A DNA stretch of 64,000 nucleotides from positions 186,001-250,000 of the forward strand of contig MUZD01000001.1 of assembly GCA_002155105.1 (NCBI GenBank), written 5' to 3'. The notes beneath the pieces were generated by a model that saw nothing but the letters and a program-made list of their open reading frames with translations, did no database searches and was not told the origin of the DNA. The DNA comes from Sedimentibacter sp. SX930. GTDB taxonomy: Bacteria > Bacillota > Bacilli > Lactobacillales > Aerococcaceae. Position numbers and translations under genes: made by a program. This document shows, piece after piece, positions 1 through 64,000 of the stretch. Position 1 is the first letter of the stretch; the number at the start of each line of letters is the position of its first letter.

Positions 1-1
1 C

Positions 2-1564
2 GTGCCTGGTCACGTGCATTTGAGAGAATTGGGTGATATCGCCAAAGAAGCGATCCGTGAAGCCGGCGGGATTCCTTTTGAATTCAACACTATCGGTGTC
101 GACGACGGGATCGCGATGGGACACATCGGGATGCGCTACTCATTGCCATCACGCGAAATCATTGCTGATGCCGCTGAAACGGTCATCAACGCACACTGGT
201 TCGACGGTGTTTTCTACATCCCGAACTGCGATAAGATTACTCCGGGTATGCTTTTGGCTGCTGTCCGCACCAATGTTCCGGCGATTTTCTGCTCAGGCGG
301 CCCAATGAAGGCGGGACTTTCAGCTACCGGACAGGCTCTGACATTGTCATCCATGTTTGAAGCGGTCGGCACTTTCAAAGAAGGCAACATGACCGAGGAA
401 GAATTCTTCGACATGGAAGCAAACGCTTGTCCAACATGCGGTTCTTGTGCGGGGATGTTCACCGCCAACTCGATGAACTGTTTGATGGAAGTATTGGGAT
501 TGGCATTGCCATACAACGGTACTGCTTTGGCAGTCAGCGACGAGAGAAGAGAACTGATCCGCGAAGCGGCCTTCAAATTGATGGACTTAGTCAAAAAAGA
601 CATCAAACCGCGTGACATCATCACTGCTGAAGCAATCGATGATGCCTTCGCCTTGGATATGGCGATGGGTGGCTCGACGAATACAGTGCTGCATACATTG
701 GCTTTGGCGAAAGAAGCGGGAATCGACTATGACATGAACCGCATCAACGAGATCGCGGAAACAACCCCTTACCTATCAAAAATCGCACCATCATCTGTTT
801 ACTCCATGCATGATGTGCATGAGGCGGGTGGTGTGCCGGCGATCATGAATGAATTGATCAAACACGGCAACCTGCATCCGGACCGTATCACTGTAACCAG
901 CAAAACGATCCGCGAAAATGTTGCGGACCATGAAATCAAGAACGAAGAAGTCATCCATAAATACGAGAATGCCTATTCTCCAGTCGGTGGCTTGTCCATC
1001 CTGAACGGCAATATCGCTCCTTTCGGCGGCGTCATCAAAGTAGGCGGCGTGGATGCCGACATAAAAAAATTCGTCGGAAAAGCGATCTGCTTCAGCAGCC
1101 ATGATGAAGCGGTGGAAGCAATAGATAACCGTACAGTCAAAAAAGGACATGTTGTCGTCATCCGTTATGAGGGTCCTAAAGGCGGACCTGGAATGCCGGA
1201 AATGTTGGCTCCAACTTCTTCCATCGTGGGACGCGGCTTAGGCCGCGATGTTGCACTGATCACTGACGGCCGTTTCTCCGGTGCCACACGCGGTATCGCG
1301 ATCGGACACATCTCTCCGGAAGCTGCTTCAGGCGGCCCAATCGGCTTGATTGAAGATGGCGATGAAATCGTCATCGATTTGGAGCACCGCACAATCAACG
1401 TAAGTGTCGCTGATGAAGTGTTGGAAGAGAGAAAGAAAAAACAAACACGCTTCATGCCTAAAGTGAAGACAGGTTGGTTGGCACGTTACGCCGCGTTGGT
1501 TACATCAGCCAATACCGGTGGCGTTCTGAAGACGCCAGAAGAATTATTTGCAGAATACGAATAA
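2..1564 (+). CDS. ilvD: Dihydroxy-acid dehydratase (IlvD/Edd family), 5' end cut by window
   Basis: The protein resembles IlvD, the [2Fe-2S] enzyme that dehydrates 2,3-dihydroxy acids to 2-keto acids in branched-chain amino acid synthesis. Visible hallmarks are VPGHVHL at the start, [11 protein letters not shown], the cluster cysteines in [28 protein letters not shown], and [10 protein letters not shown] near the C-terminus. The frame is open to the window edge; the family is about 555-570 residues, so roughly 40 N-terminal residues lie upstream and the GTG at base 2 is an internal valine, not a start. It is convergent with the sugar transporter. Because it lies beside uronate genes, a sugar-acid dehydratase role (gluconate or similar to 2-keto-3-deoxy acid) is an alternative, but the motifs read as IlvD. 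Confidence 0.85.
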
Positions 1565-1569
1565 AACAA

Positions 1570-1605
1570 AAAATTCCAGCCGGAAAACAATCCGGTTGGA
1601 ATTTT
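1570..1605. terminator. Bidirectional terminator between ilvD and the GPH transporter
   Basis: Arms AAAATTCCAGCCGG (1570-1583) and CCGGTTGGAATTTT (1592-1605) flank an 8-base loop. Runs of A before and T after make it usable for both convergent genes. Confidence 0.85.
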
Positions 1606-1644
1606 TTGTTTTGGAATTCAGTCCATTCGTTTGCTGCGGACGAA

Positions 1645-3066
1645 TTATTCTTCGTCGCGACCCAGAGCGACTTGCATCTCTGCAACAGTCTTACTGTCCA
1701 AGTTGAAGATGAACTGGAAGCAGATGAAGATGAGGATGTAGCCAATCAATGGGAACAGGGCAGCCATATCACGGATGGCCTGTGAATTTTCGGCGGTCCA
1801 TGTCATGGCGTCCTTGACATCCAGTGTAGGTATCAGGATGGCGATGGCTGCTGGAATGAATGATTGGCCGAAGCCTTGTGCGACTTTACGCAGCATGGAG
1901 TAGGTTGCGTAAACGGAACCTTCGTTACGGATGCCTGTCTTCCATTCTTGATAATCGATCGCGTCAGCAACCATACCCCAAGTATAGATGGTCAAACCGA
2001 AGGCGAAGCTGTTTGCGATGATCTGCATCGCGATCCAAAGAATCGGATTTGTGATTTCGACCAAGTAAAGCAAAGCATATACGGCGATAGAGCCGATCAA
2101 TGGCCAAGTCGACAATTCTTTTTTGCCCAGTTTTCCGACCAAGGCACCACCAAGGGCAGTACCAACAAATAGTGGGATAATTTGAGTGAGGATGGAGTAA
2201 GAACTCAAGGTTCCGTCTCCGAAGTACATTTGGTAAGTCAATTGATGCAATTGGTTCCCGCCCATGATGAACAGGATTTGAGCGATAGAGGCAAGAGCGA
2301 TACCCAGAATCGCGCGGTTATGGAAGAAGTCTTTTAATGTCTTGAAGTAATTGAATTTTACTTCTTCACCTTCAACCTCAACGTGTTGGATACGCTCTTC
2401 CGTGTTCAGATAGAGAAGCGCAAAGGCAATGATGGAAACGACACCCAAAATGATCGCAATCGGGAACATTTTTTCGCCACGAAAAATACTCGCTGTTTGG
2501 CCATTTTTTGTGACTTGTTCGTAAGCGAACAACGGAATCAGTATGCCTAGAGGAACACCTGCGATGATGTATCCCCAAGAACGTGCGTTGGATAAAGCAG
2601 CGCGTTGTGAAGGCTTGGCGGTCATAACTGAGCTCAGAGCGCCGTATGGTACGTTAACGACTGTATAGGTGATATCCCATAAGATATACCCGCCGATACA
2701 TAAAGCCATTTTTGCAGGATAGGACCAGTCAGCTGCATCGATGAACATGACTGTTGCAGCCAATGCCAGAAATGGAGAGCCGCGCAGAATCCATTGTTTG
2801 AATTTCTCGCCTTTTTTATTTGCACCCATACGGTCGACGATTGCGCCGATGATTGGATCGTTTATGCCATCGAGAATCTTTGTGATCAGAATGACGATGG
2901 AATAGTGGGCCAAGGAAATCCCTATATACTGGGTGTAGAAGATGAACATATAGCTGGAAATTAACGTAAAACTCATATTGCATCCGAAGTCGCCCATGAA
3001 ATATCCGAGTAGGTCACGGAATCCGAATGGACGCTTAACAGAGCCGCTTACCTGATTTTGAGCCAT
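1645..3066 (-). CDS. GPH-family sugar (probable hexuronide):cation symporter
   Basis: A 473-residue polytopic membrane protein of the glycoside-pentoside-hexuronide family within the major facilitator fold, expected to import glycosides or uronides with a cation. It has about 12 hydrophobic helices, the family's NDPIIGAIVDRMGANKKGEK stretch after helix 2, and WDITYTVVNVPYGAL. I placed the start at the ATG at 3066 (MAQNQVSG) because GGGAGG lies 11 bases upstream (3078-3083); a longer frame to 3141 would add 25 polar residues with no ribosome site. Its own promoter carries a cre-like site and an operator shared with the uronate operon, so uronides or glucuronosides are the likely cargo. The exact substrate is inference. 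Confidence 0.85.
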   Translation of the reverse strand: MAQNQVSGSVKRPFGFRDLLGYFMGDFGCNMSFTLISSYMFIFYTQYIGISLAHYSIVILITKILDGINDPIIGAIVDRMGANKKGEKFKQWILRGSPFLALAATVMFIDAADWSYPAKMALCIGGYILWDITYTVVNVPYGALSSVMTAKPSQRAALSNARSWGYIIAGVPLGILIPLFAYEQVTKNGQTASIFRGEKMFPIAIILGVVSIIAFALLYLNTEERIQHVEVEGEEVKFNYFKTLKDFFHNRAILGIALASIAQILFIMGGNQLHQLTYQMYFGDGTLSSYSILTQIIPLFVGTALGGALVGKLGKKELSTWPLIGSIAVYALLYLVEITNPILWIAMQIIANSFAFGLTIYTWGMVADAIDYQEWKTGIRNEGSVYATYSMLRKVAQGFGQSFIPAAIAILIPTLDVKDAMTWTAENSQAIRDMAALFPLIGYILIFICFQFIFNLDSKTVAEMQVALGRDEE

Positions 3067-3134
3067 TTTCAAAATTTCCTCCCATAAACGAATTTTTTGA
3101 TCAGAAAATCTAAGACAATAATGACGAAAATTGA

Positions 3135-3151
3135 GTATCACAATATGAAAA
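3135..3151 (-). promoter_or_regulatory. Candidate IclR/KdgR operator, transporter promoter
   Basis: GTATCACAATATGAAAA is a pseudo-palindrome sharing the CACAAT..GAAA core with sites at 3464-3480 and 4590-4606. Its centre is 30 bases past the end of the transporter -10 box, the same distance as at the aldolase promoter, which places it just downstream of the transcription start as a roadblock-type operator. Confidence 0.6.
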
Positions 3152-3172
3152 CATCTTTCTTAATCTGATATG

Positions 3173-3201
3173 AGTATAGTGAGAAAACGCATTCAAGTCA
3201 A
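3173..3201 (-). promoter_or_regulatory. Promoter of GPH transporter
   Basis: On the minus strand TTGACT (3196-3201) and TATACT (3173-3178) are separated by 17 bases. The remaining stretch 3202-3430 up to the iclR promoter shows no gene. Confidence 0.75.
3182..3196 (-). promoter_or_regulatory. Candidate cre site (CcpA) inside transporter promoter
   Basis: Minus-strand TTGAATGCGTTTTCT matches the consensus WTGNAANCGNWNNCW with one mismatch and fills the spacer between -35 and -10, a position expected to give catabolite repression. Confidence 0.5.
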
Positions 3202-3459
3202 AGGAGATCAGAGGAAATAATCAAAAAATAGCCGGCCTTGTCAAATTTTTGACATAATCCTAACCCAATATTACGCGCCTCGAGCAAACCCCTTCGGAAG
3301 AAATGTTTCGAAAAAATGACGCTCGAACTTCTTATCCAACGCATTCACTTCCATAAGAAGACACAGAAGCTGTGCATCGCGAATGTGTAGATTTTTGTAT
3401 GCGTTTAAATTTTTTTTGAAATTACTCGTGGGGGGCTTATCATACTTCATTTTATTTGC

Positions 3460-3465
3460 TATAAT
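3460..3465 (+). promoter_or_regulatory. -10 element of the iclR-type gene
   Basis: TATAAT with a weak TTATCA 16 bases upstream (3438-3443). The downstream edge overlaps the operator at 3464-3480. The start codon follows about 130 bases later. Confidence 0.5.
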
Positions 3466-3480
3466 ATCACAATGTGAAAC
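3464..3480 (+). promoter_or_regulatory. Candidate IclR/KdgR operator, autoregulation
   Basis: ATATCACAATGTGAAAC shares CACAATGYGAAAC, 13 bases, with the site in front of the aldolase operon. It overlaps the iclR -10 box and presumed start, a position suited to autorepression. The adjoining GAAACGGTTTC is itself an inverted repeat. Confidence 0.6.
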
Positions 3481-3596
3481 GGTTTCCCGTTTAATGAATC
3501 CAAACGCTGAATTTTGATTAGATAAGTATGGAAAATGTAATGGTATACAAAGATTTTATAAGGTTGGGACTATATTAAGAAAAGGATGATCATAAA

Positions 3597-4370
3597 ATGG
3601 TACAAAAAGCAGAATCTAACCCAAGCACAAAAGTTCAATCGATAGATCGGGCCTTATCGATCCTGGAAACATTAGCGGACTACCCTAGCTTGAGCCTGAT
3701 GGAACTGAGCGAAAAAGTCCATCTGCATAAAGCAACGACCCACCGTTTGGTGAATTCCTTGATGGAAAACGGCTATATCGACCGCAATCCTGATACCAAG
3801 CAATATCGCATTTCCTTGAAGATGTTCCATCTCGGGAACAAACGCGTCCACAACATCGACTTCTTGAATGTGGCCAAAAGCATGATCCGCCAGTTGTCGG
3901 ATGACACGAAACAGACCGTGCATCTGGTTGTGGAAGACAATGATGAAGTGCTCTACATCGATAAGTATGGTGAGTCCCGCGGCGTGCGGATGCAATCGAA
4001 GATCGGTACGAAAGCGCCGCTTTATTGCACTGCGGTCGGGAAAGCGCTCTTGAGCACCCGTCAAAACGCTGCCGTCCGTGAATATTGGGACAGTATCGTT
4101 CCGGAACAGAAGACTGGACGCACGATTACCACTTACGAAGAACTCGTCAACGAACTGGATGAAATCAGAAGGAATGGTTACGCCCTCGACGACGAGGAGT
4201 TTGAGGAGGGCATCGTCTGCATCGCTGCAGCGTTCTCGAGCGCAAGGGAAGTTGCCGCAGGTGCGATCAGCATCTCCTTGCCGTTGTCGGACATGGTCGA
4301 TAAAGACTTCTATACAGGTAAAGTTTTGGAGTATTCCACAAAAATATCACATTTTCTGGGTCACTTTTGA
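3597..4370 (+). CDS. IclR-family transcriptional regulator (probable KdgR-type)
   Basis: A 257-residue regulator with an N-terminal winged helix-turn-helix (about residues 12-75, including SLMELSEKVHLHKATTHRLV) and a C-terminal IclR effector-binding domain (about 85-250; TAVGKALLS and DDEEFEEGIVCIAAAF are typical). Such proteins usually repress sugar-acid or aromatic-acid catabolic genes until a small acid binds. It lies between the transporter and the KDPG aldolase operon, and similar operator sites lie in front of all three units, so it is the obvious local regulator; a 2-keto-3-deoxygluconate-type inducer is inference. Ribosome site AAAGGA lies just upstream of the ATG, and a strong terminator follows. 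Confidence 0.9.
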   Translation: MVQKAESNPSTKVQSIDRALSILETLADYPSLSLMELSEKVHLHKATTHRLVNSLMENGYIDRNPDTKQYRISLKMFHLGNKRVHNIDFLNVAKSMIRQLSDDTKQTVHLVVEDNDEVLYIDKYGESRGVRMQSKIGTKAPLYCTAVGKALLSTRQNAAVREYWDSIVPEQKTGRTITTYEELVNELDEIRRNGYALDDEEFEEGIVCIAAAFSSAREVAAGAISISLPLSDMVDKDFYTGKVLEYSTKISHFLGHF

Positions 4371-4400
4371 TCCTTTCCGATCTGAGGCCGATACAGCTGT

Positions 4401-4447
4401 AACTCCCCACGAACCGCATGATACATGCGGTTGTGGGGAGTTTTTTT
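4401..4447 (+). terminator. Terminator after the iclR-type gene
   Basis: A two-part stem, AACTCCCCAC/GTGGGGAGTT enclosing AACCGCATG/CATGCGGTT, is followed by seven T residues. Confidence 0.9.
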
Positions 4448-4539
4448 GTATATCCTTTTGTTTTTCTGGGGCCATTTAGGTGTGCGCCACAAAATTTTCA
4501 CAATTGGCCACTCATTTTTGTATTTCTGATGGAATTTCG

Positions 4540-4568
4540 TTGACATAAAAGATGGTAAATTCTATAAT
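4540..4568 (+). promoter_or_regulatory. Consensus promoter of the uronate operon
   Basis: TTGACA (4540-4545), 17-base spacer, TATAAT (4563-4568): a full match to the housekeeping consensus. Such a strong promoter would need a repressor to shut it off, consistent with the operator just downstream. Confidence 0.9.
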
Positions 4569-4589
4569 GAACTCGAGTTATGATACTGA

Positions 4590-4606
4590 GTTCCACAATG
4601 CGAAAC
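4590..4606 (+). promoter_or_regulatory. Candidate IclR/KdgR operator, uronate operon
   Basis: GTTCCACAATGCGAAAC pairs at 6 of 8 symmetric positions about its centre and shares its core with 3135-3151 and 3464-3480. It lies 21 bases beyond the -10 box and 19 bases before the aldolase start codon. Confidence 0.65.
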
Positions 4607-4625
4607 CATGAATGGAGGATGACAA

Positions 4626-5273
4626 ATGAGCGTCAAGAGAGATACCCTGGCTCAATTACAAGAGAATTACCTGTTTGCAGTAGTGCGCGGAGCTTCCGAA
4701 GAGGCAGGTTATGAGATTTCCAAAGCAGCATATCAAGGAGGCATCAAGAACATCGAGGTGACATTTTCGACACCGGGTGCTGAAAATGTTATGCGTAAAC
4801 TGTCTGATGAATTCGCAGGTACGGATATGGTTGTAGGTGCAGGTACGGTATTGGATGAAGTCGCTGCGAGAATTTCGATCATGAACGGAGCGAAATTTAT
4901 CGTAAGCCCTTCCTTCAATGAGAAGATTTCAAGAATGTGCAACCTATACACTGTTCCATACTTGCCTGGATGCGGTTCTGTTACAGAAATTCAAATGGCT
5001 CTGGAAACTGGCTGTGAAGTAGTGAAGCTTTTCCCGGGTGGTTTGTTGGGTCCTGGATTCATCAAAGACGTTCATGGGCCTATTCCTTGGGTTGACGTGA
5101 TGCCATCAGGTGGCGTAAGCATTGAGAACATGGACAAATGGATCGCAAACGGAGCTTGGTCAGTCGGTGTCGGCAGTGCCTTGACACGAAACCTTAAAGA
5201 AGGCGGCTACGCGAGTGTAGCGGCTGCAGCTAAAGAATTTGCCGATCGATTGGCAGAAATCAAAGCGCAATAA
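4626..5273 (+). CDS. 2-keto-3-deoxy-6-phosphogluconate (KDPG/KHG) aldolase
   Basis: A 215-residue cytoplasmic class I aldolase that splits KDPG into pyruvate and glyceraldehyde 3-phosphate, the last step of hexuronate breakdown. The Schiff-base lysine is K134 in EVVKLFP; E44 in NIEVTFSTP and R21 in VVRG are the other expected active-site residues, and VGAGTV and the MPSGGV phosphate loop are present. It is the first gene of the uronate operon, 20 bases past the candidate operator, with GGAGG seven bases before the ATG. The family also accepts 4-hydroxy-2-oxoglutarate, which cannot be excluded by sequence. Confidence 0.93.
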   Translation: MSVKRDTLAQLQENYLFAVVRGASEEAGYEISKAAYQGGIKNIEVTFSTPGAENVMRKLSDEFAGTDMVVGAGTVLDEVAARISIMNGAKFIVSPSFNEKISRMCNLYTVPYLPGCGSVTEIQMALETGCEVVKLFPGGLLGPGFIKDVHGPIPWVDVMPSGGVSIENMDKWIANGAWSVGVGSALTRNLKEGGYASVAAAAKEFADRLAEIKAQ

Positions 5274-5316
5274 TCAATGATATTTCAAAATAAAGCTCGG
5301 AAGGGGTTTTCTTCAC

Positions 5317-6732
5317 ATGTCATTTATTCATGACGACTTTATGTTACAGTCCGAAACGGCCAAAAAACTTTACCACGAATATGCGGAAAACATGCCCATC
5401 TTCGATTACCACTGCCATTTGGTCCCGCAACAGATCGCTGAAGATTATGAGTTCGAAAACATTACGGAATTATGGTTGGGCGGAGATCATTACAAATGGC
5501 GCGCGATGCGTGCGATGGGAATTCCGGAAGAAAAAATCACCGGCGATGCTTCTCCTGAAGAAAAATTTGAAGCTTGGGCCTACACTGCTGAAAATGCAGT
5601 AGGGAATCCGTTGTTCCACTGGACAGCCTTGGAATTGAAAAAGTACTTCCATATAGAAGAAACGCTTACCAGTGCCAACTGGAAGGAAATCTATGCGGAA
5701 TGCAACCGCGTGTTGAAAGAAGAAAAGCTGACCGCACGCCAATTGATCAAAAATTCCAACGTCACCTTCATTTGCACGACAGACAACCCAACGGATACGT
5801 TGGAATGGCACAAAGCAATCGCTGAAGACGAGACATTCGATGTGGCGGTCGTTCCCGGTTTCCGTCCAGATGAAGCTTTCGCTATCCAGGATGCAGCCAA
5901 GTTTGCTGGATTCATCGGAAAAATGCAAGAGGCGACCGGCAAAGAAATGACGACATTCGCTGAGTTGTTGGACGGAATGGAAGAGCGGATCCAATATTTT
6001 GCGGATCATGGTTCGAATGTTTCCGACCACGGTTTATCCCAAATCTACTATGCTGAAGCTACGGATGAAGAGATTGAAGCCATCTATGCCAAAGCGATCG
6101 CAGGGGACAGCATCTCGGAAGCGGAATATGCAAAATACCAAACACGCTTGTTGGTGGAATTGGGCAAAATCTATGCAGCCAAAGACTTCGTGATGCAATT
6201 GCACTTCGGCGCTATCCGCAACAACAATAAGCGCATGTTTGCTAAATTAGGCGCGGATGCCGGCTTCGACTCCATCCAAGATCAACCGAACGTATCCTAT
6301 GCTTTGAACAATCTGCTTGGTGCAATGGACCTGACGAATGAACTGCCTAAATTCATCGCCTATAATCTTGACCCTACTTATTTCGACTTAGTGGGTACGG
6401 CAATCACGAACTTCCAAGTGAATGACAAAGGCATCAAGAGCAAAGTCCAAATGGGTTCCGGTTGGTGGTTCAACGATACCAAGTACGGTATGCTGAAACA
6501 ATTGAAATCATTATCGGAAGCAGGCTTGTTGATGAATTTTGTCGGCATGCTAACAGATTCAAGAAGCTTCATCTCCTATACGCGTCATGAGTATTTCCGC
6601 CGCATCCTTTGTGATTTCATCGGTGATCTCGTGGAACGTGGAGAAATCCCGAATGATGCTAAGTTACTTGAAAAGCTGATCACGAACATCAGCTACAACA
6701 ATGCTGTAGAATACTTTGATTTTAAAAAATAA
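5317..6732 (+). CDS. uxaC: Uronate isomerase (glucuronate/galacturonate isomerase)
   Basis: A 471-residue amidohydrolase-fold enzyme, the usual UxaC length, that isomerises D-glucuronate to D-fructuronate and D-galacturonate to D-tagaturonate. Typical features are MPIFDYHCHL near the N-terminus with the metal-binding HxH, DHYKWRAMRAMG, LQLHFGAIRNNN and, toward the C-terminus, LTDSRSFISYTRHEYFRRILC. It follows the aldolase by 43 bases with no promoter or terminator between, so it is cotranscribed. Only the glucuronate branch (fructuronate, mannonate) is completed by the next two genes, which suggests glucuronate as the principal substrate. Confidence 0.95.
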   Translation: MSFIHDDFMLQSETAKKLYHEYAENMPIFDYHCHLVPQQIAEDYEFENITELWLGGDHYKWRAMRAMGIPEEKITGDASPEEKFEAWAYTAENAVGNPLFHWTALELKKYFHIEETLTSANWKEIYAECNRVLKEEKLTARQLIKNSNVTFICTTDNPTDTLEWHKAIAEDETFDVAVVPGFRPDEAFAIQDAAKFAGFIGKMQEATGKEMTTFAELLDGMEERIQYFADHGSNVSDHGLSQIYYAEATDEEIEAIYAKAIAGDSISEAEYAKYQTRLLVELGKIYAAKDFVMQLHFGAIRNNNKRMFAKLGADAGFDSIQDQPNVSYALNNLLGAMDLTNELPKFIAYNLDPTYFDLVGTAITNFQVNDKGIKSKVQMGSGWWFNDTKYGMLKQLKSLSEAGLLMNFVGMLTDSRSFISYTRHEYFRRILCDFIGDLVERGEIPNDAKLLEKLITNISYNNAVEYFDFKK

Positions 6733-6776
6733 CAAAAATATAAAAAATATAAAAAAAGAAGAGGAAGTGTATTGCA

Positions 6777-7826
6777 ATGGAAATGTCATTCAGATGGTAC
6801 GGTCATGAGGACCCTGTTACACTGAAAAATATTCGTCAAATCCCTGGTATGAAAGGAATAGTCACTGCAGTTTACGATATCCCTGTTGGTCAATCTTGGC
6901 CTTTGGAAAGAATCGAAAAGTTGAAAGCGGACGTTGAAGCTGAAGGTATGTACATCTCAGTCATTGAATCTGTTCCGGTTCACGAATCCATCAAATTGGG
7001 TCGTCCAGACCGTGACCAATACATCGAGGCATACAAAGAAACCTTACGCAACTTAGGTAAAGCAGGAATTCCTGTTGTATGTTACAACTTTATGCCAATC
7101 TTTGACTGGACTCGTTCCAACTTGGCATACGAATTACCTGATGGTTCAAATGCATTGATCTTCGATGAAGAAGAAGTAAACAAAATGGACCCACGTACGC
7201 TATCTCTTCCAGGTTGGGACGAAAGCTACAATGCTGAAGAAATGAACGCTTTAATGGATGAATACAAAGAAGTTGACGAAGAAAAACTATGGGAAAACCT
7301 GGAATACTTCATCAAAGCGATCATGCCTACAGCTGAGGCAGCCGGCGTCAAGATGGCTATCCACCCTGATGATCCTCCATACAGCATCTTCGGATTGCCT
7401 CGTATCATCACTGGCGGAGAAGCATTGAACCGCTTCATCAAATTGTACGACAGCGAATATAACGGCGTTACATTATGCGTAGGTTCATTCGCTTCAGATC
7501 CTAAAAACGATGCAGTGGCTATCTTGAAGGATATGCTTGCTAAAAAACGTGTCAACTTCGTGCATGCACGTAACGTGAAATTAGTCGGTGGACGTTCATT
7601 TGAAGAGTCTGCTCACTTGTCTGAAATGGGATCCATCGACATGTATGAAGTAGTAAAAGCATGTGTTGAAGGCGGCTTTGAAGGTGCAATCCGTCCAGAT
7701 CATGGCCGTATGATTTGGGGAGAAACTGGTAAACCAGGTTATGGTTTGTATGACCGTGCATTAGGTGCAACTTACCTTAATGGTTTGGAAGAAGCAGTTA
7801 AGAAAAACTTGAAATCTCAACAATAA
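6777..7826 (+). CDS. uxuA: D-mannonate dehydratase
   Basis: A 349-residue TIM-barrel metalloenzyme that dehydrates D-mannonate to 2-keto-3-deoxygluconate. The N-terminus MSFRWYGHEDPVTLKNIRQIP and the motifs MAIHPDDPP, FVHARNVK and IRPDHGRMIWGE, which carry metal and catalytic histidines, are diagnostic of UxuA. The length matches the shorter Firmicutes form rather than the roughly 394-residue enterobacterial form. The ATG at 6777 is preceded by GAGGAAGTG; the ATG two codons later is equally possible. It lies between the isomerase and the oxidoreductase that makes its substrate. Confidence 0.95.
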   Translation: MEMSFRWYGHEDPVTLKNIRQIPGMKGIVTAVYDIPVGQSWPLERIEKLKADVEAEGMYISVIESVPVHESIKLGRPDRDQYIEAYKETLRNLGKAGIPVVCYNFMPIFDWTRSNLAYELPDGSNALIFDEEEVNKMDPRTLSLPGWDESYNAEEMNALMDEYKEVDEEKLWENLEYFIKAIMPTAEAAGVKMAIHPDDPPYSIFGLPRIITGGEALNRFIKLYDSEYNGVTLCVGSFASDPKNDAVAILKDMLAKKRVNFVHARNVKLVGGRSFEESAHLSEMGSIDMYEVVKACVEGGFEGAIRPDHGRMIWGETGKPGYGLYDRALGATYLNGLEEAVKKNLKSQQ

Positions 7827-7850
7827 CAATAAGAAAGAAGGAAAATCACC

Positions 7851-8696
7851 ATGACAAGCCCATTCGTTCATGATTTTACCGATAAAGTAGTAGTAGTAAC
7901 AGGTGCTGGCGGCGTTTTATGCTCTTATTTCGCGAAAGAATTCGCTAGAGCAGGCGCTAAAGTAGCCCTTTTGGACTTAAACTTGGATAACGCACAAGGA
8001 TACGCTGATGAAATCGTAGCCGAAGGCGGCATCGCTAAAGCGTTCAAAGCCAACGTATTGGAATTGCCAAGCCTGCAAGCAGCTAAAGAAGCTGTAGTAG
8101 CTGAATTAGGCGAAGTGGATATCTTGGTAAACGGCGCAGGCGGCAACAACCCGCGCGCAACAACCGACAACGAATACCATGAAACTGATCTTCCTGAAGG
8201 AACAAAAACGTTCTTCGACTTGGAACAAAGCGGCATCGAATTCGTCTTCAACTTGAACTTCTTGGGTACAGTGTTGCCTACACAAGTTTTTGCTAAAGAT
8301 ATGGTCGGCCGTCCAGGCGCTAACATCATCAACATCTCAAGCATGAACGGTTTCACACCATTGACCAAAATCGTTGCTTACTCAGGCGCGAAAGCTGCTA
8401 TCTCCAACTTGACTGAATGGTTGGCTGTACACTTCTCGCACGTAGGTATCCGTGTCAATGCGATCGCTCCTGGTTTCTTGGTTTCAAAACAAAACCAAGC
8501 GTTGTTGTTCAACGAAGATGGCACACCGACTCCTCGTACAGGCAAAATTCTGAACGGCACGCCAATGGGCCGTTTCGGCGAACCGCATGAATTGATCGGC
8601 GGCTTGCTGTTCTTGGCAGATGAAAAAGCTGCAAGCTTTGTGAACGGCGTCGTATTGCCGATCGATGGCGGCTTCAACGCGTATTCAGGCGTATAA
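7851..8696 (+). CDS. uxuB: SDR-family D-mannonate oxidoreductase (fructuronate reductase)
   Basis: A 281-residue short-chain dehydrogenase/reductase. The N-terminal nucleotide-binding segment is VVVTGAGGVLCSYFAKEFA, NGAGG follows, and the catalytic residues are visible as the serine in NISSMNGF and the tyrosine/lysine pair in YSGAK; VVLPIDGGF is the usual C-terminal signature. From its place after uxuA it should reduce fructuronate to mannonate with NAD(P)H. It is unrelated in fold to E. coli UxuB, the SDR type being the one used in Bacillus-like uronate operons. A hairpin with a T run follows directly. Confidence 0.88.
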   Translation: MTSPFVHDFTDKVVVVTGAGGVLCSYFAKEFARAGAKVALLDLNLDNAQGYADEIVAEGGIAKAFKANVLELPSLQAAKEAVVAELGEVDILVNGAGGNNPRATTDNEYHETDLPEGTKTFFDLEQSGIEFVFNLNFLGTVLPTQVFAKDMVGRPGANIINISSMNGFTPLTKIVAYSGAKAAISNLTEWLAVHFSHVGIRVNAIAPGFLVSKQNQALLFNEDGTPTPRTGKILNGTPMGRFGEPHELIGGLLFLADEKAASFVNGVVLPIDGGFNAYSGV

Positions 8697-8712
8697 GTTT
8701 AGGTAATTGAAT

Positions 8713-8767
8713 AGGGCAGATAGAACGAAATGTGTTGCACAGTTCTTCTCTATCTGCCCTTTTTTTG
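8713..8767 (+). terminator. Hairpin terminator/attenuator after uxuB
   Basis: Arms AGGGCAGATAGA (8713-8724) and TCTATCTGCCCT (8749-8760) are followed by T7. Only about 25 bases separate its T run from the next start codon, so the downstream genes probably depend on read-through; it may set a lower level for the HAD and GH3 genes. Confidence 0.8.
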
Positions 8768-8791
8768 ATATCAAGTTAGGAGAGAAAAATT

Positions 8792-9640
8792 ATGTCTACA
8801 CACCCAACACAATTTACGAAACAAAAACAATTCTTAGTATGCGTCGATTCCGACGGCTGCGCAATGGATACGATGAACGTGAAACATGAACGTTTCTTCG
8901 GACCTTTGGCAGCTGACGAGTACGGCATCAAAGATCGCGAAACTTTCTTGGCTGACTGGAACCGCATCAACCTGTTCTCCAGCACACGCGGCATCAATCG
9001 CTTCAAAGCATTGGTCTTGACGCTGATTGAAGCACAGGAAAAAGGCGAAGACATCGGCGATATTACGGCACTGACCGCTTGGGCAAACAATGCGCCATCG
9101 TTATCGAATGCTTCCCTGGAAGCGGAGATCGCGAAAGCATCTTCCGAAGATTTGGAAAAAGCTTTGGTATGGAGCAAGAAAGTCAACGAAGGCATCGAAA
9201 CGGAATTAGCGGGCGAAGATAAGCCTTTCCCTGGCGTTCTGGAAGGACTGACAAAAATCCATGGCCTGACGGATGTCGCAATCGTAAGCTCAGCCAACAG
9301 CGAAGCTTTGAACAGCGAATGGAACAGACACAATCTGATGCCGCAAGTTGACGTAGTCTATGGACAGGAAGTCGGCAGTAAAGCGGACGCAATCGCTGAT
9401 CTGTTGACGAAAGGTTATGCAGCGGACGAAATTTTGATGGTCGGGGACGCGCCTGGAGATGAACAAGCGGCAACGGTAAATGGCGTATTCTATTATCCGA
9501 TTCTTTTCGGGAAAGAAGAATTCTCATGGGAACGTCTTAGCAATGAAGCGATCGAGAAATTCTTGAACAAAGAATATGCAGGAGCTTATCAAGAAAAAGT
9601 GCTTGGGGAATTCCATGCTTTATTGGCTCAATTCGATTAA
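8792..9640 (+). CDS. HAD-superfamily hydrolase
   Basis: A 282-residue haloacid-dehalogenase-type hydrolase, most likely a phosphatase. Motif I is VDSDGCAMDT with the nucleophile/acid aspartate pair, motif II is the serine in IVSSANSE, a lysine is present in EVGSKADAI, and motif IV is MVGDAPGD. A long helical cap (about residues 40-150) sits between motifs I and II. The specific substrate cannot be read from sequence. It sits in the uronate locus between the mannonate oxidoreductase and a glycosidase, suggesting a sugar-phosphate clean-up or dephosphorylation role. GGAGAG precedes the ATG. Confidence 0.8.
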   Translation: MSTHPTQFTKQKQFLVCVDSDGCAMDTMNVKHERFFGPLAADEYGIKDRETFLADWNRINLFSSTRGINRFKALVLTLIEAQEKGEDIGDITALTAWANNAPSLSNASLEAEIAKASSEDLEKALVWSKKVNEGIETELAGEDKPFPGVLEGLTKIHGLTDVAIVSSANSEALNSEWNRHNLMPQVDVVYGQEVGSKADAIADLLTKGYAADEILMVGDAPGDEQAATVNGVFYYPILFGKEEFSWERLSNEAIEKFLNKEYAGAYQEKVLGEFHALLAQFD

Positions 9641-9692
9641 AATCATTTCATGATCGCAAAATAGAAACATTACGTTATCAGGAGGAAAAAAA

Positions 9693-11435
9693 GTGCCAAA
9701 ATTAGTTGATTTAAAAGCAAAACCGTACAATCTTAGCGACAAACAGGTCGCTTGGGTAAACGAAACGATCGCTGATATGACAGATGAGGAAAAAGTAGGA
9801 CAATTGTTCACGAACCTATTCTTCTTCGGAAATGATGCCTTCTCAGGAAACGACTTCACAAATCAAGAAATCATCGAAAAATTCCACATCGGTGGCGCAC
9901 GCTATCACGGCAATTCAAAAGAAGATATCCAAGATTTATTGAACGAATTGCAATCCATGTCCAAAATTCCTCTATTGGTAGCTGCCAACTGCGATGCAGG
10001 CGGAAACGGCGCATGCGGCGAAGGAACATACATCGCTTCAGGTGCACAGTGTGAAGCTGCTGGCGACCCACAAGTTTCCTATCATGCCGGGCTGGTTTCT
10101 GCCCGTGAAGAAAAAGCATTGGGCGTCAACGTCAACTTCGACCCATGTGTGGACATCCTTTACAACTGGAGAAACACAATCGTCAACACGCGTGCTTATG
10201 GTACGGACGCAGAAACAGTCATCAAATATACGAATGCATATTTGGATGGCTTGACTGCTGAAAACGGCGAAAACATGGAAGATGGCGTTATCCAATGCAT
10301 CAAGCATTTCCCAGGAGACGGAACGGAAGAACGCGACCAGCATTTGGTGTTGGGAATCAATGAATTGAGCCCTGAAGAATGGCGCGCTTCATTCGGTAAA
10401 GTTTACCAAAACCACATCGACCGCGGCGTTGAAATGATCATGGCTGGACACATTGCGGTACCTGCTTTGCAAAAAGAATTGAACCCTGCTTTGGAAGACA
10501 AAGACATCATGCCGGCTACTCTGGCTGAAGAATTGATCCAAGATGAATTGAAGGGCGAACTGAACTTCAACGGACTTGTCATCACTGATGCAACGCACAT
10601 GCTGGGCATGACATCCGCTATGCGCCGTGAAGATTACGTCCCAAAAGCAATCGCTGCTGGTTGCGATATGTTCCTGTTCTTCAACAACATCGAAGAGGAC
10701 TTCGGTTTCATGTTGAAAGGCTACCAAAACGGTGTCATCACCGAAGAACGTTTGACCGATGCTTTGCGTCGTATCTTGGGCTTGAAAGCTAAATTGCACT
10801 TGCCTGAAAAACAAGCAAACGGCACATTGTTGCGCACGCGCGAAGACTTGAACGTCATCGGCTGTGAAGAACATCTGCAATGGAGAGCTGAAGCTGCTGA
10901 TAAAGGGATTTCTTTGATCAAAGATACCCAAAACAACTTGCCGATCAACCCTATTGATCACAAACGCATCCGCTTGTACATTTTGGAAGGCGAAAAAGGC
11001 GGAATCAATGATGCTGGTTCAGCAACGCAACAACTCTTCATTGATGAATTGACAAGCCGCGGCTATGAAGTGACTGTCAACGAACGCGGCTCACGCGTTA
11101 AAGGCGCTACTTTGAAATACCGTGATGAAGTGGACTTCGCTTTGGAAGTTTCTGATATCGTAGGATACGGCGCACAAAACAACTACCGCATCCAATGGAG
11201 TACTGCCATGGCAAATGAAGTTCCTTGGTTTGTCTGGGAAGTTCCGCATGCATTCGTATCATTGAACTTCACGACACATCTGCATGATGCGACAATGGTG
11301 AAAACATTCATCAACGCATACCACAACAACAAAGAAACAATCAAACAAGTCATCGACAAACTAGAAGGCAAATCCGAATTCAAAGGCGGCCACAACGACC
11401 TAGTTTGGACCGACAAATGGCAAGCCAAATTATAA
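9693..11435 (+). CDS. Cytoplasmic family 3 glycoside hydrolase, NagZ-like
   Basis: A 580-residue protein without signal peptide. The N-terminal GH3 TIM barrel (about 20-375) contains FHIGGARYHG, the motif KHFPGDGTEERDQH, and the nucleophile region VITDATHMLGMT; a C-terminal alpha/beta GH3-type domain (about 400-540) follows. The D-x-H dyad after KHFPG is the acid/base signature of the NagZ (beta-N-acetylhexosaminidase) branch, here with D in place of the usual H in the PGHG part. GTG start with GGAGG eight bases upstream. Adjacent to uronate catabolism, it may free sugars from an imported oligosaccharide containing uronic acid and amino sugar; that substrate is inference. Confidence 0.82.
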   Translation: MPKLVDLKAKPYNLSDKQVAWVNETIADMTDEEKVGQLFTNLFFFGNDAFSGNDFTNQEIIEKFHIGGARYHGNSKEDIQDLLNELQSMSKIPLLVAANCDAGGNGACGEGTYIASGAQCEAAGDPQVSYHAGLVSAREEKALGVNVNFDPCVDILYNWRNTIVNTRAYGTDAETVIKYTNAYLDGLTAENGENMEDGVIQCIKHFPGDGTEERDQHLVLGINELSPEEWRASFGKVYQNHIDRGVEMIMAGHIAVPALQKELNPALEDKDIMPATLAEELIQDELKGELNFNGLVITDATHMLGMTSAMRREDYVPKAIAAGCDMFLFFNNIEEDFGFMLKGYQNGVITEERLTDALRRILGLKAKLHLPEKQANGTLLRTREDLNVIGCEEHLQWRAEAADKGISLIKDTQNNLPINPIDHKRIRLYILEGEKGGINDAGSATQQLFIDELTSRGYEVTVNERGSRVKGATLKYRDEVDFALEVSDIVGYGAQNNYRIQWSTAMANEVPWFVWEVPHAFVSLNFTTHLHDATMVKTFINAYHNNKETIKQVIDKLEGKSEFKGGHNDLVWTDKWQAKL

Positions 11436-11436
11436 A

Positions 11437-11588
11437 AGGATACGATGAATCCCGGGTAGAAACCGAGCACTAAGAGGACAAACACAAAGCGGACGCTTTT
11501 TGTCCGTGTGTGGTTGTCAGCTTAGGCACAGGTTTCTGGGATTCAGAGTTCAACTATAAACAGAACCGTTCTACAGGATACGATGAAT
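11437..11588. repeat. Long imperfect inverted repeat flanked by 14-bp direct repeats
   Basis: AGGATACGATGAAT occurs at 11437-11450 and again at 11575-11588. Between them an imperfect hairpin runs from GAATCCC (11447-11453) to GGGATTC (11538-11544), pairing AGAAACC, CTAAG, GACAA and CACA blocks with bulges; its tip AAAGCG/CGCTTT followed by T can act as a terminator for the GH3 gene. It has the look of a small palindromic mobile element or its remnant, but no protein is encoded. Confidence 0.55.
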
Positions 11589-11658
11589 TGCGTTTAGAAG
11601 GTATCCAACTAATGTACCATTTTGTTCACAAATCACCCAAAACACTGTTGTACCAAGT

Positions 11659-11694
11659 AAAGTCGAGAAGTCTTTTTCTCGACTTTGTTTTTTT
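11659..11694 (+). terminator. Terminator upstream of the AraC gene
   Basis: AAAGTCGAGAA (11659-11669) pairs with TTCTCGACTTT (11676-11686), followed by GTTTTTTTT. Confidence 0.8.
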
Positions 11695-11750
11695 GAACAA
11701 TAAAAAACACTCTCAGTCAATAATTTTAAAAAAGTAAGCATTTCAGGGCA

Positions 11751-11793
11751 TTGAATTGTAACCGCTGTTATTTTATACTTTGAAGTGTCAAAG
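11751..11793 (+). promoter_or_regulatory. AraC-operon promoter with cre-like site and inverted repeat
   Basis: TTGAAT (11751-11756), 17 bases, TATACT (11774-11779). The spacer holds TTGTAACCGCTGTTA (11756-11770), one mismatch from the cre consensus. CTTTGA-AGTG-TCAAAG (11778-11793) is a perfect 6-bp inverted repeat at the likely transcription start, a possible regulator site. Confidence 0.65.
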
Positions 11794-11801
11794 AGAGGGA
11801 G

Positions 11802-12665
11802 GTGACACATATCATTGAAAAGTTGTTGATCGGATATCACGTCAAAGGACAAGCATATGCCCTTGACTTCCATACACATCCGCAATATGAAATTTTCCTG
11901 TTCCACGGCGGAAATTGTCGGTTCCTGGTCGGTAATAAAATCTATTACCTTCAGCCCGGCGACTTGCTGATGATGGATGGGATGACGGTTCACCGTGCCT
12001 ACATCATCGGCGATAAGGATGCCTATGAACGCAGCATCGTCCATTTCGATGCCGACTGGATTGCCCCTTTACTGAATGATCTGAACATTGACTATCTCTT
12101 GCGATTCTTTACTGAAAATCGCGATGGCCTCATTCGGACCTTCCGCAAGAAGGATGAACTCCTGTTGGAAAATGCTATCCGGGAAATGAATCATTTGCAA
12201 CAGTTGGACAAATCCTACGCAAATGAAGCGAAACGCAAACTGGCTTTAGTCCAGTTGCTACTGATGATAGATTCTTCAACGGATAAGATCGTTGAAAAAG
12301 GACAGGCCTATGTCGATGAAAAAACGCAGATAGCGGAGAAAGTTTCGGAATACATTTTCAGGAATTACCGGGAGTCGTTCAATATCGATGATATCGCAAA
12401 CACCCTTAATTTGAGCAAATCATATTTGTCCCATGCCTTCAAAGAAATCACAGGAAACACCATCATGGCTTATGCGATGGGATACCGGCTGTCACAAGCA
12501 TGCATGGCTTTATTGATGGAACCATCCAAGTCCATCAAAACGATTTCTGGCGAATGCGGTTTTGAAAGCGATGCCCATTTCAGCAGATATTTCAAACAGA
12601 ACATGGGCAGTACACCCAGTAATTACAGAAAAAACAAGAGAATCAGCATAGAAAAAGGAGAATGA
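11802..12665 (+). CDS. AraC-family transcriptional regulator
   Basis: About 287 residues: an N-terminal cupin sensor domain (FHTHPQYEIFLFHGG, LQPGDLLMMDGMTVHRA) and a C-terminal pair of helix-turn-helix motifs (IDDIANTLNLSKSYLSHAFK; ISGECGFESDAHFSRYFKQ). It should sense a sugar-like effector and control the oxidoreductase genes that follow in the same transcript. The start is uncertain: the only in-frame GTG (11802) lies inside the ribosome site GGGAGGTGA (11797-11805), while ATC 11811 or ATT 11814 sit at the right distance, and the first in-frame TTG is at 11823. The stop codon overlaps the next gene's first possible ATG. Confidence 0.87.
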   Translation: MTHIIEKLLIGYHVKGQAYALDFHTHPQYEIFLFHGGNCRFLVGNKIYYLQPGDLLMMDGMTVHRAYIIGDKDAYERSIVHFDADWIAPLLNDLNIDYLLRFFTENRDGLIRTFRKKDELLLENAIREMNHLQQLDKSYANEAKRKLALVQLLLMIDSSTDKIVEKGQAYVDEKTQIAEKVSEYIFRNYRESFNIDDIANTLNLSKSYLSHAFKEITGNTIMAYAMGYRLSQACMALLMEPSKSIKTISGECGFESDAHFSRYFKQNMGSTPSNYRKNKRISIEKGE

Positions 12666-12670
12666 TGAGA

Positions 12671-13846
12671 ATGGTAGATAAAGTGAAATTAGGAATTATT
12701 GGTTATGGTGCAGAAGGCGGCATGTACGCAGGGTTCTTCAAGAACAACGATGAGCGCTTGAACGACAATATCGAGTTGGTAGCGATCTGCGACAACGATC
12801 CGGCCAAAAAAGCGAAAGTCGCTGAAGACTTTCCTGGACTGCCTTTTTTCGACAATTACCTGGATCTTTTGGAATCCGGTATTGTAAACGCAATCGTAAC
12901 GACTGTACCGCATTACGATCACTGCGTGATGGGGATCGCTGCACTTGAACGCGGCATCCACTTGTTGGGCGAAAAGCCGGCTGGTGTTTATACGAAAGAT
13001 GTGGAACGTTTGATCGAAACATCGAAGAAACACCCAGAGACGACTTTTGCGATCTTCTTCAACCAACGCACAAATCCGCTTTACCGCAGAGTGAAACAAT
13101 TGATGGATGAAAAAGCGATCGGCGACTTGCAGCGTGCGACTTGGATCATCACAACTTGGTGGAGACCGCAAGGCTACTACAACCAAAGCGCATGGCGTGC
13201 AACTTGGGGCGGAGAAGGCGGCGGCGTGCTGGTGAACCAAGCTCCTCACCAATTGGACCTGTTGCAATGGATCTGCGGAAAGCCTGAAAAAGTCTATGCG
13301 AAACTGCAATATGGCGCTGGCCGTAACATTGTTGTTGAAAATGAAGTGAATGCACTCTTGGACTTCGGCAACGGCGCTACCGGTTCATTCATCACCTGCA
13401 CAAACGACATCGTCGGCACTGACCGCTTCGAAATATTTGGGACGAAAGGCAAAATCATCGTCGAAGATTCGAAAAAACTGATTGTGAAACAATTGACTGC
13501 TCCTGAAGCTGAACTATCCGAAAACATGGATATGCAGGATGTCATGAGACTCTTTATGGGACAGATCAATATGGAAGATTACGTTAAGGTCACAGAAGAA
13601 GAGTTCGTTACACCGCAAGGTCTGCAGCACATTTCTGTGTTGAATAATTTTGCCGATCATATCGTAAACGGCGAGCCTTTATTGGCAAACGGCGAAGAAG
13701 GCATCAATGGTGTTACTTTGGCGAATGCAATGCACTTATCCTCTTGGTTGGATAAAGAAGTGGACTACAATGTGGACGGCGATCTGTACTTGGCAGAGCT
13801 GAACAAACGCATCGCTGAAGAAGGTAAATTCGAAACAAGAAAATAA
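12671..13846 (+). CDS. Gfo/Idh/MocA-family oxidoreductase (1 of 3)
   Basis: A 391-residue NAD(P)-dependent sugar oxidoreductase: N-terminal Rossmann fold (KLGIIGYGAEGGMYAG; CDNDPAK), the LGEKPAG motif with the conserved catalytic lysine, and the C-terminal substrate domain with NQAPHQLDLLQW. ATGs at 12662, 12665 and 12671 are all in frame; GGAG (12657-12660) is best spaced for 12671. Family members oxidise or reduce a ring hydroxyl of sugars, inositols or glycosides; the substrate here is unknown. It is directly coupled to the AraC gene. Confidence 0.87.
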   Translation: MVDKVKLGIIGYGAEGGMYAGFFKNNDERLNDNIELVAICDNDPAKKAKVAEDFPGLPFFDNYLDLLESGIVNAIVTTVPHYDHCVMGIAALERGIHLLGEKPAGVYTKDVERLIETSKKHPETTFAIFFNQRTNPLYRRVKQLMDEKAIGDLQRATWIITTWWRPQGYYNQSAWRATWGGEGGGVLVNQAPHQLDLLQWICGKPEKVYAKLQYGAGRNIVVENEVNALLDFGNGATGSFITCTNDIVGTDRFEIFGTKGKIIVEDSKKLIVKQLTAPEAELSENMDMQDVMRLFMGQINMEDYVKVTEEEFVTPQGLQHISVLNNFADHIVNGEPLLANGEEGINGVTLANAMHLSSWLDKEVDYNVDGDLYLAELNKRIAEEGKFETRK

Positions 13847-13865
13847 GAAAGTGACGTGATCAGAG

Positions 13866-14885
13866 ATGTTAAGAGCGGCAATAATTGGATTAGGAGATGT
13901 ATCACCTGTCCACAAATATGCTATCGACGCCAGCGACAACGGTGAATTGGTTGCAGTCTGCGACCTAAATGAAGCCTTGAAGACCAAATATCCTGATGTG
14001 CCTTTTTATACAGACGTAGAAACGATGTTGGAAAAAGAGGATTTGGATGTTGTACATATCTGCTTGCCGCACTATCTGCATTATCCGATCACGAAACTCT
14101 GTGTTGAAAAAGGCGTGCACGTTTTTCAGGAAAAGCCCTTAGCTTTGGATTATGAGGAAGGGTTGAAGACGCTCGCCTTGGCAGAGGAAAGCAGCAAGAA
14201 AATCGGCGTGTGTTTCCAGAATCGCTACAACGAAACGTTTTTGGAACTGAAAAGATTGCTTGCGGACGAGAGCGTCGGGGCTGTGAAGGCGGTGAAAGGA
14301 TTGGTGGCATGGCACCGGCCTGAAACCTATTACACCACCAAACCATGGCGCGGTCAGATGGAATTTGCCGGCGGTGGATCCATCATCAACCAAGCCATCC
14401 ATACGCTTGATCTGATGCAAGTTTTGGGCGGGGAAATAGACCGCTGCAAAGCCAGTCTGTCGAACCTCACAGACTATGACATCGAAGTCGAGGACACTGC
14501 CGTCGCGAATTTCACATTCAAGAACGGCGCGCGCGGATTCTACATGTCGACCAATGCCTATGTCGAGAATTCCAGCGTAGAATTGCAGGTCATCACCGAA
14601 AAGGCAAAATTCACGATCAAGGATAACTGTTTGTATCGTTCGAACAGTTCCGGCGAAAAAGAATTGCACCTGCAGGACACGCCGATGCAAGGGACGAAAT
14701 TTTATTACGGCCCGAGCCATTCTGCCCTGATCCAGCGTTTCTACAACGCAATCGAAACGGACACGGATGATTATGTGACGGTCCGGGATGCCTTGCCGGC
14801 CATGCTGATGATCGATGCAATGAAATTATCGTCTAAAGAAAAGCGTACAATCGAAATGGAGGAAATCATAAATGTCGAAAGTTAA
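13866..14885 (+). CDS. Gfo/Idh/MocA-family oxidoreductase (2 of 3)
   Basis: A 339-residue Rossmann-fold dehydrogenase with AAIIGLGDVSPVHKYAI, FQEKPLAL containing the catalytic lysine, and GGGSIINQAIHTLDLMQVLGG in the substrate domain. It differs clearly from the preceding paralogue, so this is not a recent duplication. Its last codons overlap the start of the next gene by 14 bases, implying translational coupling. Substrate not determinable; the pair of dehydrogenases plus an isomerase suggests successive steps on one sugar. Confidence 0.87.
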   Translation: MLRAAIIGLGDVSPVHKYAIDASDNGELVAVCDLNEALKTKYPDVPFYTDVETMLEKEDLDVVHICLPHYLHYPITKLCVEKGVHVFQEKPLALDYEEGLKTLALAEESSKKIGVCFQNRYNETFLELKRLLADESVGAVKAVKGLVAWHRPETYYTTKPWRGQMEFAGGGSIINQAIHTLDLMQVLGGEIDRCKASLSNLTDYDIEVEDTAVANFTFKNGARGFYMSTNAYVENSSVELQVITEKAKFTIKDNCLYRSNSSGEKELHLQDTPMQGTKFYYGPSHSALIQRFYNAIETDTDDYVTVRDALPAMLMIDAMKLSSKEKRTIEMEEIINVES

Positions 14886-15735
14886 GATAGGTGTACAAGC
14901 GTCAACGGTCAAAAAAAGTTTTGAAGAAGTAGGGCCTTATGAAACGTTGAAGAAACTGCACGAAATCGGCTACAACTCGATCGAAATCTCGCAGGTGGCG
15001 ACAACGCCAGAGAATATCGCCCAAATCCAAAAAGCGACAGCCGACTTTGGGATGGAAATTGCATCGATGAGCGCATCATTGAAACCTCAAGTAAAAGACG
15101 GTGAATCTTTGACGACACACTATGATAAAATCGTAGCGGATTGCAAAGCCGTGGGAACAGATCTGTTGCGCATCGGCATGTTGCCGATCGACGCTATGGC
15201 CAGTCTGGATAAAGTGCTGGAATTCTGCCATGACGTCAATGAAGTGACGCAAAAACTGAAAGAAGACGGCATCACCTTGTATTATCATAACCATCACATC
15301 GAATTCCGCAAATACGACGGTAAATTCCTGTTGGACATCATCCGTGAAAAGGCGCCATTGTTGGGCTTTGAGCTGGATGTCCACTGGGTGCAACGCGGTG
15401 GCGCAAACCCACTGGAAGTCATCAAAGACTACAAAGGCAAAGTGGAATTGATCCATTTGAAGGACTACCGTATCGCTGAAATCCCACAAGATGGCTTCGA
15501 TGCTTTATACAGTGGGGATGTTGCCAAATTTATGGACTATTTCACAAACACAATTCAGTTCGCTGAATTGGGAACAGGCAGCCTGCCTTTGAAAGAAATC
15601 ATCGAGGAAAGCATCTCATCAGGCGCTCGCTACCTATTAGTGGAGCAGGATGATACGTATGGAGTGGATCCATTCGAAAGCTTGAAGATTTCTCGCGATC
15701 ACTTACTGGAATTGGGTTACGGAAACCTGTTCTGA
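14872..15735 (+). CDS. Sugar phosphate isomerase/epimerase-type TIM barrel
   Basis: A 287-residue xylose-isomerase-like TIM barrel (IolE/IolI/TagD3-epimerase relatives). KIGVQASTVKKSF opens the barrel and candidate metal ligands appear in YYHNHHIEF, GFELDVHWVQRGG, IHLKDYR and the C-terminal LLVEQDDTYG. Such proteins isomerise, epimerise or eliminate keto-sugars, and they commonly accompany Gfo/Idh/MocA dehydrogenases. The start overlaps the previous gene by 14 bases. A hairpin follows before the third oxidoreductase. Confidence 0.85.
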   Translation: MSKVKIGVQASTVKKSFEEVGPYETLKKLHEIGYNSIEISQVATTPENIAQIQKATADFGMEIASMSASLKPQVKDGESLTTHYDKIVADCKAVGTDLLRIGMLPIDAMASLDKVLEFCHDVNEVTQKLKEDGITLYYHNHHIEFRKYDGKFLLDIIREKAPLLGFELDVHWVQRGGANPLEVIKDYKGKVELIHLKDYRIAEIPQDGFDALYSGDVAKFMDYFTNTIQFAELGTGSLPLKEIIEESISSGARYLLVEQDDTYGVDPFESLKISRDHLLELGYGNLF

Positions 15736-15745
15736 TGAATCGGAT

Positions 15746-15781
15746 GAAGAAGTTCGGAGAATATTCTCTTCGGACTTCTTC
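15746..15781 (+). terminator. Weak hairpin between isomerase and third oxidoreductase
   Basis: GAAGAAGTTCGGAGA pairs imperfectly with TCTCTTCGGACTTCTTC. There is no proper T run, so partial termination or RNA processing is more likely than a full stop. Confidence 0.4.
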
Positions 15782-15814
15782 CTATTATATCTAATAATGA
15801 TGGAGGTCATACGA

Positions 15815-16897
15815 GTGGGAAATAAAGATGGAATGAATTATGCCCCGAAAGGGAAAATAAACAGGGTAGTGGAACCAGGAGCGTTCAACGTGGGCGTTAC
15901 GGCCCTGGACCACGGACACATCAATGGCATGACGAACGGATTGATCGAAGCCGGAGCGACAATCAAATATGTCTACGATCCGGATGCTGATAAAGTAGCA
16001 AATTATCTGGAATCATTCCCGGATGTTACCGTTGCAGAGTCTTTGGAACAAATTTTGGAAGATCCGGAAATCCAGTTGGTTGCTGCTGCTGCTGTGCCTA
16101 ACTTACGCAGTGCGTTGGGAAATCGGGTCATGCGGGCAGGGAAAGACTACTTCACGGATAAAACAGGATTTACTACATCGGAACAATTAGAAGAGACGAA
16201 AAAAGTGGTAGCTGAAACGGGTAAAAAATATTGGGTCTATTTCAGCGAAAGGCTGCATGTGGAAGGCGCCGTATTTGCCGGCCAATTGATAGAAGAGGGC
16301 AGGATCGGCCGCGTCATTCAAGTGACCGGATTCGGACCGCATCGCCTGGATAAAGAGAAACGTCCGGATTGGTTCTTCAAGAAAGAACAATACGGTGGCA
16401 TTTTGGCCGACATCGGCAGCCACCAGATCGAACAGTTCCTCTACTATACGGGAAATACCGACGCCAAAGTGCTGCACAGCAAAGTCGGAAACTACAACAA
16501 TCCGGCTACGCCTGAGTTGGAGGACTACGGTGATGCCACGCTGGTCGGAGACAATGGCGCAACCTTCATCTTCAAAGTAGATTGGTTCACGCCGGACGGA
16601 CTCGGAACGTGGGGCGATGGCCGTACGTTCATCACCGGAACGGAAGGAACAATCGAAATCCGCAAATACATCAACGTTGCGACGGAACAGACCGGCGATC
16701 ACCTCTTCCTGGTGACGAAGGATGGCGAGGAGCACTACTCCTTGACAGGCGAAGTCGGGTTCCCGTTCTTCGGCGAAATGATTTTGGACTGCGTCAACCG
16801 CACCGAAAATGCGATGACGCAGGAACATATCTTCAAGGCGCAGGAATTGTGCCTGAAAGCGCAGGAACAAGCGCTGAACATTTCTGCAAACTTATAA
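15815..16897 (+). CDS. Gfo/Idh/MocA-family oxidoreductase (3 of 3)
   Basis: A 360-residue oxidoreductase with FNVGVTALDHGHINGMTNGL as an atypical Rossmann start and DYFTDKTGF where relatives have EKP, so the catalytic lysine is kept but its neighbours are changed. ADIGSHQIEQFLYYTG matches the substrate-domain histidine region. I chose GTG 15815 because GATGGAGGT lies eight bases upstream; the frame could extend to 15797 but that would cover the ribosome site. It is the last gene of the AraC cluster and is followed by a dispersed repeat element. Confidence 0.82.
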   Translation: MGNKDGMNYAPKGKINRVVEPGAFNVGVTALDHGHINGMTNGLIEAGATIKYVYDPDADKVANYLESFPDVTVAESLEQILEDPEIQLVAAAAVPNLRSALGNRVMRAGKDYFTDKTGFTTSEQLEETKKVVAETGKKYWVYFSERLHVEGAVFAGQLIEEGRIGRVIQVTGFGPHRLDKEKRPDWFFKKEQYGGILADIGSHQIEQFLYYTGNTDAKVLHSKVGNYNNPATPELEDYGDATLVGDNGATFIFKVDWFTPDGLGTWGDGRTFITGTEGTIEIRKYINVATEQTGDHLFLVTKDGEEHYSLTGEVGFPFFGEMILDCVNRTENAMTQEHIFKAQELCLKAQEQALNISANL

Positions 16898-16901
16898 GAA
16901 A

Positions 16902-17078
16902 AGCGGGACAAACCACGCTCTGCCTCGAAAGAAATTTAGGAAATCTGCCCCTGAATGAGCATCGTAGAGCGCAATTGGTGAGATTTATCTAATTTCCGAG
17001 AGGCAGGTTTGGCCCGCTGGACATCTTTTAATATGCATGAAACACGTTGGGAATGTATGGAACACCTGTGGTGATGCA
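16902..17078. repeat. Dispersed inverted-repeat element, copy A (short form)
   Basis: The core 16902-17018 begins AGCGGGACAAACC and ends GGTTTGGCCCGCT, with inner blocks CTGCCTCG/CGAGAGGCAG and GAAATTTAGGAAATCT/AGATTTATCTAATTTC also inverted, so the whole element can fold on itself. A homologous tail through GCATGAAACA and CACCTGTGGTGATGCA reaches about 17078. The same sequence, with a 63-base internal addition, lies at 29070-29310. No protein is encoded. Confidence 0.8.
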
Positions 17079-17122
17079 AGATAAAGTTAAAAATAATATA
17101 CTTTTCCACAAGCTAAAAGCTG

Positions 17123-17173
17123 TCCCTTTCTTTGCTTCCGGATCATCCGGGTGGCGGAGCAAGGGATTTTTTG
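17123..17173 (+). terminator. Terminator after repeat copy A
   Basis: TTGCTTCCG (17132-17140) pairs with CGGAGCAA (17155-17162), extended by TCCC/GGGA, then T7. Confidence 0.6.
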
Positions 17174-17201
17174 TTGGTTTCGCGATGAGTGAGCGTGCAA
17201 C

Positions 17202-17230
17202 TTGAACTCTGGCCGGCAGCTTGTTATGAT
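17202..17230 (+). promoter_or_regulatory. Promoter of the flavodoxin-fold oxidoreductase
   Basis: TTGAAC (17202-17207), 17 bases, TATGAT (17225-17230), 36 bases before the start codon. Confidence 0.7.
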
Positions 17231-17266
17231 TCGAATGAAGAACTATTGAGAGAATGAGGTGAAAGG

Positions 17267-17971
17267 ATGCAAACATTGATCATAGTCAGCCACCCGACGC
17301 TGGCTGATTCCAACGCGCAAAGGTTTCTGTGGGAAAGTCTTCCGGCTGAAGGGGTGACTTGGCACCATCTCGAATCGGTTTATCCGGATGGACAGATCGA
17401 TCGGGAAGCCGAACAACAGCAATTGCTCCAGTATGACCGCATCATCTTCCAATTCCCGTTCTATTGGTACAGCTCTCCGGCATTTTTGAAGCAATGGCAG
17501 GATGTCGTCCTGACTGAAGGTTTCGCCTACGGAGTTGACGGTAGCAGGCTGTCGGGGAAAGAATTCGGCCTCGTTCTGGCCCTTGGTGTGAACGAACGCG
17601 AATACCAAGCAGGGGGCAGGGAAGGCTTCACGATTTCGGAACTGACCCGGCCTTACCAAGCGATGGCGACAAAATGCGGCATGGCGTACTTGCCGACGCT
17701 CGTCGTTTCAAAATTCGATTATCTGAGCGACACCAAGAAGAAAGAATTGCTGATCGCCTATCAGCAATACCTGACCAAAGACAATGACGCCAGTCTCAAG
17801 TCTTCAGAAAATTGGTTCAAACTCCAACTGCAGTCGCTCGGGAAAGCGGGACTTTCCGAAGCGGATCAGCAACTGGTGGAGCATCTGCTCGCCGTAATGG
17901 AGGACAACCGCGAGCAATTGGATGATCTGGCGTGGACGTTGGCACAGATGGAAGGCAATCAGCTTGGATAA
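17267..17971 (+). CDS. NAD(P)H dehydrogenase (quinone)/flavodoxin-2-fold oxidoreductase
   Basis: A 234-residue cytoplasmic flavoprotein of the NQO/KefF/MdaB group: MQTLIIVSHPTLADSNAQRF is the flavin-phosphate loop and RIIFQFPFYWYSSPAFLKQWQDVVLTEGFAYG is the usual second flavin segment (split here by description only). Members reduce quinones or nitro and azo compounds with NAD(P)H. The C-terminal 60 residues (DNDASLKSSENWFKLQLQSL onward) form a charged helical extension. It has its own promoter and is followed at 20 bases by a small gene. Confidence 0.85.
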   Translation: MQTLIIVSHPTLADSNAQRFLWESLPAEGVTWHHLESVYPDGQIDREAEQQQLLQYDRIIFQFPFYWYSSPAFLKQWQDVVLTEGFAYGVDGSRLSGKEFGLVLALGVNEREYQAGGREGFTISELTRPYQAMATKCGMAYLPTLVVSKFDYLSDTKKKELLIAYQQYLTKDNDASLKSSENWFKLQLQSLGKAGLSEADQQLVEHLLAVMEDNREQLDDLAWTLAQMEGNQLG

Positions 17972-17991
17972 GGATAAAGCGAGGGATTACA

Positions 17992-18174
17992 ATGGAAACT
18001 GAAAATTGGGCGCAGAAACAACTGGACCATTTAGTGGAAACGAGCAAGGATTACCGACAAAAAGCGCTTTTTCAGGAAACGAAGAAGCTTTTCCAGGATC
18101 AGTACCAACGGATGGAACAGATGGAAGGCGAACTGGACGGGCGGATGTGGAGCCCGAAAGAGTGGTCGAATTAG
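17992..18174 (+). CDS. Small hypothetical protein, 60 residues
   Basis: Not recognised. The 60-residue product (METENWAQKQLDHL..SPKEWSN) is helical, charged and rich in E, K, Q and M, with no membrane segment. It begins 20 bases after the oxidoreductase stop behind GCGAGGGA and ends just before a terminator, so it looks like the second gene of that operon. A longer frame starting inside the upstream gene is unlikely. Confidence 0.55.
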   Translation: METENWAQKQLDHLVETSKDYRQKALFQETKKLFQDQYQRMEQMEGELDGRMWSPKEWSN

Positions 18175-18184
18175 AAAACGCAAA

Positions 18185-18226
18185 AAATAGAGGGCAGCTG
18201 AGCATTTGCTTGGCTGTCCTCTATTT
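18185..18226. terminator. Bidirectional terminator, hypothetical gene / GNAT gene
   Basis: AAATAGAGGGCAGC (18185-18198) pairs with GGCTGTCCTCTATTT (18212-18226) between convergent genes. Confidence 0.75.
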
Positions 18227-18233
18227 AGGTTGT

Positions 18234-18773
18234 TTATTGTTTTGGTGTGAGCGGATATTGGTAGACGTAGTCGTCCATCACGAAGCCGCCTCCGATGGGG
18301 GAGACGATGGATTCCGTTCGCACAAAACCGTATTTTTCGTAGAATGCGATCGAACCTTCGTTGTATTTGTTGACGGTAAGCTCCAGGGCATTTTTATGTT
18401 CCTTGCTAGCCAAATCGACCATTTTTTGCATGATTTGATAGGCATAGCCTTTTCCGCGGGCTTCCTGCAGCAGGTAGAGCTTGCTGATGAACAGTTTGTC
18501 GTCCTGCAACTGGATAGCCAGATACCCGGCGGATTGGCCCTCGCTTTTGATGAGGAAATAATCCAATTTGCCTGTTTCGATATCCTCTTCCAAGTTCGCT
18601 CTGGATTGGATATTCTCCAACATATAGGTCACTTGGTCCGGACCTAGGATCGGCAGATAGTACTCATGCCAGATGATGTCGGCCAAACGGGAAAGTTCAT
18701 TGATCTGCTCCATGCTTTCGACCGGCTCCAATCGGAGTGCGGCTTCGCGCGAAAATAGTTGCGGGGTTGTCAT
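18234..18773 (-). CDS. GNAT-family N-acetyltransferase
   Basis: A 179-residue GCN5-type acetyltransferase. Acetyl-CoA motif A is visible as ISKLYLLQEARGKGYAYQIM (R/Q-x-x-G-x-G/A), followed by ELTVNKYNEGSIAFYEKYGF, the usual motif B. It begins one base after the tyrS stop codon, so it is translated from the tyrS mRNA and should respond to the tyrosine T-box. The substrate is unknown. Confidence 0.85.
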   Translation of the reverse strand: MTTPQLFSREAALRLEPVESMEQINELSRLADIIWHEYYLPILGPDQVTYMLENIQSRANLEEDIETGKLDYFLIKSEGQSAGYLAIQLQDDKLFISKLYLLQEARGKGYAYQIMQKMVDLASKEHKNALELTVNKYNEGSIAFYEKYGFVRTESIVSPIGGGFVMDDYVYQYPLTPKQ

Positions 18774-18774
18774 A

Positions 18775-20037
18775 TCAAGCCACCAACTTTACCAGGAAAT
18801 ATTTCTTTTTGCCGCGGCGCACGAGGATAAAGCGGCCTTCGAAAGAATTTTCGGCAGTGATGATGAATTCCAAATCCGTGACTTTATCGCCGTTGATGGA
18901 GATGGCGCCGTTTTGGATGTCTTCGCGTGACTGGCGGCGTGACGGTTCGATGCCGAGATCGACCAGCCAAGTGACCAATTCCTGCTCTTTCAGGTCGGAC
19001 TCGAAAGTAGGCATATTTTTGAATCCTTCAGCGATTTCATCGGCGGTCAATTCCTTCACTTCACCGGTAAACAGGGCTTCGGTGATCTTTAAAGCGTCTG
19101 CCAGAGCTTGTTCGCTGTGGACGAAGCGTGTCATTTCGGATGCCAAAACTTTTTGGGCTTCGCGTTTGTGCGGCTCTGTTTCAACTTTTTCAGTCAGGGA
19201 ATCGATCTCTTCCTTCGAAAGGAAAGTGAAATACTTCAGGTATTTGATGACATCGCGGTCGTCCTGGTTCACCCAGAATTGGTAGAACTCGTAAGGCGTT
19301 GTTTTTTTCGGGTCCAACCAGACAGCACCGCCGGCAGTTTTGCCGAATTTCGTGCCGTCCGCCTTCAACATCAAAGGAATCGTCAAACCGAAAGCGTTTG
19401 CTTCCGCGCCTTCTTTTTTACGGATCAGGTCCAAACCGGCAGTGATGTTGCCCCATTGATCTTGGCCGCCAATCTGAAGGTTGACGCCCTCATTCTGGAA
19501 TAGGTGCAGGAAGTCCATGGACTGGAGAATTTGGTAAGTGAATTCCGTGAAGGAAATGCCGGTGTCCAGACGGCTGGCTACGATATCTTTCGCCAACATC
19601 GTATTGATGTTGAAGTTCTTGCCGAAGTCGCGCAGGAAATCCAACAGTGTCAAATCTTTCGTCCAGTCGTAATTGTTGACGAGGCGGATGTCAGCCGAAC
19701 TGTCCGATAGAAACAGTTTCTTCATTTGAGAGGTCAAAGCATTTGCATTCTCGACGACTTGATCCATCGATTGCAGAACTCTTTCTTCGCTCTTTCCGCT
19801 TGGATCGCCTATCGATCCGGTCGCGCCGCCGATCAGGATAACGGGCTTGTGTCCTGCCAATTGGAATCTCTTCAATACTATGAAGGGAATCAGATGTCCG
19901 ATATGCAGGCTGTCGCCGGTAGGGTCAACGCCGCAATACAGGCCAATCTGCTCATCCTCCGTTAATTTGCGCAAACCTGCCGCGTCCGTTTGTTGATTGA
20001 TGGCGCCGCGCCATTCTAATTCGTCTATGATATTCAT
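18775..20037 (-). CDS. tyrS: Tyrosyl-tRNA synthetase
   Basis: A 420-residue class I aminoacyl-tRNA synthetase charging tRNA-Tyr. YCGVDPTGDSLHIGHLIPF contains the HIGH motif, KFGKT is the KMSKS-type loop, and a C-terminal S4-like RNA-binding domain (about 350-415; SRRQSREDIQNGAISINGDKV) is present. ATGs at 20046 and 20037 are in frame; GAGG (20048-20051) is ten bases from the second but one base from the first, so 20037 is preferred. Expression is controlled by the T-box leader directly upstream. Confidence 0.96.
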   Translation of the reverse strand: MNIIDELEWRGAINQQTDAAGLRKLTEDEQIGLYCGVDPTGDSLHIGHLIPFIVLKRFQLAGHKPVILIGGATGSIGDPSGKSEERVLQSMDQVVENANALTSQMKKLFLSDSSADIRLVNNYDWTKDLTLLDFLRDFGKNFNINTMLAKDIVASRLDTGISFTEFTYQILQSMDFLHLFQNEGVNLQIGGQDQWGNITAGLDLIRKKEGAEANAFGLTIPLMLKADGTKFGKTAGGAVWLDPKKTTPYEFYQFWVNQDDRDVIKYLKYFTFLSKEEIDSLTEKVETEPHKREAQKVLASEMTRFVHSEQALADALKITEALFTGEVKELTADEIAEGFKNMPTFESDLKEQELVTWLVDLGIEPSRRQSREDIQNGAISINGDKVTDLEFIITAENSFEGRFILVRRGKKKYFLVKLVA

Positions 20038-20070
20038 GTGCTTCATTCCTCTTCTCGTAAATTTATATGC

Positions 20071-20318
20071 AAAAAAATCCCTGTCCAGACAAGAAAATTC
20101 TTGTTTGAACAGGGACGATAGTTATCGTGGTACCACCCAGCTTGCAGAATCATCCTGAATCGGAAAGACTTTGCCACTCTGACATGTATCGTATGCCGGC
20201 CGCTTATGCGCATAAGAAAGCTCCAAAGTGTAATTCGAATCCAGGCTTGCATCAGCTTCCACCAGCCGCTGACTCTCTATAGGACAAAATCCCGATTCTA
20301 CTGTCTTTTTCATCGCTT
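20071..20318 (-). promoter_or_regulatory. Tyrosine T-box riboswitch, tyrS leader
   Basis: The minus strand carries the T-box core GGGTGGTACCACG (plus 20126-20138) and a downstream terminator TCCCTGT/ACAGGGA with T7 (20071-20116). Upstream, the stem I pattern AGAGAGTCAGCGGCTGGTGG and the specifier region GAATTACACT are seen, giving UAC (plus 20230-20232), the tyrosine codon. Uncharged tRNA-Tyr should stabilise the antiterminator and turn on tyrS and the GNAT gene. Confidence 0.93.
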
Positions 20319-20343
20319 TTTCTTTTATTGTTTAATTGCCGTA

Positions 20344-20373
20344 AGTATAGCGCAGTAAAACTTCAGATGTCAA
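20344..20373 (-). promoter_or_regulatory. Promoter of the tyrS T-box transcript
   Basis: Minus-strand TTGACA (20368-20373), 18 bases, TATACT (20344-20349). Confidence 0.8.
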
Positions 20374-20483
20374 CAGTGACAACGAAAAAAGTAATGCTAC
20401 AGGAATGTTACAAAGTCGGAACGTGCATGAAATATTACTGATGGCGCGGATTTGGACACATTAGGAGAGTCATTTTACAGAAA

Positions 20484-20500
20484 TGTTACAGTTAGGATAC
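20484..20500 (+). promoter_or_regulatory. Possible WalR/VicR box upstream of the PcsB-like gene
   Basis: TGTTAC-N5-GGATAC: the first half fits TGTWAH fully and the second at four of six positions. Another TGTTAC lies at 20406. PcsB-type genes are known WalR targets in streptococci. The 20501-20641 leader is AT-rich with TTATGAT near 20548 as a possible -10. Confidence 0.35.
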
Positions 20501-20641
20501 AACTTGACGAAACCGGGTTAAACGAAAAAAAACTATGTTATGATTCATTATGTTGATGAATCTTAAGAAAAACTATAAAAAGTTAAAAGATATATAAGAA
20601 TTATAACTAACGACAATCGAATGTAAGTGGAGGAATTAGAC

Positions 20642-21958
20642 TTGAAGAAGAAATTAGTGGCTATCGCATTAGCAGGTACGATCCTTGCAACAAGTATAGT
20701 AACGCCTTTTACAGCTCAAGCAGATGAAATCTTAACAAAAATCCAACAGCAAGAAACTAAAATTTCTGATTTGGACAGCAAACAAAACACAGCAGCAGAA
20801 AACTTGTCTGCAATCACTGCAGAAGTTGATGCAGCCGAACAAAGAGCAGAGACTCTATTGGCAAACCGCGTAAAGACACAAGATGAGATTGTTGCATTAC
20901 AAGAAGATATTGCCGAATTGCAAGTTGTCATCGCGCAACGCGAAGAACAACTGGATGAGCAAGCAAGATCTGTTCAAGTGAACGGTTCAAACGAAAACTA
21001 CTTGAACTTTATCGTAGCATCCGAATCTTTCACAGATTTAGTATCCCGCATTGATGTTGTATCAAAAATGGTTTCAGCCAATAAAGAATTGGTAGAACAG
21101 CAAGTTGCGGATCAAAAAGCTGTTGAGGACAAGAAAAATAAAACTGAAGATAACTTAAATGAAATCAATGCAATGGCCATGGAGTTGGAACAACTTAAAG
21201 GCGATCTGCAAGTGAAGAGAATCGAACAAGAGAGCGCAGTTGCCGCTTTGGCTGCTGAAAAAGCAACAGCTGAGTCCGACCGCGAAATGTTCTTGGCGCA
21301 AAAAGAAGAGGCTGACCAACGCGCTGCCGCAGAGGCTGCTTCCATTGCCGCAGCTGAAGCTGCCGCAGCAACTGTAGCTGCAACAGTCGCACAAGCAAGT
21401 TCAGAAGAATCTTCAACCGCTGCTTCAAGCGTTGATATTGCATCAAGCACAGTTGCAAGTTCCGAGTCAGCAGCTCCTGCTCAAACAGTTGCAGCTGCAC
21501 CAGTTGTTGAGAGTGCACCAGTTGTGTCTGCTCCAGCAGCACCAGTCGTCAGCGCACCAGTTGTGGCTGCGCCAGTCGTAACTGCACCGGTATTATCAGC
21601 ACCAACAGGAGATGTTGTTTCCATTGCTGCACAATATATCGGAGTTCCTTATGTATGGGGCGGAAAAACACCATCAGGCTTTGACTGCTCAGGCTTCACT
21701 TCTTATGTTTTCAGACAAGCATACGGCATCGAAATCGGTGGCTACACAGTTCCGCAAGAAAACTCAGGTACGCAGATTGCTGTATCAGCCGCACAAGCGG
21801 GAGATTTAATTTTCTGGGGTTCAAGAGGCGCGACTTATCACGTGGCTATTTACGTAGGCGGCGGACAATACATCCACGCTCCAGCACCAGGCCAAACAGT
21901 TACTTATTCTTCTTACAACCTTTCCGGCGCATCATTTGCCGTACGTGTTGCAAGATAA
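20642..21958 (+). CDS. Secreted PcsB-like NlpC/P60 cell-wall hydrolase
   Basis: A 438-residue exported protein. A signal peptide (MKKKLVAIALAGTILATSIV, cleavage probably after AQA) is followed by a long coiled coil (about 28-230), a low-complexity Ala/Ser/Val/Pro linker (about 235-325), and a C-terminal NlpC/P60 peptidase (about 328-438) with catalytic Cys in DCSGF and His in YHVAIYVG. The layout matches PcsB/CwlO-type hydrolases that are activated by FtsEX and split peptidoglycan at division or elongation. Start is TTG 20642, eight bases after GGAGG; the GTG at 20627 overlaps the ribosome site. Confidence 0.88.
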   Translation: MKKKLVAIALAGTILATSIVTPFTAQADEILTKIQQQETKISDLDSKQNTAAENLSAITAEVDAAEQRAETLLANRVKTQDEIVALQEDIAELQVVIAQREEQLDEQARSVQVNGSNENYLNFIVASESFTDLVSRIDVVSKMVSANKELVEQQVADQKAVEDKKNKTEDNLNEINAMAMELEQLKGDLQVKRIEQESAVAALAAEKATAESDREMFLAQKEEADQRAAAEAASIAAAEAAAATVAATVAQASSEESSTAASSVDIASSTVASSESAAPAQTVAAAPVVESAPVVSAPAAPVVSAPVVAAPVVTAPVLSAPTGDVVSIAAQYIGVPYVWGGKTPSGFDCSGFTSYVFRQAYGIEIGGYTVPQENSGTQIAVSAAQAGDLIFWGSRGATYHVAIYVGGGQYIHAPAPGQTVTYSSYNLSGASFAVRVAR

Positions 21959-21972
21959 TCCGAAAAATTCAC

Positions 21973-21999
21973 GACAGTCCTCCGGGGCTGTCTTTTTTT
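21973..21999 (+). terminator. Terminator after the NlpC/P60 gene
   Basis: GACAGTCC/GGGGCTGTC with a short loop, followed by T7. Confidence 0.8.
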
Positions 22000-22026
22000 G
22001 ATTTTTGCGTTTATGAAGGGAAACTG

Positions 22027-22057
22027 TTGACCTTCACGCAGCGTCAAGGTGTAAGAT
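22027..22057 (+). promoter_or_regulatory. MerR-type promoter with 19-bp spacer and dyad operator
   Basis: TTGACC (22027-22032) and TAAGAT (22052-22057) are 19 bases apart. The spacer region contains GACCTTCACGC-A-GCGTCAAGGTG, matching at 9 of 11 arm positions, as for Mta/BmrR/TipA activators that untwist an overlong spacer. The regulator should control its own gene. Confidence 0.8.
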
Positions 22058-22078
22058 GAAATCAACGGAGGGGATAAG

Positions 22079-22846
22079 ATGGAATATACGATTCAAAAAT
22101 TGAGCCGTCTGGCCGGCATCAGTACGAGGACACTGCGCTACTATGACGAAATCGGCCTGCTGAAGCCCAAACGCACCAGTTCCTCCGGCTATCGCATCTA
22201 TGGTGAAGCAGAGCTGGACAGGCTGCAGCAGATCCTGTTCTTCAAACAGCTGTCCTTTTCGCTTGATGAAATCAAATCAGCGATGGATGATCCGGCCTAT
22301 GACGCGGAACGTTCGTTGGTCGCGCATAAACAGGCATTGCTGGAGAAAAAGAAGGAAATCGAATTGCTGATCAAAACGGTCGATGCTACGCTTAATGAAA
22401 AAAGAGGAGGGAAAAAAATGAGCGACAAAGAGAAATTTGAAGGCTTGAAGAAAGAACTGCTCGACGAGAACGAAACCCGCTACGGACAGGAAATCCGCGG
22501 AAAATACGGAGAAAAGACAGTTGCGGCCTCGAACAAGAAGTTCGCAGGAATGAGCGAAGCGGATTTTGACGCAATGCAGGAGCTGGCAGCACGCTTGCAG
22601 GAGCTGCTGACGGAAGCAATGGCCACGGGGGATACCGGCGGAGAGGCTGCATTGGCGGTTGCTGCGTTGCATAAACAGTGGCTGAGCTATACTTGGCCGA
22701 CCTACTCCCCGGAAGCGCATCGCGGCCTGGCCCAGATGTATGTCGACGACGAAAGATTCACCGCTTACTACGACAAAGCATCAGGCAAAGGGGCCGCTGC
22801 CTTTTTACGGGATGCAATCCACAACTATACTGAAAAAGCTGAATGA
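22079..22846 (+). CDS. MerR-family regulator with TipAS effector domain
   Basis: A 255-residue Mta/TipA-type activator: N-terminal MerR winged helix (YTIQKLSRLAGISTRTLRYY, residues 3-72), a coiled dimerisation helix (about 75-115), and a C-terminal TipAS domain (about 130-250; KWLSYTWPTY-like QWLSYTWPTYSPEAHRGLAQ). TipAS domains bind thiopeptides or bulky drugs and trigger multidrug resistance genes. No transporter lies next to it, so its only evident local target is its own promoter. Confidence 0.88.
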   Translation: MEYTIQKLSRLAGISTRTLRYYDEIGLLKPKRTSSSGYRIYGEAELDRLQQILFFKQLSFSLDEIKSAMDDPAYDAERSLVAHKQALLEKKKEIELLIKTVDATLNEKRGGKKMSDKEKFEGLKKELLDENETRYGQEIRGKYGEKTVAASNKKFAGMSEADFDAMQELAARLQELLTEAMATGDTGGEAALAVAALHKQWLSYTWPTYSPEAHRGLAQMYVDDERFTAYYDKASGKGAAAFLRDAIHNYTEKAE

Positions 22847-22968
22847 CGCTGGAAAGGCCGGGAGCTGTAATTTTCTTTCGGCTTTTTTGGTGCGTGGATC
22901 CGGAGGTGCAGGCGTTGGCAAGGGGTTGCCGCTTGTTTCGAATTTCGCCCCCAAACCCTTGACTTTTG

Positions 22969-22977
22969 TGGTAGAAT
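22969..22977 (+). promoter_or_regulatory. Extended -10 upstream of metG
   Basis: TGGTAGAAT is an extended -10 without a well-placed -35, about 58 bases before the start. No T-box or SAM riboswitch features were seen in 22847-23034. Confidence 0.4.
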
Positions 22978-23013
22978 GGTACGGTAAGTTGCGTACATTC
23001 GCAAAGAACTTAG

Positions 23014-25053
<2,040 letters not shown>

Positions 25054-25068
25054 GGGTTTTTGTGATTC

Positions 25069-25104
25069 AAGGAGCCTGGGACAGTTGTCCCGGACTCCTT
25101 TGTC
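25069..25104 (+). terminator. Terminator between metG and tatD
   Basis: AAGGAG..GGGAC pairs with GTCCC..CTCCTT around a four-base loop, then TTTG. The short U tract suggests read-through into tatD. Confidence 0.55.
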
Positions 25105-25166
25105 CATTTTAGATGCAGAAGAATCAGGGCAGGCTAAGCCTTCCCGCAGGAACCGGAAAGGAATCT

Positions 25167-25949
25167 ATGGATAAACTATTATTTGATACACACACGCATC
25201 TGAATGTGGACGCTTTTGTGGAAGATGTGGATGCGGCCATCGGAAGGGCCCACGAAGCCGGTGTCGGAAGATTTGCGGTAGTGGGATTCGATGCGGACAC
25301 AATAAAAAAATCGCTCGAATTGAGCGCAAAATATCCCGAAATCTACAGCATCATCGGCTGGCATCCTACTGAAGCAGCCACCTATACTGCAGCAGTGGAA
25401 GACAGCCTGATGGCATTGCTTGAAGAAAAAAAGGTTGTTGCCATGGGCGAGATGGGTCTGGACTATCACTGGGACACAGCGCCGCATGACGTCCAAGCGA
25501 AAGTGTTCAGAAGGCAAATCGCGATCGCAAAAGAATTGGAACTGCCGATCAGCATCCATATGCGTGATGCCATCGAAGACACGTACCGCATTCTGAAGGA
25601 AGAGGATGTGCGCGACATAGGCGGCATCATGCACAGCTTCAGCGGTGACGTGAACTACATGAAGAAGTTTTTGGATTTGGGCATGCACATTTCGATCAGC
25701 GGCGTCGTCACCTTCAAAAAGGCGACAGAAGTGCATGAAGTGGCCAAAGCTGTTCCGATCGAGAGACTCTTGGTCGAAACTGATGCGCCTTATCTGGCTC
25801 CCGTTCCTTTCCGGGGAAAGCGAAACGAGCCGGCATATGTCCGCTATGTAGCCGAAAAGATTGCTGAATTACGTGGCCAGACCTTCGAAGAGATCGCGCT
25901 GCAGACTACCAAAAACGCAAATACATTATTCGGGTTGGATGATAGATGA
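25167..25949 (+). CDS. tatD: TatD-family metal-dependent hydrolase/DNase
   Basis: A 260-residue TIM-barrel deoxyribonuclease. Metal ligands are recognisable in FDTHTHLN (HxH), [11 protein letters not shown] (Glu), [14 protein letters not shown] and [12 protein letters not shown] (Asp). I used the ATG at 25167 after GGAAAGGAA; an upstream extension to 25113 would run through low-quality sequence. It overlaps rnmV by ATGA. Members trim 3' DNA ends and are linked to DNA repair and RNA processing. Confidence 0.93.
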
Positions 25950-26545
25950 AAATAGAAGAGATTATAGTGGTCGAGGGGAAAGACGATACAAGACGGATCA
26001 AACTGGCGGTGGAAGCTGATACGATCGAAACGAACGGATCAGCAATCAACGAAGAAACGCTGCAGCTGATCGCCCATGCGCAAGCGACACGTGGCGTCAT
26101 CGTCTTCACCGATCCGGATTTTCCAGGCGGGAAGATCCGGGCAACGATCGTTGAACGGATCCCAGGCGTCAAGCATGCGTTTTTACGCAAGGATGACGCG
26201 CAATCCCCGAAAGGCGGAAGCCTCGGAATCGAGCATGCCTCTCCGGAAACCATAAGGGAAGCGCTGAAGAATATCTACACGCAAAGACAAGCAGAAACGA
26301 GCGACATCGACAGGAAATTCTTGGATGAATGGCGTTTGGTCGGACATGCTGACTCAAGCCGTTACCGGGAGTTGCTGGGGGATGCGCTTGGGATCGGTCA
26401 TACGAACGGGAAACAGTTGTTGAAACGTCTGCGCATGTTCCAATTGGAAAAAGAAGCTGTTAACGCAGCGATGACGGCCATTTTGAAAGAACTGGATGAA
26501 AAGGATAGCCTGACCGCTCTGCGGCAGGAGGAGGAAAACAAATGA
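25946..26545 (+). CDS. rnmV: Ribonuclease M5 (5S rRNA maturase)
   Basis: A 199-residue Toprim-domain nuclease that trims both ends of 5S rRNA precursor. The Toprim glutamate is in [13 protein letters not shown] and the DxD pair in [12 protein letters not shown]. Start and stop overlap neighbouring genes by four bases each, so tatD, rnmV and rsmA form one tightly coupled unit. Confidence 0.95.
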
Positions 26546-27441
26546 GTGGATTAGAATACCATAAGGATATAGCAACACCGAGCAGAACGAACGCCATCTT
26601 AAAAAAATACCATTTGACCATGAAGAAGAGCCTAGGCCAAAATTTTTTGGTTGACCCGAATATACTGACGAAGATGGTTGCTGCAGCCGGCATAGATGAA
26701 AACACCAATGTGATCGAGATCGGCCCCGGTATCGGAGCCTTGACGGAACGCCTTGCCAGAGAAGCCAAAAAAGTAGTGGCATTTGAAGTGGACAAACGTC
26801 TGGCGCCGATTCTGAAGACGGAACTTGCGGAATACGATAATATCGAAATCATTTTTCAGGATATTCTGGAGGCAAATGTTCCGCAAGTCATCGAAGAGCA
26901 TTTTGAACCGGCCGACCGCTTGGTGGTGGCAGCGAATCTGCCTTACTATATCACGACGCCGATCATCATGAATTTCATAGAGACTGACTTACCGATCGAC
27001 ACGTTTGTGATGATGATGCAAAAGGAAGTCGCTCAACGCATGACAGCCAAGCCTGGAACGAAAGCATTCGGTTCATTGACGATTGCTATCGACTACTATA
27101 CAGAAGCCGAGATTGCCTTCATCGTTCCGAAAACCGTTTTTGTGCCGCAACCGAATGTCGATTCAGCAATCCTGAAGCTGCAGCGCAGAGCGGAACCTAA
27201 AGTCAAAGTTACCGATGAGGCGTTCTTCTTTGATTTGGTGCGCGCCGGGTTCAATCAACGCAGAAAAACGCTCTGGAACAATCTGCAGTCCCGCTACGGC
27301 AAAACCGAAGAGATCAAGGCAGCTTTGACAGCGGGACTTGAAGAAGCCGGCATTGAGCCTTCAAAACGGGGAGAAGCGCTGAGCATCGAACAATTTGCGG
27401 ACTTGGCGAATGCCTTGGTCAAATATTTGGACGTTCAATAG
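26542..27441 (+). CDS. rsmA: 16S rRNA dimethyladenosine transferase (KsgA)
   Basis: A 299-residue SAM-dependent methyltransferase that dimethylates the two adjacent adenosines in the 3' hairpin of 16S r[15 protein letters not shown], the SAM motif [16 protein letters not shown] and the catalytic [11 protein letters not shown] are all present, with the helical C-terminal domain following. A strong purine-rich ribosome site (GGAGGAGG) precedes the ATG. Loss of this enzyme gives kasugamycin resistance in many bacteria. Confidence 0.97.
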
Positions 27442-27478
27442 AACATCAAAAAATAACCTGATATTTTCGCGTCCAGAG

Positions 27479-27546
27479 GCACCATCGGTACGGATGCCTC
27501 ACCATCCGGATCCCATTGCGAAGGGAAGGTGATGCATCCGCGGTGC
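27479..27546 (+). terminator. Imperfect hairpin between rsmA and veg
   Basis: GGATGCCTCACCATCC (27492-27507) pairs with GGAAGGTGATGCATCC (27524-27539), extended by GGCACC/CGGTGC. Only a short T tract follows; termination is plausible but not certain. Confidence 0.5.
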
Positions 27547-27625
27547 AATTTTCCGATCAGTAGTTTTACTAAATAAAAGTAAAAAAAGTTTATAAGATTT
27601 CTTTAAAAATTTATTCGTTTCATAG

Positions 27626-27682
27626 TTGCGTGCATACGTCCTCTGTGATATACTTGTTAATTTAATTTATCTGTGTTATACT
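27626..27682 (+). promoter_or_regulatory. Two overlapping tandem veg promoters
   Basis: P1: TTGCGT (27626-27631), 17 bases, TATACT (27649-27654). P2: TTGTTA (27654-27659), 17 bases, TATACT (27677-27682). The last base of P1's -10 is the first base of P2's -35, a 28-base period. Confidence 0.75.
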
Positions 27683-27705
27683 GTGAATCAGTGAGGTGAA
27701 ACAGA

Positions 27706-27963
27706 ATGCCGGATAATTTGAGTCAGATTAAGGAACAACTGGAATGTCACTTAGGGCAGAAAGTTATGCTGACTGCGCAAGCAGGACGCAAACGCAAGAC
27801 AGAACGAAAAGGTATTTTACGGGAAACGTATCATGCTGTATTTGTGGTTGATCTAGACCAAAACGAAAATGCATTTGAACGTGTATCATACAGTTATGCA
27901 GATGTTTTAACCGAAGCTGTAGAGATCTTATTTTATGATGAAGAAAAATGCCAGTACGCTTAA
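27706..27963 (+). CDS. veg: Veg protein
   Basis: An 85-residue small protein matching Veg of Firmicutes: LSQIKEQLECHLGQKVMLTAQAGRKRKTERKGILRETYHAVFVV (described, not quoted in full, as residues 5-48) with an SH3-like beta core and a conserved KRKT segment. In Bacillus veg lies between the rsmA region and ispE as here, has an exceptionally strong promoter, and affects biofilm matrix gene expression and spore outgrowth; its role in a non-sporulating relative is not known. Confidence 0.93.
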   Translation: MPDNLSQIKEQLECHLGQKVMLTAQAGRKRKTERKGILRETYHAVFVVDLDQNENAFERVSYSYADVLTEAVEILFYDEEKCQYA

Positions 27964-27992
27964 ATTATGTAAGAACTTATTCCAAATAAATC

Positions 27993-28023
27993 AAACAGAC
28001 ATCGAAATGTCTGTTTTTTTTTA
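27993..28023 (+). terminator. Terminator after veg
   Basis: AAACAGACAT/ATGTCTGTTT with a CGAA loop and a long T run. Confidence 0.92.
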
Positions 28024-28201
28024 TCGAAAAATCGCCTGCTGCAAGAGAAATCGTGTATGGGGAAAACCGGTTCCGGGCACTGAGCCGTGAGATATTGATC
28101 ATTCAGAAAGTAATTCTTGGTTATTGACATATAATTCTTTTAAAAACGGCACGCTTACGCTAGTATTGTAGTATAAGAACAGTTGAGAGGAGCGTGGAGC
28201 G

Positions 28202-29062
28202 ATGGAATGGATTGAACGGGCACCGGCAAAAATAAATTTGGCGTTAGATGTATTGTATAAGCGGGATGACCTTTATCATGAACTCGAAATGGTGATGGCT
28301 TCAGTCGACCTCGCGGACCATCTTACGTTTACTCCTCTCGAAAAAGATGAAATCAGAATCTACACGAACAAAGTGTTTTTGCCCGTGGATACGCGAAATC
28401 ATGTCTATCAAGCAGTGAAGCTTCTCAAAGACCGTTGCGGGATAAAGAAAGGGATCAAAATCGAAATCGACAAGAAAATCCCTGTCGCTGCCGGATTGGG
28501 CGGCGGCAGCACGGATGCGGCTGCGGCTTTGCGCGCGCTGAACAAGATTTGGGATCTGCAGCTTTCTGTTGAGGAGCTGATTGCGATCGGCAACCAAGTA
28601 GGCTCGGATGTTCCCTACAGCATAGTGGGTGGCACAGCCTTCGTATCAGGCCGAGGGGAAATCGTCCGCAAACTGCGACCGATGCCATCCTGTTGGGTGA
28701 TTTTGGCGAAACCGCGCCTGAGCGTCTCGACGAAGACGATTTTCCGGCTGTTGGCTGTCGAGCAACTGCAGCACAAACCGACTTCCCGCATCGTAACGCA
28801 AGCCATCGAGGAGGGCGATTACGAGCGGATGTGTCAGAACGTAGGGAATGCTTTAGAGCAAGTGACCTTCAATAAGCATCCGGAACTGCGCCAATTGAAG
28901 GACCGGATGGAGAAGTACGGCCTTGATGGCGTGACTATGAGCGGCAGTGGCCCTACCATCATCGGATTCAGCAGAAACACGTCGCGCATCAAAAGAGCCT
29001 ATAACAGTCTGCGCGGATTCTGCGAAGAAGTATACATGGTCCGACTGCTCAACGAAGAATGA
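28202..29062 (+). CDS. ispE: 4-diphosphocytidyl-2-C-methyl-D-erythritol kinase (IspE)
   Basis: A 286-residue GHMP-family kinase that phosphorylates CDP-methylerythritol in the non-mevalonate isoprenoid route. Motif 1 APAKINLALDV, the ATP loop VAAGLGGGSTDAAAALRALN and the C-terminal MSGSGPTIIGF are typical and intact. The upstream region has TTGACATATAAT near 28123-28134 and TATAAG near 28170 as possible promoter pieces. Most Lactobacillales make isoprenoids from mevalonate, so ispE here may be a positional relic with another function; no other pathway gene is visible in the window. Confidence 0.9.
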   Translation: MEWIERAPAKINLALDVLYKRDDLYHELEMVMASVDLADHLTFTPLEKDEIRIYTNKVFLPVDTRNHVYQAVKLLKDRCGIKKGIKIEIDKKIPVAAGLGGGSTDAAAALRALNKIWDLQLSVEELIAIGNQVGSDVPYSIVGGTAFVSGRGEIVRKLRPMPSCWVILAKPRLSVSTKTIFRLLAVEQLQHKPTSRIVTQAIEEGDYERMCQNVGNALEQVTFNKHPELRQLKDRMEKYGLDGVTMSGSGPTIIGFSRNTSRIKRAYNSLRGFCEEVYMVRLLNEE

Positions 29063-29069
29063 ATAGAAA

Positions 29070-29310
29070 AGCGGGACAAGCCCGCTCTGCCTCGAAAGAA
29101 ATTTAGGAAATCTGGCCTCGCAACGTTCCCTACGGTCACCTTATACTGGGACTCTAAGGGATGAACCCCTAAGACTCCCATGCAAATGAGCATCGCAGAG
29201 CGCAATGGGTCAGATTTATCTAATTTCCGAGAGGCAGGCTTGGACCGCTAGCCATCATTTTAGATGCATGAAACATTTTGCAAATCTGTAATACACCTAT
29301 GGTGATGCAC
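29070..29310. repeat. Dispersed inverted-repeat element, copy B (long form)
   Basis: Starts AGCGGGACAAGCC and its core ends GGCTTGGACCGCT at 29249; the tail with GCATGAAACA and CACCTATGGTGATGCA runs to about 29310. It is clearly homologous to 16902-17078 but contains 63 extra bases, including an internal hairpin GGGACTCTAAGGG/CCCTAAGACTCCC (29148-29180). Both copies lie directly after a stop codon. Confidence 0.8.
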
Positions 29311-29346
29311 AGCCGAAATTTAAATGCAAGACTATCTATGCCAGAC

Positions 29347-29386
29347 AAAAACCGCGAATCCCCCTGAAGGGTGTTTGCGGTTTTTG
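29347..29386 (+). terminator. Terminator before the zinc operon
   Basis: AAAAACCGC pairs with GCGGTTTTT around an inner CCCC/GGGG-type stem. Confidence 0.8.
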
Positions 29387-29409
29387 CTTGTGAAACGGAA
29401 GCGGAATGG

Positions 29410-29437
29410 TTGACGCGTTGCATCCAATTGTGATAAA
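29410..29437 (+). promoter_or_regulatory. Promoter of the zinc ABC operon
   Basis: TTGACG (29410-29415) and GATAAA (29432-29437, extended by TGT) with a 16-base spacer. Confidence 0.55.
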
Positions 29438-29458
29438 GTGTCTATCGGGACTTAAACA

Positions 29459-29469
29459 GTAATCATTAC
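29459..29469 (+). promoter_or_regulatory. Zur-like operator
   Basis: GTAATCATTAC is a perfect palindrome equal to the core of the Gram-positive Zur box (TCGTAATNATTACGA), placed between promoter and ribosome site. Repression when zinc is plentiful is expected. Confidence 0.65.
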
Positions 29470-29490
29470 GTTTTGGAGGAATAATAAATT

Positions 29491-30438
29491 ATGCTAAATA
29501 GATTGAAACTGACAGGCATTCTGTCTGCAGCGGCCCTTGTTCTGGTTGGTTGCGGAACGGGTGGAAGCGATGAATCAGCCGTTTCTGAAGATGGGATAAA
29601 GGTTGTCACAACCTTCTATCCGATGTATGACTTTGCGAAAAATGTGGTAGGCGATAATGGCGAAGTTTCCGTTTTGTTGGATGCCGGACAAGAATCGCAT
29701 GGCTATGAGCCGACGCCACAGGATATCGCGGCGATCGCTGACGCTGATGTGTTCGTCTACAACAGCGATGAAATGGAAACGTGGGTACCCAGCGTGCTGG
29801 AATCCATTGAATCGAGCGATGTGATCATCGTCGAGGCTGCCGAGGATATCGCGCTTTTTGAGTTGAAAGAGGCTGCAGAGGAAGAACACAGTGATGAAGA
29901 AGGCGAAGATGCCCACAATGTCGATCCGCATGTCTGGTTGGATCCGGTGTATGCACAAGAGGAAGTCGCCGCCATTTTGGCCGGAGTCCTTGAGGCGGAT
30001 GAAGCCAACAAAGAGAGTTACCAAGCGAATGCAGCTGCCTTCAACGAAAAATTGGCGGAATTGGATGCAGCCTATCAGACTGCCTTTGAGACTGCTGAAA
30101 ATCGCACATTCGTCGTCCAGCACGCAGCTTTCGGCTATATCGCCCGTCGCTACGAACTGACTGAAGTGGCGGTATCCGATGTGTCATCCGATGCGGAACC
30201 GAATCCTGCCAAGCTGGCTGAACTGCAACAATTTATGATCGATAATCAGATCACTACCGTTTATTACTCGGACAGTGCCTCTTCGAAAACCGCAGAAACG
30301 CTTGCCGAAGAAGCAGGGGCTACACTTGAAGTGCTGAGTCCGCTTGAAGGGATAACCGATGAAGACCAAGAAGCGGGCAAAGATTACCTGAGTGTGATGG
30401 AAGAAAATTTGACAGCTTTGAAAAAAGTGATCCAGTAA
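29491..30438 (+). CDS. Zinc ABC transporter substrate-binding lipoprotein
   Basis: A 315-residue cluster A-I metal-binding lipoprotein (ZnuA/AdcA type). The lipobox is LVGC near residue 21. A short acidic/histidine stretch (EEEHSDEEGEDAH, about 130-143) precedes NVDPHVWLDP, the family signature with a metal histidine; further ligands are likely in VVQHAAFGYIARRY and the C-terminal YYSDSASS region. It lacks the ZinT domain found in streptococcal AdcA. A Zur-like box upstream and the adjacent ATPase and permease support zinc uptake; manganese cannot be fully excluded. Confidence 0.9.
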   Translation: MLNRLKLTGILSAAALVLVGCGTGGSDESAVSEDGIKVVTTFYPMYDFAKNVVGDNGEVSVLLDAGQESHGYEPTPQDIAAIADADVFVYNSDEMETWVPSVLESIESSDVIIVEAAEDIALFELKEAAEEEHSDEEGEDAHNVDPHVWLDPVYAQEEVAAILAGVLEADEANKESYQANAAAFNEKLAELDAAYQTAFETAENRTFVVQHAAFGYIARRYELTEVAVSDVSSDAEPNPAKLAELQQFMIDNQITTVYYSDSASSKTAETLAEEAGATLEVLSPLEGITDEDQEAGKDYLSVMEENLTALKKVIQ

Positions 30439-30456
30439 GAGAAGAGAGGGATTCAA

Positions 30457-31164
30457 GTGGAATATATCGATGTACAGCATCTGTCGTTCTATTACGATGA
30501 TGAACCTGTCCTGCAGGATATCACATTCCAAGTGCACGAAGGGGAATTCGTCATCCTTACAGGCGAAAACGGCGCCGCTAAATCCACTTTATTGAAGAGC
30601 ATCCTGGGCCTGTTGAATCCCCGGGAGGGCAGCGCGACGATTTCGAAGGTGAACTATCGTGGGGAAAAGCTTACGATCGGTTATGCACCGCAGCAAATTT
30701 CGTCGTTCAATATCGGGTTTCCGAGCAGGGTACTTGAGTTTGTGGAGTCGGGCAGATACCAAAAAGGCAAATGGTTCAAAAAATTGGATGAAGAAGATAA
30801 TACCCATGTAAAAAAAGCTTTGGAATCAGTGGGCATGTGGGAGATGCGCAACAAAAAAATCGGTGAACTATCCGGTGGCCAAAAACAACGCATCGCCTTG
30901 GCCCGCATTTTCGCAACCGATCCGGACTTATTTGTGCTCGATGAGCCGACAACCGGAATGGACAAGGAATCGCGTGAGCGTTTCTATCGTTTGCTGAAAC
31001 ACAATTCACAAGTCCACAATAAAGCGATCATCATGGTGACGCACGAGCATGAAGATATCAAAGAATTTATGGATACCCATATTCAGTTGGTCAGAAAGGA
31101 GGATTCGCCGTGGAGATGTTTCTCTATGGATTTATGCAAAGAGCCTTCCAAGCATCAACATTGA
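30457..31164 (+). CDS. Zinc ABC transporter ATP-binding protein
   Basis: A 235-residue ABC ATPase of the ZnuC/AdcC type. Walker A reads GENGAAKST, with Ala for the third Gly, a variant common in AdcC; the signature is LSGGQKQR and Walker B is LFVLDEPTTGMD, followed by the H-loop in MVTHEHED. GTG start 18 bases after the binding-protein gene. Its last 55 bases overlap the permease gene, so the C-terminal tail (from about residue 217) is shaped by the neighbour's coding sequence. Confidence 0.92.
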   Translation: MEYIDVQHLSFYYDDEPVLQDITFQVHEGEFVILTGENGAAKSTLLKSILGLLNPREGSATISKVNYRGEKLTIGYAPQQISSFNIGFPSRVLEFVESGRYQKGKWFKKLDEEDNTHVKKALESVGMWEMRNKKIGELSGGQKQRIALARIFATDPDLFVLDEPTTGMDKESRERFYRLLKHNSQVHNKAIIMVTHEHEDIKEFMDTHIQLVRKEDSPWRCFSMDLCKEPSKHQH

Positions 31165-31919
31165 TCGCAATCATGGCACCCATTTTGGGCCTGCTGCTGA
31201 TTTTGCGCAGGCAATCCTTAATGGCGGATACGCTGTCGCATGTTTCCTTGGCCGGAGTTGCTTTAGGGATGCTTCTTAACATTAATCCGACGCTCACTAC
31301 ATTAGGCATCGTCATTTTGGCGGCGATCGGGATCGAATATTTGCGCGTCATCTTCAAAGGCTATTCGGAAATATCCATCGCAATCCTGATGGCTACGGGA
31401 ATGGCGGTAGCATTGGTTTTGATGAGCTTCGTATCCGGGAAACAGAACGCAAGTGTCGAGCAGTTTTTGTTCGGATCGATCATCACCATCAATGATGAGC
31501 AGATCCTCATCTTGTTGGCATTGGCAATCATAGTCGTTTTGTTGTATCTGATTTTCCGCAAACCGTTGTATGTGTTGACGTTTGATGAAGACACGGCCCA
31601 TACAGCGGGCTTGCCGGTCCGCATGATGTCGCTGCTGGTTTCGGTGATTACGGGGGTTGCCATCAGCGTGGTGATGCCGATTACCGGTTCGCTATTGGTT
31701 TCTTCAATCATGATTCTGCCGGCAGCCATCTCGATGAGATTGGTGCATACCTTCAACGGCGTCATCCTGCTTGGGATAGGCATCGGTTTGACGGGAATGT
31801 ACGGGGGATTGTTCGCATCCTATCAGTACGGGACGCCTCCCGGTGCCACAATCACCTTGGTTTTCGTGGCCATGTTCATTTTGACCAGCATCTATAAGGT
31901 CATCGTCGAAAAGAAGTAG
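31110..31919 (+). CDS. Zinc ABC transporter permease
   Basis: A 269-residue ABC-3 family membrane protein with about eight to nine hydrophobic segments. RRQSLMADTLSHVSLAGVAL is the conserved cytoplasmic loop near the N-terminus. The GTG start is seven bases behind AAAGGAGG (31095-31102) inside the ATPase gene; the ATG two codons later is less well placed. It forms the channel for the metal delivered by the lipoprotein, and ends the operon before a terminator. Confidence 0.92.
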   Translation: MEMFLYGFMQRAFQASTLIAIMAPILGLLLILRRQSLMADTLSHVSLAGVALGMLLNINPTLTTLGIVILAAIGIEYLRVIFKGYSEISIAILMATGMAVALVLMSFVSGKQNASVEQFLFGSIITINDEQILILLALAIIVVLLYLIFRKPLYVLTFDEDTAHTAGLPVRMMSLLVSVITGVAISVVMPITGSLLVSSIMILPAAISMRLVHTFNGVILLGIGIGLTGMYGGLFASYQYGTPPGATITLVFVAMFILTSIYKVIVEKK

Positions 31920-31942
31920 AATCTTAACAATAAGATATATGG

Positions 31943-31970
31943 ACAAGAGCAGAACATTGCTCTTGTTTTT
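31943..31970 (+). terminator. Terminator after the zinc operon
   Basis: ACAAGAGCA/TGCTCTTGT with T8. Confidence 0.9.
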
Positions 31971-31987
31971 TTTGCTAAAATTCGATT

Positions 31988-32043
31988 AAAAACGAACAAT
32001 CAACAATTAAAAGCTTCCATTTTTCAGGAACCAACTATATAAT
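31988..32043 (+). promoter_or_regulatory. purR promoter with a PurBox-like site
   Basis: AAAAACGAACAAT (31988-32000) matches the PurBox AWWWCCGAACWWT with one mismatch. TTCCAT (32015-32020), 17 bases, TATAAT (32038-32043) follows. Autoregulation by PurR is plausible. Confidence 0.55.
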
Positions 32044-32077
32044 AGGGAAAAGAACGCAATATGAGGAGAGATTTGGA

Positions 32078-32905
32078 TTGAAAATAAAGCGCAGTGAACG
32101 GTTAGTCGATATGACCCGTTACTTATTAGAGAGACCGCATCGGTTGATTTCATTGACCTATTTCGCTAAACGTTATGAATCAGCGAAATCATCCATCAGT
32201 GAAGACTTATCCATCATCAAAAAAACATTTGAAGATCGGGGAACAGGGATTGTCGAAACGCTGCCGGGTGCAGCAGGCGGCGTCAAATATATTCCGACAA
32301 TCACCAAAGAAAATGCCCGCGAAATTATAGAAGAAATGTGCGAAATCATGAACAGTAAAGATCGTCTGCTGCCAGGGGGATACGTTTATCTTTCCGACAT
32401 GTTGGGCAATCCGGAAATCCTGCAGAAAATCGGACGTGTAATCGCGGCTCAATACGTCGACAAAAAAGTCGATGCAGTCATGACTGTAGCCACTAAAGGG
32501 GTTCCGATCGCGCAAGCGGTTGCCACTTATCTGAATGTGCCGTTCGTCATCGTGCGCCGTGATTCGAAAATTACCGAAGGCTCCACAGTGAGCATCAATT
32601 ACGTTTCAGGTTCATCCGATCGTGTTGAAAAAATGGAGCTATCCAAGCGCAGTTTGCCGCGCGGTTCAAAAGTTCTCATCGTCGATGATTTCCTGAAAGG
32701 CGGCGGCACCATCAACGGTATGCGCAGCATGATTTCCGAATTCGAATCGGAGACAGTCGGCGTAACCGTCTTCGCTGAAGCTGGCTACAATTCCAAGCGT
32801 GAAGTATTCGATTATACGTCACTGATCCGCGTAAACAATATCGACCTGAAAGATCATTCCATCAGCGTGGGCTTGGGCAATTATTTCGATTCAAGCACCG
32901 AGTGA
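32078..32905 (+). CDS. purR: Purine operon regulator PurR
   Basis: A 275-residue Gram-positive PurR: N-terminal winged helix (residues 1-75, KRSERLVDMTRYLLERPH) joined to a phosphoribosyltransferase-like domain with the PRPP loop VLIVDDFLKGGGT, which senses PRPP rather than catalysing. It binds PurBoxes to repress, or in lactic acid bacteria activate, purine genes. TTG start behind GAGGAGAG. In Bacillus the order is ispE-purR-yabJ-spoVG-glmU; here a zinc operon and a cupin gene take the place of the intervening genes. Confidence 0.95.
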   Translation: MKIKRSERLVDMTRYLLERPHRLISLTYFAKRYESAKSSISEDLSIIKKTFEDRGTGIVETLPGAAGGVKYIPTITKENAREIIEEMCEIMNSKDRLLPGGYVYLSDMLGNPEILQKIGRVIAAQYVDKKVDAVMTVATKGVPIAQAVATYLNVPFVIVRRDSKITEGSTVSINYVSGSSDRVEKMELSKRSLPRGSKVLIVDDFLKGGGTINGMRSMISEFESETVGVTVFAEAGYNSKREVFDYTSLIRVNNIDLKDHSISVGLGNYFDSSTE

Positions 32906-32919
32906 GAATAATCATTAAA

Positions 32920-32956
32920 AAAGAGCTGGACCTTAAAATCAAGGACCGGCTCTTTG
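32920..32956 (+). terminator. Terminator after purR
   Basis: AAAGAGCTGGACCTT pairs with AAGGACCGGCTCTTT. It can also serve the convergent cupin gene. Confidence 0.8.
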
Positions 32957-33005
32957 GTTTGTCTTGGGAATTGAAATTTGGATTCGCCAAGTGTAATTGG
33001 AAAAT

Positions 33006-33539
33006 TCACACGTTATCTTTCCTGAAGGAAGCCTCCGGTAGTTTTTTGTAGGCCAATTTTTCCAAAATGCTTCCGTAATCAGGATAAACTTTGATTAGCG
33101 CATCATAAGGCAGCAATTCAAAATCACGGTAATCGAATCCTGGGGAAACCATGCAACTTACGAGAGCATAGTCTCCGGATGATCCTGTGACGCTGCTTCC
33201 AAAGATGACCCCTTTCGGAACCGTAAATTGGAAAAGTTCCCCTTTTTCGGGATGGCGCCCCATCTTGACTGCCTCGTAACGGCCGTCGGGATACAACAGA
33301 TGGATCGTCAAGGTGCTGCCCTCATGAAAATACCAAGCCTCATCGGATTTCAAGCGGTGAAAATGGGAAGGGTTGTCTGCAGTCAACAAGAAGAGAATGT
33401 TGCTGTAGAGATAGCGTTCCCTCCGGTCCTCGGTAACGATCAGTTCGGGAGAATGGCCCGTTTCACGAAAGTAGCCGCCTTCCGCATGCGGTTGCAGCAA
33501 CAGTTCGTGTATCCAAAATGATGCAGTCGGTTTTGTCAT
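33006..33539 (-). CDS. DUF985 cupin-domain protein
   Basis: A 177-residue RmlC-like cupin of the DUF985 (cupin_5) family: HELLLQPHAEGGYFRETGHS, SNILFLLTADNPSHFHRLKS, DEAWYFHEGSTL and SCMVSPGFDYRDFEL are the family blocks, with likely metal or sugar ligands among the histidines. Function of the family is not established; some members are annotated as sugar-nucleotide epimerase-like. Start chosen at 33539 (MTKPTASF) with AAAGGA upstream; a longer frame to 33674 has no ribosome site and covers the glmU promoter side. Confidence 0.82.
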   Translation of the reverse strand: MTKPTASFWIHELLLQPHAEGGYFRETGHSPELIVTEDRRERYLYSNILFLLTADNPSHFHRLKSDEAWYFHEGSTLTIHLLYPDGRYEAVKMGRHPEKGELFQFTVPKGVIFGSSVTGSSGDYALVSCMVSPGFDYRDFELLPYDALIKVYPDYGSILEKLAYKKLPEASFRKDNV

Positions 33540-33675
33540 TGGGATCAATCCTTTCGATGTGTCTTCCTGTCTACAAGTATATCCAAAAAACCGGTCAATA
33601 AGAAACAATGTATCCGCATTCTTCGTATTTCCATTAGAAAATGAAGAGAAGTCTGTATTTATGTACGACATCATA

Positions 33676-33704
33676 TTGAAAAAAGCAAGTTTTTAGGCTA
33701 AGAT
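33676..33704 (+). promoter_or_regulatory. glmU promoter
   Basis: TTGAAA (33676-33681), 17 bases, TAAGAT (33699-33704). Confidence 0.6.
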
Positions 33705-33745
33705 AATTTAGTTGAAGGAATAAAATGAAAAGATAGGAGTTGCTT

Positions 33746-35122
33746 ATGGCTAATCGTTTTGCAATCATACTTGCTGCTGGTCAAGGAACGCGCATGAAAA
33801 GTAAGCTTTATAAAGTACTGCATGCAGTTTGCGGAAAACCAATGGTAGAGCACGTCGTGGATCAAGTAGAGGCTGCTGGCATTGAAAAGGTAGTGACAAT
33901 TGTAGGGCACGGTGCGGATACTGTTAAAGGATGCTTGGGGGATCGTTCGGAATATGTATTGCAGGCGCAACAATTGGGAACAGGGCACGCTGTCCTGCAA
34001 GCGCAAGCTGTGCTGGAGAACGAAGAGGGCACTACGTTGGTCATCTGCGGAGATACACCGCTCTTGACTGCAGAGACGTTGGAATCCTTGTTGCAATACC
34101 ATGAAGAGAAAAAAGCGAAAGCAACTATCCTGACAGCGCATGCTGCTGATCCGAACGGCTATGGCCGCATCATCAGAAATGCGTCAGATAACGTAGAAAA
34201 AATTGTGGAACAAAAAGACGCTTCTCCGGAAGAAGTGCTTGTGCAGGAAATCAATACAGGCACGTATGCGTTCGATAACAAGTTTTTGTTTGCCGCGCTG
34301 CAATCAGTAGGCAACAACAATGCGCAAGGCGAGTATTACCTGCCGGATGTCATCGAAATCATGAAGAACCAAGGCGAAATCGTGACGGCTTACCAGATGA
34401 GCGACATGGGCGAAGCTTTGGGCGTGAACGATCGTGTGGCGTTGGCTGAAGCCTCCGTCTACATGAAGAGACGCATCAATGAAAAGCATATGCGCAATGG
34501 TGTTACTTTGATCGACCCGGATGCTACCTACATCGAGGCGGATGTGATCATCGGAAGTGATACAGTCATTGAACCGAACGTATTCCTGAAAGGGAAAACA
34601 ATCATCGGGGAAGATTGTTTCATCGGATCAGGCTCAGAACTGAGCAACACAACGATCGGTGACCGTGTCCAAATCAGAAGTTCAAATCTGGAGGACTCCG
34701 TGATGGAATCGGACAGCAACATCGGTCCGTTCAGCCACCTGAGACCGAACAGCCACATCGGAAAACGCGTCCACATCGGAAATTTTGTGGAAGTGAAGAA
34801 TGCTGTATTGAACGAAGACACAAAAGTCGGACATCTGACTTATGTGGGAGACGCGGATCTCGGTAAAAACATCAACGTCGGTTGCGGCACTGTCTTCGTG
34901 AATTATGACGGCAAGCACAAACACCGTTCCAGCATCGGCGACAATACATTCATCGGTTGCAATGTGAACATTGTGGCGCCTGTCAACGTAGAGGCCAACA
35001 CATTCCTAGCTGCAGGTTCGACCATCACCAAAGATGTGCCTGAAGGCGCGATGGGCATCGCCCGCAGCCGCCAGGAGAACAAACCCGGCTATTGGGAAAA
35101 ATTGCCGCCAGCTAAAAAATAA
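33746..35122 (+). CDS. glmU: Bifunctional UDP-GlcNAc pyrophosphorylase / GlcN-1-P acetyltransferase
   Basis: A 458-residue two-domain enzyme making UDP-N-acetylglucosamine for peptidoglycan and teichoic acids. The N-terminal uridylyltransferase has [11 protein letters not shown] and [10 protein letters not shown]; the C-terminal left-handed beta helix (about 250-458) has hexapeptide repeats such as [10 protein letters not shown] and the acetyltransferase part [38 protein letters not shown] 33746 follows TAGGAG by six bases. It precedes prs, as in Bacillus. Confidence 0.97.
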
Positions 35123-35219
35123 AAGCAAAACCTTATACATGTATGGTAGAATGATTTTGAAAATACAATATCAGTATGTGTTTAATTTGGTAAAAACAAA
35201 AGATTAACGGAGGATTATC

Positions 35220-36200
35220 ATGACAGAACATTACAAAGATCCAAAACTTAAGATTTTTTCCTTAAGTTCAAATCGCCCTTTGGCTGAGAAAATTGCGGCT
35301 GACGTTGGTGTCGAGTTAGGAACCCTTTCTTCATCCCAATTCAGCGATGGTGAAATCAAAATCAACATCGACGAAAGTATCCGCGGTTGCCACGTTTACG
35401 TCATCCAATCAACAAGCTCTCCGGTAAACGACCACTTGATGGAACTTTTGATCATGATTGATGCTTTGAAGCGCGCAAGTGCCAAGACGATCAACATCGT
35501 GTTGCCTTATTATGGTTATGCACGCCAAGACCGCAAAGCGCAATCACGTGAACCGATCACAGCGAAACTGGTGGCGAACATGATCACCAATGCTGGCGCT
35601 GACAGATTGTTGACACTTGATATGCATGCTCCTCAAATCCAAGGTTTCTTCGATATCCCGGTTGATCATTTATTGGGGGCTCCGTTGTTGGCAAGCTACT
35701 TCTTGGATCATGAAGTCTTGCATGATGACGTAGTCGTTGTTTCGCCTGATCACGGTGGCGTGACAAGAGCCCGCAAACTGGCTGAATTCATCAAAGCTCC
35801 GATTGCCATCATCGACAAGAGAAGACCGAAAGCGAACGTTGCTGAAGTAATGAACATCATCGGTAATGTCGAAGGTAAAAAATGTATCCTGATCGACGAC
35901 ATGATCGACACTGCCGGAACAATCACATTGGCTGCCCAAGCACTGCAAGATGCAGGCGCGTTGGATGTCTATGCTTGCTGCACACATGCTGTATTGTCAG
36001 GTCCAGCCATGGACCGCATCAACAACTCCGTAATCAAAGAATTGATCGTTACTGACTCGATCAATATCCCTGCTGACAAAGTCAGCGATAAAATCGTAAT
36101 GGTTTCCGTGTCACAATTGATTGCTGAAGCAATCAAACGGATCCACGAAAACCGCTCAGTAAGCCCGTTGTTCCAAGAAAAATTCGTAATCATCGACTAA
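35220..36200 (+). CDS. prs: Ribose-phosphate pyrophosphokinase (PRPP synthetase)
   Basis: A 326-residue class I PRPP synthetase that transfers pyrophosphate from ATP to ribose 5-phosphate. [16 protein letters not shown], the ATP flexible-loop [16 protein letters not shown], metal-binding [17 protein letters not shown] and the PRPP loop [14 protein letters not shown] are intact. It supplies PRPP for purine, pyrimidine and amino acid synthesis and thus the signal read by PurR. It has about 100 bases of upstream sequence after glmU and its own terminator. Confidence 0.97.
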
Positions 36201-36213
36201 AAATCCGTTAGAC

Positions 36214-36245
36214 AAAAAAAGTCCTCCCTTGGAGGGCTTTTTTTG
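36214..36245 (+). terminator. Terminator after prs
   Basis: AAAAAAGTCCTCC/GGAGGGCTTTTTT with a CTT loop. Confidence 0.9.
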
Positions 36246-36318
36246 TTTGGAGGTGCGGTTGTGGCTTCGTAATGCGGCTGGAAAACATGAATAAATCGAA
36301 AGAATCCATGTTTTCGAG

Positions 36319-36349
36319 CCCCCAACCCCCAACAACCCCCAACAGCCCC
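36319..36349 (-). other. G-quadruplex-capable G-run cluster
   Basis: On the plus strand runs C5, C5, C5 and C4 are separated by AA, AACAA and AACAG; the minus strand therefore has four G-runs of four to five with short loops. It lies downstream of the ldh terminator, between convergent prs and ldh. No gene is seen in 36246-36395. Confidence 0.6.
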
Positions 36350-36399
36350 TAAAAAACCAAACCCCACATCACCGAAACCCGCAACAAACCAAAATAAAA

Positions 36400-36436
36400 A
36401 ACACCCGCCAGTCCCAAAAAGGGACTGGCGGGTGTT
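36400..36436. terminator. Terminator of ldh
   Basis: AACACCCGCCAGTCCC (36400-36415) pairs perfectly with GGGACTGGCGGGTGTT (36421-36436) around a five-base loop; the minus strand then runs into TTTTTATTTT. Confidence 0.93.
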
Positions 36437-36451
36437 TGAAATCGGATACGA

Positions 36452-37483
<1,032 letters not shown>

Positions 37484-37563
37484 TTACTCTTTGGGCCTAT
37501 CCCGCTCGGCAAAGATTTTCAGAACCAGCGAAGATTGCGCGAATGTGATAGACAGTGAACAAC

Positions 37564-37581
37564 CTGTGAAATATTATATAA
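37564..37581 (-). promoter_or_regulatory. Rex-like operator at ldh promoter
   Basis: CTGTGAAATATTATATAA matches the Rex consensus TTGTGAAATATTTCACAA at 14 of 18 positions, with an intact left half. It starts just past the -10 and covers the likely transcription start. Confidence 0.5.
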
Positions 37582-37585
37582 AGAT

Positions 37586-37614
37586 ATTATAAAATAAAAC
37601 GCTGTTGTTTTCAA
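37586..37614 (-). promoter_or_regulatory. ldh promoter
   Basis: Minus-strand TTGAAA (37609-37614), 17 bases, TATAAT (37586-37591). A second TATAAT lies at 37461-37466 without a clear -35. Confidence 0.65.
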
Positions 37615-37687
37615 TGGGGAGTTGCGATTTTGTTCACAATATTTTTTGCGGGTCCCAATCCGATTTCTTACGATTCTCCGATGATTG

Positions 37688-37696
37688 TGGTATACT
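37688..37696 (+). promoter_or_regulatory. Extended -10 upstream of pth
   Basis: TGGTATACT is an extended -10 about 120 bases before the pth start. Confidence 0.5.
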
Positions 37697-37814
37697 ATTC
37701 GAAAGCAAACTGTGCGGATGATATCCGTGCGGCCTTTTTTGGCGTAATAGAGCAGAAAAGCACACACTTGCTCTTGCAAACATAACTATGACTGGAAACA
37801 ATAGGGGAATATAA

Positions 37815-38384
37815 ATGAAAATGATCGTTGGATTGGGGAACCCAGGTCCTAAGTATACCGACACGAAGCACAATGTCGGCTTTATTGCTTTGGATGAATG
37901 GGCTTTTCAGAATAAAGAGAAATACAATAAAAATAAATTTGAAGCCTTGTACATAGAAACGACCGTAAACGGTGAAAAAGTTTTATTCGTCAAACCGTTG
38001 ACTTTCATGAATGATTCCGGAAGAGCGGTAAGACCGTTGATGGACTACTACAGCATTCCGATCGAAGATCTGGTTGTCGTGTACGATGATATGGATATGC
38101 CGGTAGGCAAAATTAGACTTCGCCAAAAAGGCGGAGCTGGCGGACATAATGGCATCAAAAGTTTGATCCAGCACTTAGGGACACAGGATTTCAATCGGAT
38201 CCGCATCGGAGTAGGAAGGCCCCAACATAATATGACTGTCATTCAGCACGTGTTGAGCCCTTTTCCGAAGGACGATCACGCCGAAATGTTGCATTCAGTA
38301 CGGGATAGTGTCGAGGCGATCGACCATTTCATCAAAGGGAACAATTTTTTGGAGACAATGAATCAATTCAATAAAAAAGGTTAG
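37815..38384 (+). CDS. pth: Peptidyl-tRNA hydrolase
   Basis: A 189-residue enzyme releasing tRNA from peptidyl-tRNA that drops off ribosomes. MIVGLGNPGPKYTDTKHNVG carries the active-site Asn and His, KPLTFMNDSGRAV and VVYDDMDMPVGKIRLRQKGG the remaining conserved parts, and GGHNGIKSLIQHLG is typical. Followed by mfd as in Bacillus. Confidence 0.97.
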   Translation: MKMIVGLGNPGPKYTDTKHNVGFIALDEWAFQNKEKYNKNKFEALYIETTVNGEKVLFVKPLTFMNDSGRAVRPLMDYYSIPIEDLVVVYDDMDMPVGKIRLRQKGGAGGHNGIKSLIQHLGTQDFNRIRIGVGRPQHNMTVIQHVLSPFPKDDHAEMLHSVRDSVEAIDHFIKGNNFLETMNQFNKKG

Positions 38385-38409
38385 GTTCAGCTTCAGCTGG
38401 ACCTCTTTT
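38383..38409 (+). terminator. Hairpin after pth
   Basis: AGGTTCAGC/GCTGGACCT with loop TTCA then CTTTTG. Confidence 0.55.
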
Positions 38410-38496
38410 GTGTCTGCCGCACAGCCTGCATAGCTGAATCAAGATGAAAGCGATAACCTTTTCCCGCAGAACATACCATCAACGAGGAGAATATTC

Positions 38497-41400
38497 ATGA
38501 AAGAAATAGAGAAATATTTAAAAAGCACGAAAAATATACAGACAGTGTTGTCTGAAATCAATTCAGAACTGCCGCAGTTGGTAGCCGGGCTTTCCGGATC
38601 AGGCCGCAATCTGTTGACGAATATCCTGTTCGAAGAATTGCAGAAGCCGGTCATCGTCTTGACCCCCAATCTGCTCCAAGCGACCCAAGTGTATGAGGAC
38701 ATCAGTCAAATCGCACCCGAAGTTCCCATCCATATTTTCCCTGTGGAGGAATCGGTCGCGGCGGAACTGGCTTTTTCATCACCGGAATACCGAAGCCAAC
38801 GGGTCGAAACGTTGGATTTTCTGAAGAGCGGCAAAAAAGGGATCGTCGTGATTCCGGCTGCCGGATTCAAAAAAATCCTCTCTCCAGCTTCGATCTGGGA
38901 AACGCATTGCCTTGATTTTTCCATCGGCATGGAGTTGGACCTGGAAAACCTGCCTGAAAAATTGGTCGCAATGGGCTATACCCGTGAACGGATGGTTGCC
39001 AGCCCAGGGGAGTTCAGTATACGCGGAGGCATCATCGACATCTATGCCCTGAACGAAGAGAACCCACTGCGTTTGGAACTTTTCGATACCGAAATCGATA
39101 CATTGCGCTACTTTGATGCCTATAGCCAAAAGTCCAGCGCATCCATCGAAACCGTCCGGATTTTGCCGGCGCATGACACCATCTTCACGAAAGAGGAGAT
39201 TGCGAAACAGGCCGGCGCGGTAGAGAAAAAAGCTGGAAAGGCCATCAAAGGCATCAAGAATCAAGAAGTCAAAGAAAGTATGACACGTATCTTCTCCGAG
39301 CTGACGGACAACATGAAGCGCGGAGAACTATCGAGGGATCCGCAACTGTACACAAGCTTGGTCTATCCGGAACAGCCTACGGTTTTGGACTATATCGCCG
39401 AAGACGCGCTGCTGATCGTGGACGATTACAGTCGCATCCTTGAGGTGGAAAGGACAATCGAAAGCGAATCATCGGAATGGAAAATGGCCAAAGTGTCGGA
39501 AGGCGTGTGTCTGCCTTCACAGGATTTCAGCGCAGATATCCGCGAGGTGATCAAAAAATCCAAACAGCACCGCATCTATTATGCACTGTTCCACAGAGGC
39601 TTCGGAAATATGCGGTTCCACGGAGTCTATCCTTTCCAATACCGAACGCTGAACAACTTCTTCAGTCAGATGCCGCAAGTCAAACTGGAAATGGAGCGTT
39701 GGCTCAAGCAACATATGACGGTATTCATGATGGTCCCTTCTGCCGAACGTGCCGAAAAGGTACAGCGGATATTCGCTGATTTCGGCATCCATAGCTATAT
39801 CAAAGGCAACGATCCGTTTATCGAGAACAAAGTGAACATCCTGGTCGGCGGAATGGCGAACGGTTTTGAATTGCCGCAGGAAAAAGTCGTGTTCGTCACC
39901 GAAAAAGAACTTTTCAACAAAGTAACGAAGAAGCAACCGCGCCGCCAAAAAATGACGAATGCGGAGAGATTGAAGAGCTACACCGAACTGAATCCTGGTG
40001 ATTACGTCGTTCATGTGAATCACGGGATAGGCCTCTATACGGGAATGGAAACCATCGAGGTCGGTGGTGTCCACCAGGATTACATGTCGATCGCTTACCA
40101 GGAAGGCGCCAAATTATTCATTCCTGTGACGCAAATCCATTTGATTCAAAAGTACGTGTCCTCCGATGCCAAAACGCCTAAAATGCACAAGTTGGGCGGG
40201 ACGGAATGGGCGAAAACGAAAAAGAAAGTCGCCTCGAAAATCGAAGACATCGCCGATGAATTGATCGAACTTTACGCTAACCGGGAATCCGAAAAAGGCT
40301 ATGCCTATCAACCCGATACGCCGGAGCAACTCGACTTCGAAAATGCCTTCCCTTACACAGAAACCGATGATCAACTGCGCAGTGCCGCTGAAATCAAAGC
40401 GGACATGGAGAATGTCAAACCGATGGACCGATTGCTGGTCGGTGATGTCGGATACGGCAAAACGGAAGTGGCGATGCGCGCCATCTTCAAGGCTGTGCAG
40501 GAAGGAAAGCAAGCCGCGTTCCTTGTCCCTACGACCATCTTGGCACAACAGCACTATGAATCGTTGACGCAACGGTTTGAAGAATACCCATTCGAAATAG
40601 GTTTGCTGAGCCGTTTCCGCACGAAAAAACAGCAGGAAGAAACATTGGCCGGCATCCGGAAAGGCACGGTCGATATCGTCATCGGCACGCATCGGATCTT
40701 ATCGAAGGACGTCGTGTTCGCTGACTTGGGATTGTTGGTTGTCGACGAAGAGCAACGCTTCGGTGTGAAGCACAAAGAGCGCTTGAAACAGATGAAAGCC
40801 TCTGTGGATGTCTTGACGTTGACGGCAACGCCGATTCCGCGTACCCTGCACATGTCGATGCTGGGGGTCAGAGATCTCTCTGTCATCGAAACGCCGCCGG
40901 CAAACCGTTATCCGGTCCAGACATATGTCATGGAACAGAATAACGGAGCCGTCCGGGATGCGATTGAAAGGGAAATGGCCCGTGGAGGTCAAGCCTTCTA
41001 CCTCTACAATCGGGTGGAAACAATCGAGAAGAAAGCCGAAGAGATCCGCGAGCTCGTCCCTGATGTCCGTGTCGCAGTGGCGCATGGCCAGATGACCGAA
41101 GTCCAGCTCGAGAATGTCATTATGAATTTTATCGAAGGCCGCTACGATGTGCTTGTCACCACAACCATCATAGAAACGGGTGTGGATATCCCAAACGTCA
41201 ACACACTCTTCATAGAAAATGCCGACCGGATGGGTTTGTCGCAGCTCTACCAACTGCGAGGACGTGTAGGCAGAACGAATCGGATTGCCTACGCCTACTT
41301 GATGTATCAGCCGAATAAAATGCTGACTGAAGTCAGCGAGAAAAGACTGCAGTCCATAAAGGAGTTCACGGAACTGGGTGCAGGATTCAAAATTGCCATG

Positions 41401-42033
41401 CGTGACTTGTCGATCCGCGGAGCAGGGAACCTTTTGGGTGCGCAACAACACGGCTTCATTGACTCGGTCGGATTCGATCTGTACTCCGAGATGCTGGGAG
41501 AGGCAGTTGCGGCCAAGCGTGGCCTGAAAGCGAAAACGAAGCGTTCAATCGTTGAAATCGACTTGAGCATCGACGCGTACATACCAGCTGATTATATCGA
41601 GGATGAGCGCCAGAAAATAGACTTCTACAAACGGATCCAACGAATCGACGGCGTGGCTGATTACGATGAAATCGATGCGGATCTGATTGATCGCTTCGGC
41701 GATTACCCGCAAGAGGTTTCCGATCTGCTGGAGGTTGGTCTGATCAAAAATTATGCCGAAAAGAGCCAGATTGAAACAATCAAACGCCAAGGTGAAACAA
41801 TTGTCATCACCTTTTCACAGGAAGCGACAGTCCGCTTGCAGGGGCCGGCAGTGTTTGAAGCCCTCAGCAAAATCCCGTTGAAGGCCCAAATCAATCTGAA
41901 TAATGCCAAATTGGGTGTCAGTCTGGTCATCGGGAAATTACCGAACCGCCAATGGCTGAATCATCTCAATGCATTCGTCAAAGCGTGCGTCGCCGAATCG
42001 GACGAAACAACGGGAGCAACCGATGGAAAATAA
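38497..42033 (+). CDS. mfd: Transcription-repair coupling factor Mfd
   Basis: A 1178-residue SF2 translocase that removes stalled RNA polymerase at DNA lesions and recruits UvrA. N-terminal UvrB-like domains (about 1-350) precede the RNA-polymerase interaction domain (LNPGDYVVHVNHGIGLYTGM, about 495-560), then helicase motifs LLVGDVGYGKTEVAMRA (Walker A), VVDEEQRFG (DEEQ box), LTLTATPIPRTL, TTTIIETGVDIPNVNTL and QLRGRVGR, and the TRCF C-terminal domain. Full-length. Its last 11 bases overlap the flippase gene. Confidence 0.97.
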   Translation: MKEIEKYLKSTKNIQTVLSEINSELPQLVAGLSGSGRNLLTNILFEELQKPVIVLTPNLLQATQVYEDISQIAPEVPIHIFPVEESVAAELAFSSPEYRSQRVETLDFLKSGKKGIVVIPAAGFKKILSPASIWETHCLDFSIGMELDLENLPEKLVAMGYTRERMVASPGEFSIRGGIIDIYALNEENPLRLELFDTEIDTLRYFDAYSQKSSASIETVRILPAHDTIFTKEEIAKQAGAVEKKAGKAIKGIKNQEVKESMTRIFSELTDNMKRGELSRDPQLYTSLVYPEQPTVLDYIAEDALLIVDDYSRILEVERTIESESSEWKMAKVSEGVCLPSQDFSADIREVIKKSKQHRIYYALFHRGFGNMRFHGVYPFQYRTLNNFFSQMPQVKLEMERWLKQHMTVFMMVPSAERAEKVQRIFADFGIHSYIKGNDPFIENKVNILVGGMANGFELPQEKVVFVTEKELFNKVTKKQPRRQKMTNAERLKSYTELNPGDYVVHVNHGIGLYTGMETIEVGGVHQDYMSIAYQEGAKLFIPVTQIHLIQKYVSSDAKTPKMHKLGGTEWAKTKKKVASKIEDIADELIELYANRESEKGYAYQPDTPEQLDFENAFPYTETDDQLRSAAEIKADMENVKPMDRLLVGDVGYGKTEVAMRAIFKAVQEGKQAAFLVPTTILAQQHYESLTQRFEEYPFEIGLLSRFRTKKQQEETLAGIRKGTVDIVIGTHRILSKDVVFADLGLLVVDEEQRFGVKHKERLKQMKASVDVLTLTATPIPRTLHMSMLGVRDLSVIETPPANRYPVQTYVMEQNNGAVRDAIEREMARGGQAFYLYNRVETIEKKAEEIRELVPDVRVAVAHGQMTEVQLENVIMNFIEGRYDVLVTTTIIETGVDIPNVNTLFIENADRMGLSQLYQLRGRVGRTNRIAYAYLMYQPNKMLTEVSEKRLQSIKEFTELGAGFKIAMRDLSIRGAGNLLGAQQHGFIDSVGFDLYSEMLGEAVAAKRGLKAKTKRSIVEIDLSIDAYIPADYIEDERQKIDFYKRIQRIDGVADYDEIDADLIDRFGDYPQEVSDLLEVGLIKNYAEKSQIETIKRQGETIVITFSQEATVRLQGPAVFEALSKIPLKAQINLNNAKLGVSLVIGKLPNRQWLNHLNAFVKACVAESDETTGATDGK

Positions 42034-43645
42034 TCGCTTGAAGCAGATGATGAAGGGTGCGTTGTTGCTGTCTTTGGCCGCTTTCATCAGCAAGGTGCTC
42101 AGCGCGGTGTACCGAGTGCCATTTCAGAACATGGTGGGAAATACAGGTTTTTACGTTTATCAGCAGGTTTATCCTATCTATGGCATCGGTATGACCTTCG
42201 CTTTATCGGGTTTTCCGGTATTTCTTTCGAAGTTGATTGCGGAAACGCCGGACAGCGGGACCCGCAGAATGATGCTGAAGCGCAGCTTAATCATACTTGG
42301 CGTCTTTGGCTTCATCCTGTTCATGGGTATCTATGGCTTTTCCGGTCAACTGGCGCTCTTGATGGGTGACCCGGAGTTGAAGCCCATTTTGCAGTCGGTA
42401 TCCTGGATGTTTTTGTGGATGCCGATACTGGCGACGATGAGGGGGTACTTCCAAGGCAACTACCGCATGGAACCGACAGCGATTTCGCAGGTGTCGGAAC
42501 AACTGGTGCGTGTAGGGGCGATCCTTTTCGCGGCTTATCTGTACACGAAAACAAAAGGTGACCTCTATGCGATGGGCGCAAATGCCATGAGCGGCGCGAC
42601 TGTAGGTGCGGTTCTGGGAAGCCTGATCCTATTGATCGCTTATTACAAAGAAAGGCGGAATCATGATTCGCCAACGCTTGATGGGCGACAGCTGAAACAG
42701 GAGGCGCCCGCCGCACGATGGGGACGCCTGATCCGCCGCTATGCGACTGAAGGGGCGACGATTTGCTTGCTCAGCGCTATCCTGGTCCTGTTCCAACTCA
42801 TCGACTCGTTTACGCTCTACAACGGCTTGCTGGATGGCGGTACAGCCAGTGATTTGGCAAAAAATGTCAAGGGCATCTATGACCGTGGCCAACCGCTTGT
42901 GCAGCTGGGTATGGTCGTAGGGACCGGGTTTTCGGCCAGCTTCATTCCGATGATGAGTCATGCGCATGCACAAAATCGCCAAGGCGAATTTACGCGATCC
43001 GCCTTGTCTTTGCTGAGGATGACAAGTGTCTTTTCAGCAGCCGCGGTGACGGGGTTGCTGGCTATTTTGCCTAATGTCAACAACATGCTCTTCGGGGACC
43101 GGGAAGGCATCGCGGTTTTGTCCGTATATATTTTGGCCATTTTTGCGGCTTCAATCATGACCGCCTATCATTCGATCCTGCAAAGTCTGGGTCAGTACAA
43201 GATTTCCTTGGTTGCCCTGGCAGCGGGTCTTGCGGTCAAGTTCTTCGGCAATCTGCTGTTGGTGGAACGGTTGGGGACGATGGGGGCAAGCATTGCTTTG
43301 ATAGCCGGTTTGGCTGCCATGGTGTTGGTGCTTTGGATGAACAGTGAACGCGCCTTGCGGGATGTCTGGTTCACGGATCACTTTTTCCTCAAACTGCTGG
43401 CTGGATGCGTTGTCCTTTTTGTTACGGTATGGGCGTTGCGGGTCGGTCTGGAAAGGTATCTCTTCACTGATGGAGGCCGGCTGACGGATTCCGTGATAGC
43501 TGCGGTGACGGTTTGTGCTGGTGTGGGCGTATTCTTATGGTATATTCTAAAAGTGAGGCTCTTTACTTTGCGGGAGTGGATAAGCATTCCGTTCGGGAAA
43601 AAACTGCTGCGCAAATTGCCGGATAAAACGAGCGACTTAAAATAG
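42023..43645 (+). CDS. YabM-like polysaccharide/lipid II flippase family protein (MOP superfamily)
   Basis: A 540-residue integral membrane protein with about 14 predicted segments, in the polysaccharide-transporter branch of the MOP superfamily (SpoVB/YabM/MurJ relatives). SLAAFISKVLSAVYRVPFQN at the N-terminus and GFPVFLSKLIAE are typical. It lies between mfd and the MazG gene exactly where Bacillus has yabM. Probable function is flipping an undecaprenyl-linked saccharide; whether it is the main lipid II flippase cannot be told. Start ATG 42023 overlaps the mfd stop. Confidence 0.85.
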   Translation: MENNRLKQMMKGALLLSLAAFISKVLSAVYRVPFQNMVGNTGFYVYQQVYPIYGIGMTFALSGFPVFLSKLIAETPDSGTRRMMLKRSLIILGVFGFILFMGIYGFSGQLALLMGDPELKPILQSVSWMFLWMPILATMRGYFQGNYRMEPTAISQVSEQLVRVGAILFAAYLYTKTKGDLYAMGANAMSGATVGAVLGSLILLIAYYKERRNHDSPTLDGRQLKQEAPAARWGRLIRRYATEGATICLLSAILVLFQLIDSFTLYNGLLDGGTASDLAKNVKGIYDRGQPLVQLGMVVGTGFSASFIPMMSHAHAQNRQGEFTRSALSLLRMTSVFSAAAVTGLLAILPNVNNMLFGDREGIAVLSVYILAIFAASIMTAYHSILQSLGQYKISLVALAAGLAVKFFGNLLLVERLGTMGASIALIAGLAAMVLVLWMNSERALRDVWFTDHFFLKLLAGCVVLFVTVWALRVGLERYLFTDGGRLTDSVIAAVTVCAGVGVFLWYILKVRLFTLREWISIPFGKKLLRKLPDKTSDLK

Positions 43646-43670
43646 GAAAGATTTCCAGAAGGAGAAATAT

Positions 43671-44729
43671 ATGGGTAAAATTGAAATAATGGGGCTTGGA
43701 GCCGGAGATTTGGAACAACTGCCGTACGGCGTATACAGTCGATTGCTGGCAGCTGATTTCGTCCATCTGCGGACCAAAGAGCATCCGGTCGTTGAAAATC
43801 TGAAGGCTGCAGGCGTGCAGTTTGAAAGTTTTGATGACATATATGAATCGAAGGATAATTTTGATGACGTATACCGTCAGATTGCAGATCAGTTATTGGA
43901 TAAAGCAAAAACGCAGGATCTGATTTATGCAGTGCCGGGACACCCGTTGGTTGCGGAGGATTCCGTCAAGCATCTGCTGGAGAACGAGGCGGGGATCGAA
44001 GTGGAAATCGTTGGAGGGAAGAGTTTCATCGACGATTTCTTTCAGGCTGTAGCCATTGATCCGATCGAGGGTTTCCAATTGTTGGATGGGTTGACCTTCC
44101 ACCAGGACCAGCTGAGCTTAGGCAATCACCTGATCATCATGCAAGTTTTCAATGAATTTGTGGCCAGCGATGTGAAATTGAAGTTGATGGAGAAATATCC
44201 GGATGAGCACCAAGTGGCTTTGGTCGATGCGGCAGGGACAAAGATGCAGAAAGTGACCTGGTGCCCGTTGTACGAGATGGACAGGCTAGAGGGCGTGCAC
44301 AACTTGCTCTCCTTGTATGTTCCGCCGCTTGAAAAAGATGAGCGAACCAAAAGCTTTGAGTTGACCCAAGCCTACATGGATGCCATCGTAGAAAAAGATG
44401 TTTGGGTGCAATCGCAGACACATGAAAGTCTGTTGCCCTATCTGAAGGAAGAGTGCGAAGAAGTGGCCGAGGCGATCCAGAACGATGATATCGATAACCT
44501 GATCGAAGAGTTGGGCGATATTCTGCTCCAGGTTTTCTATCACGCCTCATTCGGCGAGCGGGAAGGGTTTTTCACGATGGAGGATATCCTGGAAACTTTG
44601 AATAAAAAGTTACGCAGACGCCATCCGCATGTTTTTGACGGGGTGAAGGCTGATACGATCGAGGAAATCGATAAAATGTGGCAAGCGATAAAAGCAAAAG
44701 AAAAGGGGAATTCCGATGAGACTAGATAA
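43671..44729 (+). CDS. YabN-like protein: tetrapyrrole-methylase fold plus MazG domain
   Basis: A 352-residue fusion: an N-terminal SAM-dependent tetrapyrrole-methylase-like domain (about 1-225; [31 protein letters not shown]) and one C-terminal MazG nucleotide pyrophosphohydrolase domain (about 245-345) with the metal motif [10 protein letters not shown] and [14 protein letters not shown]. Bacillus YabN is longer (about 490 residues), so this is a compact version. Likely role is nucleotide-pool cleaning; the methylase-like part has no proven substrate. It overlaps the next gene by 14 bases. Confidence 0.88.
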
Positions 44730-44994
44730 ATTTTTGAAAGTATCCCGCTTAATCAAACGCAGATCAGTAGCCAAAGAAGTGGCGGACAAGGGGCGCATCC
44801 TGATCAACGGCAAGCAAGCAAAGTCGAGTTCGACTGTAAAAGCCGGCGATGAAATGACGCTGCAATTCGGGAATAAAACCGTCGTCGTGCGCGTCGACAA
44901 AATTGTGGAAACGACCAAGAAGGATGAAGCACAGGAAATGTATACCCTCATCAGCGAAACGGTTGCACCAAGAGCGGAAGAAAATCGCTTCTGA
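44716..44994 (+). CDS. rqcP: S4-domain RNA-binding protein (RqcP/YabO, Hsp15-like)
   Basis: A 92-residue S4-fold protein: [37 protein letters not shown] are the S4 signature. In Bacillus the homologue RqcP (YabO) works with RqcH on 50S subunits to add alanine tails to stalled peptides. Coupled to the MazG gene by overlap. Confidence 0.92.
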
Positions 44995-45101
44995 TGATGC
45001 GAAAGGCCATGGACAATCCGCGCTGTTTCTTCTATACTTTTACATGAGTAAAACTATTCGGAGATAATGTGGGTGTGGAAGTTTTCAAGGAGGCGATCAG
45101 G

Positions 45102-45536
45102 GTGAATGAAAAGACCAAGAAAAAGATAGCTGACAACGTAACCGTCATGCAAAATGATTTCACGAAGGCGCAGCACAGTCAGAAACGTATATTTCAGAGG
45201 GCAAAGAAAGCCCATATGAGAAGATTGTCGCTGATCTTTTTCTTCGGCGCTGCCTTGATTGTGCCGTGCCTGTGGAAAACAGTCGGAAACTGGCTGGAAA
45301 TCCGTAATCTGGATGCGGCCATTGCTTTGGCCCAAACAGAGAAAAAACAGGCTGAGGACGAAAATACGCAATTGACCTATGAAGTCAAATTGTTGCAGGA
45401 TGATGAATACATCGCCAAATTGGCGCGCGGTAAATATTACTTGAGCAAGGATGGCGAGATCATCTTCAGTTTGCCTGAAGATAATCAGACAAAAATGGCC
45501 GAGAAACAAGAGAATGCGGCAGATTCGGATTCATGA
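45102..45536 (+). CDS. divIC: Cell division protein DivIC/FtsB family
   Basis: A 144-residue bitopic protein: cytoplasmic basic N-terminus (about 1-50), one membrane segment (LSLIFFFGAALIVPCLW, about 53-72), then an extracellular coiled coil (LDAAIALAQTEKKQAEDENT) and the DivIC region DDEYIAKLARGKYYLSKDGE. It joins FtsL and DivIB at the septum. GTG 45102 is eight bases after AAGGAGG; a frame to 45069 is not needed. Confidence 0.92.
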   Translation: MNEKTKKKIADNVTVMQNDFTKAQHSQKRIFQRAKKAHMRRLSLIFFFGAALIVPCLWKTVGNWLEIRNLDAAIALAQTEKKQAEDENTQLTYEVKLLQDDEYIAKLARGKYYLSKDGEIIFSLPEDNQTKMAEKQENAADSDS

Positions 45537-45623
45537 ATACAGCAATGAATAAAGATTCTATTTTTTTCTGCATAATCCGTGTTATAATTAGTTGAGCAAA
45601 AATGAAGGAGGAACTTTTTTTTT

Positions 45624-46103
45624 ATGTCAATTGAAGTTGGGAATAAAGTATCAGGAAAAGTTACAGGGATTACAAATTTTGGTGCATTCATTGATTTAGG
45701 TGGCGGTAAGACAGGATTAGTTCATATTAGTGAAATTTCTGATACTTTTGTAAAGGAAATAAAGGATGTTTTGAAGGTTGGCGATGAAGTGACCGTTAAG
45801 GTTATGTCCATTGCGGATGATGGGAAGATCGGTTTATCCATCCGTAAAGCTGTGGACAAGCCAGCAGGGGAAGTTTCCAGACCTCAACGAGAAAGCAGAC
45901 CTTATCAAAAAAGTACAACTCCTCGTCCAGAAGGCTCTTTTTCCAAAGGCAGAAAAGATTTCTCAGCCCATCAGGACAAAGGTCTGAAAAATGACTTTGA
46001 CTCGTTGATGAGTAGCTTCTTGAAGGACAGCGAAGATCGTCTGACTTCCATCAAGCGTAATACGGAAGGCAAACGCGGCGGCCGTGGCGGCAGACGTGGA
46101 TAG
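45624..46103 (+). CDS. S1-domain RNA-binding protein (YabR family)
   Basis: A 159-residue protein with one S1 domain at residues 1-75 (GNKVSGKVTGITNFGAFIDL, GLVHISEIS, GLSIRKA) and a basic, Arg/Gly/Ser-rich tail ending in RGGRGGRRG. Members bind RNA or ribosomes and are general-stress related in Firmicutes. TATAAT at 45583-45588 shortly upstream suggests its own promoter in addition to read-through from divIC; GGAGG precedes the ATG. Confidence 0.88.
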   Translation: MSIEVGNKVSGKVTGITNFGAFIDLGGGKTGLVHISEISDTFVKEIKDVLKVGDEVTVKVMSIADDGKIGLSIRKAVDKPAGEVSRPQRESRPYQKSTTPRPEGSFSKGRKDFSAHQDKGLKNDFDSLMSSFLKDSEDRLTSIKRNTEGKRGGRGGRRG

Positions 46104-46127
46104 AAAACAGTAATTTCTAGAGGTTGG

Positions 46128-46164
46128 GCAAAAGGGAAACCGATTGTCGCACCCTCTTTTTTGC
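46128..46164 (+). terminator. Weak hairpin between the S1 gene and tilS
   Basis: GCAAAAGGG pairs with CCCTCTTTTTTGC allowing a bulge. Confidence 0.4.
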
Positions 46165-46191
46165 TTTACGAGTAAAGAGAGCAGGGATGTT

Positions 46192-47589
46192 ATGCAGGAA
46201 TATATTCTGCGTCTATGCAAAGAATTGGGACGCCAACAACTTTGGGATAATGAGAGCCGCTTGCTTTTGGCGGTATCCGGCGGTGTGGATTCCATGGCGT
46301 TGCTGGGGCTTGTCCAACAATTGCCGCCGGAATGGCAACCGCAGTTCGCGGTGGTGCATGTCCATCATCATCTCAGGGAAGAGTCGGACGAGGAATACCG
46401 GATGGTCAGAGACTACTGTGAGACCAAAAAAATCGCTTTTTTTGCCGAACACTGGACAGAAGAAAGTCACCCAAAGTCAAACCTGGAAATGGCAGCAAGG
46501 GAATTCCGCTATGCCTTCTTTGCTGATATGATGGAAAAATGGCCAGCGACCCACTTGGCGACAGCACATCACGCGGATGATCAGCTGGAGACGATCCTGA
46601 TGCGCCTGGTGAGGGGAAGCACGCTGAAGGGCATCTCCGGAATCGCTATGTCGCGCACTTTTGGTCGTGGGCAGCTCGTCCGCCCATTGCTGCAGTTCCA
46701 AAAAGACGAGCTCTATCAGATTTGCGGAATAGCCGGGATTCCTTATCGGGAAGACAGCACCAATTCGGAGCTGACTTTCACGCGGAACAGATACCGCAAC
46801 AGCATCATTCCACTACTGAAGGTGGAAAACAACCAAGCATCCAGGCACTTCGGCGATTTTTCGGAAGATCTGCAGGATGTGTTGACAGTCGTTCAACCTG
46901 TTGTCTCCCAGGCGTTTCGCTCGTTGTTCAACAAGGTTGAAGCGGACTGGGTATTGGATCTGACCGGATGGAAAGCGTGTGACGTTTCCTTGCAACGGCT
47001 CGTGCTCAGTCATTTTGTGACGGAGCGGTTGATACCGGCAGGGCAACTCTTCCGCAGGAGCCAGCTGACTGCCATTATGGATCTTATCGAAAACCAGTCT
47101 CCCCAAAAGCAAATATCTTTGGCGGGAGGGTGGCAGGCCAGAAAAAGGTATGATAAACTTACTTTCTTATCCCCCGATTCAGTCAGGATCGATTTTTCCG
47201 ATTTTTCTGAACAATTGGAGCTAAATAAATGGGTAACCTTGCCTTCTCATGGTAGAATAGGATTATTTCATAACGATAATGCGGTTTCAAAAGAACTGCC
47301 GCTGGAGGCTCTGAGCGTTGGAATCACTGACGAATCGGCGCTGATGCCTTTTACGGTACGTTCCCGGCATTCGGGCGACAAGATAGTATTGAACAAAAAT
47401 CAGCCATTCACAAAAAAAGTGAGCCGGCTTTTTGTGGATAAAAAAATTCCGGATGAAGAAAGACGTAAGGCCTGTATCGTCACTGATGACGAGGGACGTA
47501 TTTTATGGGTGCCGGGCTATGCCCAGTCCGTCTGGTTGTCCGAGAATGACAAAGAACAAACGCGTTACAGATTGATTTACATTAAATAA
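46192..47589 (+). CDS. tilS: tRNA(Ile)-lysidine synthase
   Basis: A 465-residue N-type ATP pyrophosphatase that converts C34 of the CAU-anticodon isoleucine tRNA to lysidine. LLAVSGGVDSMAL is the PP-loop; VVHVHHHLREESDEE, ATAHHADDQLETILMRLVRGS follow, and C-terminal TilS substrate-binding domains are present. ATG 46192 follows AGGGA; a longer frame to 46144 starts within the hairpin. It is followed by hpt and ftsH, the usual order. Confidence 0.95.
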   Translation: MQEYILRLCKELGRQQLWDNESRLLLAVSGGVDSMALLGLVQQLPPEWQPQFAVVHVHHHLREESDEEYRMVRDYCETKKIAFFAEHWTEESHPKSNLEMAAREFRYAFFADMMEKWPATHLATAHHADDQLETILMRLVRGSTLKGISGIAMSRTFGRGQLVRPLLQFQKDELYQICGIAGIPYREDSTNSELTFTRNRYRNSIIPLLKVENNQASRHFGDFSEDLQDVLTVVQPVVSQAFRSLFNKVEADWVLDLTGWKACDVSLQRLVLSHFVTERLIPAGQLFRRSQLTAIMDLIENQSPQKQISLAGGWQARKRYDKLTFLSPDSVRIDFSDFSEQLELNKWVTLPSHGRIGLFHNDNAVSKELPLEALSVGITDESALMPFTVRSRHSGDKIVLNKNQPFTKKVSRLFVDKKIPDEERRKACIVTDDEGRILWVPGYAQSVWLSENDKEQTRYRLIYIK

Positions 47590-47607
47590 ATTTTTGAGGT
47601 GAAAGAA

Positions 47608-48147
47608 ATGTTGCATCCTGATATCAAGGAAGTATTATACAGTGAAGAAGAAATCAGCGCAGTAGTCAAAGACTTGGGCGCGCAATTGACGAAAGAATAT
47701 GAAGGGAAAAATCCATTGGTGATCGGCGTGCTGAAAGGTGCAGTCATGTTCATGACCGACTTGTCGCGCGCGATGGCATGCGATCTGGAATTGGATTTCA
47801 TGGACGTCTCCAGCTACGGAGCCGGAATGGAATCAAGTGGAGATGTGAAGATCCTGAAAGATCTGGATACGACCGTGGATGGCCGCGACCTGTTGATCGT
47901 CGAGGACATCATCGATACCGGAAGGACGTTGAGCTACCTGATCGAAATCTTTAAATACCGTAAAGCCAAATCCATAAAAGTGGTCACTTTGATGGACAAG
48001 AAAGAACGCCGCGTCGTTGATTTGGAAGCGGATTACATTGGTATCAACGTTCCGAACGAGTTCGTCGTCGGATACGGATTGGACTTCAACGAAAAGTACC
48101 GGAACCTCCCGTATATCGGGGTTTTAAAAACCGAAGTTTATGAGTAA
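47608..48147 (+). CDS. hpt: Hypoxanthine phosphoribosyltransferase
   Basis: A 179-residue purine-salvage enzyme making IMP/GMP from hypoxanthine/guanine and [19 protein letters not shown], the PRPP loop [17 protein letters not shown] and the base-binding [20 protein letters not shown] are intact. ATG 47608 is behind GAGGTGA (47596-47602). Confidence 0.96.
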
Positions 48148-48269
48148 AATCATTCGTTAAAATTGGTCAGATATGATATGATTAGTGAGATACCAGTATA
48201 TTGTACAAACAAAAAAGATGAGACGTAAGATAAAGTCTGCGAAGAACGATATCTGACGAGGAGGTTCTA

Positions 48270-50381
48270 ATGAAAAAAAATAATTTTCTTAAAAGCAGCG
48301 GCTTTTATGTGCTGATCTTCCTTGCGATCATTGCAGTGGTTTCGATGATTACAGGCGGCATGGACACAGAGACGAGCCAAGAAATTTCAGCAAGCGAATT
48401 TATGGATGCCTTGAACTCGGAAGAGGTGGATAGCTTTACGATCCAACCTGGTGCAGGCGTTTATGAAATCAGCGGTGAATACCGCACCGAACAAGAACTG
48501 GAAGTGGCTGATTCATCCAGCGATCTGCTGTTGTTTGATGATACGACCAGCACTACAACGAAGAATTTCACAACCAGAGTTTTACCGAATGATGAAACAC
48601 TGAAACAGATCACGGACATCGCCGAAACGACGGATACACAGATGGTGCCGCTGGAAGAAGATCAGTCCGGCGCATGGATCAGCATCCTGTTCAGCGTATT
48701 GCCGATCGTCATCTTCATCTTCTTCATGTACATGATGATGGGACAAGCTGGAGGCGGGCAAGGCGGTAACCGCAATGTCATGAACTTCGGCAAAACAAAG
48801 TCTGAAGATGCCACCAAAAAACCGATGAAAGTACGTTTTTCTGACGTTGCTGGTGCCGAAGAAGAAAAACAAGAGCTTGTGGAAGTAGTGGAATTCCTGA
48901 AGGATCCGCGTCGTTTCACTGCACTTGGAGCAAGAATTCCGGCAGGTGTTTTGCTGGAAGGACCTCCAGGAACAGGTAAGACATTGTTGGCCAAAGCTGT
49001 TGCTGGTGAGGCCGGTGTACCTTTCTTCTCGATTTCCGGTTCGGAATTCGTGGAAATGTTCGTCGGTGTCGGTGCCAGCCGTGTGCGTGATCTGTTCGAG
49101 CAAGCCAAAAAAGCGGCTCCTGCGATCATCTTCATCGATGAAATCGATGCGGTTGGGCGTCAACGTGGCGCTGGTATGGGTGGCGGACATGATGAACGCG
49201 AACAAACGCTGAACCAATTATTGGTTGAGATGGACGGTTTTTCCGGTAATGAAGGCATCATCGTAATTGCCGCTACCAACCGTTCGGACGTACTCGATCC
49301 GGCATTGCTCCGTCCAGGCCGTTTTGACCGCCAGATTTTGGTTGGCAGACCGGATGTAAAAGGCCGTGAAGCGATACTGAAAGTACATTCCCGTAATAAA
49401 CCGTTGGCAAGCAACGTCGACCTGAAAGTTGTCGCGCAACAGACGCCAGGCTTCTCTGGAGCCGATCTGGAAAACCTGTTGAACGAAGCTGCCTTGGTTG
49501 CGGCCAGACGGAACAAAACAAAAATTGATGCTCTTGATGTTGACGAAGCGCATGACCGTGTAATTGCCGGTCCTGCCAAGAGAGATCGTGTCATCAGCAA
49601 ACGCGAACGTGAAATGGTTGCTTACCATGAAGCCGGTCATACGATCGTCGGTATGGTGCTGAGCGATGCGCGTATTGTCCACAAAGTTACGATCGTTCCG
49701 CGCGGTCGCGCTGGAGGATACGCAATCATGCTTCCGAAAGAGGATCGATTCCTTATGACGAAGGATGAATTATTGGAGCAAGTTGTCGGCTTGCTTGGTG
49801 GACGTGTTGCGGAGGAAGTTGTCTTCAACGTCCAAACTACAGGCGCCAGCAACGACTTCGAACAAGCTACCGGCTTGATCAGAAGCATGGTTACTGAGTA
49901 CGGTATGAGTGAGAAGCTGGGCACTGTGCAGTATGAAGGGAACCATCAAGTATTCGTCGGGCGTGACTATGGCCAAACCAAAGCTTACTCCGAAGATATT
50001 GCTTACCAAATCGACTCGGAAGTCCGTCGTATGATGAGTGAAGCGCATGTCAGAGCGCGTCAGATCATCGAAGAACACCGTGAACAACTGAATTTGATCG
50101 CTGCAAAATTGTTGGAATTGGAAACATTGGACGAGAAAACAATCCGCAGCTTGTTCGAAACCGGCCAAATGCCTTCGGACTCGAATCCAGAAGAATTTCC
50201 AAGTGAAAAAGCGCAGTCTTTTGAAGAAGCCAAACGTGCCCTTGAGAAGAAAGAGGCTGAAAAAGTTCGTCAAGAAGAGCAGATGCTTGCTGATGACGAA
50301 TCCGAAGTTTCATCTGAAGATTCATTGCCAGTTGCTGATGAAAAAGCGGAAAATGAAGCTACAGATACGGAAGAAAAATAA
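48270..50381 (+). CDS. ftsH: ATP-dependent zinc metalloprotease FtsH
   Basis: A 703-residue membrane AAA protease. Two membrane segments (about 8-28 and 130-150) bracket an extracytoplasmic domain; the AAA module has GPPGTGKT (Walker A), [15 protein letters not shown] (Walker B) and the arginine-finger region RPGRFDRQI; the protease has HEAGH zinc ligands near residue 452. The acidic C-terminal tail (about 615-703) is low-complexity Glu/Lys/Ser. It degrades misfolded membrane proteins. The 122-base upstream gap is AT-rich with GATATGATATGAT near 48172. Confidence 0.97.
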
Positions 50382-50398
50382 AACAAATAGCGTTTTGC

Positions 50399-50432
50399 AA
50401 AAAGTCTGGGATGACAATCCCGGACTTTTTGT
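50399..50432 (+). terminator. Terminator after ftsH
   Basis: AAAAAGTCTGGGAT/ATCCCGGACTTTTT around GACA. Confidence 0.88.
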
Positions 50433-50474
50433 CATCAAAGAGCAACTCTGCAAAAGTAAGTGAGCAAAGTATAG

Positions 50475-50502
50475 TTGCTTTCGTTCCGACCTATAGTAGA
50501 AT
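50475..50502 (+). promoter_or_regulatory. hslO promoter
   Basis: TTGCTT (50475-50480), 16 bases, TAGAAT (50497-50502). Confidence 0.55.
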
Positions 50503-50541
50503 GATAGAGAAACAATTTAAGAATGCGATGGAGGATTATAT

Positions 50542-51444
50542 ATGAGCGACTATTTAATTAAAGCGTTAGCCTATGAAGGACAATTCCGTGCCTACGCGAT
50601 TGACGCTACAGCAGCGGTTGCAGAGGCCCAAAGAAGACATGATACATGGAGTGCCTCTTCTGCAGCTTTAGGCCGCACGATGGTAGGGACGTTGTTGCTG
50701 GCAGCTGCCGGTTTGAAGAACGAAGAAAAAATGACCGTCATCGTGAATGGGGATGGCCTGGGAGGCCGCATACTCGCAGATGCGAACGGTAAGGGCGATA
50801 TCAAAGCCTATATTGCAAACCCGAATGTCAATCTCTCCTTGAACGACCATGGCAAATTGGATGTGCGTGCAGTTGTGGGGACGGAGGGCACCTTGACCGT
50901 CATCAAAGATTTAGGGATGAAAGAACCGTTTACGGGACAAGTTTCGCTTGTCAGCGGTGAATTGGGCGAGGATTTCACCTACTACATGGCAAATTCTGAG
51001 CAGATACCTTCGGCCATCGGTTTGAGCGTGTTGGTGGACACCGACGATTCGATCAAAGCTGCTGGCGGTTTCATGATCCAGGTGATGCCAGACGCTAGTG
51101 ATGAAGCCATCACGAAAGTGGAAAAGAATATTGCAGCCATTCCGTTGGTTTCCAGATTGATGGAAAACGGTGAAACACCTGAACAGATTCTGACGCGCAT
51201 ATTGGGCGAAGAAAATGTGGAAGTGTTGGAGAAGATGCCTGTGCGTTTTCACTGCGATTGTTCAAGGGATCGTTTCAGCGAAGGGTTGAGTTCGATCGGT
51301 AAGACTGAGCTGCAGGAAATGATCGAAGAAGATCATGGCGCTGAAGTTGTCTGCCATTTCTGTGGCGAAAAGTACCACTATTCGGAAGCAGATCTGCAGG
51401 AACTGGTGACGGCCATTGATGAAAAGCGCGCTGCCAACATCTGA
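50542..51444 (+). CDS. hslO: Redox-regulated chaperone Hsp33
   Basis: A 300-residue holdase chaperone activated by oxidation. The N-terminal core has SSAALGRTMVGTLLLAA; the C-terminal zinc switch carries FHCDCSRDRF (CxC) and VCHFCGEKYHY (CxxC), all four cysteines present. On oxidative stress zinc is released and the protein dimerises to bind unfolded clients. Next to cysK as in Bacillus. Confidence 0.96.
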   Translation: MSDYLIKALAYEGQFRAYAIDATAAVAEAQRRHDTWSASSAALGRTMVGTLLLAAAGLKNEEKMTVIVNGDGLGGRILADANGKGDIKAYIANPNVNLSLNDHGKLDVRAVVGTEGTLTVIKDLGMKEPFTGQVSLVSGELGEDFTYYMANSEQIPSAIGLSVLVDTDDSIKAAGGFMIQVMPDASDEAITKVEKNIAAIPLVSRLMENGETPEQILTRILGEENVEVLEKMPVRFHCDCSRDRFSEGLSSIGKTELQEMIEEDHGAEVVCHFCGEKYHYSEADLQELVTAIDEKRAANI

Positions 51445-51461
51445 TGGCGTCGGCTTCTCTC

Positions 51462-51490
51462 TTGTAATGCGGTTTCACGTAACCTACAAT
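51462..51490 (+). promoter_or_regulatory. cysK promoter
   Basis: TTGTAA (51462-51467), 17 bases, TACAAT (51485-51490). Confidence 0.6.
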
Positions 51491-51553
51491 GAAAGTAATC
51501 TATCCGTTTGACGGAACTGATCAGTAAAATCTATCTGAGCTGGAGGAATCGAC

Positions 51554-52480
51554 ATGGTAAAAATAGTCTCTTCAATTGCAAGTTTGATCGGAGAAACGCC
51601 GATAATCAAACTGAATAAAGTGGTACCCGAGGGTGTGGCTGATGTTTACGTCAAGCTTGAATCATTCAATGCAGGCGGAAGCGTGAAAGATCGCATCGCT
51701 CTGAATATGATCGAAGTGGCGGAAGAAGAAGGCCTTCTGAAGCCTGGGTATACAATCGTGGAACCGACCAGCGGGAATACAGGCGTCGGCTTAGCAATGC
51801 TGGCTGCGGCAAAAGGCTATAAAGCCATTTTTGTGATGCCTGATACGATGAGCATGGAAAGACGCTTATTGTTGGCAGCTTATGGCGCCGAATTAGTTTT
51901 GACACCTGGAGCTGAAGGGATGAACGGTTCGATTGCGAAGGCAAGGGAAATCGCAGCGCAACCGGAACACTTTATGCCGATGCAATTCGATAATCCAGCC
52001 AATCCAGCTGTGCATGAAGCCATTACCGGCCCGGAAATCATCGAGGCGTTTGAAGGCAAGACGCCTGATGCCTTTATTGCCGGAGTCGGAACGGGCGGAA
52101 CCGTGACTGGAGTCGGCAAGGCATTGCGCAAAGTCAATCCTAACGTGGAGATCTATGCTCTGGAGCCGACCGACTCGGCTGTACTGAGCGGAAAGCCGAA
52201 AGGCCCGCACAAAATCCAGGGTATCGGGGCGGGCTTTATCCCGTCTGTCTTGGACACGACACTTTACAACGGTATCGTCCAAGTCTCCAATGAACAAGCC
52301 TTCGAAATGGCTCGCCGTGTTGCGCAGGAAGAAGGCATACTGGTGGGCATTTCAGGCGGGGCTGCCATTGCCGGTGCGATCGAAGTGGCCATCCGTTTGG
52401 GCAAAGGCAAGTCCGTCTTGACTGTGGCGCCGGATAGCGGCGAACGTTACCTCTCCACGCCTCTGTTCAGCGTACAATAA
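51554..52480 (+). CDS. cysK: Cysteine synthase (O-acetylserine sulfhydrylase)
   Basis: A 308-residue PLP enzyme making cysteine from O-acetylserine and sulfide. The PLP lysine is K45 in AGGSVKDRI, the substrate loop is [12 protein letters not shown], the phosphate-binding loop is [12 protein letters not shown], and [11 protein letters not shown] lies near the C-terminus. Own promoter and terminator. CysK rather than CysM/CBS from the motif pattern. Confidence 0.95.
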
Positions 52481-52489
52481 TAAATGGAT

Positions 52490-52525
52490 AAGAAGGACAG
52501 GCCGATCGGATGGCTTGTCCTTCTT
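52490..52525. terminator. Terminator after cysK
   Basis: AAGAAGGACAGGCC/GGCTTGTCCTTCTT, followed by CTTATT. Confidence 0.85.
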
Positions 52526-52668
52526 CTTATTGTTGACGCGTCATCTTCAATCAGGCAAGATATTTTTCTTTTCTTACTGATTGTAAGATGATAGAATGGT
52601 CCAAGAGTTTTTCGAGCATCCAGGAAACGGATGGGATCACCATAAATAAATAACAAAGGAAGTAAAAA

Positions 52669-53697
52669 ATGTATAAAATTGGCAATATTGAAATCAATAA
52701 TCCAGTCGCAGTCGCACCGATGGCCGGAATCAGCAACGCCGCCTTCCGTGTTACCGTCAAAGAGATGGGCGCCGGTTTGGTCGTCTGCGAGATGATCAGC
52801 GACAAGGGCATTCAATTCCGCAACGAGAAGACTTTGCGGATGCTGCACATCGAGCCGAATGAGTATCCGTTGAGCGTGCAAATCATGGGTGGCAACAAGG
52901 ATACGCTGGTGGAAGCCGCAAAATATGTGGCGGAAAACACAGAAGCAGCCATCATCGACATTAACATGGGCTGTCCCGTCAGCAAAGTCATCAAGGCGGA
53001 AGCAGGGGCAAAGTGGTTGTTGGATCCGGGCAAAGTCTATGAAATGGTTTCCGCTGTCGTGGATGCCGTTGATAAGCCTGTAACCGTGAAAATGCGGACC
53101 GGTTGGGACTCCGATCACCTTTTTGCAGTTGAGAATGCTTTGGCTGCAGAACGCGCTGGTGCAGCTGCAGTTGCGATGCACGGCCGCACACGCGTACAGA
53201 TGTATGATGGCAAAGCCGACTGGAACATCTTCAAGGAAGTCAAACAAGCTTTGACGCGTATCCCATTATTGGGGAACGGAGATGTGAAGACGCCTGAAGA
53301 TGCGAAGCGGATGATGGACGAAACAGGCGTGGATGGTGTCATGATCGGCCGGGCTGCTTTGAGCAACCCTTGGATGATCAAACAAACAGTCCACTATCTG
53401 GAAACCGGAGAGATGTTGCCACAGTCGACCCCGCGTGAAAAATTAGAAATTGCAAAACTGCACTTGGACCGATTGACCGATCTTAAGGGCGAAACAGTCG
53501 CTGTAAAAGAATTCCGCAGCATCGCGGGTTATTACCTGAAAGGCATTCCGCGTGCTTCAAAAACAAAAGCTGCAGTCACATCTGCATCCAGACAACAAGA
53601 AGTTGTCGACTTGTTGGATCGGTTCATTTTTGAAATAGAAGAACGCGAAGCCTCGAAAGAAGCGCCTACATCCGAAAAAATCGAAATAAATAGCTAA
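52669..53697 (+). CDS. dusB: tRNA-dihydrouridine synthase B
   Basis: A 342-residue FMN enzyme reducing uridines in tRNA D-loops. VAPMAGISNAAFR, the catalytic cysteine in NMGCPVSKVIKAEAGAKWL, VTVKMRTGW and MIGRAALSNPWM are Dus hallmarks. Followed directly by lysS, a common Firmicutes pair. TAGAAT near 52594-52599 is a possible -10. Confidence 0.95.
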   Translation: MYKIGNIEINNPVAVAPMAGISNAAFRVTVKEMGAGLVVCEMISDKGIQFRNEKTLRMLHIEPNEYPLSVQIMGGNKDTLVEAAKYVAENTEAAIIDINMGCPVSKVIKAEAGAKWLLDPGKVYEMVSAVVDAVDKPVTVKMRTGWDSDHLFAVENALAAERAGAAAVAMHGRTRVQMYDGKADWNIFKEVKQALTRIPLLGNGDVKTPEDAKRMMDETGVDGVMIGRAALSNPWMIKQTVHYLETGEMLPQSTPREKLEIAKLHLDRLTDLKGETVAVKEFRSIAGYYLKGIPRASKTKAAVTSASRQQEVVDLLDRFIFEIEEREASKEAPTSEKIEINS

Positions 53698-53735
53698 GAC
53701 GGCTTGATTTTTCACTCTTTTATTGGCAATATTAA

Positions 53736-55283
<1,548 letters not shown>

Positions 55284-55292
55284 CTTGGATGT

Positions 55293-55324
55293 AAGGGGCT
55301 GCCGCAATCTGCGGTAGCCCTTTT
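55293..55324 (+). terminator. Terminator after lysS
   Basis: AAGGGGCTGCCGCA/TGCGGTAGCCCTTTT around ATC. Confidence 0.9.
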
Positions 55325-55421
55325 GTATGTTTAATGAGCAGCTTACTCCAGTTGCTCCCGTATTCGAATAATAAAAAATGAAAAAAAACGGAAAATATTA
55401 CAAATAATACAAGACAAATGG

Positions 55422-55450
55422 TTGACGGACAGAATTATACATGGTATGAT
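55422..55450 (+). promoter_or_regulatory. str operon promoter
   Basis: TTGACG (55422-55427), 17 bases, TATGAT (55445-55450). A leader of about 170 bases follows before rpsL; it has short inverted repeats but I could not assign a known leader motif. Confidence 0.75.
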
Positions 55451-55628
55451 TCATAAGGTGATTTTATACACAGATTCCTGAACAATATCTTTCAGTCGTG
55501 CTGACTGGTGTATGATTGTCACAGAAAGAATAGTAAGTCGAAATATTCGATTTATTTATTTTTTTAACTAAAAAGGAACCACCTGGATGTGTGGACCTAG
55601 CTATCCCATCGAGGAAGGAGGAAAATCA

Positions 55629-56045
55629 ATGCCTACAATCAATCAATTAGTGCGTAAACCTCGCAAATCTGCTATTGTAAAGTCAACTGCTCCTGCTTTA
55701 GGAAAAGGTTACAATAGCTTCAAGAAATCTCAAACAAATACAAACTCACCTCAAAAGCGTGGTGTTTGTACTCGTGTGGGTACAATGACTCCGAAAAAAC
55801 CTAACTCAGCGTTACGTAAGTACGCTCGTGTACGTTTGTCTAACTTGTTAGAAGTTACAGCTTACATTCCTGGTATCGGACATAACCTACAAGAACATAG
55901 CGTGGTGCTAATCCGTGGCGGACGAGTAAAAGACTTGCCAGGGGTACGTTATCATATCGTTCGTGGCGCTCTTGATACAGCTGGTGTAGCCAACCGTATG
56001 CAAAGCCGTTCTAAATACGGAGCTAAGAGACCTAAGAAAAAATAA
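55629..56045 (+). CDS. rpsL: 30S ribosomal protein S12
   Basis: A 138-residue decoding-centre protein. [17 protein letters not shown] contains the lysine associated with streptomycin response, unmutated here, and [18 protein letters not shown] is the second conserved loop. Start ATG 55629 is behind GGAAGGAGG; a 14-residue upstream extension is not supported. Codon choice is biased as in highly expressed genes. Confidence 0.98.
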
Positions 56046-56090
56046 TTAAACAATAAACGAAAAACAAAAGTTAAGGAAGGAGGAATTTGA

Positions 56091-56561
56091 ATGCCTCGTA
56101 AAGGTCCAGTTACAAAACGTGAAGTAATGCCAGATCCGATTTACAATTCAAAATTGGTGACTCGTTTAATCAACCGTATCATGGTTGATGGAAAACGTGG
56201 TAAAGCTGCTACAATCTTATATAACGCATTTGAAATGATCAAAGAATCTACAGGAAACGACCCGTTGGAAGTTTTCGAACAAGCTATGAAAAACATCATG
56301 CCTGTTTTAGAAGTAAAAGCACGTCGTGTAGGGGGTTCTAACTACCAAGTTCCTATCGAAGTACGTCCAGATCGTCGTATGGCTTTAGGATTACGTTGGT
56401 TGGTAAGCTACTCTCGTCTACGCGGTGAAGATACTATGGAAGAGCGTCTAGCTAAAGAAATTATGGATGCTGCTAACAACTCTGGTGCTTCAGTTAAGAA
56501 ACGTGAAGATACACATAAAATGGCAGAAGCTAACAAAGCTTTCGCTCATTACCGTTGGTAA
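56091..56561 (+). CDS. rpsG: 30S ribosomal protein S7
   Basis: A 156-residue primary 16S rRNA-binding protein that nucleates the 30S head. [20 protein letters not shown] and [18 protein letters not shown] are typical. In many bacteria S7 represses its own operon by binding the rpsL-rpsG region. Confidence 0.98.
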
Positions 56562-56597
56562 AATTTTCTTGCAAGAATTTTTTCTTGCAAGAAATTT
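56561..56597 (+). repeat. Tandem palindromes forming a hairpin between rpsG and fusA
   Basis: TTCTTGCAAGAA occurs at 56566-56577 and 56582-56593; the flanks let AAATTTTCTTGCAAG pair with CTTGCAAGAAATTT. It may attenuate transcription or stabilise mRNA between the two genes. Confidence 0.6.
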
Positions 56598-56678
56598 GCT
56601 TTATGGTTGTATAAGTCACCATTTTTCCAATAAAATGGACTTGCAATTACTTTTACAAGAGAGAGGTGTTTGAAGAAG

Positions 56679-58769
56679 ATGGCACAAAGAGAATTTTCTC
56701 TACATAATACGAGAAATATCGGTATCATGGCTCATATTGACGCTGGTAAAACAACGGCAACTGAACGTATTTTGTACTATACCGGTAAAATCCATAAGAT
56801 CGGTGAAACCCACGAGGGTGCTTCACAAATGGACTGGATGGAACAAGAACAAGAACGTGGTATTACCATCACTTCAGCTGCTACTACTGCACAATGGAAA
56901 GGGTATCGCGTAAACATCATCGATACTCCTGGACACGTGGACTTCACTATTGAAGTTGAACGTTCCCTACGTGTATTGGATGGCGCTGTCGCTTTACTTG
57001 ATGCACAATCAGGCGTAGAACCTCAAACTGAAACAGTTTGGCGTCAAGCTACAACTTATGGTGTTCCTCGTATTATATTCGCTAACAAAATGGACAAAAT
57101 GGGTGCAGATTTCTTATATTCTTTAGGAACTCTCCATGACCGTCTGAATGCTAATGCGCATCCGATTCAATTACCGATTGGTTCTGAAGATACATTCAAA
57201 GGTATCATCGATTTAGTCGAAATGAAGGCTGAAATCTATGACAACGATGAAGGTACTGAATACCATGAAGAAGATATCCCTGCGGAATATCTTGAAGCGG
57301 CTGAAGAATGGCACACTAAATTAGTTGAAGCTGTTGCTGAAACTGATGAAGCTTTGATGGAAAAATATCTTGATGGTGAAGAAATTACGAAAGAAGAATT
57401 GAAACAAGGTATTCGTACTGCTACATGTAATGTAGAATTTTTCCCGATGCTTTGCGGTTCTGCTTTCAAAAATAAAGGCGTTCAATTATTGCTTGACGCA
57501 GTTATTGACTACCTTCCATCACCATTGGATGTTGCTGCCATCACAGGTACTGACGTAGACACTGAAGAACAAATCGCTGTTCCTGCAAGCGACGAAGCGC
57601 CATTTGCAGCTTTAGCATTTAAAGTTATGACTGACCCGTTTGTAGGCCGTCTGACATTCTTCCGCGTATATGCTGGTACTCTACAAAGTGGTTCTTACGT
57701 TCAGAATGCCACTAAAGGCAAACGCGAACGTGTAGGCCGTATCCTACAGATGCACGCTAACCACCGTAACGAAATCCCAGAAGTATTTGCTGGAGATATC
57801 GCTGCTGCAGTTGGTTTGAAAGATACAACTACAGGCGACACTTTGTGTGATGAAAAGAAACAAGTAATCCTTGAATCCATGATTTTCCCGGAACCAGTTA
57901 TCGAAGTTGCTATTGAGCCTAAATCAAAAGCTGACCAAGATAAAATGGGTATCGCGCTACAGAAACTTTCTGAAGAAGATCCTACTTTCCGTGCTTCCAC
58001 TAACCCAGAGACTGGTCAAACGATCATCGCTGGTATGGGTGAGTTGCACTTGGACATCATCGTTGACCGTATGAGACGTGAGTTCAAAGTTGAAGCTACA
58101 GTAGGTGCTCCTCAAGTATCTTACCGTGAAACATTCCGTCAATCAGTTCAATCTGAAGGTAAATTCGTTCGTCAATCAGGTGGTAAAGGTCAATTCGGTC
58201 ACGTATGGGTTGAATTTACTCCTAATGAAGAAGGAAAAGGCTTTGAGTTTGAAAATGCTATCGTCGGTGGGGTTGTTCCTCGTGAATACATCCCTGCAGT
58301 TGAAGCTGGTTTAAGAGACGCAATGGAAAACGGTGTGTTGGCTGGTTATCCTTTAGTTGACGTTAAAGCTAAATTGTATGATGGTTCTTACCATGATGTC
58401 GATTCATCTGAAACAGCATTTAAAGTTGCTGCTTCACTTGCTTTGCGTAACGCAGCTAAGAAAGCTGACCCTGCAATCCTTGAACCAATGATGGCTGTAG
58501 AAATTACAGTTCCTGATGACTATTTGGGAGATGTAATGGGTCATGTAAGTTCTCGTCGTGGACGTATCGAAGGTACTGAAGCACGCGGTAACGCACAAAT
58601 CGTTAAGAGCAGCATTCCATTGTCAGAAATGTTTGGATATGCTACAACTTTACGTTCTTCTACACAAGGCCGCGGAACGTTCTCAATGACATTCGATCAT
58701 TACGAAGCTGTTCCTAAATCTGTTCAAGAAGAAATCATCAAGAAGAGCGGAAAAAATAGCGAAGAGTAA
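56679..58769 (+). CDS. fusA: Translation elongation factor G
   Basis: A 696-residue translocase GTPase. G1 AHIDAGKTT, switch [11 protein letters not shown] and G4 NKMDKMGAD are intact, and domains II-V follow to the C-terminus. ATG 56679 lies ten bases past GAGAGGTG; TTG 56670 is too close. Drives tRNA-mRNA translocation and ribosome recycling. Confidence 0.98.
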
Positions 58770-58793
58770 TCTCGCTGTTGCTTAGCTTGTATA

Positions 58794-58822
58794 TTGCTTT
58801 TTCGAGCACAAATCGGTATACT
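58794..58822 (+). promoter_or_regulatory. tuf promoter
   Basis: TTGCTT (58794-58799), 17 bases, TATACT (58817-58822), giving tuf extra transcription beyond the operon. Confidence 0.65.
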
Positions 58823-58889
58823 TTATACGATAGACGATTAAAGTCTAGACAAATTATAAGCACTCAATATGAGGAGGAAATGATTTAAA

Positions 58890-60077
58890 ATGGCAAAAGT
58901 AAAATTCGACCGTTCAAAGCCCCATGTAAACGTTGGTACAATCGGACACGTTGACCATGGTAAAACAACATTAACTGCAGCTATCACAACAGTTTTAGCT
59001 AAAAAAGGGTTCGCTGAAGCATCTAACTATGCTGCAATCGACAACGCTCCAGAAGAAAGAGAACGTGGTATCACGATCAACACTTCTCACGTTGAATACT
59101 CAACTGAAACTCGTCACTACGCTCACGTAGACTGCCCAGGCCATGCTGACTATGTTAAAAACATGATCACTGGTGCTGCACAAATGGACGGAGCTATCTT
59201 AGTAGTTTCTGCTGCTGATGGTCCAATGCCACAAACTCGCGAGCACATCTTGTTGTCTCGTCAAGTTGGTGTTCCTTACATCGTAGTATTCTTGAACAAA
59301 GTCGACATGGTTGACGATGAAGAATTATTAGAATTAGTTGAAATGGAAGTTCGTGACCTGTTAACAGAATACGATTTCCCTGGCGACGATGTTCCTGTAA
59401 TCGCTGGTTCAGCTTTGAAAGCTCTTGAAGGCGACCCAGCTTACGAAGAAAAAATCTTGGAATTGATGGCTGCTGTTGACGAATATATCCCAACTCCAGT
59501 TCGTCAAACTGACAAGCCATTCATGATGCCTATCGAGGACGTATTCTCAATCACTGGACGTGGTACTGTTGCTACAGGCCGTGTTGAACGTGGACAAGTC
59601 CGCGTTGGTGACGAAGTTGAAATCGTCGGTATTGCTGAAGAAACTAAGAAAACAGTTGTTACCGGTGTTGAAATGTTCCGTAAATTATTGGATTACGCTG
59701 AAGCTGGCGATAACGTAGGAGCTTTGTTACGTGGTGTTACACGTGAGCAAATCCAACGTGGTCAAGTATTGGCTAAACCAGGTTCAATCACTCCACATAC
59801 AACTTTCACTGCTGAAATTTATGTACTTTCAAAAGAAGAAGGCGGACGTCACACTCCATTCTTCACTAACTACCGTCCACAATTCTATTTCCGTACAACT
59901 GACGTTACAGGCGTATGTAACTTACCAGAAGGCGTTGAAATGGTAATGCCTGGCGACAACGTTACTATGACTATCGAATTGATCCACCCAATCGCTATCG
60001 AAGAAGGAACTAAGTTCTCTATTCGTGAAGGTGGACGTACAGTAGGCGCTGGCGTTGTAGCTTCAATCACTAAATAA
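58890..60077 (+). CDS. tuf: Translation elongation factor Tu
   Basis: A 395-residue GTPase delivering aminoacyl-t[12 protein letters not shown] (G1), [20 protein letters not shown] (G3), NKVDMVDD (G4) and SALKALEG (G5) are present, with full domains II and III. Strong codon bias. Ends the str operon before two terminators. Confidence 0.98.
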
Positions 60078-60100
60078 TTTTATTTCAAAATAAAATTCGA

Positions 60101-60139
60101 AAAACGGGAGCCTCGGCTTCCGTTTTTTTTTTTTTTTGA
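60101..60139 (+). terminator. Terminator 1 after tuf
   Basis: AAAACGGGAGCC/GGCTTCCGTTTT followed by an unusually long T run. Confidence 0.92.
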
Positions 60140-60153
60140 AAAATTCCGATCCG

Positions 60154-60184
60154 GGAAGGCGCTCTTGAATAGAGCGTCTTTTTG
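60154..60184 (+). terminator. Terminator 2 after tuf
   Basis: AAGGCGCTCT/AGAGCGTCTT followed by TTT. From here to 60520 I see no gene or clear signal. Confidence 0.7.
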
Positions 60185-60522
60185 TGTTGGAGTTGGAGCA
60201 AATGGGCTGCCGAAGAGAGAAACACAGAATTTTTACCATATCAGCTTTATCCAGATTAATAATCATATTATATAGAAGAAAGAGGATTTTCGACCGGGTG
60301 TACTGAATCTAACCATTGCTGGCATATTCGTGTTTTTGCTGATATATTGCCCAATTTTGAGCATTTTTTGTTGTGACTTCATTCCATGTGAGCTATCTTC
60401 ACGCGATTTACATGATTAAATCGATTTTATGACGTACTCGCAGCACTTATTGAGCGCGTACTAACCTTTTATTGCTGGTAGGGCAACTTGCACAGCCTCC
60501 AGCCGCAAGAGCGCCTTGTTCA

Positions 60523-60550
60523 TGTCACATTTCATGACGCGAGTCGTCAT
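60523..60550 (+). promoter_or_regulatory. GlnR/TnrA-like box and inverted repeat upstream of the Amt-PII gene
   Basis: TGTCACATTTCATGACG (60523-60539) matches TGTNA-N7-TNACA with one mismatch. It overlaps the perfect repeat ATGACG-N5-CGTCAT (60534-60550). The gene follows about 95 bases later, with a weak TTGGTG/TGTAAA promoter near 60556-60585. Confidence 0.5.
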
Positions 60551-60644
60551 CATTTTGGTGATTTTCTTTTTTTTAGGGTGTAAAGTAAGAAACATCACAA
60601 AGCATTAATACACCAGAAAAATTATCAGCAAAAGGAGAATCTAT

Positions 60645-62438
60645 ATGGAGAACATTAATTATGCAGATACAACTTTCGTCTTCCTCGCAACAATCCTTGT
60701 CATGATGATGACGCCGGCTTTATCCCTATTCTACGGAGGGATGGTCCGGAAGAAAAATGTCCTCAGCACGACGATGCACAGTTATGCTGCCATCGCTATC
60801 GTTTCTATCCAATGGCTATTATTCGGATATTCTTTTGTATTCGGAGGCGACTCAAAATTTTTCGGCGATTTGTCCTTCACATTACTCAACGGTGTAGGCT
60901 TCACGCCTATTGATTACGCACCGACCATTCCGCATCAACTATTCATGATGTTCCAGATGGCTTTCGCAATCATCACCCCAGCCTTGATTTCAGGAAGCAT
61001 CGCGGAACGCATGAAGTTTCCCGCATTCCTTGCCTTCATCCTTTTATGGACGACTTTCGTCTATGATCCGATTGCCCACTGGATCTGGGGAAATGGCGGT
61101 TGGATCCGCGAACTGGGTGCACTCGACTTTGCTGGCGGGAGCGTCATCCATATCAGTTCAGGTATATCGGCTCTGGTAGCAGCCATTTATCTAGGCAAAA
61201 GAAAAAACCACGATTCCGTCAAGCCGCATAATATTCCGATGACGATGATCGGTGCCGGCCTTCTGTTGTTCGGCTGGTTTGGCTTCAACGCCGGAAGCGC
61301 TCTGGCGATCAACGATATTGCACTGGATGCCTTCATCACTACAAACACTGCCGCTGCCACAGCCGGCATAAGCTGGATGATCTGTGAATGGATCATCCAC
61401 AAGAAACCGACTGCTCTTGGATTTGTCAGCGGAATCGTTGCTGGTCTGGTTTCCATCACGCCTGGCGCCGGATTCGTCAGCCCGGTTTCAGCCTTAGCCA
61501 TCGGTTTCATCGGCGGTATCGTCTGCTTCTACGGCGTATCCGTTCTGAAGAAGAAATTTGATTATGATGATGCACTTGATGCATTCGGTTGCCATGGTAT
61601 CGGAGGAATCTGGGGTGGAATCGCAACTGGTATCTTCGCATCAAGCAGCATCAATCCTGCCATTGAAGGCGGGTTGGTAGATGGCAGTGCCTCACTTTTG
61701 ATTGCAGAAGTTGTCAGCATTTTAGCTGTGCTTGCATACGCGGGTATCATGTCCTATCTACTGTTGAAACTAATCAGTAAATTCATGCCAATGCGTGTCT
61801 CTGCAGAGGAGGAAGAAATCGGATTGGATTATGCTCTCCATGGCGAAACAGCATATGGCAGTCTCGCCGTAGCTTTGAGTGATAACAATTATTCAAATAC
61901 AGCTGCGTCTGTCGTGCCGGGCGAATTGAGAACGGCTTTCCAAAAATTGCAGGAGCGCACTTTCGGAAGCAACGATCAAGAATTGGCCTTCGCGAATGTT
62001 TCTCTGGAAGACCTTAAAAAGTCAGTTGTTGTGGAATACCAAGCCTCCGGCGCAACAACAGGCGGTCAAGATGCACAAACTAAAATCACCAAAATTGAAA
62101 TCATCACGAACGAAAGTAAATTTGAAGGTTTGAAAAAAGCACTGAACAGCATCGGCATCACAGGCATGACCGTTTTCGATGTATTCGGCTACGGCATGCA
62201 AAAAGGGCATAGCACCTATTATAGGGGCGTCGAGACCGAAGCCGACCTGCTGCCAAAGATCCGTGTCGAAGTTGTCGTCAGCACGGTTCCCGTCCAAGAA
62301 GTAGTCGATGCTGCCAGAAAAGCATTGTACACAGGCAACATCGGGGATGGAAAAATTTTCATATATAATGTAGAAAACGTCATCCGCGTCAGCACAGGTG
62401 ATGAAGGCAAGAAAGCTTTGGAATATCCAAACGAATAA
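60645..62438 (+). CDS. Ammonium transporter with fused C-terminal PII signalling domain
   Basis: A 597-residue fusion. Residues 1-400 form an Amt channel of about 11 membrane helices, with the pore histidine pair in GGSVIHISSG and FGCHGIGGIWGG and the usual cytoplasmic tail ending EEEIGLDYALHGETAYG. After a linker (about 410-481) residues 482-597 are a complete PII domain: ITGMTVFDVFGYGMQKGHS, the T-loop STYYRGVETEADLLPK, B-loop TGNIGDGKIF and C-loop VIRVSTGDEG. Compared with E. coli GlnB, the uridylylated Tyr51 is Thr, Arg38 is Met and Arg103 is Ser, while Gln39, Arg47, Lys58 and Lys90 positions are kept. A channel carrying its own regulator is implied. It sits between the str and S10 operons. 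Confidence 0.93.
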   Translation: MENINYADTTFVFLATILVMMMTPALSLFYGGMVRKKNVLSTTMHSYAAIAIVSIQWLLFGYSFVFGGDSKFFGDLSFTLLNGVGFTPIDYAPTIPHQLFMMFQMAFAIITPALISGSIAERMKFPAFLAFILLWTTFVYDPIAHWIWGNGGWIRELGALDFAGGSVIHISSGISALVAAIYLGKRKNHDSVKPHNIPMTMIGAGLLLFGWFGFNAGSALAINDIALDAFITTNTAAATAGISWMICEWIIHKKPTALGFVSGIVAGLVSITPGAGFVSPVSALAIGFIGGIVCFYGVSVLKKKFDYDDALDAFGCHGIGGIWGGIATGIFASSSINPAIEGGLVDGSASLLIAEVVSILAVLAYAGIMSYLLLKLISKFMPMRVSAEEEEIGLDYALHGETAYGSLAVALSDNNYSNTAASVVPGELRTAFQKLQERTFGSNDQELAFANVSLEDLKKSVVVEYQASGATTGGQDAQTKITKIEIITNESKFEGLKKALNSIGITGMTVFDVFGYGMQKGHSTYYRGVETEADLLPKIRVEVVVSTVPVQEVVDAARKALYTGNIGDGKIFIYNVENVIRVSTGDEGKKALEYPNE

Positions 62439-62440
62439 GC

Positions 62441-62478
62441 AATAAGGGACTGTCTCATGCGAGATGGTCCCTTATTTA
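62441..62478 (+). terminator. Terminator after the Amt-PII gene
   Basis: AATAAGGGACTGTCTC/GAGATGGTCCCTTATT around ATGC, then TTAATTTT. Confidence 0.93.
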
Positions 62479-62640
62479 ATTTTGTTGCATTTCTCGAGTC
62501 AGGATATTCAACATTACCATGGGGCTTGCATTCTTCTTACAGATCAGTATAATAGTGAAGGGACAAAATACTTCACAGTGCTCAGGCAATACAAGTCATT
62601 TGGATAATAGCAGAAACTGAATATTATTTTCAGAAAAGAC

Positions 62641-62669
62641 TTGCTTTAACTAAGGGGATTATGTATAAT
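62641..62669 (+). promoter_or_regulatory. S10 operon promoter
   Basis: TTGCTT (62641-62646), 17 bases, TATAAT (62664-62669). Confidence 0.8.
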
Positions 62670-62750
62670 ATATTGGTACGGCATTCATGGTTATGAATAA
62701 TGTATTGGGGACCGTTCATTCGGGAACTGCAGCTAAGAGACGAGAGGTTG

Positions 62751-62787
62751 CGACACACCCGGTCGCTTTGTCACGGCGGGTGTGCCG
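62751..62787 (+). promoter_or_regulatory. S10 operon leader hairpin
   Basis: CGACACACCCG (62751-62761) pairs with CGGGTGTGCCG (62777-62787) at 10 of 11 positions. It lies in a leader of about 165 bases; a role in ribosomal-protein feedback control is possible by analogy with the L4-controlled S10 leader but not shown. Confidence 0.5.
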
Positions 62788-62842
62788 GGGAATTTTCGTG
62801 GAGCTAGTCTTATGAATTACATCTGACGAAGGAGGGAACAAC

Positions 62843-63151
62843 ATGGCAAAACAAAAAATACGTATTCGTTTAAAAGCATATGAACACCGTGCTCTTGATC
62901 AATCAGCGGATAAAATCGTGGAAACAGCAAAAAGAACGGGAGCTACCGTTTCTGGTCCGATTCCATTGCCGACTGAAAGATCACTATACACAGTGATTCG
63001 TGCTACTCACAAGTACAAAGATTCTCGTGAGCAGTTCGAAATGCTTACACACAAACGTCTAATCGACATCATCAACCCAACAACAAAAACTGTTGACGCT
63101 TTGATGAAACTTGACTTACCAAGCGGCGTAGACATCGAAATCAAATTATAA
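62843..63151 (+). CDS. rpsJ: 30S ribosomal protein S10
   Basis: A 102-residue protein of the 30S head, also the NusE antitermination factor. [20 protein letters not shown] and [12 protein letters not shown] are typical. First gene of the S10 operon, GAAGGAGGG upstream. Confidence 0.98.
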
Positions 63152-63189
63152 TCAAACCTATCATATAAAAAACAAACGGAGGTGTTACC

Positions 63190-63828
63190 ATGACCAAAGG
63201 AATCTTAGGCAAAAAAGTAGGAATGACTCAATTCTTTACTGCAAACGGTGAGTTAGTACCAGTTACAGTTATCGAAGCTACTCCAAACGTTGTTTTACAA
63301 GTTAAAACCAACGAAACGGACGGCTACGAAGCGGTACAACTAGGCTACCAAGAAATGCGTGAAGTATTGTCAAACAAACCTGCTAAGGGTCATGCAGCAA
63401 AAGCAAAAACTGCTCCTAAGCGCTTCATTCGTGAATTTAACAATGTTGAGCTAGGAGAATACGAAGTAGGAAAAGAAATCAAAGTTGATATCTTTGAAGC
63501 CGGCGACATTGTTGATGTTACTGGTACCACTAAAGGACATGGCTTCCAAGGCGTAATCAAACGTCACGGACAAAGCCGCGGACCAATGGCCCACGGATCT
63601 CGTTACCATCGTCGTCCGGGTTCAATGGGTGCTGCTTCATTCCCATCCCGCGTATTCAAAGGTAAAAAATTAGCAGGACGTATGGGTAACGACCGCGTTA
63701 CTATCCAAAACCTTGAAGTCGTTATGGTTGACGTTGAGAAAAACGTTATCCTGATCAAAGGTAACGTACCTGGTTCTAAAAAATCATTAATCGAAATCAA
63801 AGTAGCTCGCAAAGCTGCAAACAAATAA
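63190..63828 (+). CDS. rplC: 50S ribosomal protein L3
   Basis: A 212-residue 23S rRNA-binding protein near the peptidyl-transferase centre. [16 protein letters not shown] at the start and [20 protein letters not shown] in the core loop are diagnostic. Cotranscribed with rpsJ and rplD. Confidence 0.98.
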
Positions 63829-63854
63829 TATAAAAGAGAGGAGGAACGAGAAAA

Positions 63855-64000
63855 ATGCCAAACGTAGCCTTATTTAAACAAGATGGAACACAAAACGGTG
63901 AAGTAACTTTGAATGAAGAAATCTTTGGGATTGAGCCTAACGAAAACGTTGTTTACGATGCAATCATCATGCAACGCGCTTCTTTAAGACAAGGAACTCA
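63855..64000 (+). CDS. rplD: 50S ribosomal protein L4, 3' end cut by window
   Basis: The first 48 codons are visible: [20 protein letters not shown] then [20 protein letters not shown], which match the L4 N-terminus. L4 is about 207 residues, so roughly three quarters lie outside. GAGAGGAGGAACG precedes the ATG. Confidence 0.95.

Follow-up and report, generated by a model that had tools for sequence, protein, structure and literature searches.

An Amt–PII fusion gene of Trichococcus encodes a putative self-gated ammonium channel of probably mixed ancestry

Our analysis of the window, by which we mean the whole stretch of 64,000 nucleotides, centers on a gene that encodes an Amt channel and a PII domain in a single polypeptide and is flanked by tuf (58890-60077) and rpsJ (62843-63151), both of which were named by reading. 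The gene and the elements associated with it are the following:

60099..60128, + strand: terminator-like hairpin after tuf, 13 pairs and then a T run, setting the amt-PII gene apart from the str operon (pattern match)
60387..60403, + strand: weaker second GlnR-box-like site, TGTGAGCTATCTTCACG, with 1 mismatch to TGTNAN7TNACA (motif scan)
60523..60539, + strand: GlnR-box-like site, TGTCACATTTCATGACG, with 1 mismatch, some 120 bases upstream of the start codon (motif scan)
60633..60637, + strand: ribosome binding site AGGAG (direct sequence reading)
60645..62438, + strand: amt-PII fusion gene, 597 aa (open reading frame, translation, Pfam)
60675..61856, + strand: Amt channel domain, residues 11-404 (Pfam; 8 pore residues aligned)
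61857..62087, + strand: linker, residues 405-481, fast evolving (domain limits, linker comparison, dN/dS)
61914..61997, + strand: linker stretch V424-N451 (VPGELRTAF...ELAFAN), which resembles the linkers of clade-2 Amt-PII fusions from other Lactobacillales families (shuffle test)
62088..62399, + strand: PII (GlnK-type) domain, residues 482-585, with the Arg47 equivalent at 527 and the Ser103 equivalent at 583 (Pfam, alignment)
62441..62476, + strand: terminator-like hairpin of the amt-PII gene (pattern match)

From the ATG at 60645 to the stop codon at 62438 the coding sequence runs as one frame without a stop. In a Pfam search with the 597-residue protein, Ammonium_transp (PF00909) spans residues 11-404 (E 1.9e-129) and P-II (PF00543) residues 482-585 (E 3.3e-25; 88.8 bits against a cut-off of 25), and in an NCBIfam search the amt model TIGR00836 scores 472 bits against its cut-off of 343, placing the channel within the Amt/Mep/Rh profile. 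An earlier note, made from the sequence alone, had described a single uninterrupted frame for a channel, a linker and a PII domain; the 597-codon frame and the completeness of both Pfam domains bear this out, and the linker stands as well, with the length of about 70 residues given there corrected to a measured gap of 77 residues between the domain matches. The closest named record, from T. alkaliphilus, is 98% identical across all 597 residues, eight more Trichococcus records match over the full length at 75-97% identity, and by these sequence matches the source genome is Trichococcus.

No stop codon separates the two domains, and a frame of the same 597 codons, likewise without a stop, is present in nine of nine Trichococcus records fetched. 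The ratio of nonsynonymous to synonymous substitution (dN/dS), a rough figure here as dS is saturated in several of the six pairs, is 0.02-0.05 for the Amt part in five of six pairs (one pair is not computable), 0.03-0.06 for the PII part in all six, and 0.11-0.54 for the linker (five pairs). Judged from these ratios, selection holds both the Amt and the PII domain and leaves the linker loose. Because all nine records share the frame and dN/dS is low in both domains, an assembly or sequencing artefact or a chance open frame can be excluded.

The hairpins before and after the gene suggest that it probably forms its own transcription unit. A promoter scan gave 7 sites compared with 5.2 in shuffles, and an Rfam scan near the gene gave four matches, all under the gathering score. 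The upstream sites resemble TGTNAN7TNACA, which we take to be the GlnR box consensus. The site at about -120 recurs in 10 of 10 Trichococcus loci of the window type, perfect in six and with G for the final A in four, including the window, and the site at about -257 is found with at most one mismatch in eight of ten. In 24 upstream regions of fusions, which are related and therefore not independent, there are 23 perfect boxes compared with 0.39 in single-base shuffles; at least one occurs in 15 of these regions, the nine others belonging to the window, L010, L011, L014, both C29-type genes (named after a second fusion copy of this genome), L069, and two genes with decayed channels. Since a one-mismatch scan of the whole window is not enriched (18 boxes found, 25 expected), the argument for GlnR rests on the conserved position of the site. 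A glnR-like gene, named by reading, is adjacent to glnA, and this pair is about 8 kb away from a third fusion copy, C26. A GlnR site before amtB has been reported for almost all Bacilli (PMC3412718), and we propose putative control of the amt-PII gene by GlnR, which would bind at the conserved site.

All eight pore residues of the channel (F107, W148, D161, H169, F214, N215, S218, H317) are intact; we take them to include the equivalents of the twin histidines, the Phe gate, W148, and D160, and the fusion presumably transports ammonium. The PII domain, in GlnB/GlnK numbering with Aquifex PII as the reference, has M38, Q39, K40, R47, T51, K58, K90, R101, and S103 and keeps the GDGK segment. Its best solved relative is B. 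subtilis GlnK (4r25, 4rx6), with L38 and I51. The residues named in the earlier note (Arg47, Gln39, Lys58, and Lys90 kept; Thr51, Met38, and Ser103 in place of the usual residues) were all read correctly, but the altered T-loop that it deduced does not survive a comparison of 31 fused PII rows, 30 of them distinct since L034 and L079 both stand for one gene of G070, with 24 separate PIIs. All 31 fused rows carry a hydrophobic residue at position 38, and 10 of the 24 separate PIIs, B. subtilis GlnK included, have Leu there. Tyr51 occurs in no fused row and in 13 of the 24 separate PIIs, with B. subtilis GlnK (Ile) among the 11 that lack it. A hydrophobic residue 38 and the loss of Tyr51 are thus ordinary, common to B. 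subtilis GlnK and all 30 distinct fusions, and M38 and T51 do not define a special T-loop.

The same comparison locates the peculiarity of the fused domains elsewhere. R47 is present in 31 of 31 fused and 24 of 24 separate PIIs, K58 in 31 of 31 and 22 of 24, and K90 in all 31 fused rows. Both R101 and R103 are found together in none of the 31 fused rows as against 22 of the 24 separate PIIs, the two exceptions being Bacillus-type GlnKs; S103 occurs in 20 fused rows and in no separate PII, and the remaining 11 fused PIIs keep R103 with K or Q at 101. In this set of sequences the true mark of fused PIIs is the loss of Arg101 or Arg103, and R103S is a real lineage mark. Tests of PII family membership find Arg47, Gln39, Lys58, and Lys90 in the window domain and one of the two C-terminal arginines (R101, with S103). 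A missing arginine neither defines the family nor excludes membership, as B. subtilis GlnK also lacks one.

How might such a domain be switched? Uridylylation in the usual way, which the earlier note had already thought impossible, is excluded: position 51 is Thr, and GlnD has no PF08335 match in the genome (the control search was positive in 3 of 14 genomes). Gating could persist without Tyr51, because the Y51A variant of E. coli GlnK continues to associate with AmtB and to dissociate from it in step with nitrogen status, with modification affecting the dynamics (PMC4274968), and because insertion of Arg47 is described for Af-GlnK3, the T-loops of which are spread by 2-oxoglutarate (PMC3198391). 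Given that Gln39 and Lys58 are kept, a response of the window PII to 2-oxoglutarate is likely. In Af-GlnK3, a salt bridge between residues 38 and 101 represents the ADP state and must break for ATP to replace ADP (PMC3198391). The window domain is unable to form this bridge and may therefore read ADP and ATP differently, and with one C-terminal arginine gone in all fused rows, the ligand response may be weak or changed.

In its own genome the gene is one of three of its kind. All three Amt matches (PF00909), in the only genome in which Amts without PII were looked for, lie in Amt-PII fusion frames: the window copy, C29, and C26. The C29 fusion (588 aa) is 75% identical to the window copy in the Amt and 77% in the PII domain, and the C26 fusion (559 aa from its ATG) 36% and 56%, respectively. 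PF00543 marks six PII places, three of which are the fusions; of the others, two stand in tandem next to the gene for a TauC/SsuC-like ABC permease, and one adjoins a gene that matches UmpA/UmpB antiporter subunits, under their cut-offs. A free GlnK-type PII was not found in this genome by the PF00543 profile search. In each of 13 Trichococcus genomes, one or more fusions were confirmed to be a single open frame, and beyond the fusions and one broken fusion copy these 13 genomes hold no PII match better than E 1.9e-17. The broken copy is of the C29 type and belongs to G068, which counts as the same species as the genome of the window; the gene is in pieces, and its 171-aa frame retains a PII match (E 1.3e-24).

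The earlier note had called Amt-PII fusions uncommon and suggested an architecture search across Lactobacillales. That search confirmed a fusion as one open frame in at least 15 of 295 Lactobacillales genomes sampled (4 Trichococcus, 8 from family f2, 1 from f6, and 2 with decayed channels from f3 and f8), and a sample of 299 Bacillota genomes contains at least 13 with fusions, the genome of the window among them (12 others confirmed). Six further fusions, from family f3 (L128-L133), lie outside both samples. Rows spanning both domains with internal stops were not counted as fusions, and the counts are given without the long-frame row G732 (L117). Open-frame length alone was not taken as proof, because the candidates L134-L143, with open frames of about 530-560 aa, proved on inspection to be separate amt and glnK frames. 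Candidates from joined tblastn matches in Margulisiibacteriota (L015) and Succinivibrio (L017) were likewise discarded, as their translation gave separate amt and glnK.

To trace the ancestry of the two domains, separate Amt and PII trees were considered. The first trees used 8 of the loci L001-L050 and 41 of L051-L099; left out of the latter were 54, 59, 60, 61, and 77 (duplicates), 74 (broken), 78 (PIIs of another kind), and L070 (the separate PII of G143, missed by the motif scan). The second Amt tree is without L071, L072, and L079, and the second PII tree without L079. In the PII trees, which rest on few alignment columns, all fused PIIs, the separate L096, and the Bacillus GlnK pair form one clade (99/98 in the first tree, 100/98 in the second). 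Window-type PIIs group with the Lactobacillales fusions (95/91 in the first tree, 90/87 in the larger one), and the six f3 fusions fall outside this group in the larger tree, adjoining it. In the Amt trees, the five Trichococcus channels of the window and C29 types belong to another clade (100/100), among 28 separate Amts, all but one of which (27 of 28, the exception being L016) have a separate PII gene in the stretch fetched.

Topology tests point in the same direction, although all tested groups except that of the first all-fused-Amt test were chosen after seeing a tree, so that the p-values look better than warranted. One clade of all fused PIIs is not rejected (p-AU 0.55 in the first tree and 0.48 in the second, with 36 fused PIIs), whereas one clade of all fused Amts is rejected, with p 1.9e-44 in the first tree, in which the decayed rows are included and form a very long branch, and with p-AU 2.9e-4 without them (34 Amts). 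The fusions thus do not behave as a single lineage in both of their domains. A grouping of the window-type Amt with the clade-2 fused Amts of f1, f2, and f6 is rejected (3.2e-41), as are groupings of the window-type PII with the clostridial GlnK group, to which the partners of the Amts nearest to the window Amt belong (9.6e-9), and with separate Lactobacillales PIIs (4.6e-4). A further test, which joined the window PII to the GlnKs accompanying clade-1 Amts (p 2.4e-56), asked an ill-posed question, since those GlnKs are not one group; we rely on the clostridial-group test in its place.

Identities and linkers are consistent with this picture. The window PII is 65-75% identical to the PIIs of the clade-2 fusions L062-L068 and at most 51% identical to any separate PII except L096 (68%). 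The window Amt is 57-60% identical to its six nearest separate Amts and 31-38% identical to clade-2 fused Amts. When linkers were compared with those of the f2 and f6 fusions, the observed score was reached by 0 of 1000 shuffles for L021, 1 of 1000 for L010, and 6 of 1000 for the window; these three stand out alone among 20 linker comparisons, and the two C29-type linkers show no likeness to f2 and f6 linkers (their scores are matched by 900 and 417 of 1000 shuffles). Within the loci sampled, the combination of a clade-1 Amt and a window-type PII was found only in Trichococcus. What is new here is that channel and PII differ in history: the window channel goes by its sequence with Amts that have a free GlnK, and its PII, and probably its linker, go with fusions built on another Amt clade, making the protein a likely chimera. 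We infer that, in the Trichococcus lineage, a clade-1 (AmtB-like) channel received a linker-PII cassette of the clade-2 type by grafting, and that the chimera would then have been duplicated to give the window copy and the copy on contig C29.

Alternatively, no graft took place, and a Bacillus-like amtB-glnK pair with a clade-1 Amt was fused in place in an ancestor of Trichococcus, the likeness among the PIIs reflecting shared descent of Bacilli GlnKs and convergence. The Bacillus-type GlnKs (L098, 4r25) do lie inside the same large PII clade, the partner Amt of L098 is of clade 1, and the two tests of a grouping of the window-type PII with Bacillus GlnK reject it weakly in one case and not in the other (p-AU 0.033 and 0.083). 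Yet the window PII is only 50% identical to the L098 PII and 46% to B. subtilis GlnK, compared with up to 75% to clade-2 fusion PIIs; S103 with R101 is common to the window and clade-2 fusion PIIs, whereas Bacillus GlnK has N101 with R103; and the L021 linker resembles the linkers of clade-2 fusions. We regard such an origin as unlikely.

In conjunction, these analyses lead us to propose, with a probability of about 0.72, that the gene encodes an ammonium channel under GlnR control, which the GlnK tethered to it blocks in cis in response to 2-oxoglutarate, ATP, and ADP, and which was assembled as a chimera with a linker-PII cassette. The fusion chains would form an Amt trimer and so place three PII domains beneath it as a PII trimer. 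Linkers of 44-83 residues, counted from the end of the Amt tail, are long enough that this predicted seating meets no obvious barrier. Upon arrival of ammonium, 2-oxoglutarate would fall and the three T-loops would push Arg47 into the pores, shutting the channel; binding of ATP and 2-oxoglutarate would withdraw the T-loops, with PII remaining attached. Such a switch would operate without a uridylylation layer and without free GlnK.

AmtB and GlnK are the classic example of channel block by a soluble sensor, which attaches and later dissociates. The fusion has the same two domains as AmtB-GlnK pairs (E. coli AmtB/GlnK and B. subtilis NrgA/NrgB), with the same pore residues, Arg47, Gln39, Lys58, and Lys90. 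Unlike these pairs, it is a single polypeptide with a 77-residue gap between the domains and a fixed 1:1 ratio, it lacks Tyr51 and has Ser103 for Arg103, and neither GlnD nor a free GlnK-type PII was found in its genome. The clade-2 Amt-PII fusions of other Lactobacillales and Bacillota (L062-L069, L073, L080-L091, L128-L133) share its domain order and PII lineage, and those of them in the residue comparison, which did not cover L128-L133, also have a hydrophobic residue 38, no Tyr51, and one of Arg101 and Arg103; their Amts differ from the window Amt. More distant parallels exist. Ks-Amt5 likewise joins an Amt trimer and a C-terminal signaling domain in one chain, but there the channel is described as repurposed into a sensor with kinase output, whereas the fusion described here combines intact pore residues with the channel's usual inhibitor (PMC5764959). 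LacS of streptococci and lactobacilli, with its fused EIIA-Glc-like domain, is also a transporter joined to a usually separate regulator, and differs in transporter, regulator, and signal (PMC10710835).

Could the protein instead serve chiefly as a membrane-bound sensor, with transport as its lesser role? Its PII would then inform a partner such as GlnR or glutamine synthetase about ammonium flux or the nitrogen status, and the block of the pore would be secondary. GlnK is described as binding TnrA in B. subtilis and GlnR in S. mutans (PMC3412718), Ks-Amt5 offers a precedent in which an Amt module joined to a histidine kinase has turned into a sensor (PMC5764959), and decayed channels that retain their PII occur in related families. 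A pure sensor, however, would not need eight intact pore residues and a strongly constrained Amt domain, and the invariant Arg47 of the fused rows also speaks against it, though separate PIIs share this residue. We consider this reading rather improbable. That the tethered PII has lost its switch and serves as a fixed partial plug or structural part seems very improbable to us, for although no fused PII keeps both C-terminal arginines, as most separate PIIs do, and Met38 leaves no counterpart to the salt bridge that must break in Af-GlnK3 for ATP to replace ADP (PMC3198391), the domain keeps Q39, K58, K90, and the GDGK segment and evolves slowly, and B. subtilis GlnK, also without Arg38 and Arg101, is nevertheless described as sensitive to ATP, Mg2+, and 2-oxoglutarate (PMC3412718).

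The decayed-channel relatives deserve separate consideration. The Amt-like domains of L144 (G141) and L145 (G199) score 55 and 135 bits, respectively, with the amt model (cut-off 343), and 11 hydrophobic stretches remain in each. In an alignment that is unsure at such distance, G141 has lost six of eight pore residues, both histidines among them, and G199 five of eight, with both histidines kept; the fused PIIs of both retain R47, Q39, K58, and K90. L146 (G263) has a like domain with six of seven covered pore residues lost, and its contig ends before any PII. All three genes come after OppB/OppC-like, OppA-like, OppD-like, and OppF-like genes in the same order, preceded by a peptidase-like gene in the two longer stretches. 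OppF of G141 is split over two frames; OppF and OppA of L145 have their best NCBIfam matches to models of those names, under the curated cut-offs, and the other Opp-like genes were named by reading. As a guess from this gene order, the decayed-channel genes may provide a membrane-anchored PII for peptide uptake. More broadly, we speculate that the linker-PII cassette may be a portable cis regulator that has moved between membrane proteins, sitting on clade-2 Amts and grafted onto the clade-1 AmtB of Trichococcus. In genomes of other Lactobacillales families, the channel joined to it would have lost most pore residues as the gene came to stand last in an oligopeptide-transporter operon, where a membrane-anchored PII would tune peptide uptake by nitrogen status, and GlnK-type signaling in Trichococcus would be wholly membrane-bound, with no soluble GlnK. 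We offer this as a tentative extension, less probable than the mechanism itself.

A literature search found no published Amt-PII fusion among the matches listed. The portion available to us of a review of Amt proteins (PMC10433425) makes no mention of one, and the same applies to the available portions of PMC10710835, PMC3831643, and PMC12918730. A 2012 survey of Bacilli recorded no GlnK in the Lactobacillaceae analyzed and, in its available portion, mentions no such fusion (PMC3412718).

What is the relevance of a sensor that stays with its channel? A natural GlnK that cannot leave raises the question of what release is for, and whether GlnK must be free to reach other targets; it also asks how switching proceeds when the local concentration is very high. 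For structural work, the fusion offers a complex of fixed 1:1 stoichiometry. This Trichococcus is an organism with three Amt-PII proteins and no free GlnK-type PII found, and the window protein, as a likely hybrid, lends itself to the study of how ammonium uptake is switched off. If its mixed ancestry holds, the PII cassette would work on channels that share only 31-38% identity.

The fusion gene, encoding an Amt channel joined to a PII domain, is flanked by tuf and rpsJ in the window and in Trichococcus loci L007–L014 and L021. Orientation was compared across the window, L007–L012, L014 and L021. The fusion gene is co-oriented with tuf and rpsJ in the window, L007, L008 and L009, and runs against them in L010, L012, L014 and L021, as well as in L011, judged there from rpsJ alone. 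The fusion gene has thus been inverted at its own place between them. Inverted arms outside the gene were found in one of three regions scanned, L021, and this short pair may be a chance match.

Window 58890-63151, fusion gene with flanking tuf and rpsJ, all on the same strand
L021 3591-3606 and 6578-6593, inverted arms, 16 nt, 88%

Ahead of rpsJ, window 62727-62829 weakly matches the S10-Clostridia ribosomal leader (22.3 bits, below the gathering score of 35.1).

Further Amt-like and PII-like genes are listed here.

L074 3027-4529 (-) (G068), C29-type (second-copy) Amt-PII gene, in several frames
L144 8832-10457 (-), decayed Amt domain fused to intact PII
L145 8087-9751 (-), decayed Amt domain fused to intact PII
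L146 1-796 (-), decayed Amt domain, contig ending ahead of any PII
L004 1135-1818 (contig C25 of the source genome, G000), tandem pair of small PII-like genes
L006 1141-3261 (-) (also C25), PII-like protein gene and adjoining UmpA/UmpB-like gene
L096 1027-1383 and 1292-2662 (G414), separate PII and subsequent clade-2 Amt

The broken L074 copy, whose genome is treated as conspecific with G000, reflects either a pseudogene or read errors.

OppB/C-A-D-F-like genes precede the decayed-Amt gene in L144, L145 and L146 (three genomes, two families). Pore residues are mostly gone in all three; PII residues are retained in L144 and L145, the latter being the sole PII match of its genome, G199, among the matches listed.

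The L004 pair adjoins a TauC/SsuC-like ABC permease gene and an apparent substrate-binding lipoprotein gene (named by reading); similar paired PII matches, counted irrespective of neighbours, occur in seven further Trichococcus genomes. The L006 PII-like protein has 221 aa, and the UmpA and UmpB antiporter subunit models both match its neighbour's single chain, with scores below their cut-offs.

Among separate PIIs, that of L096 stands nearest to the fused PII lineage; it is 68% identical to the window PII and is followed by a clade-2 Amt whose open frame overlaps its own.
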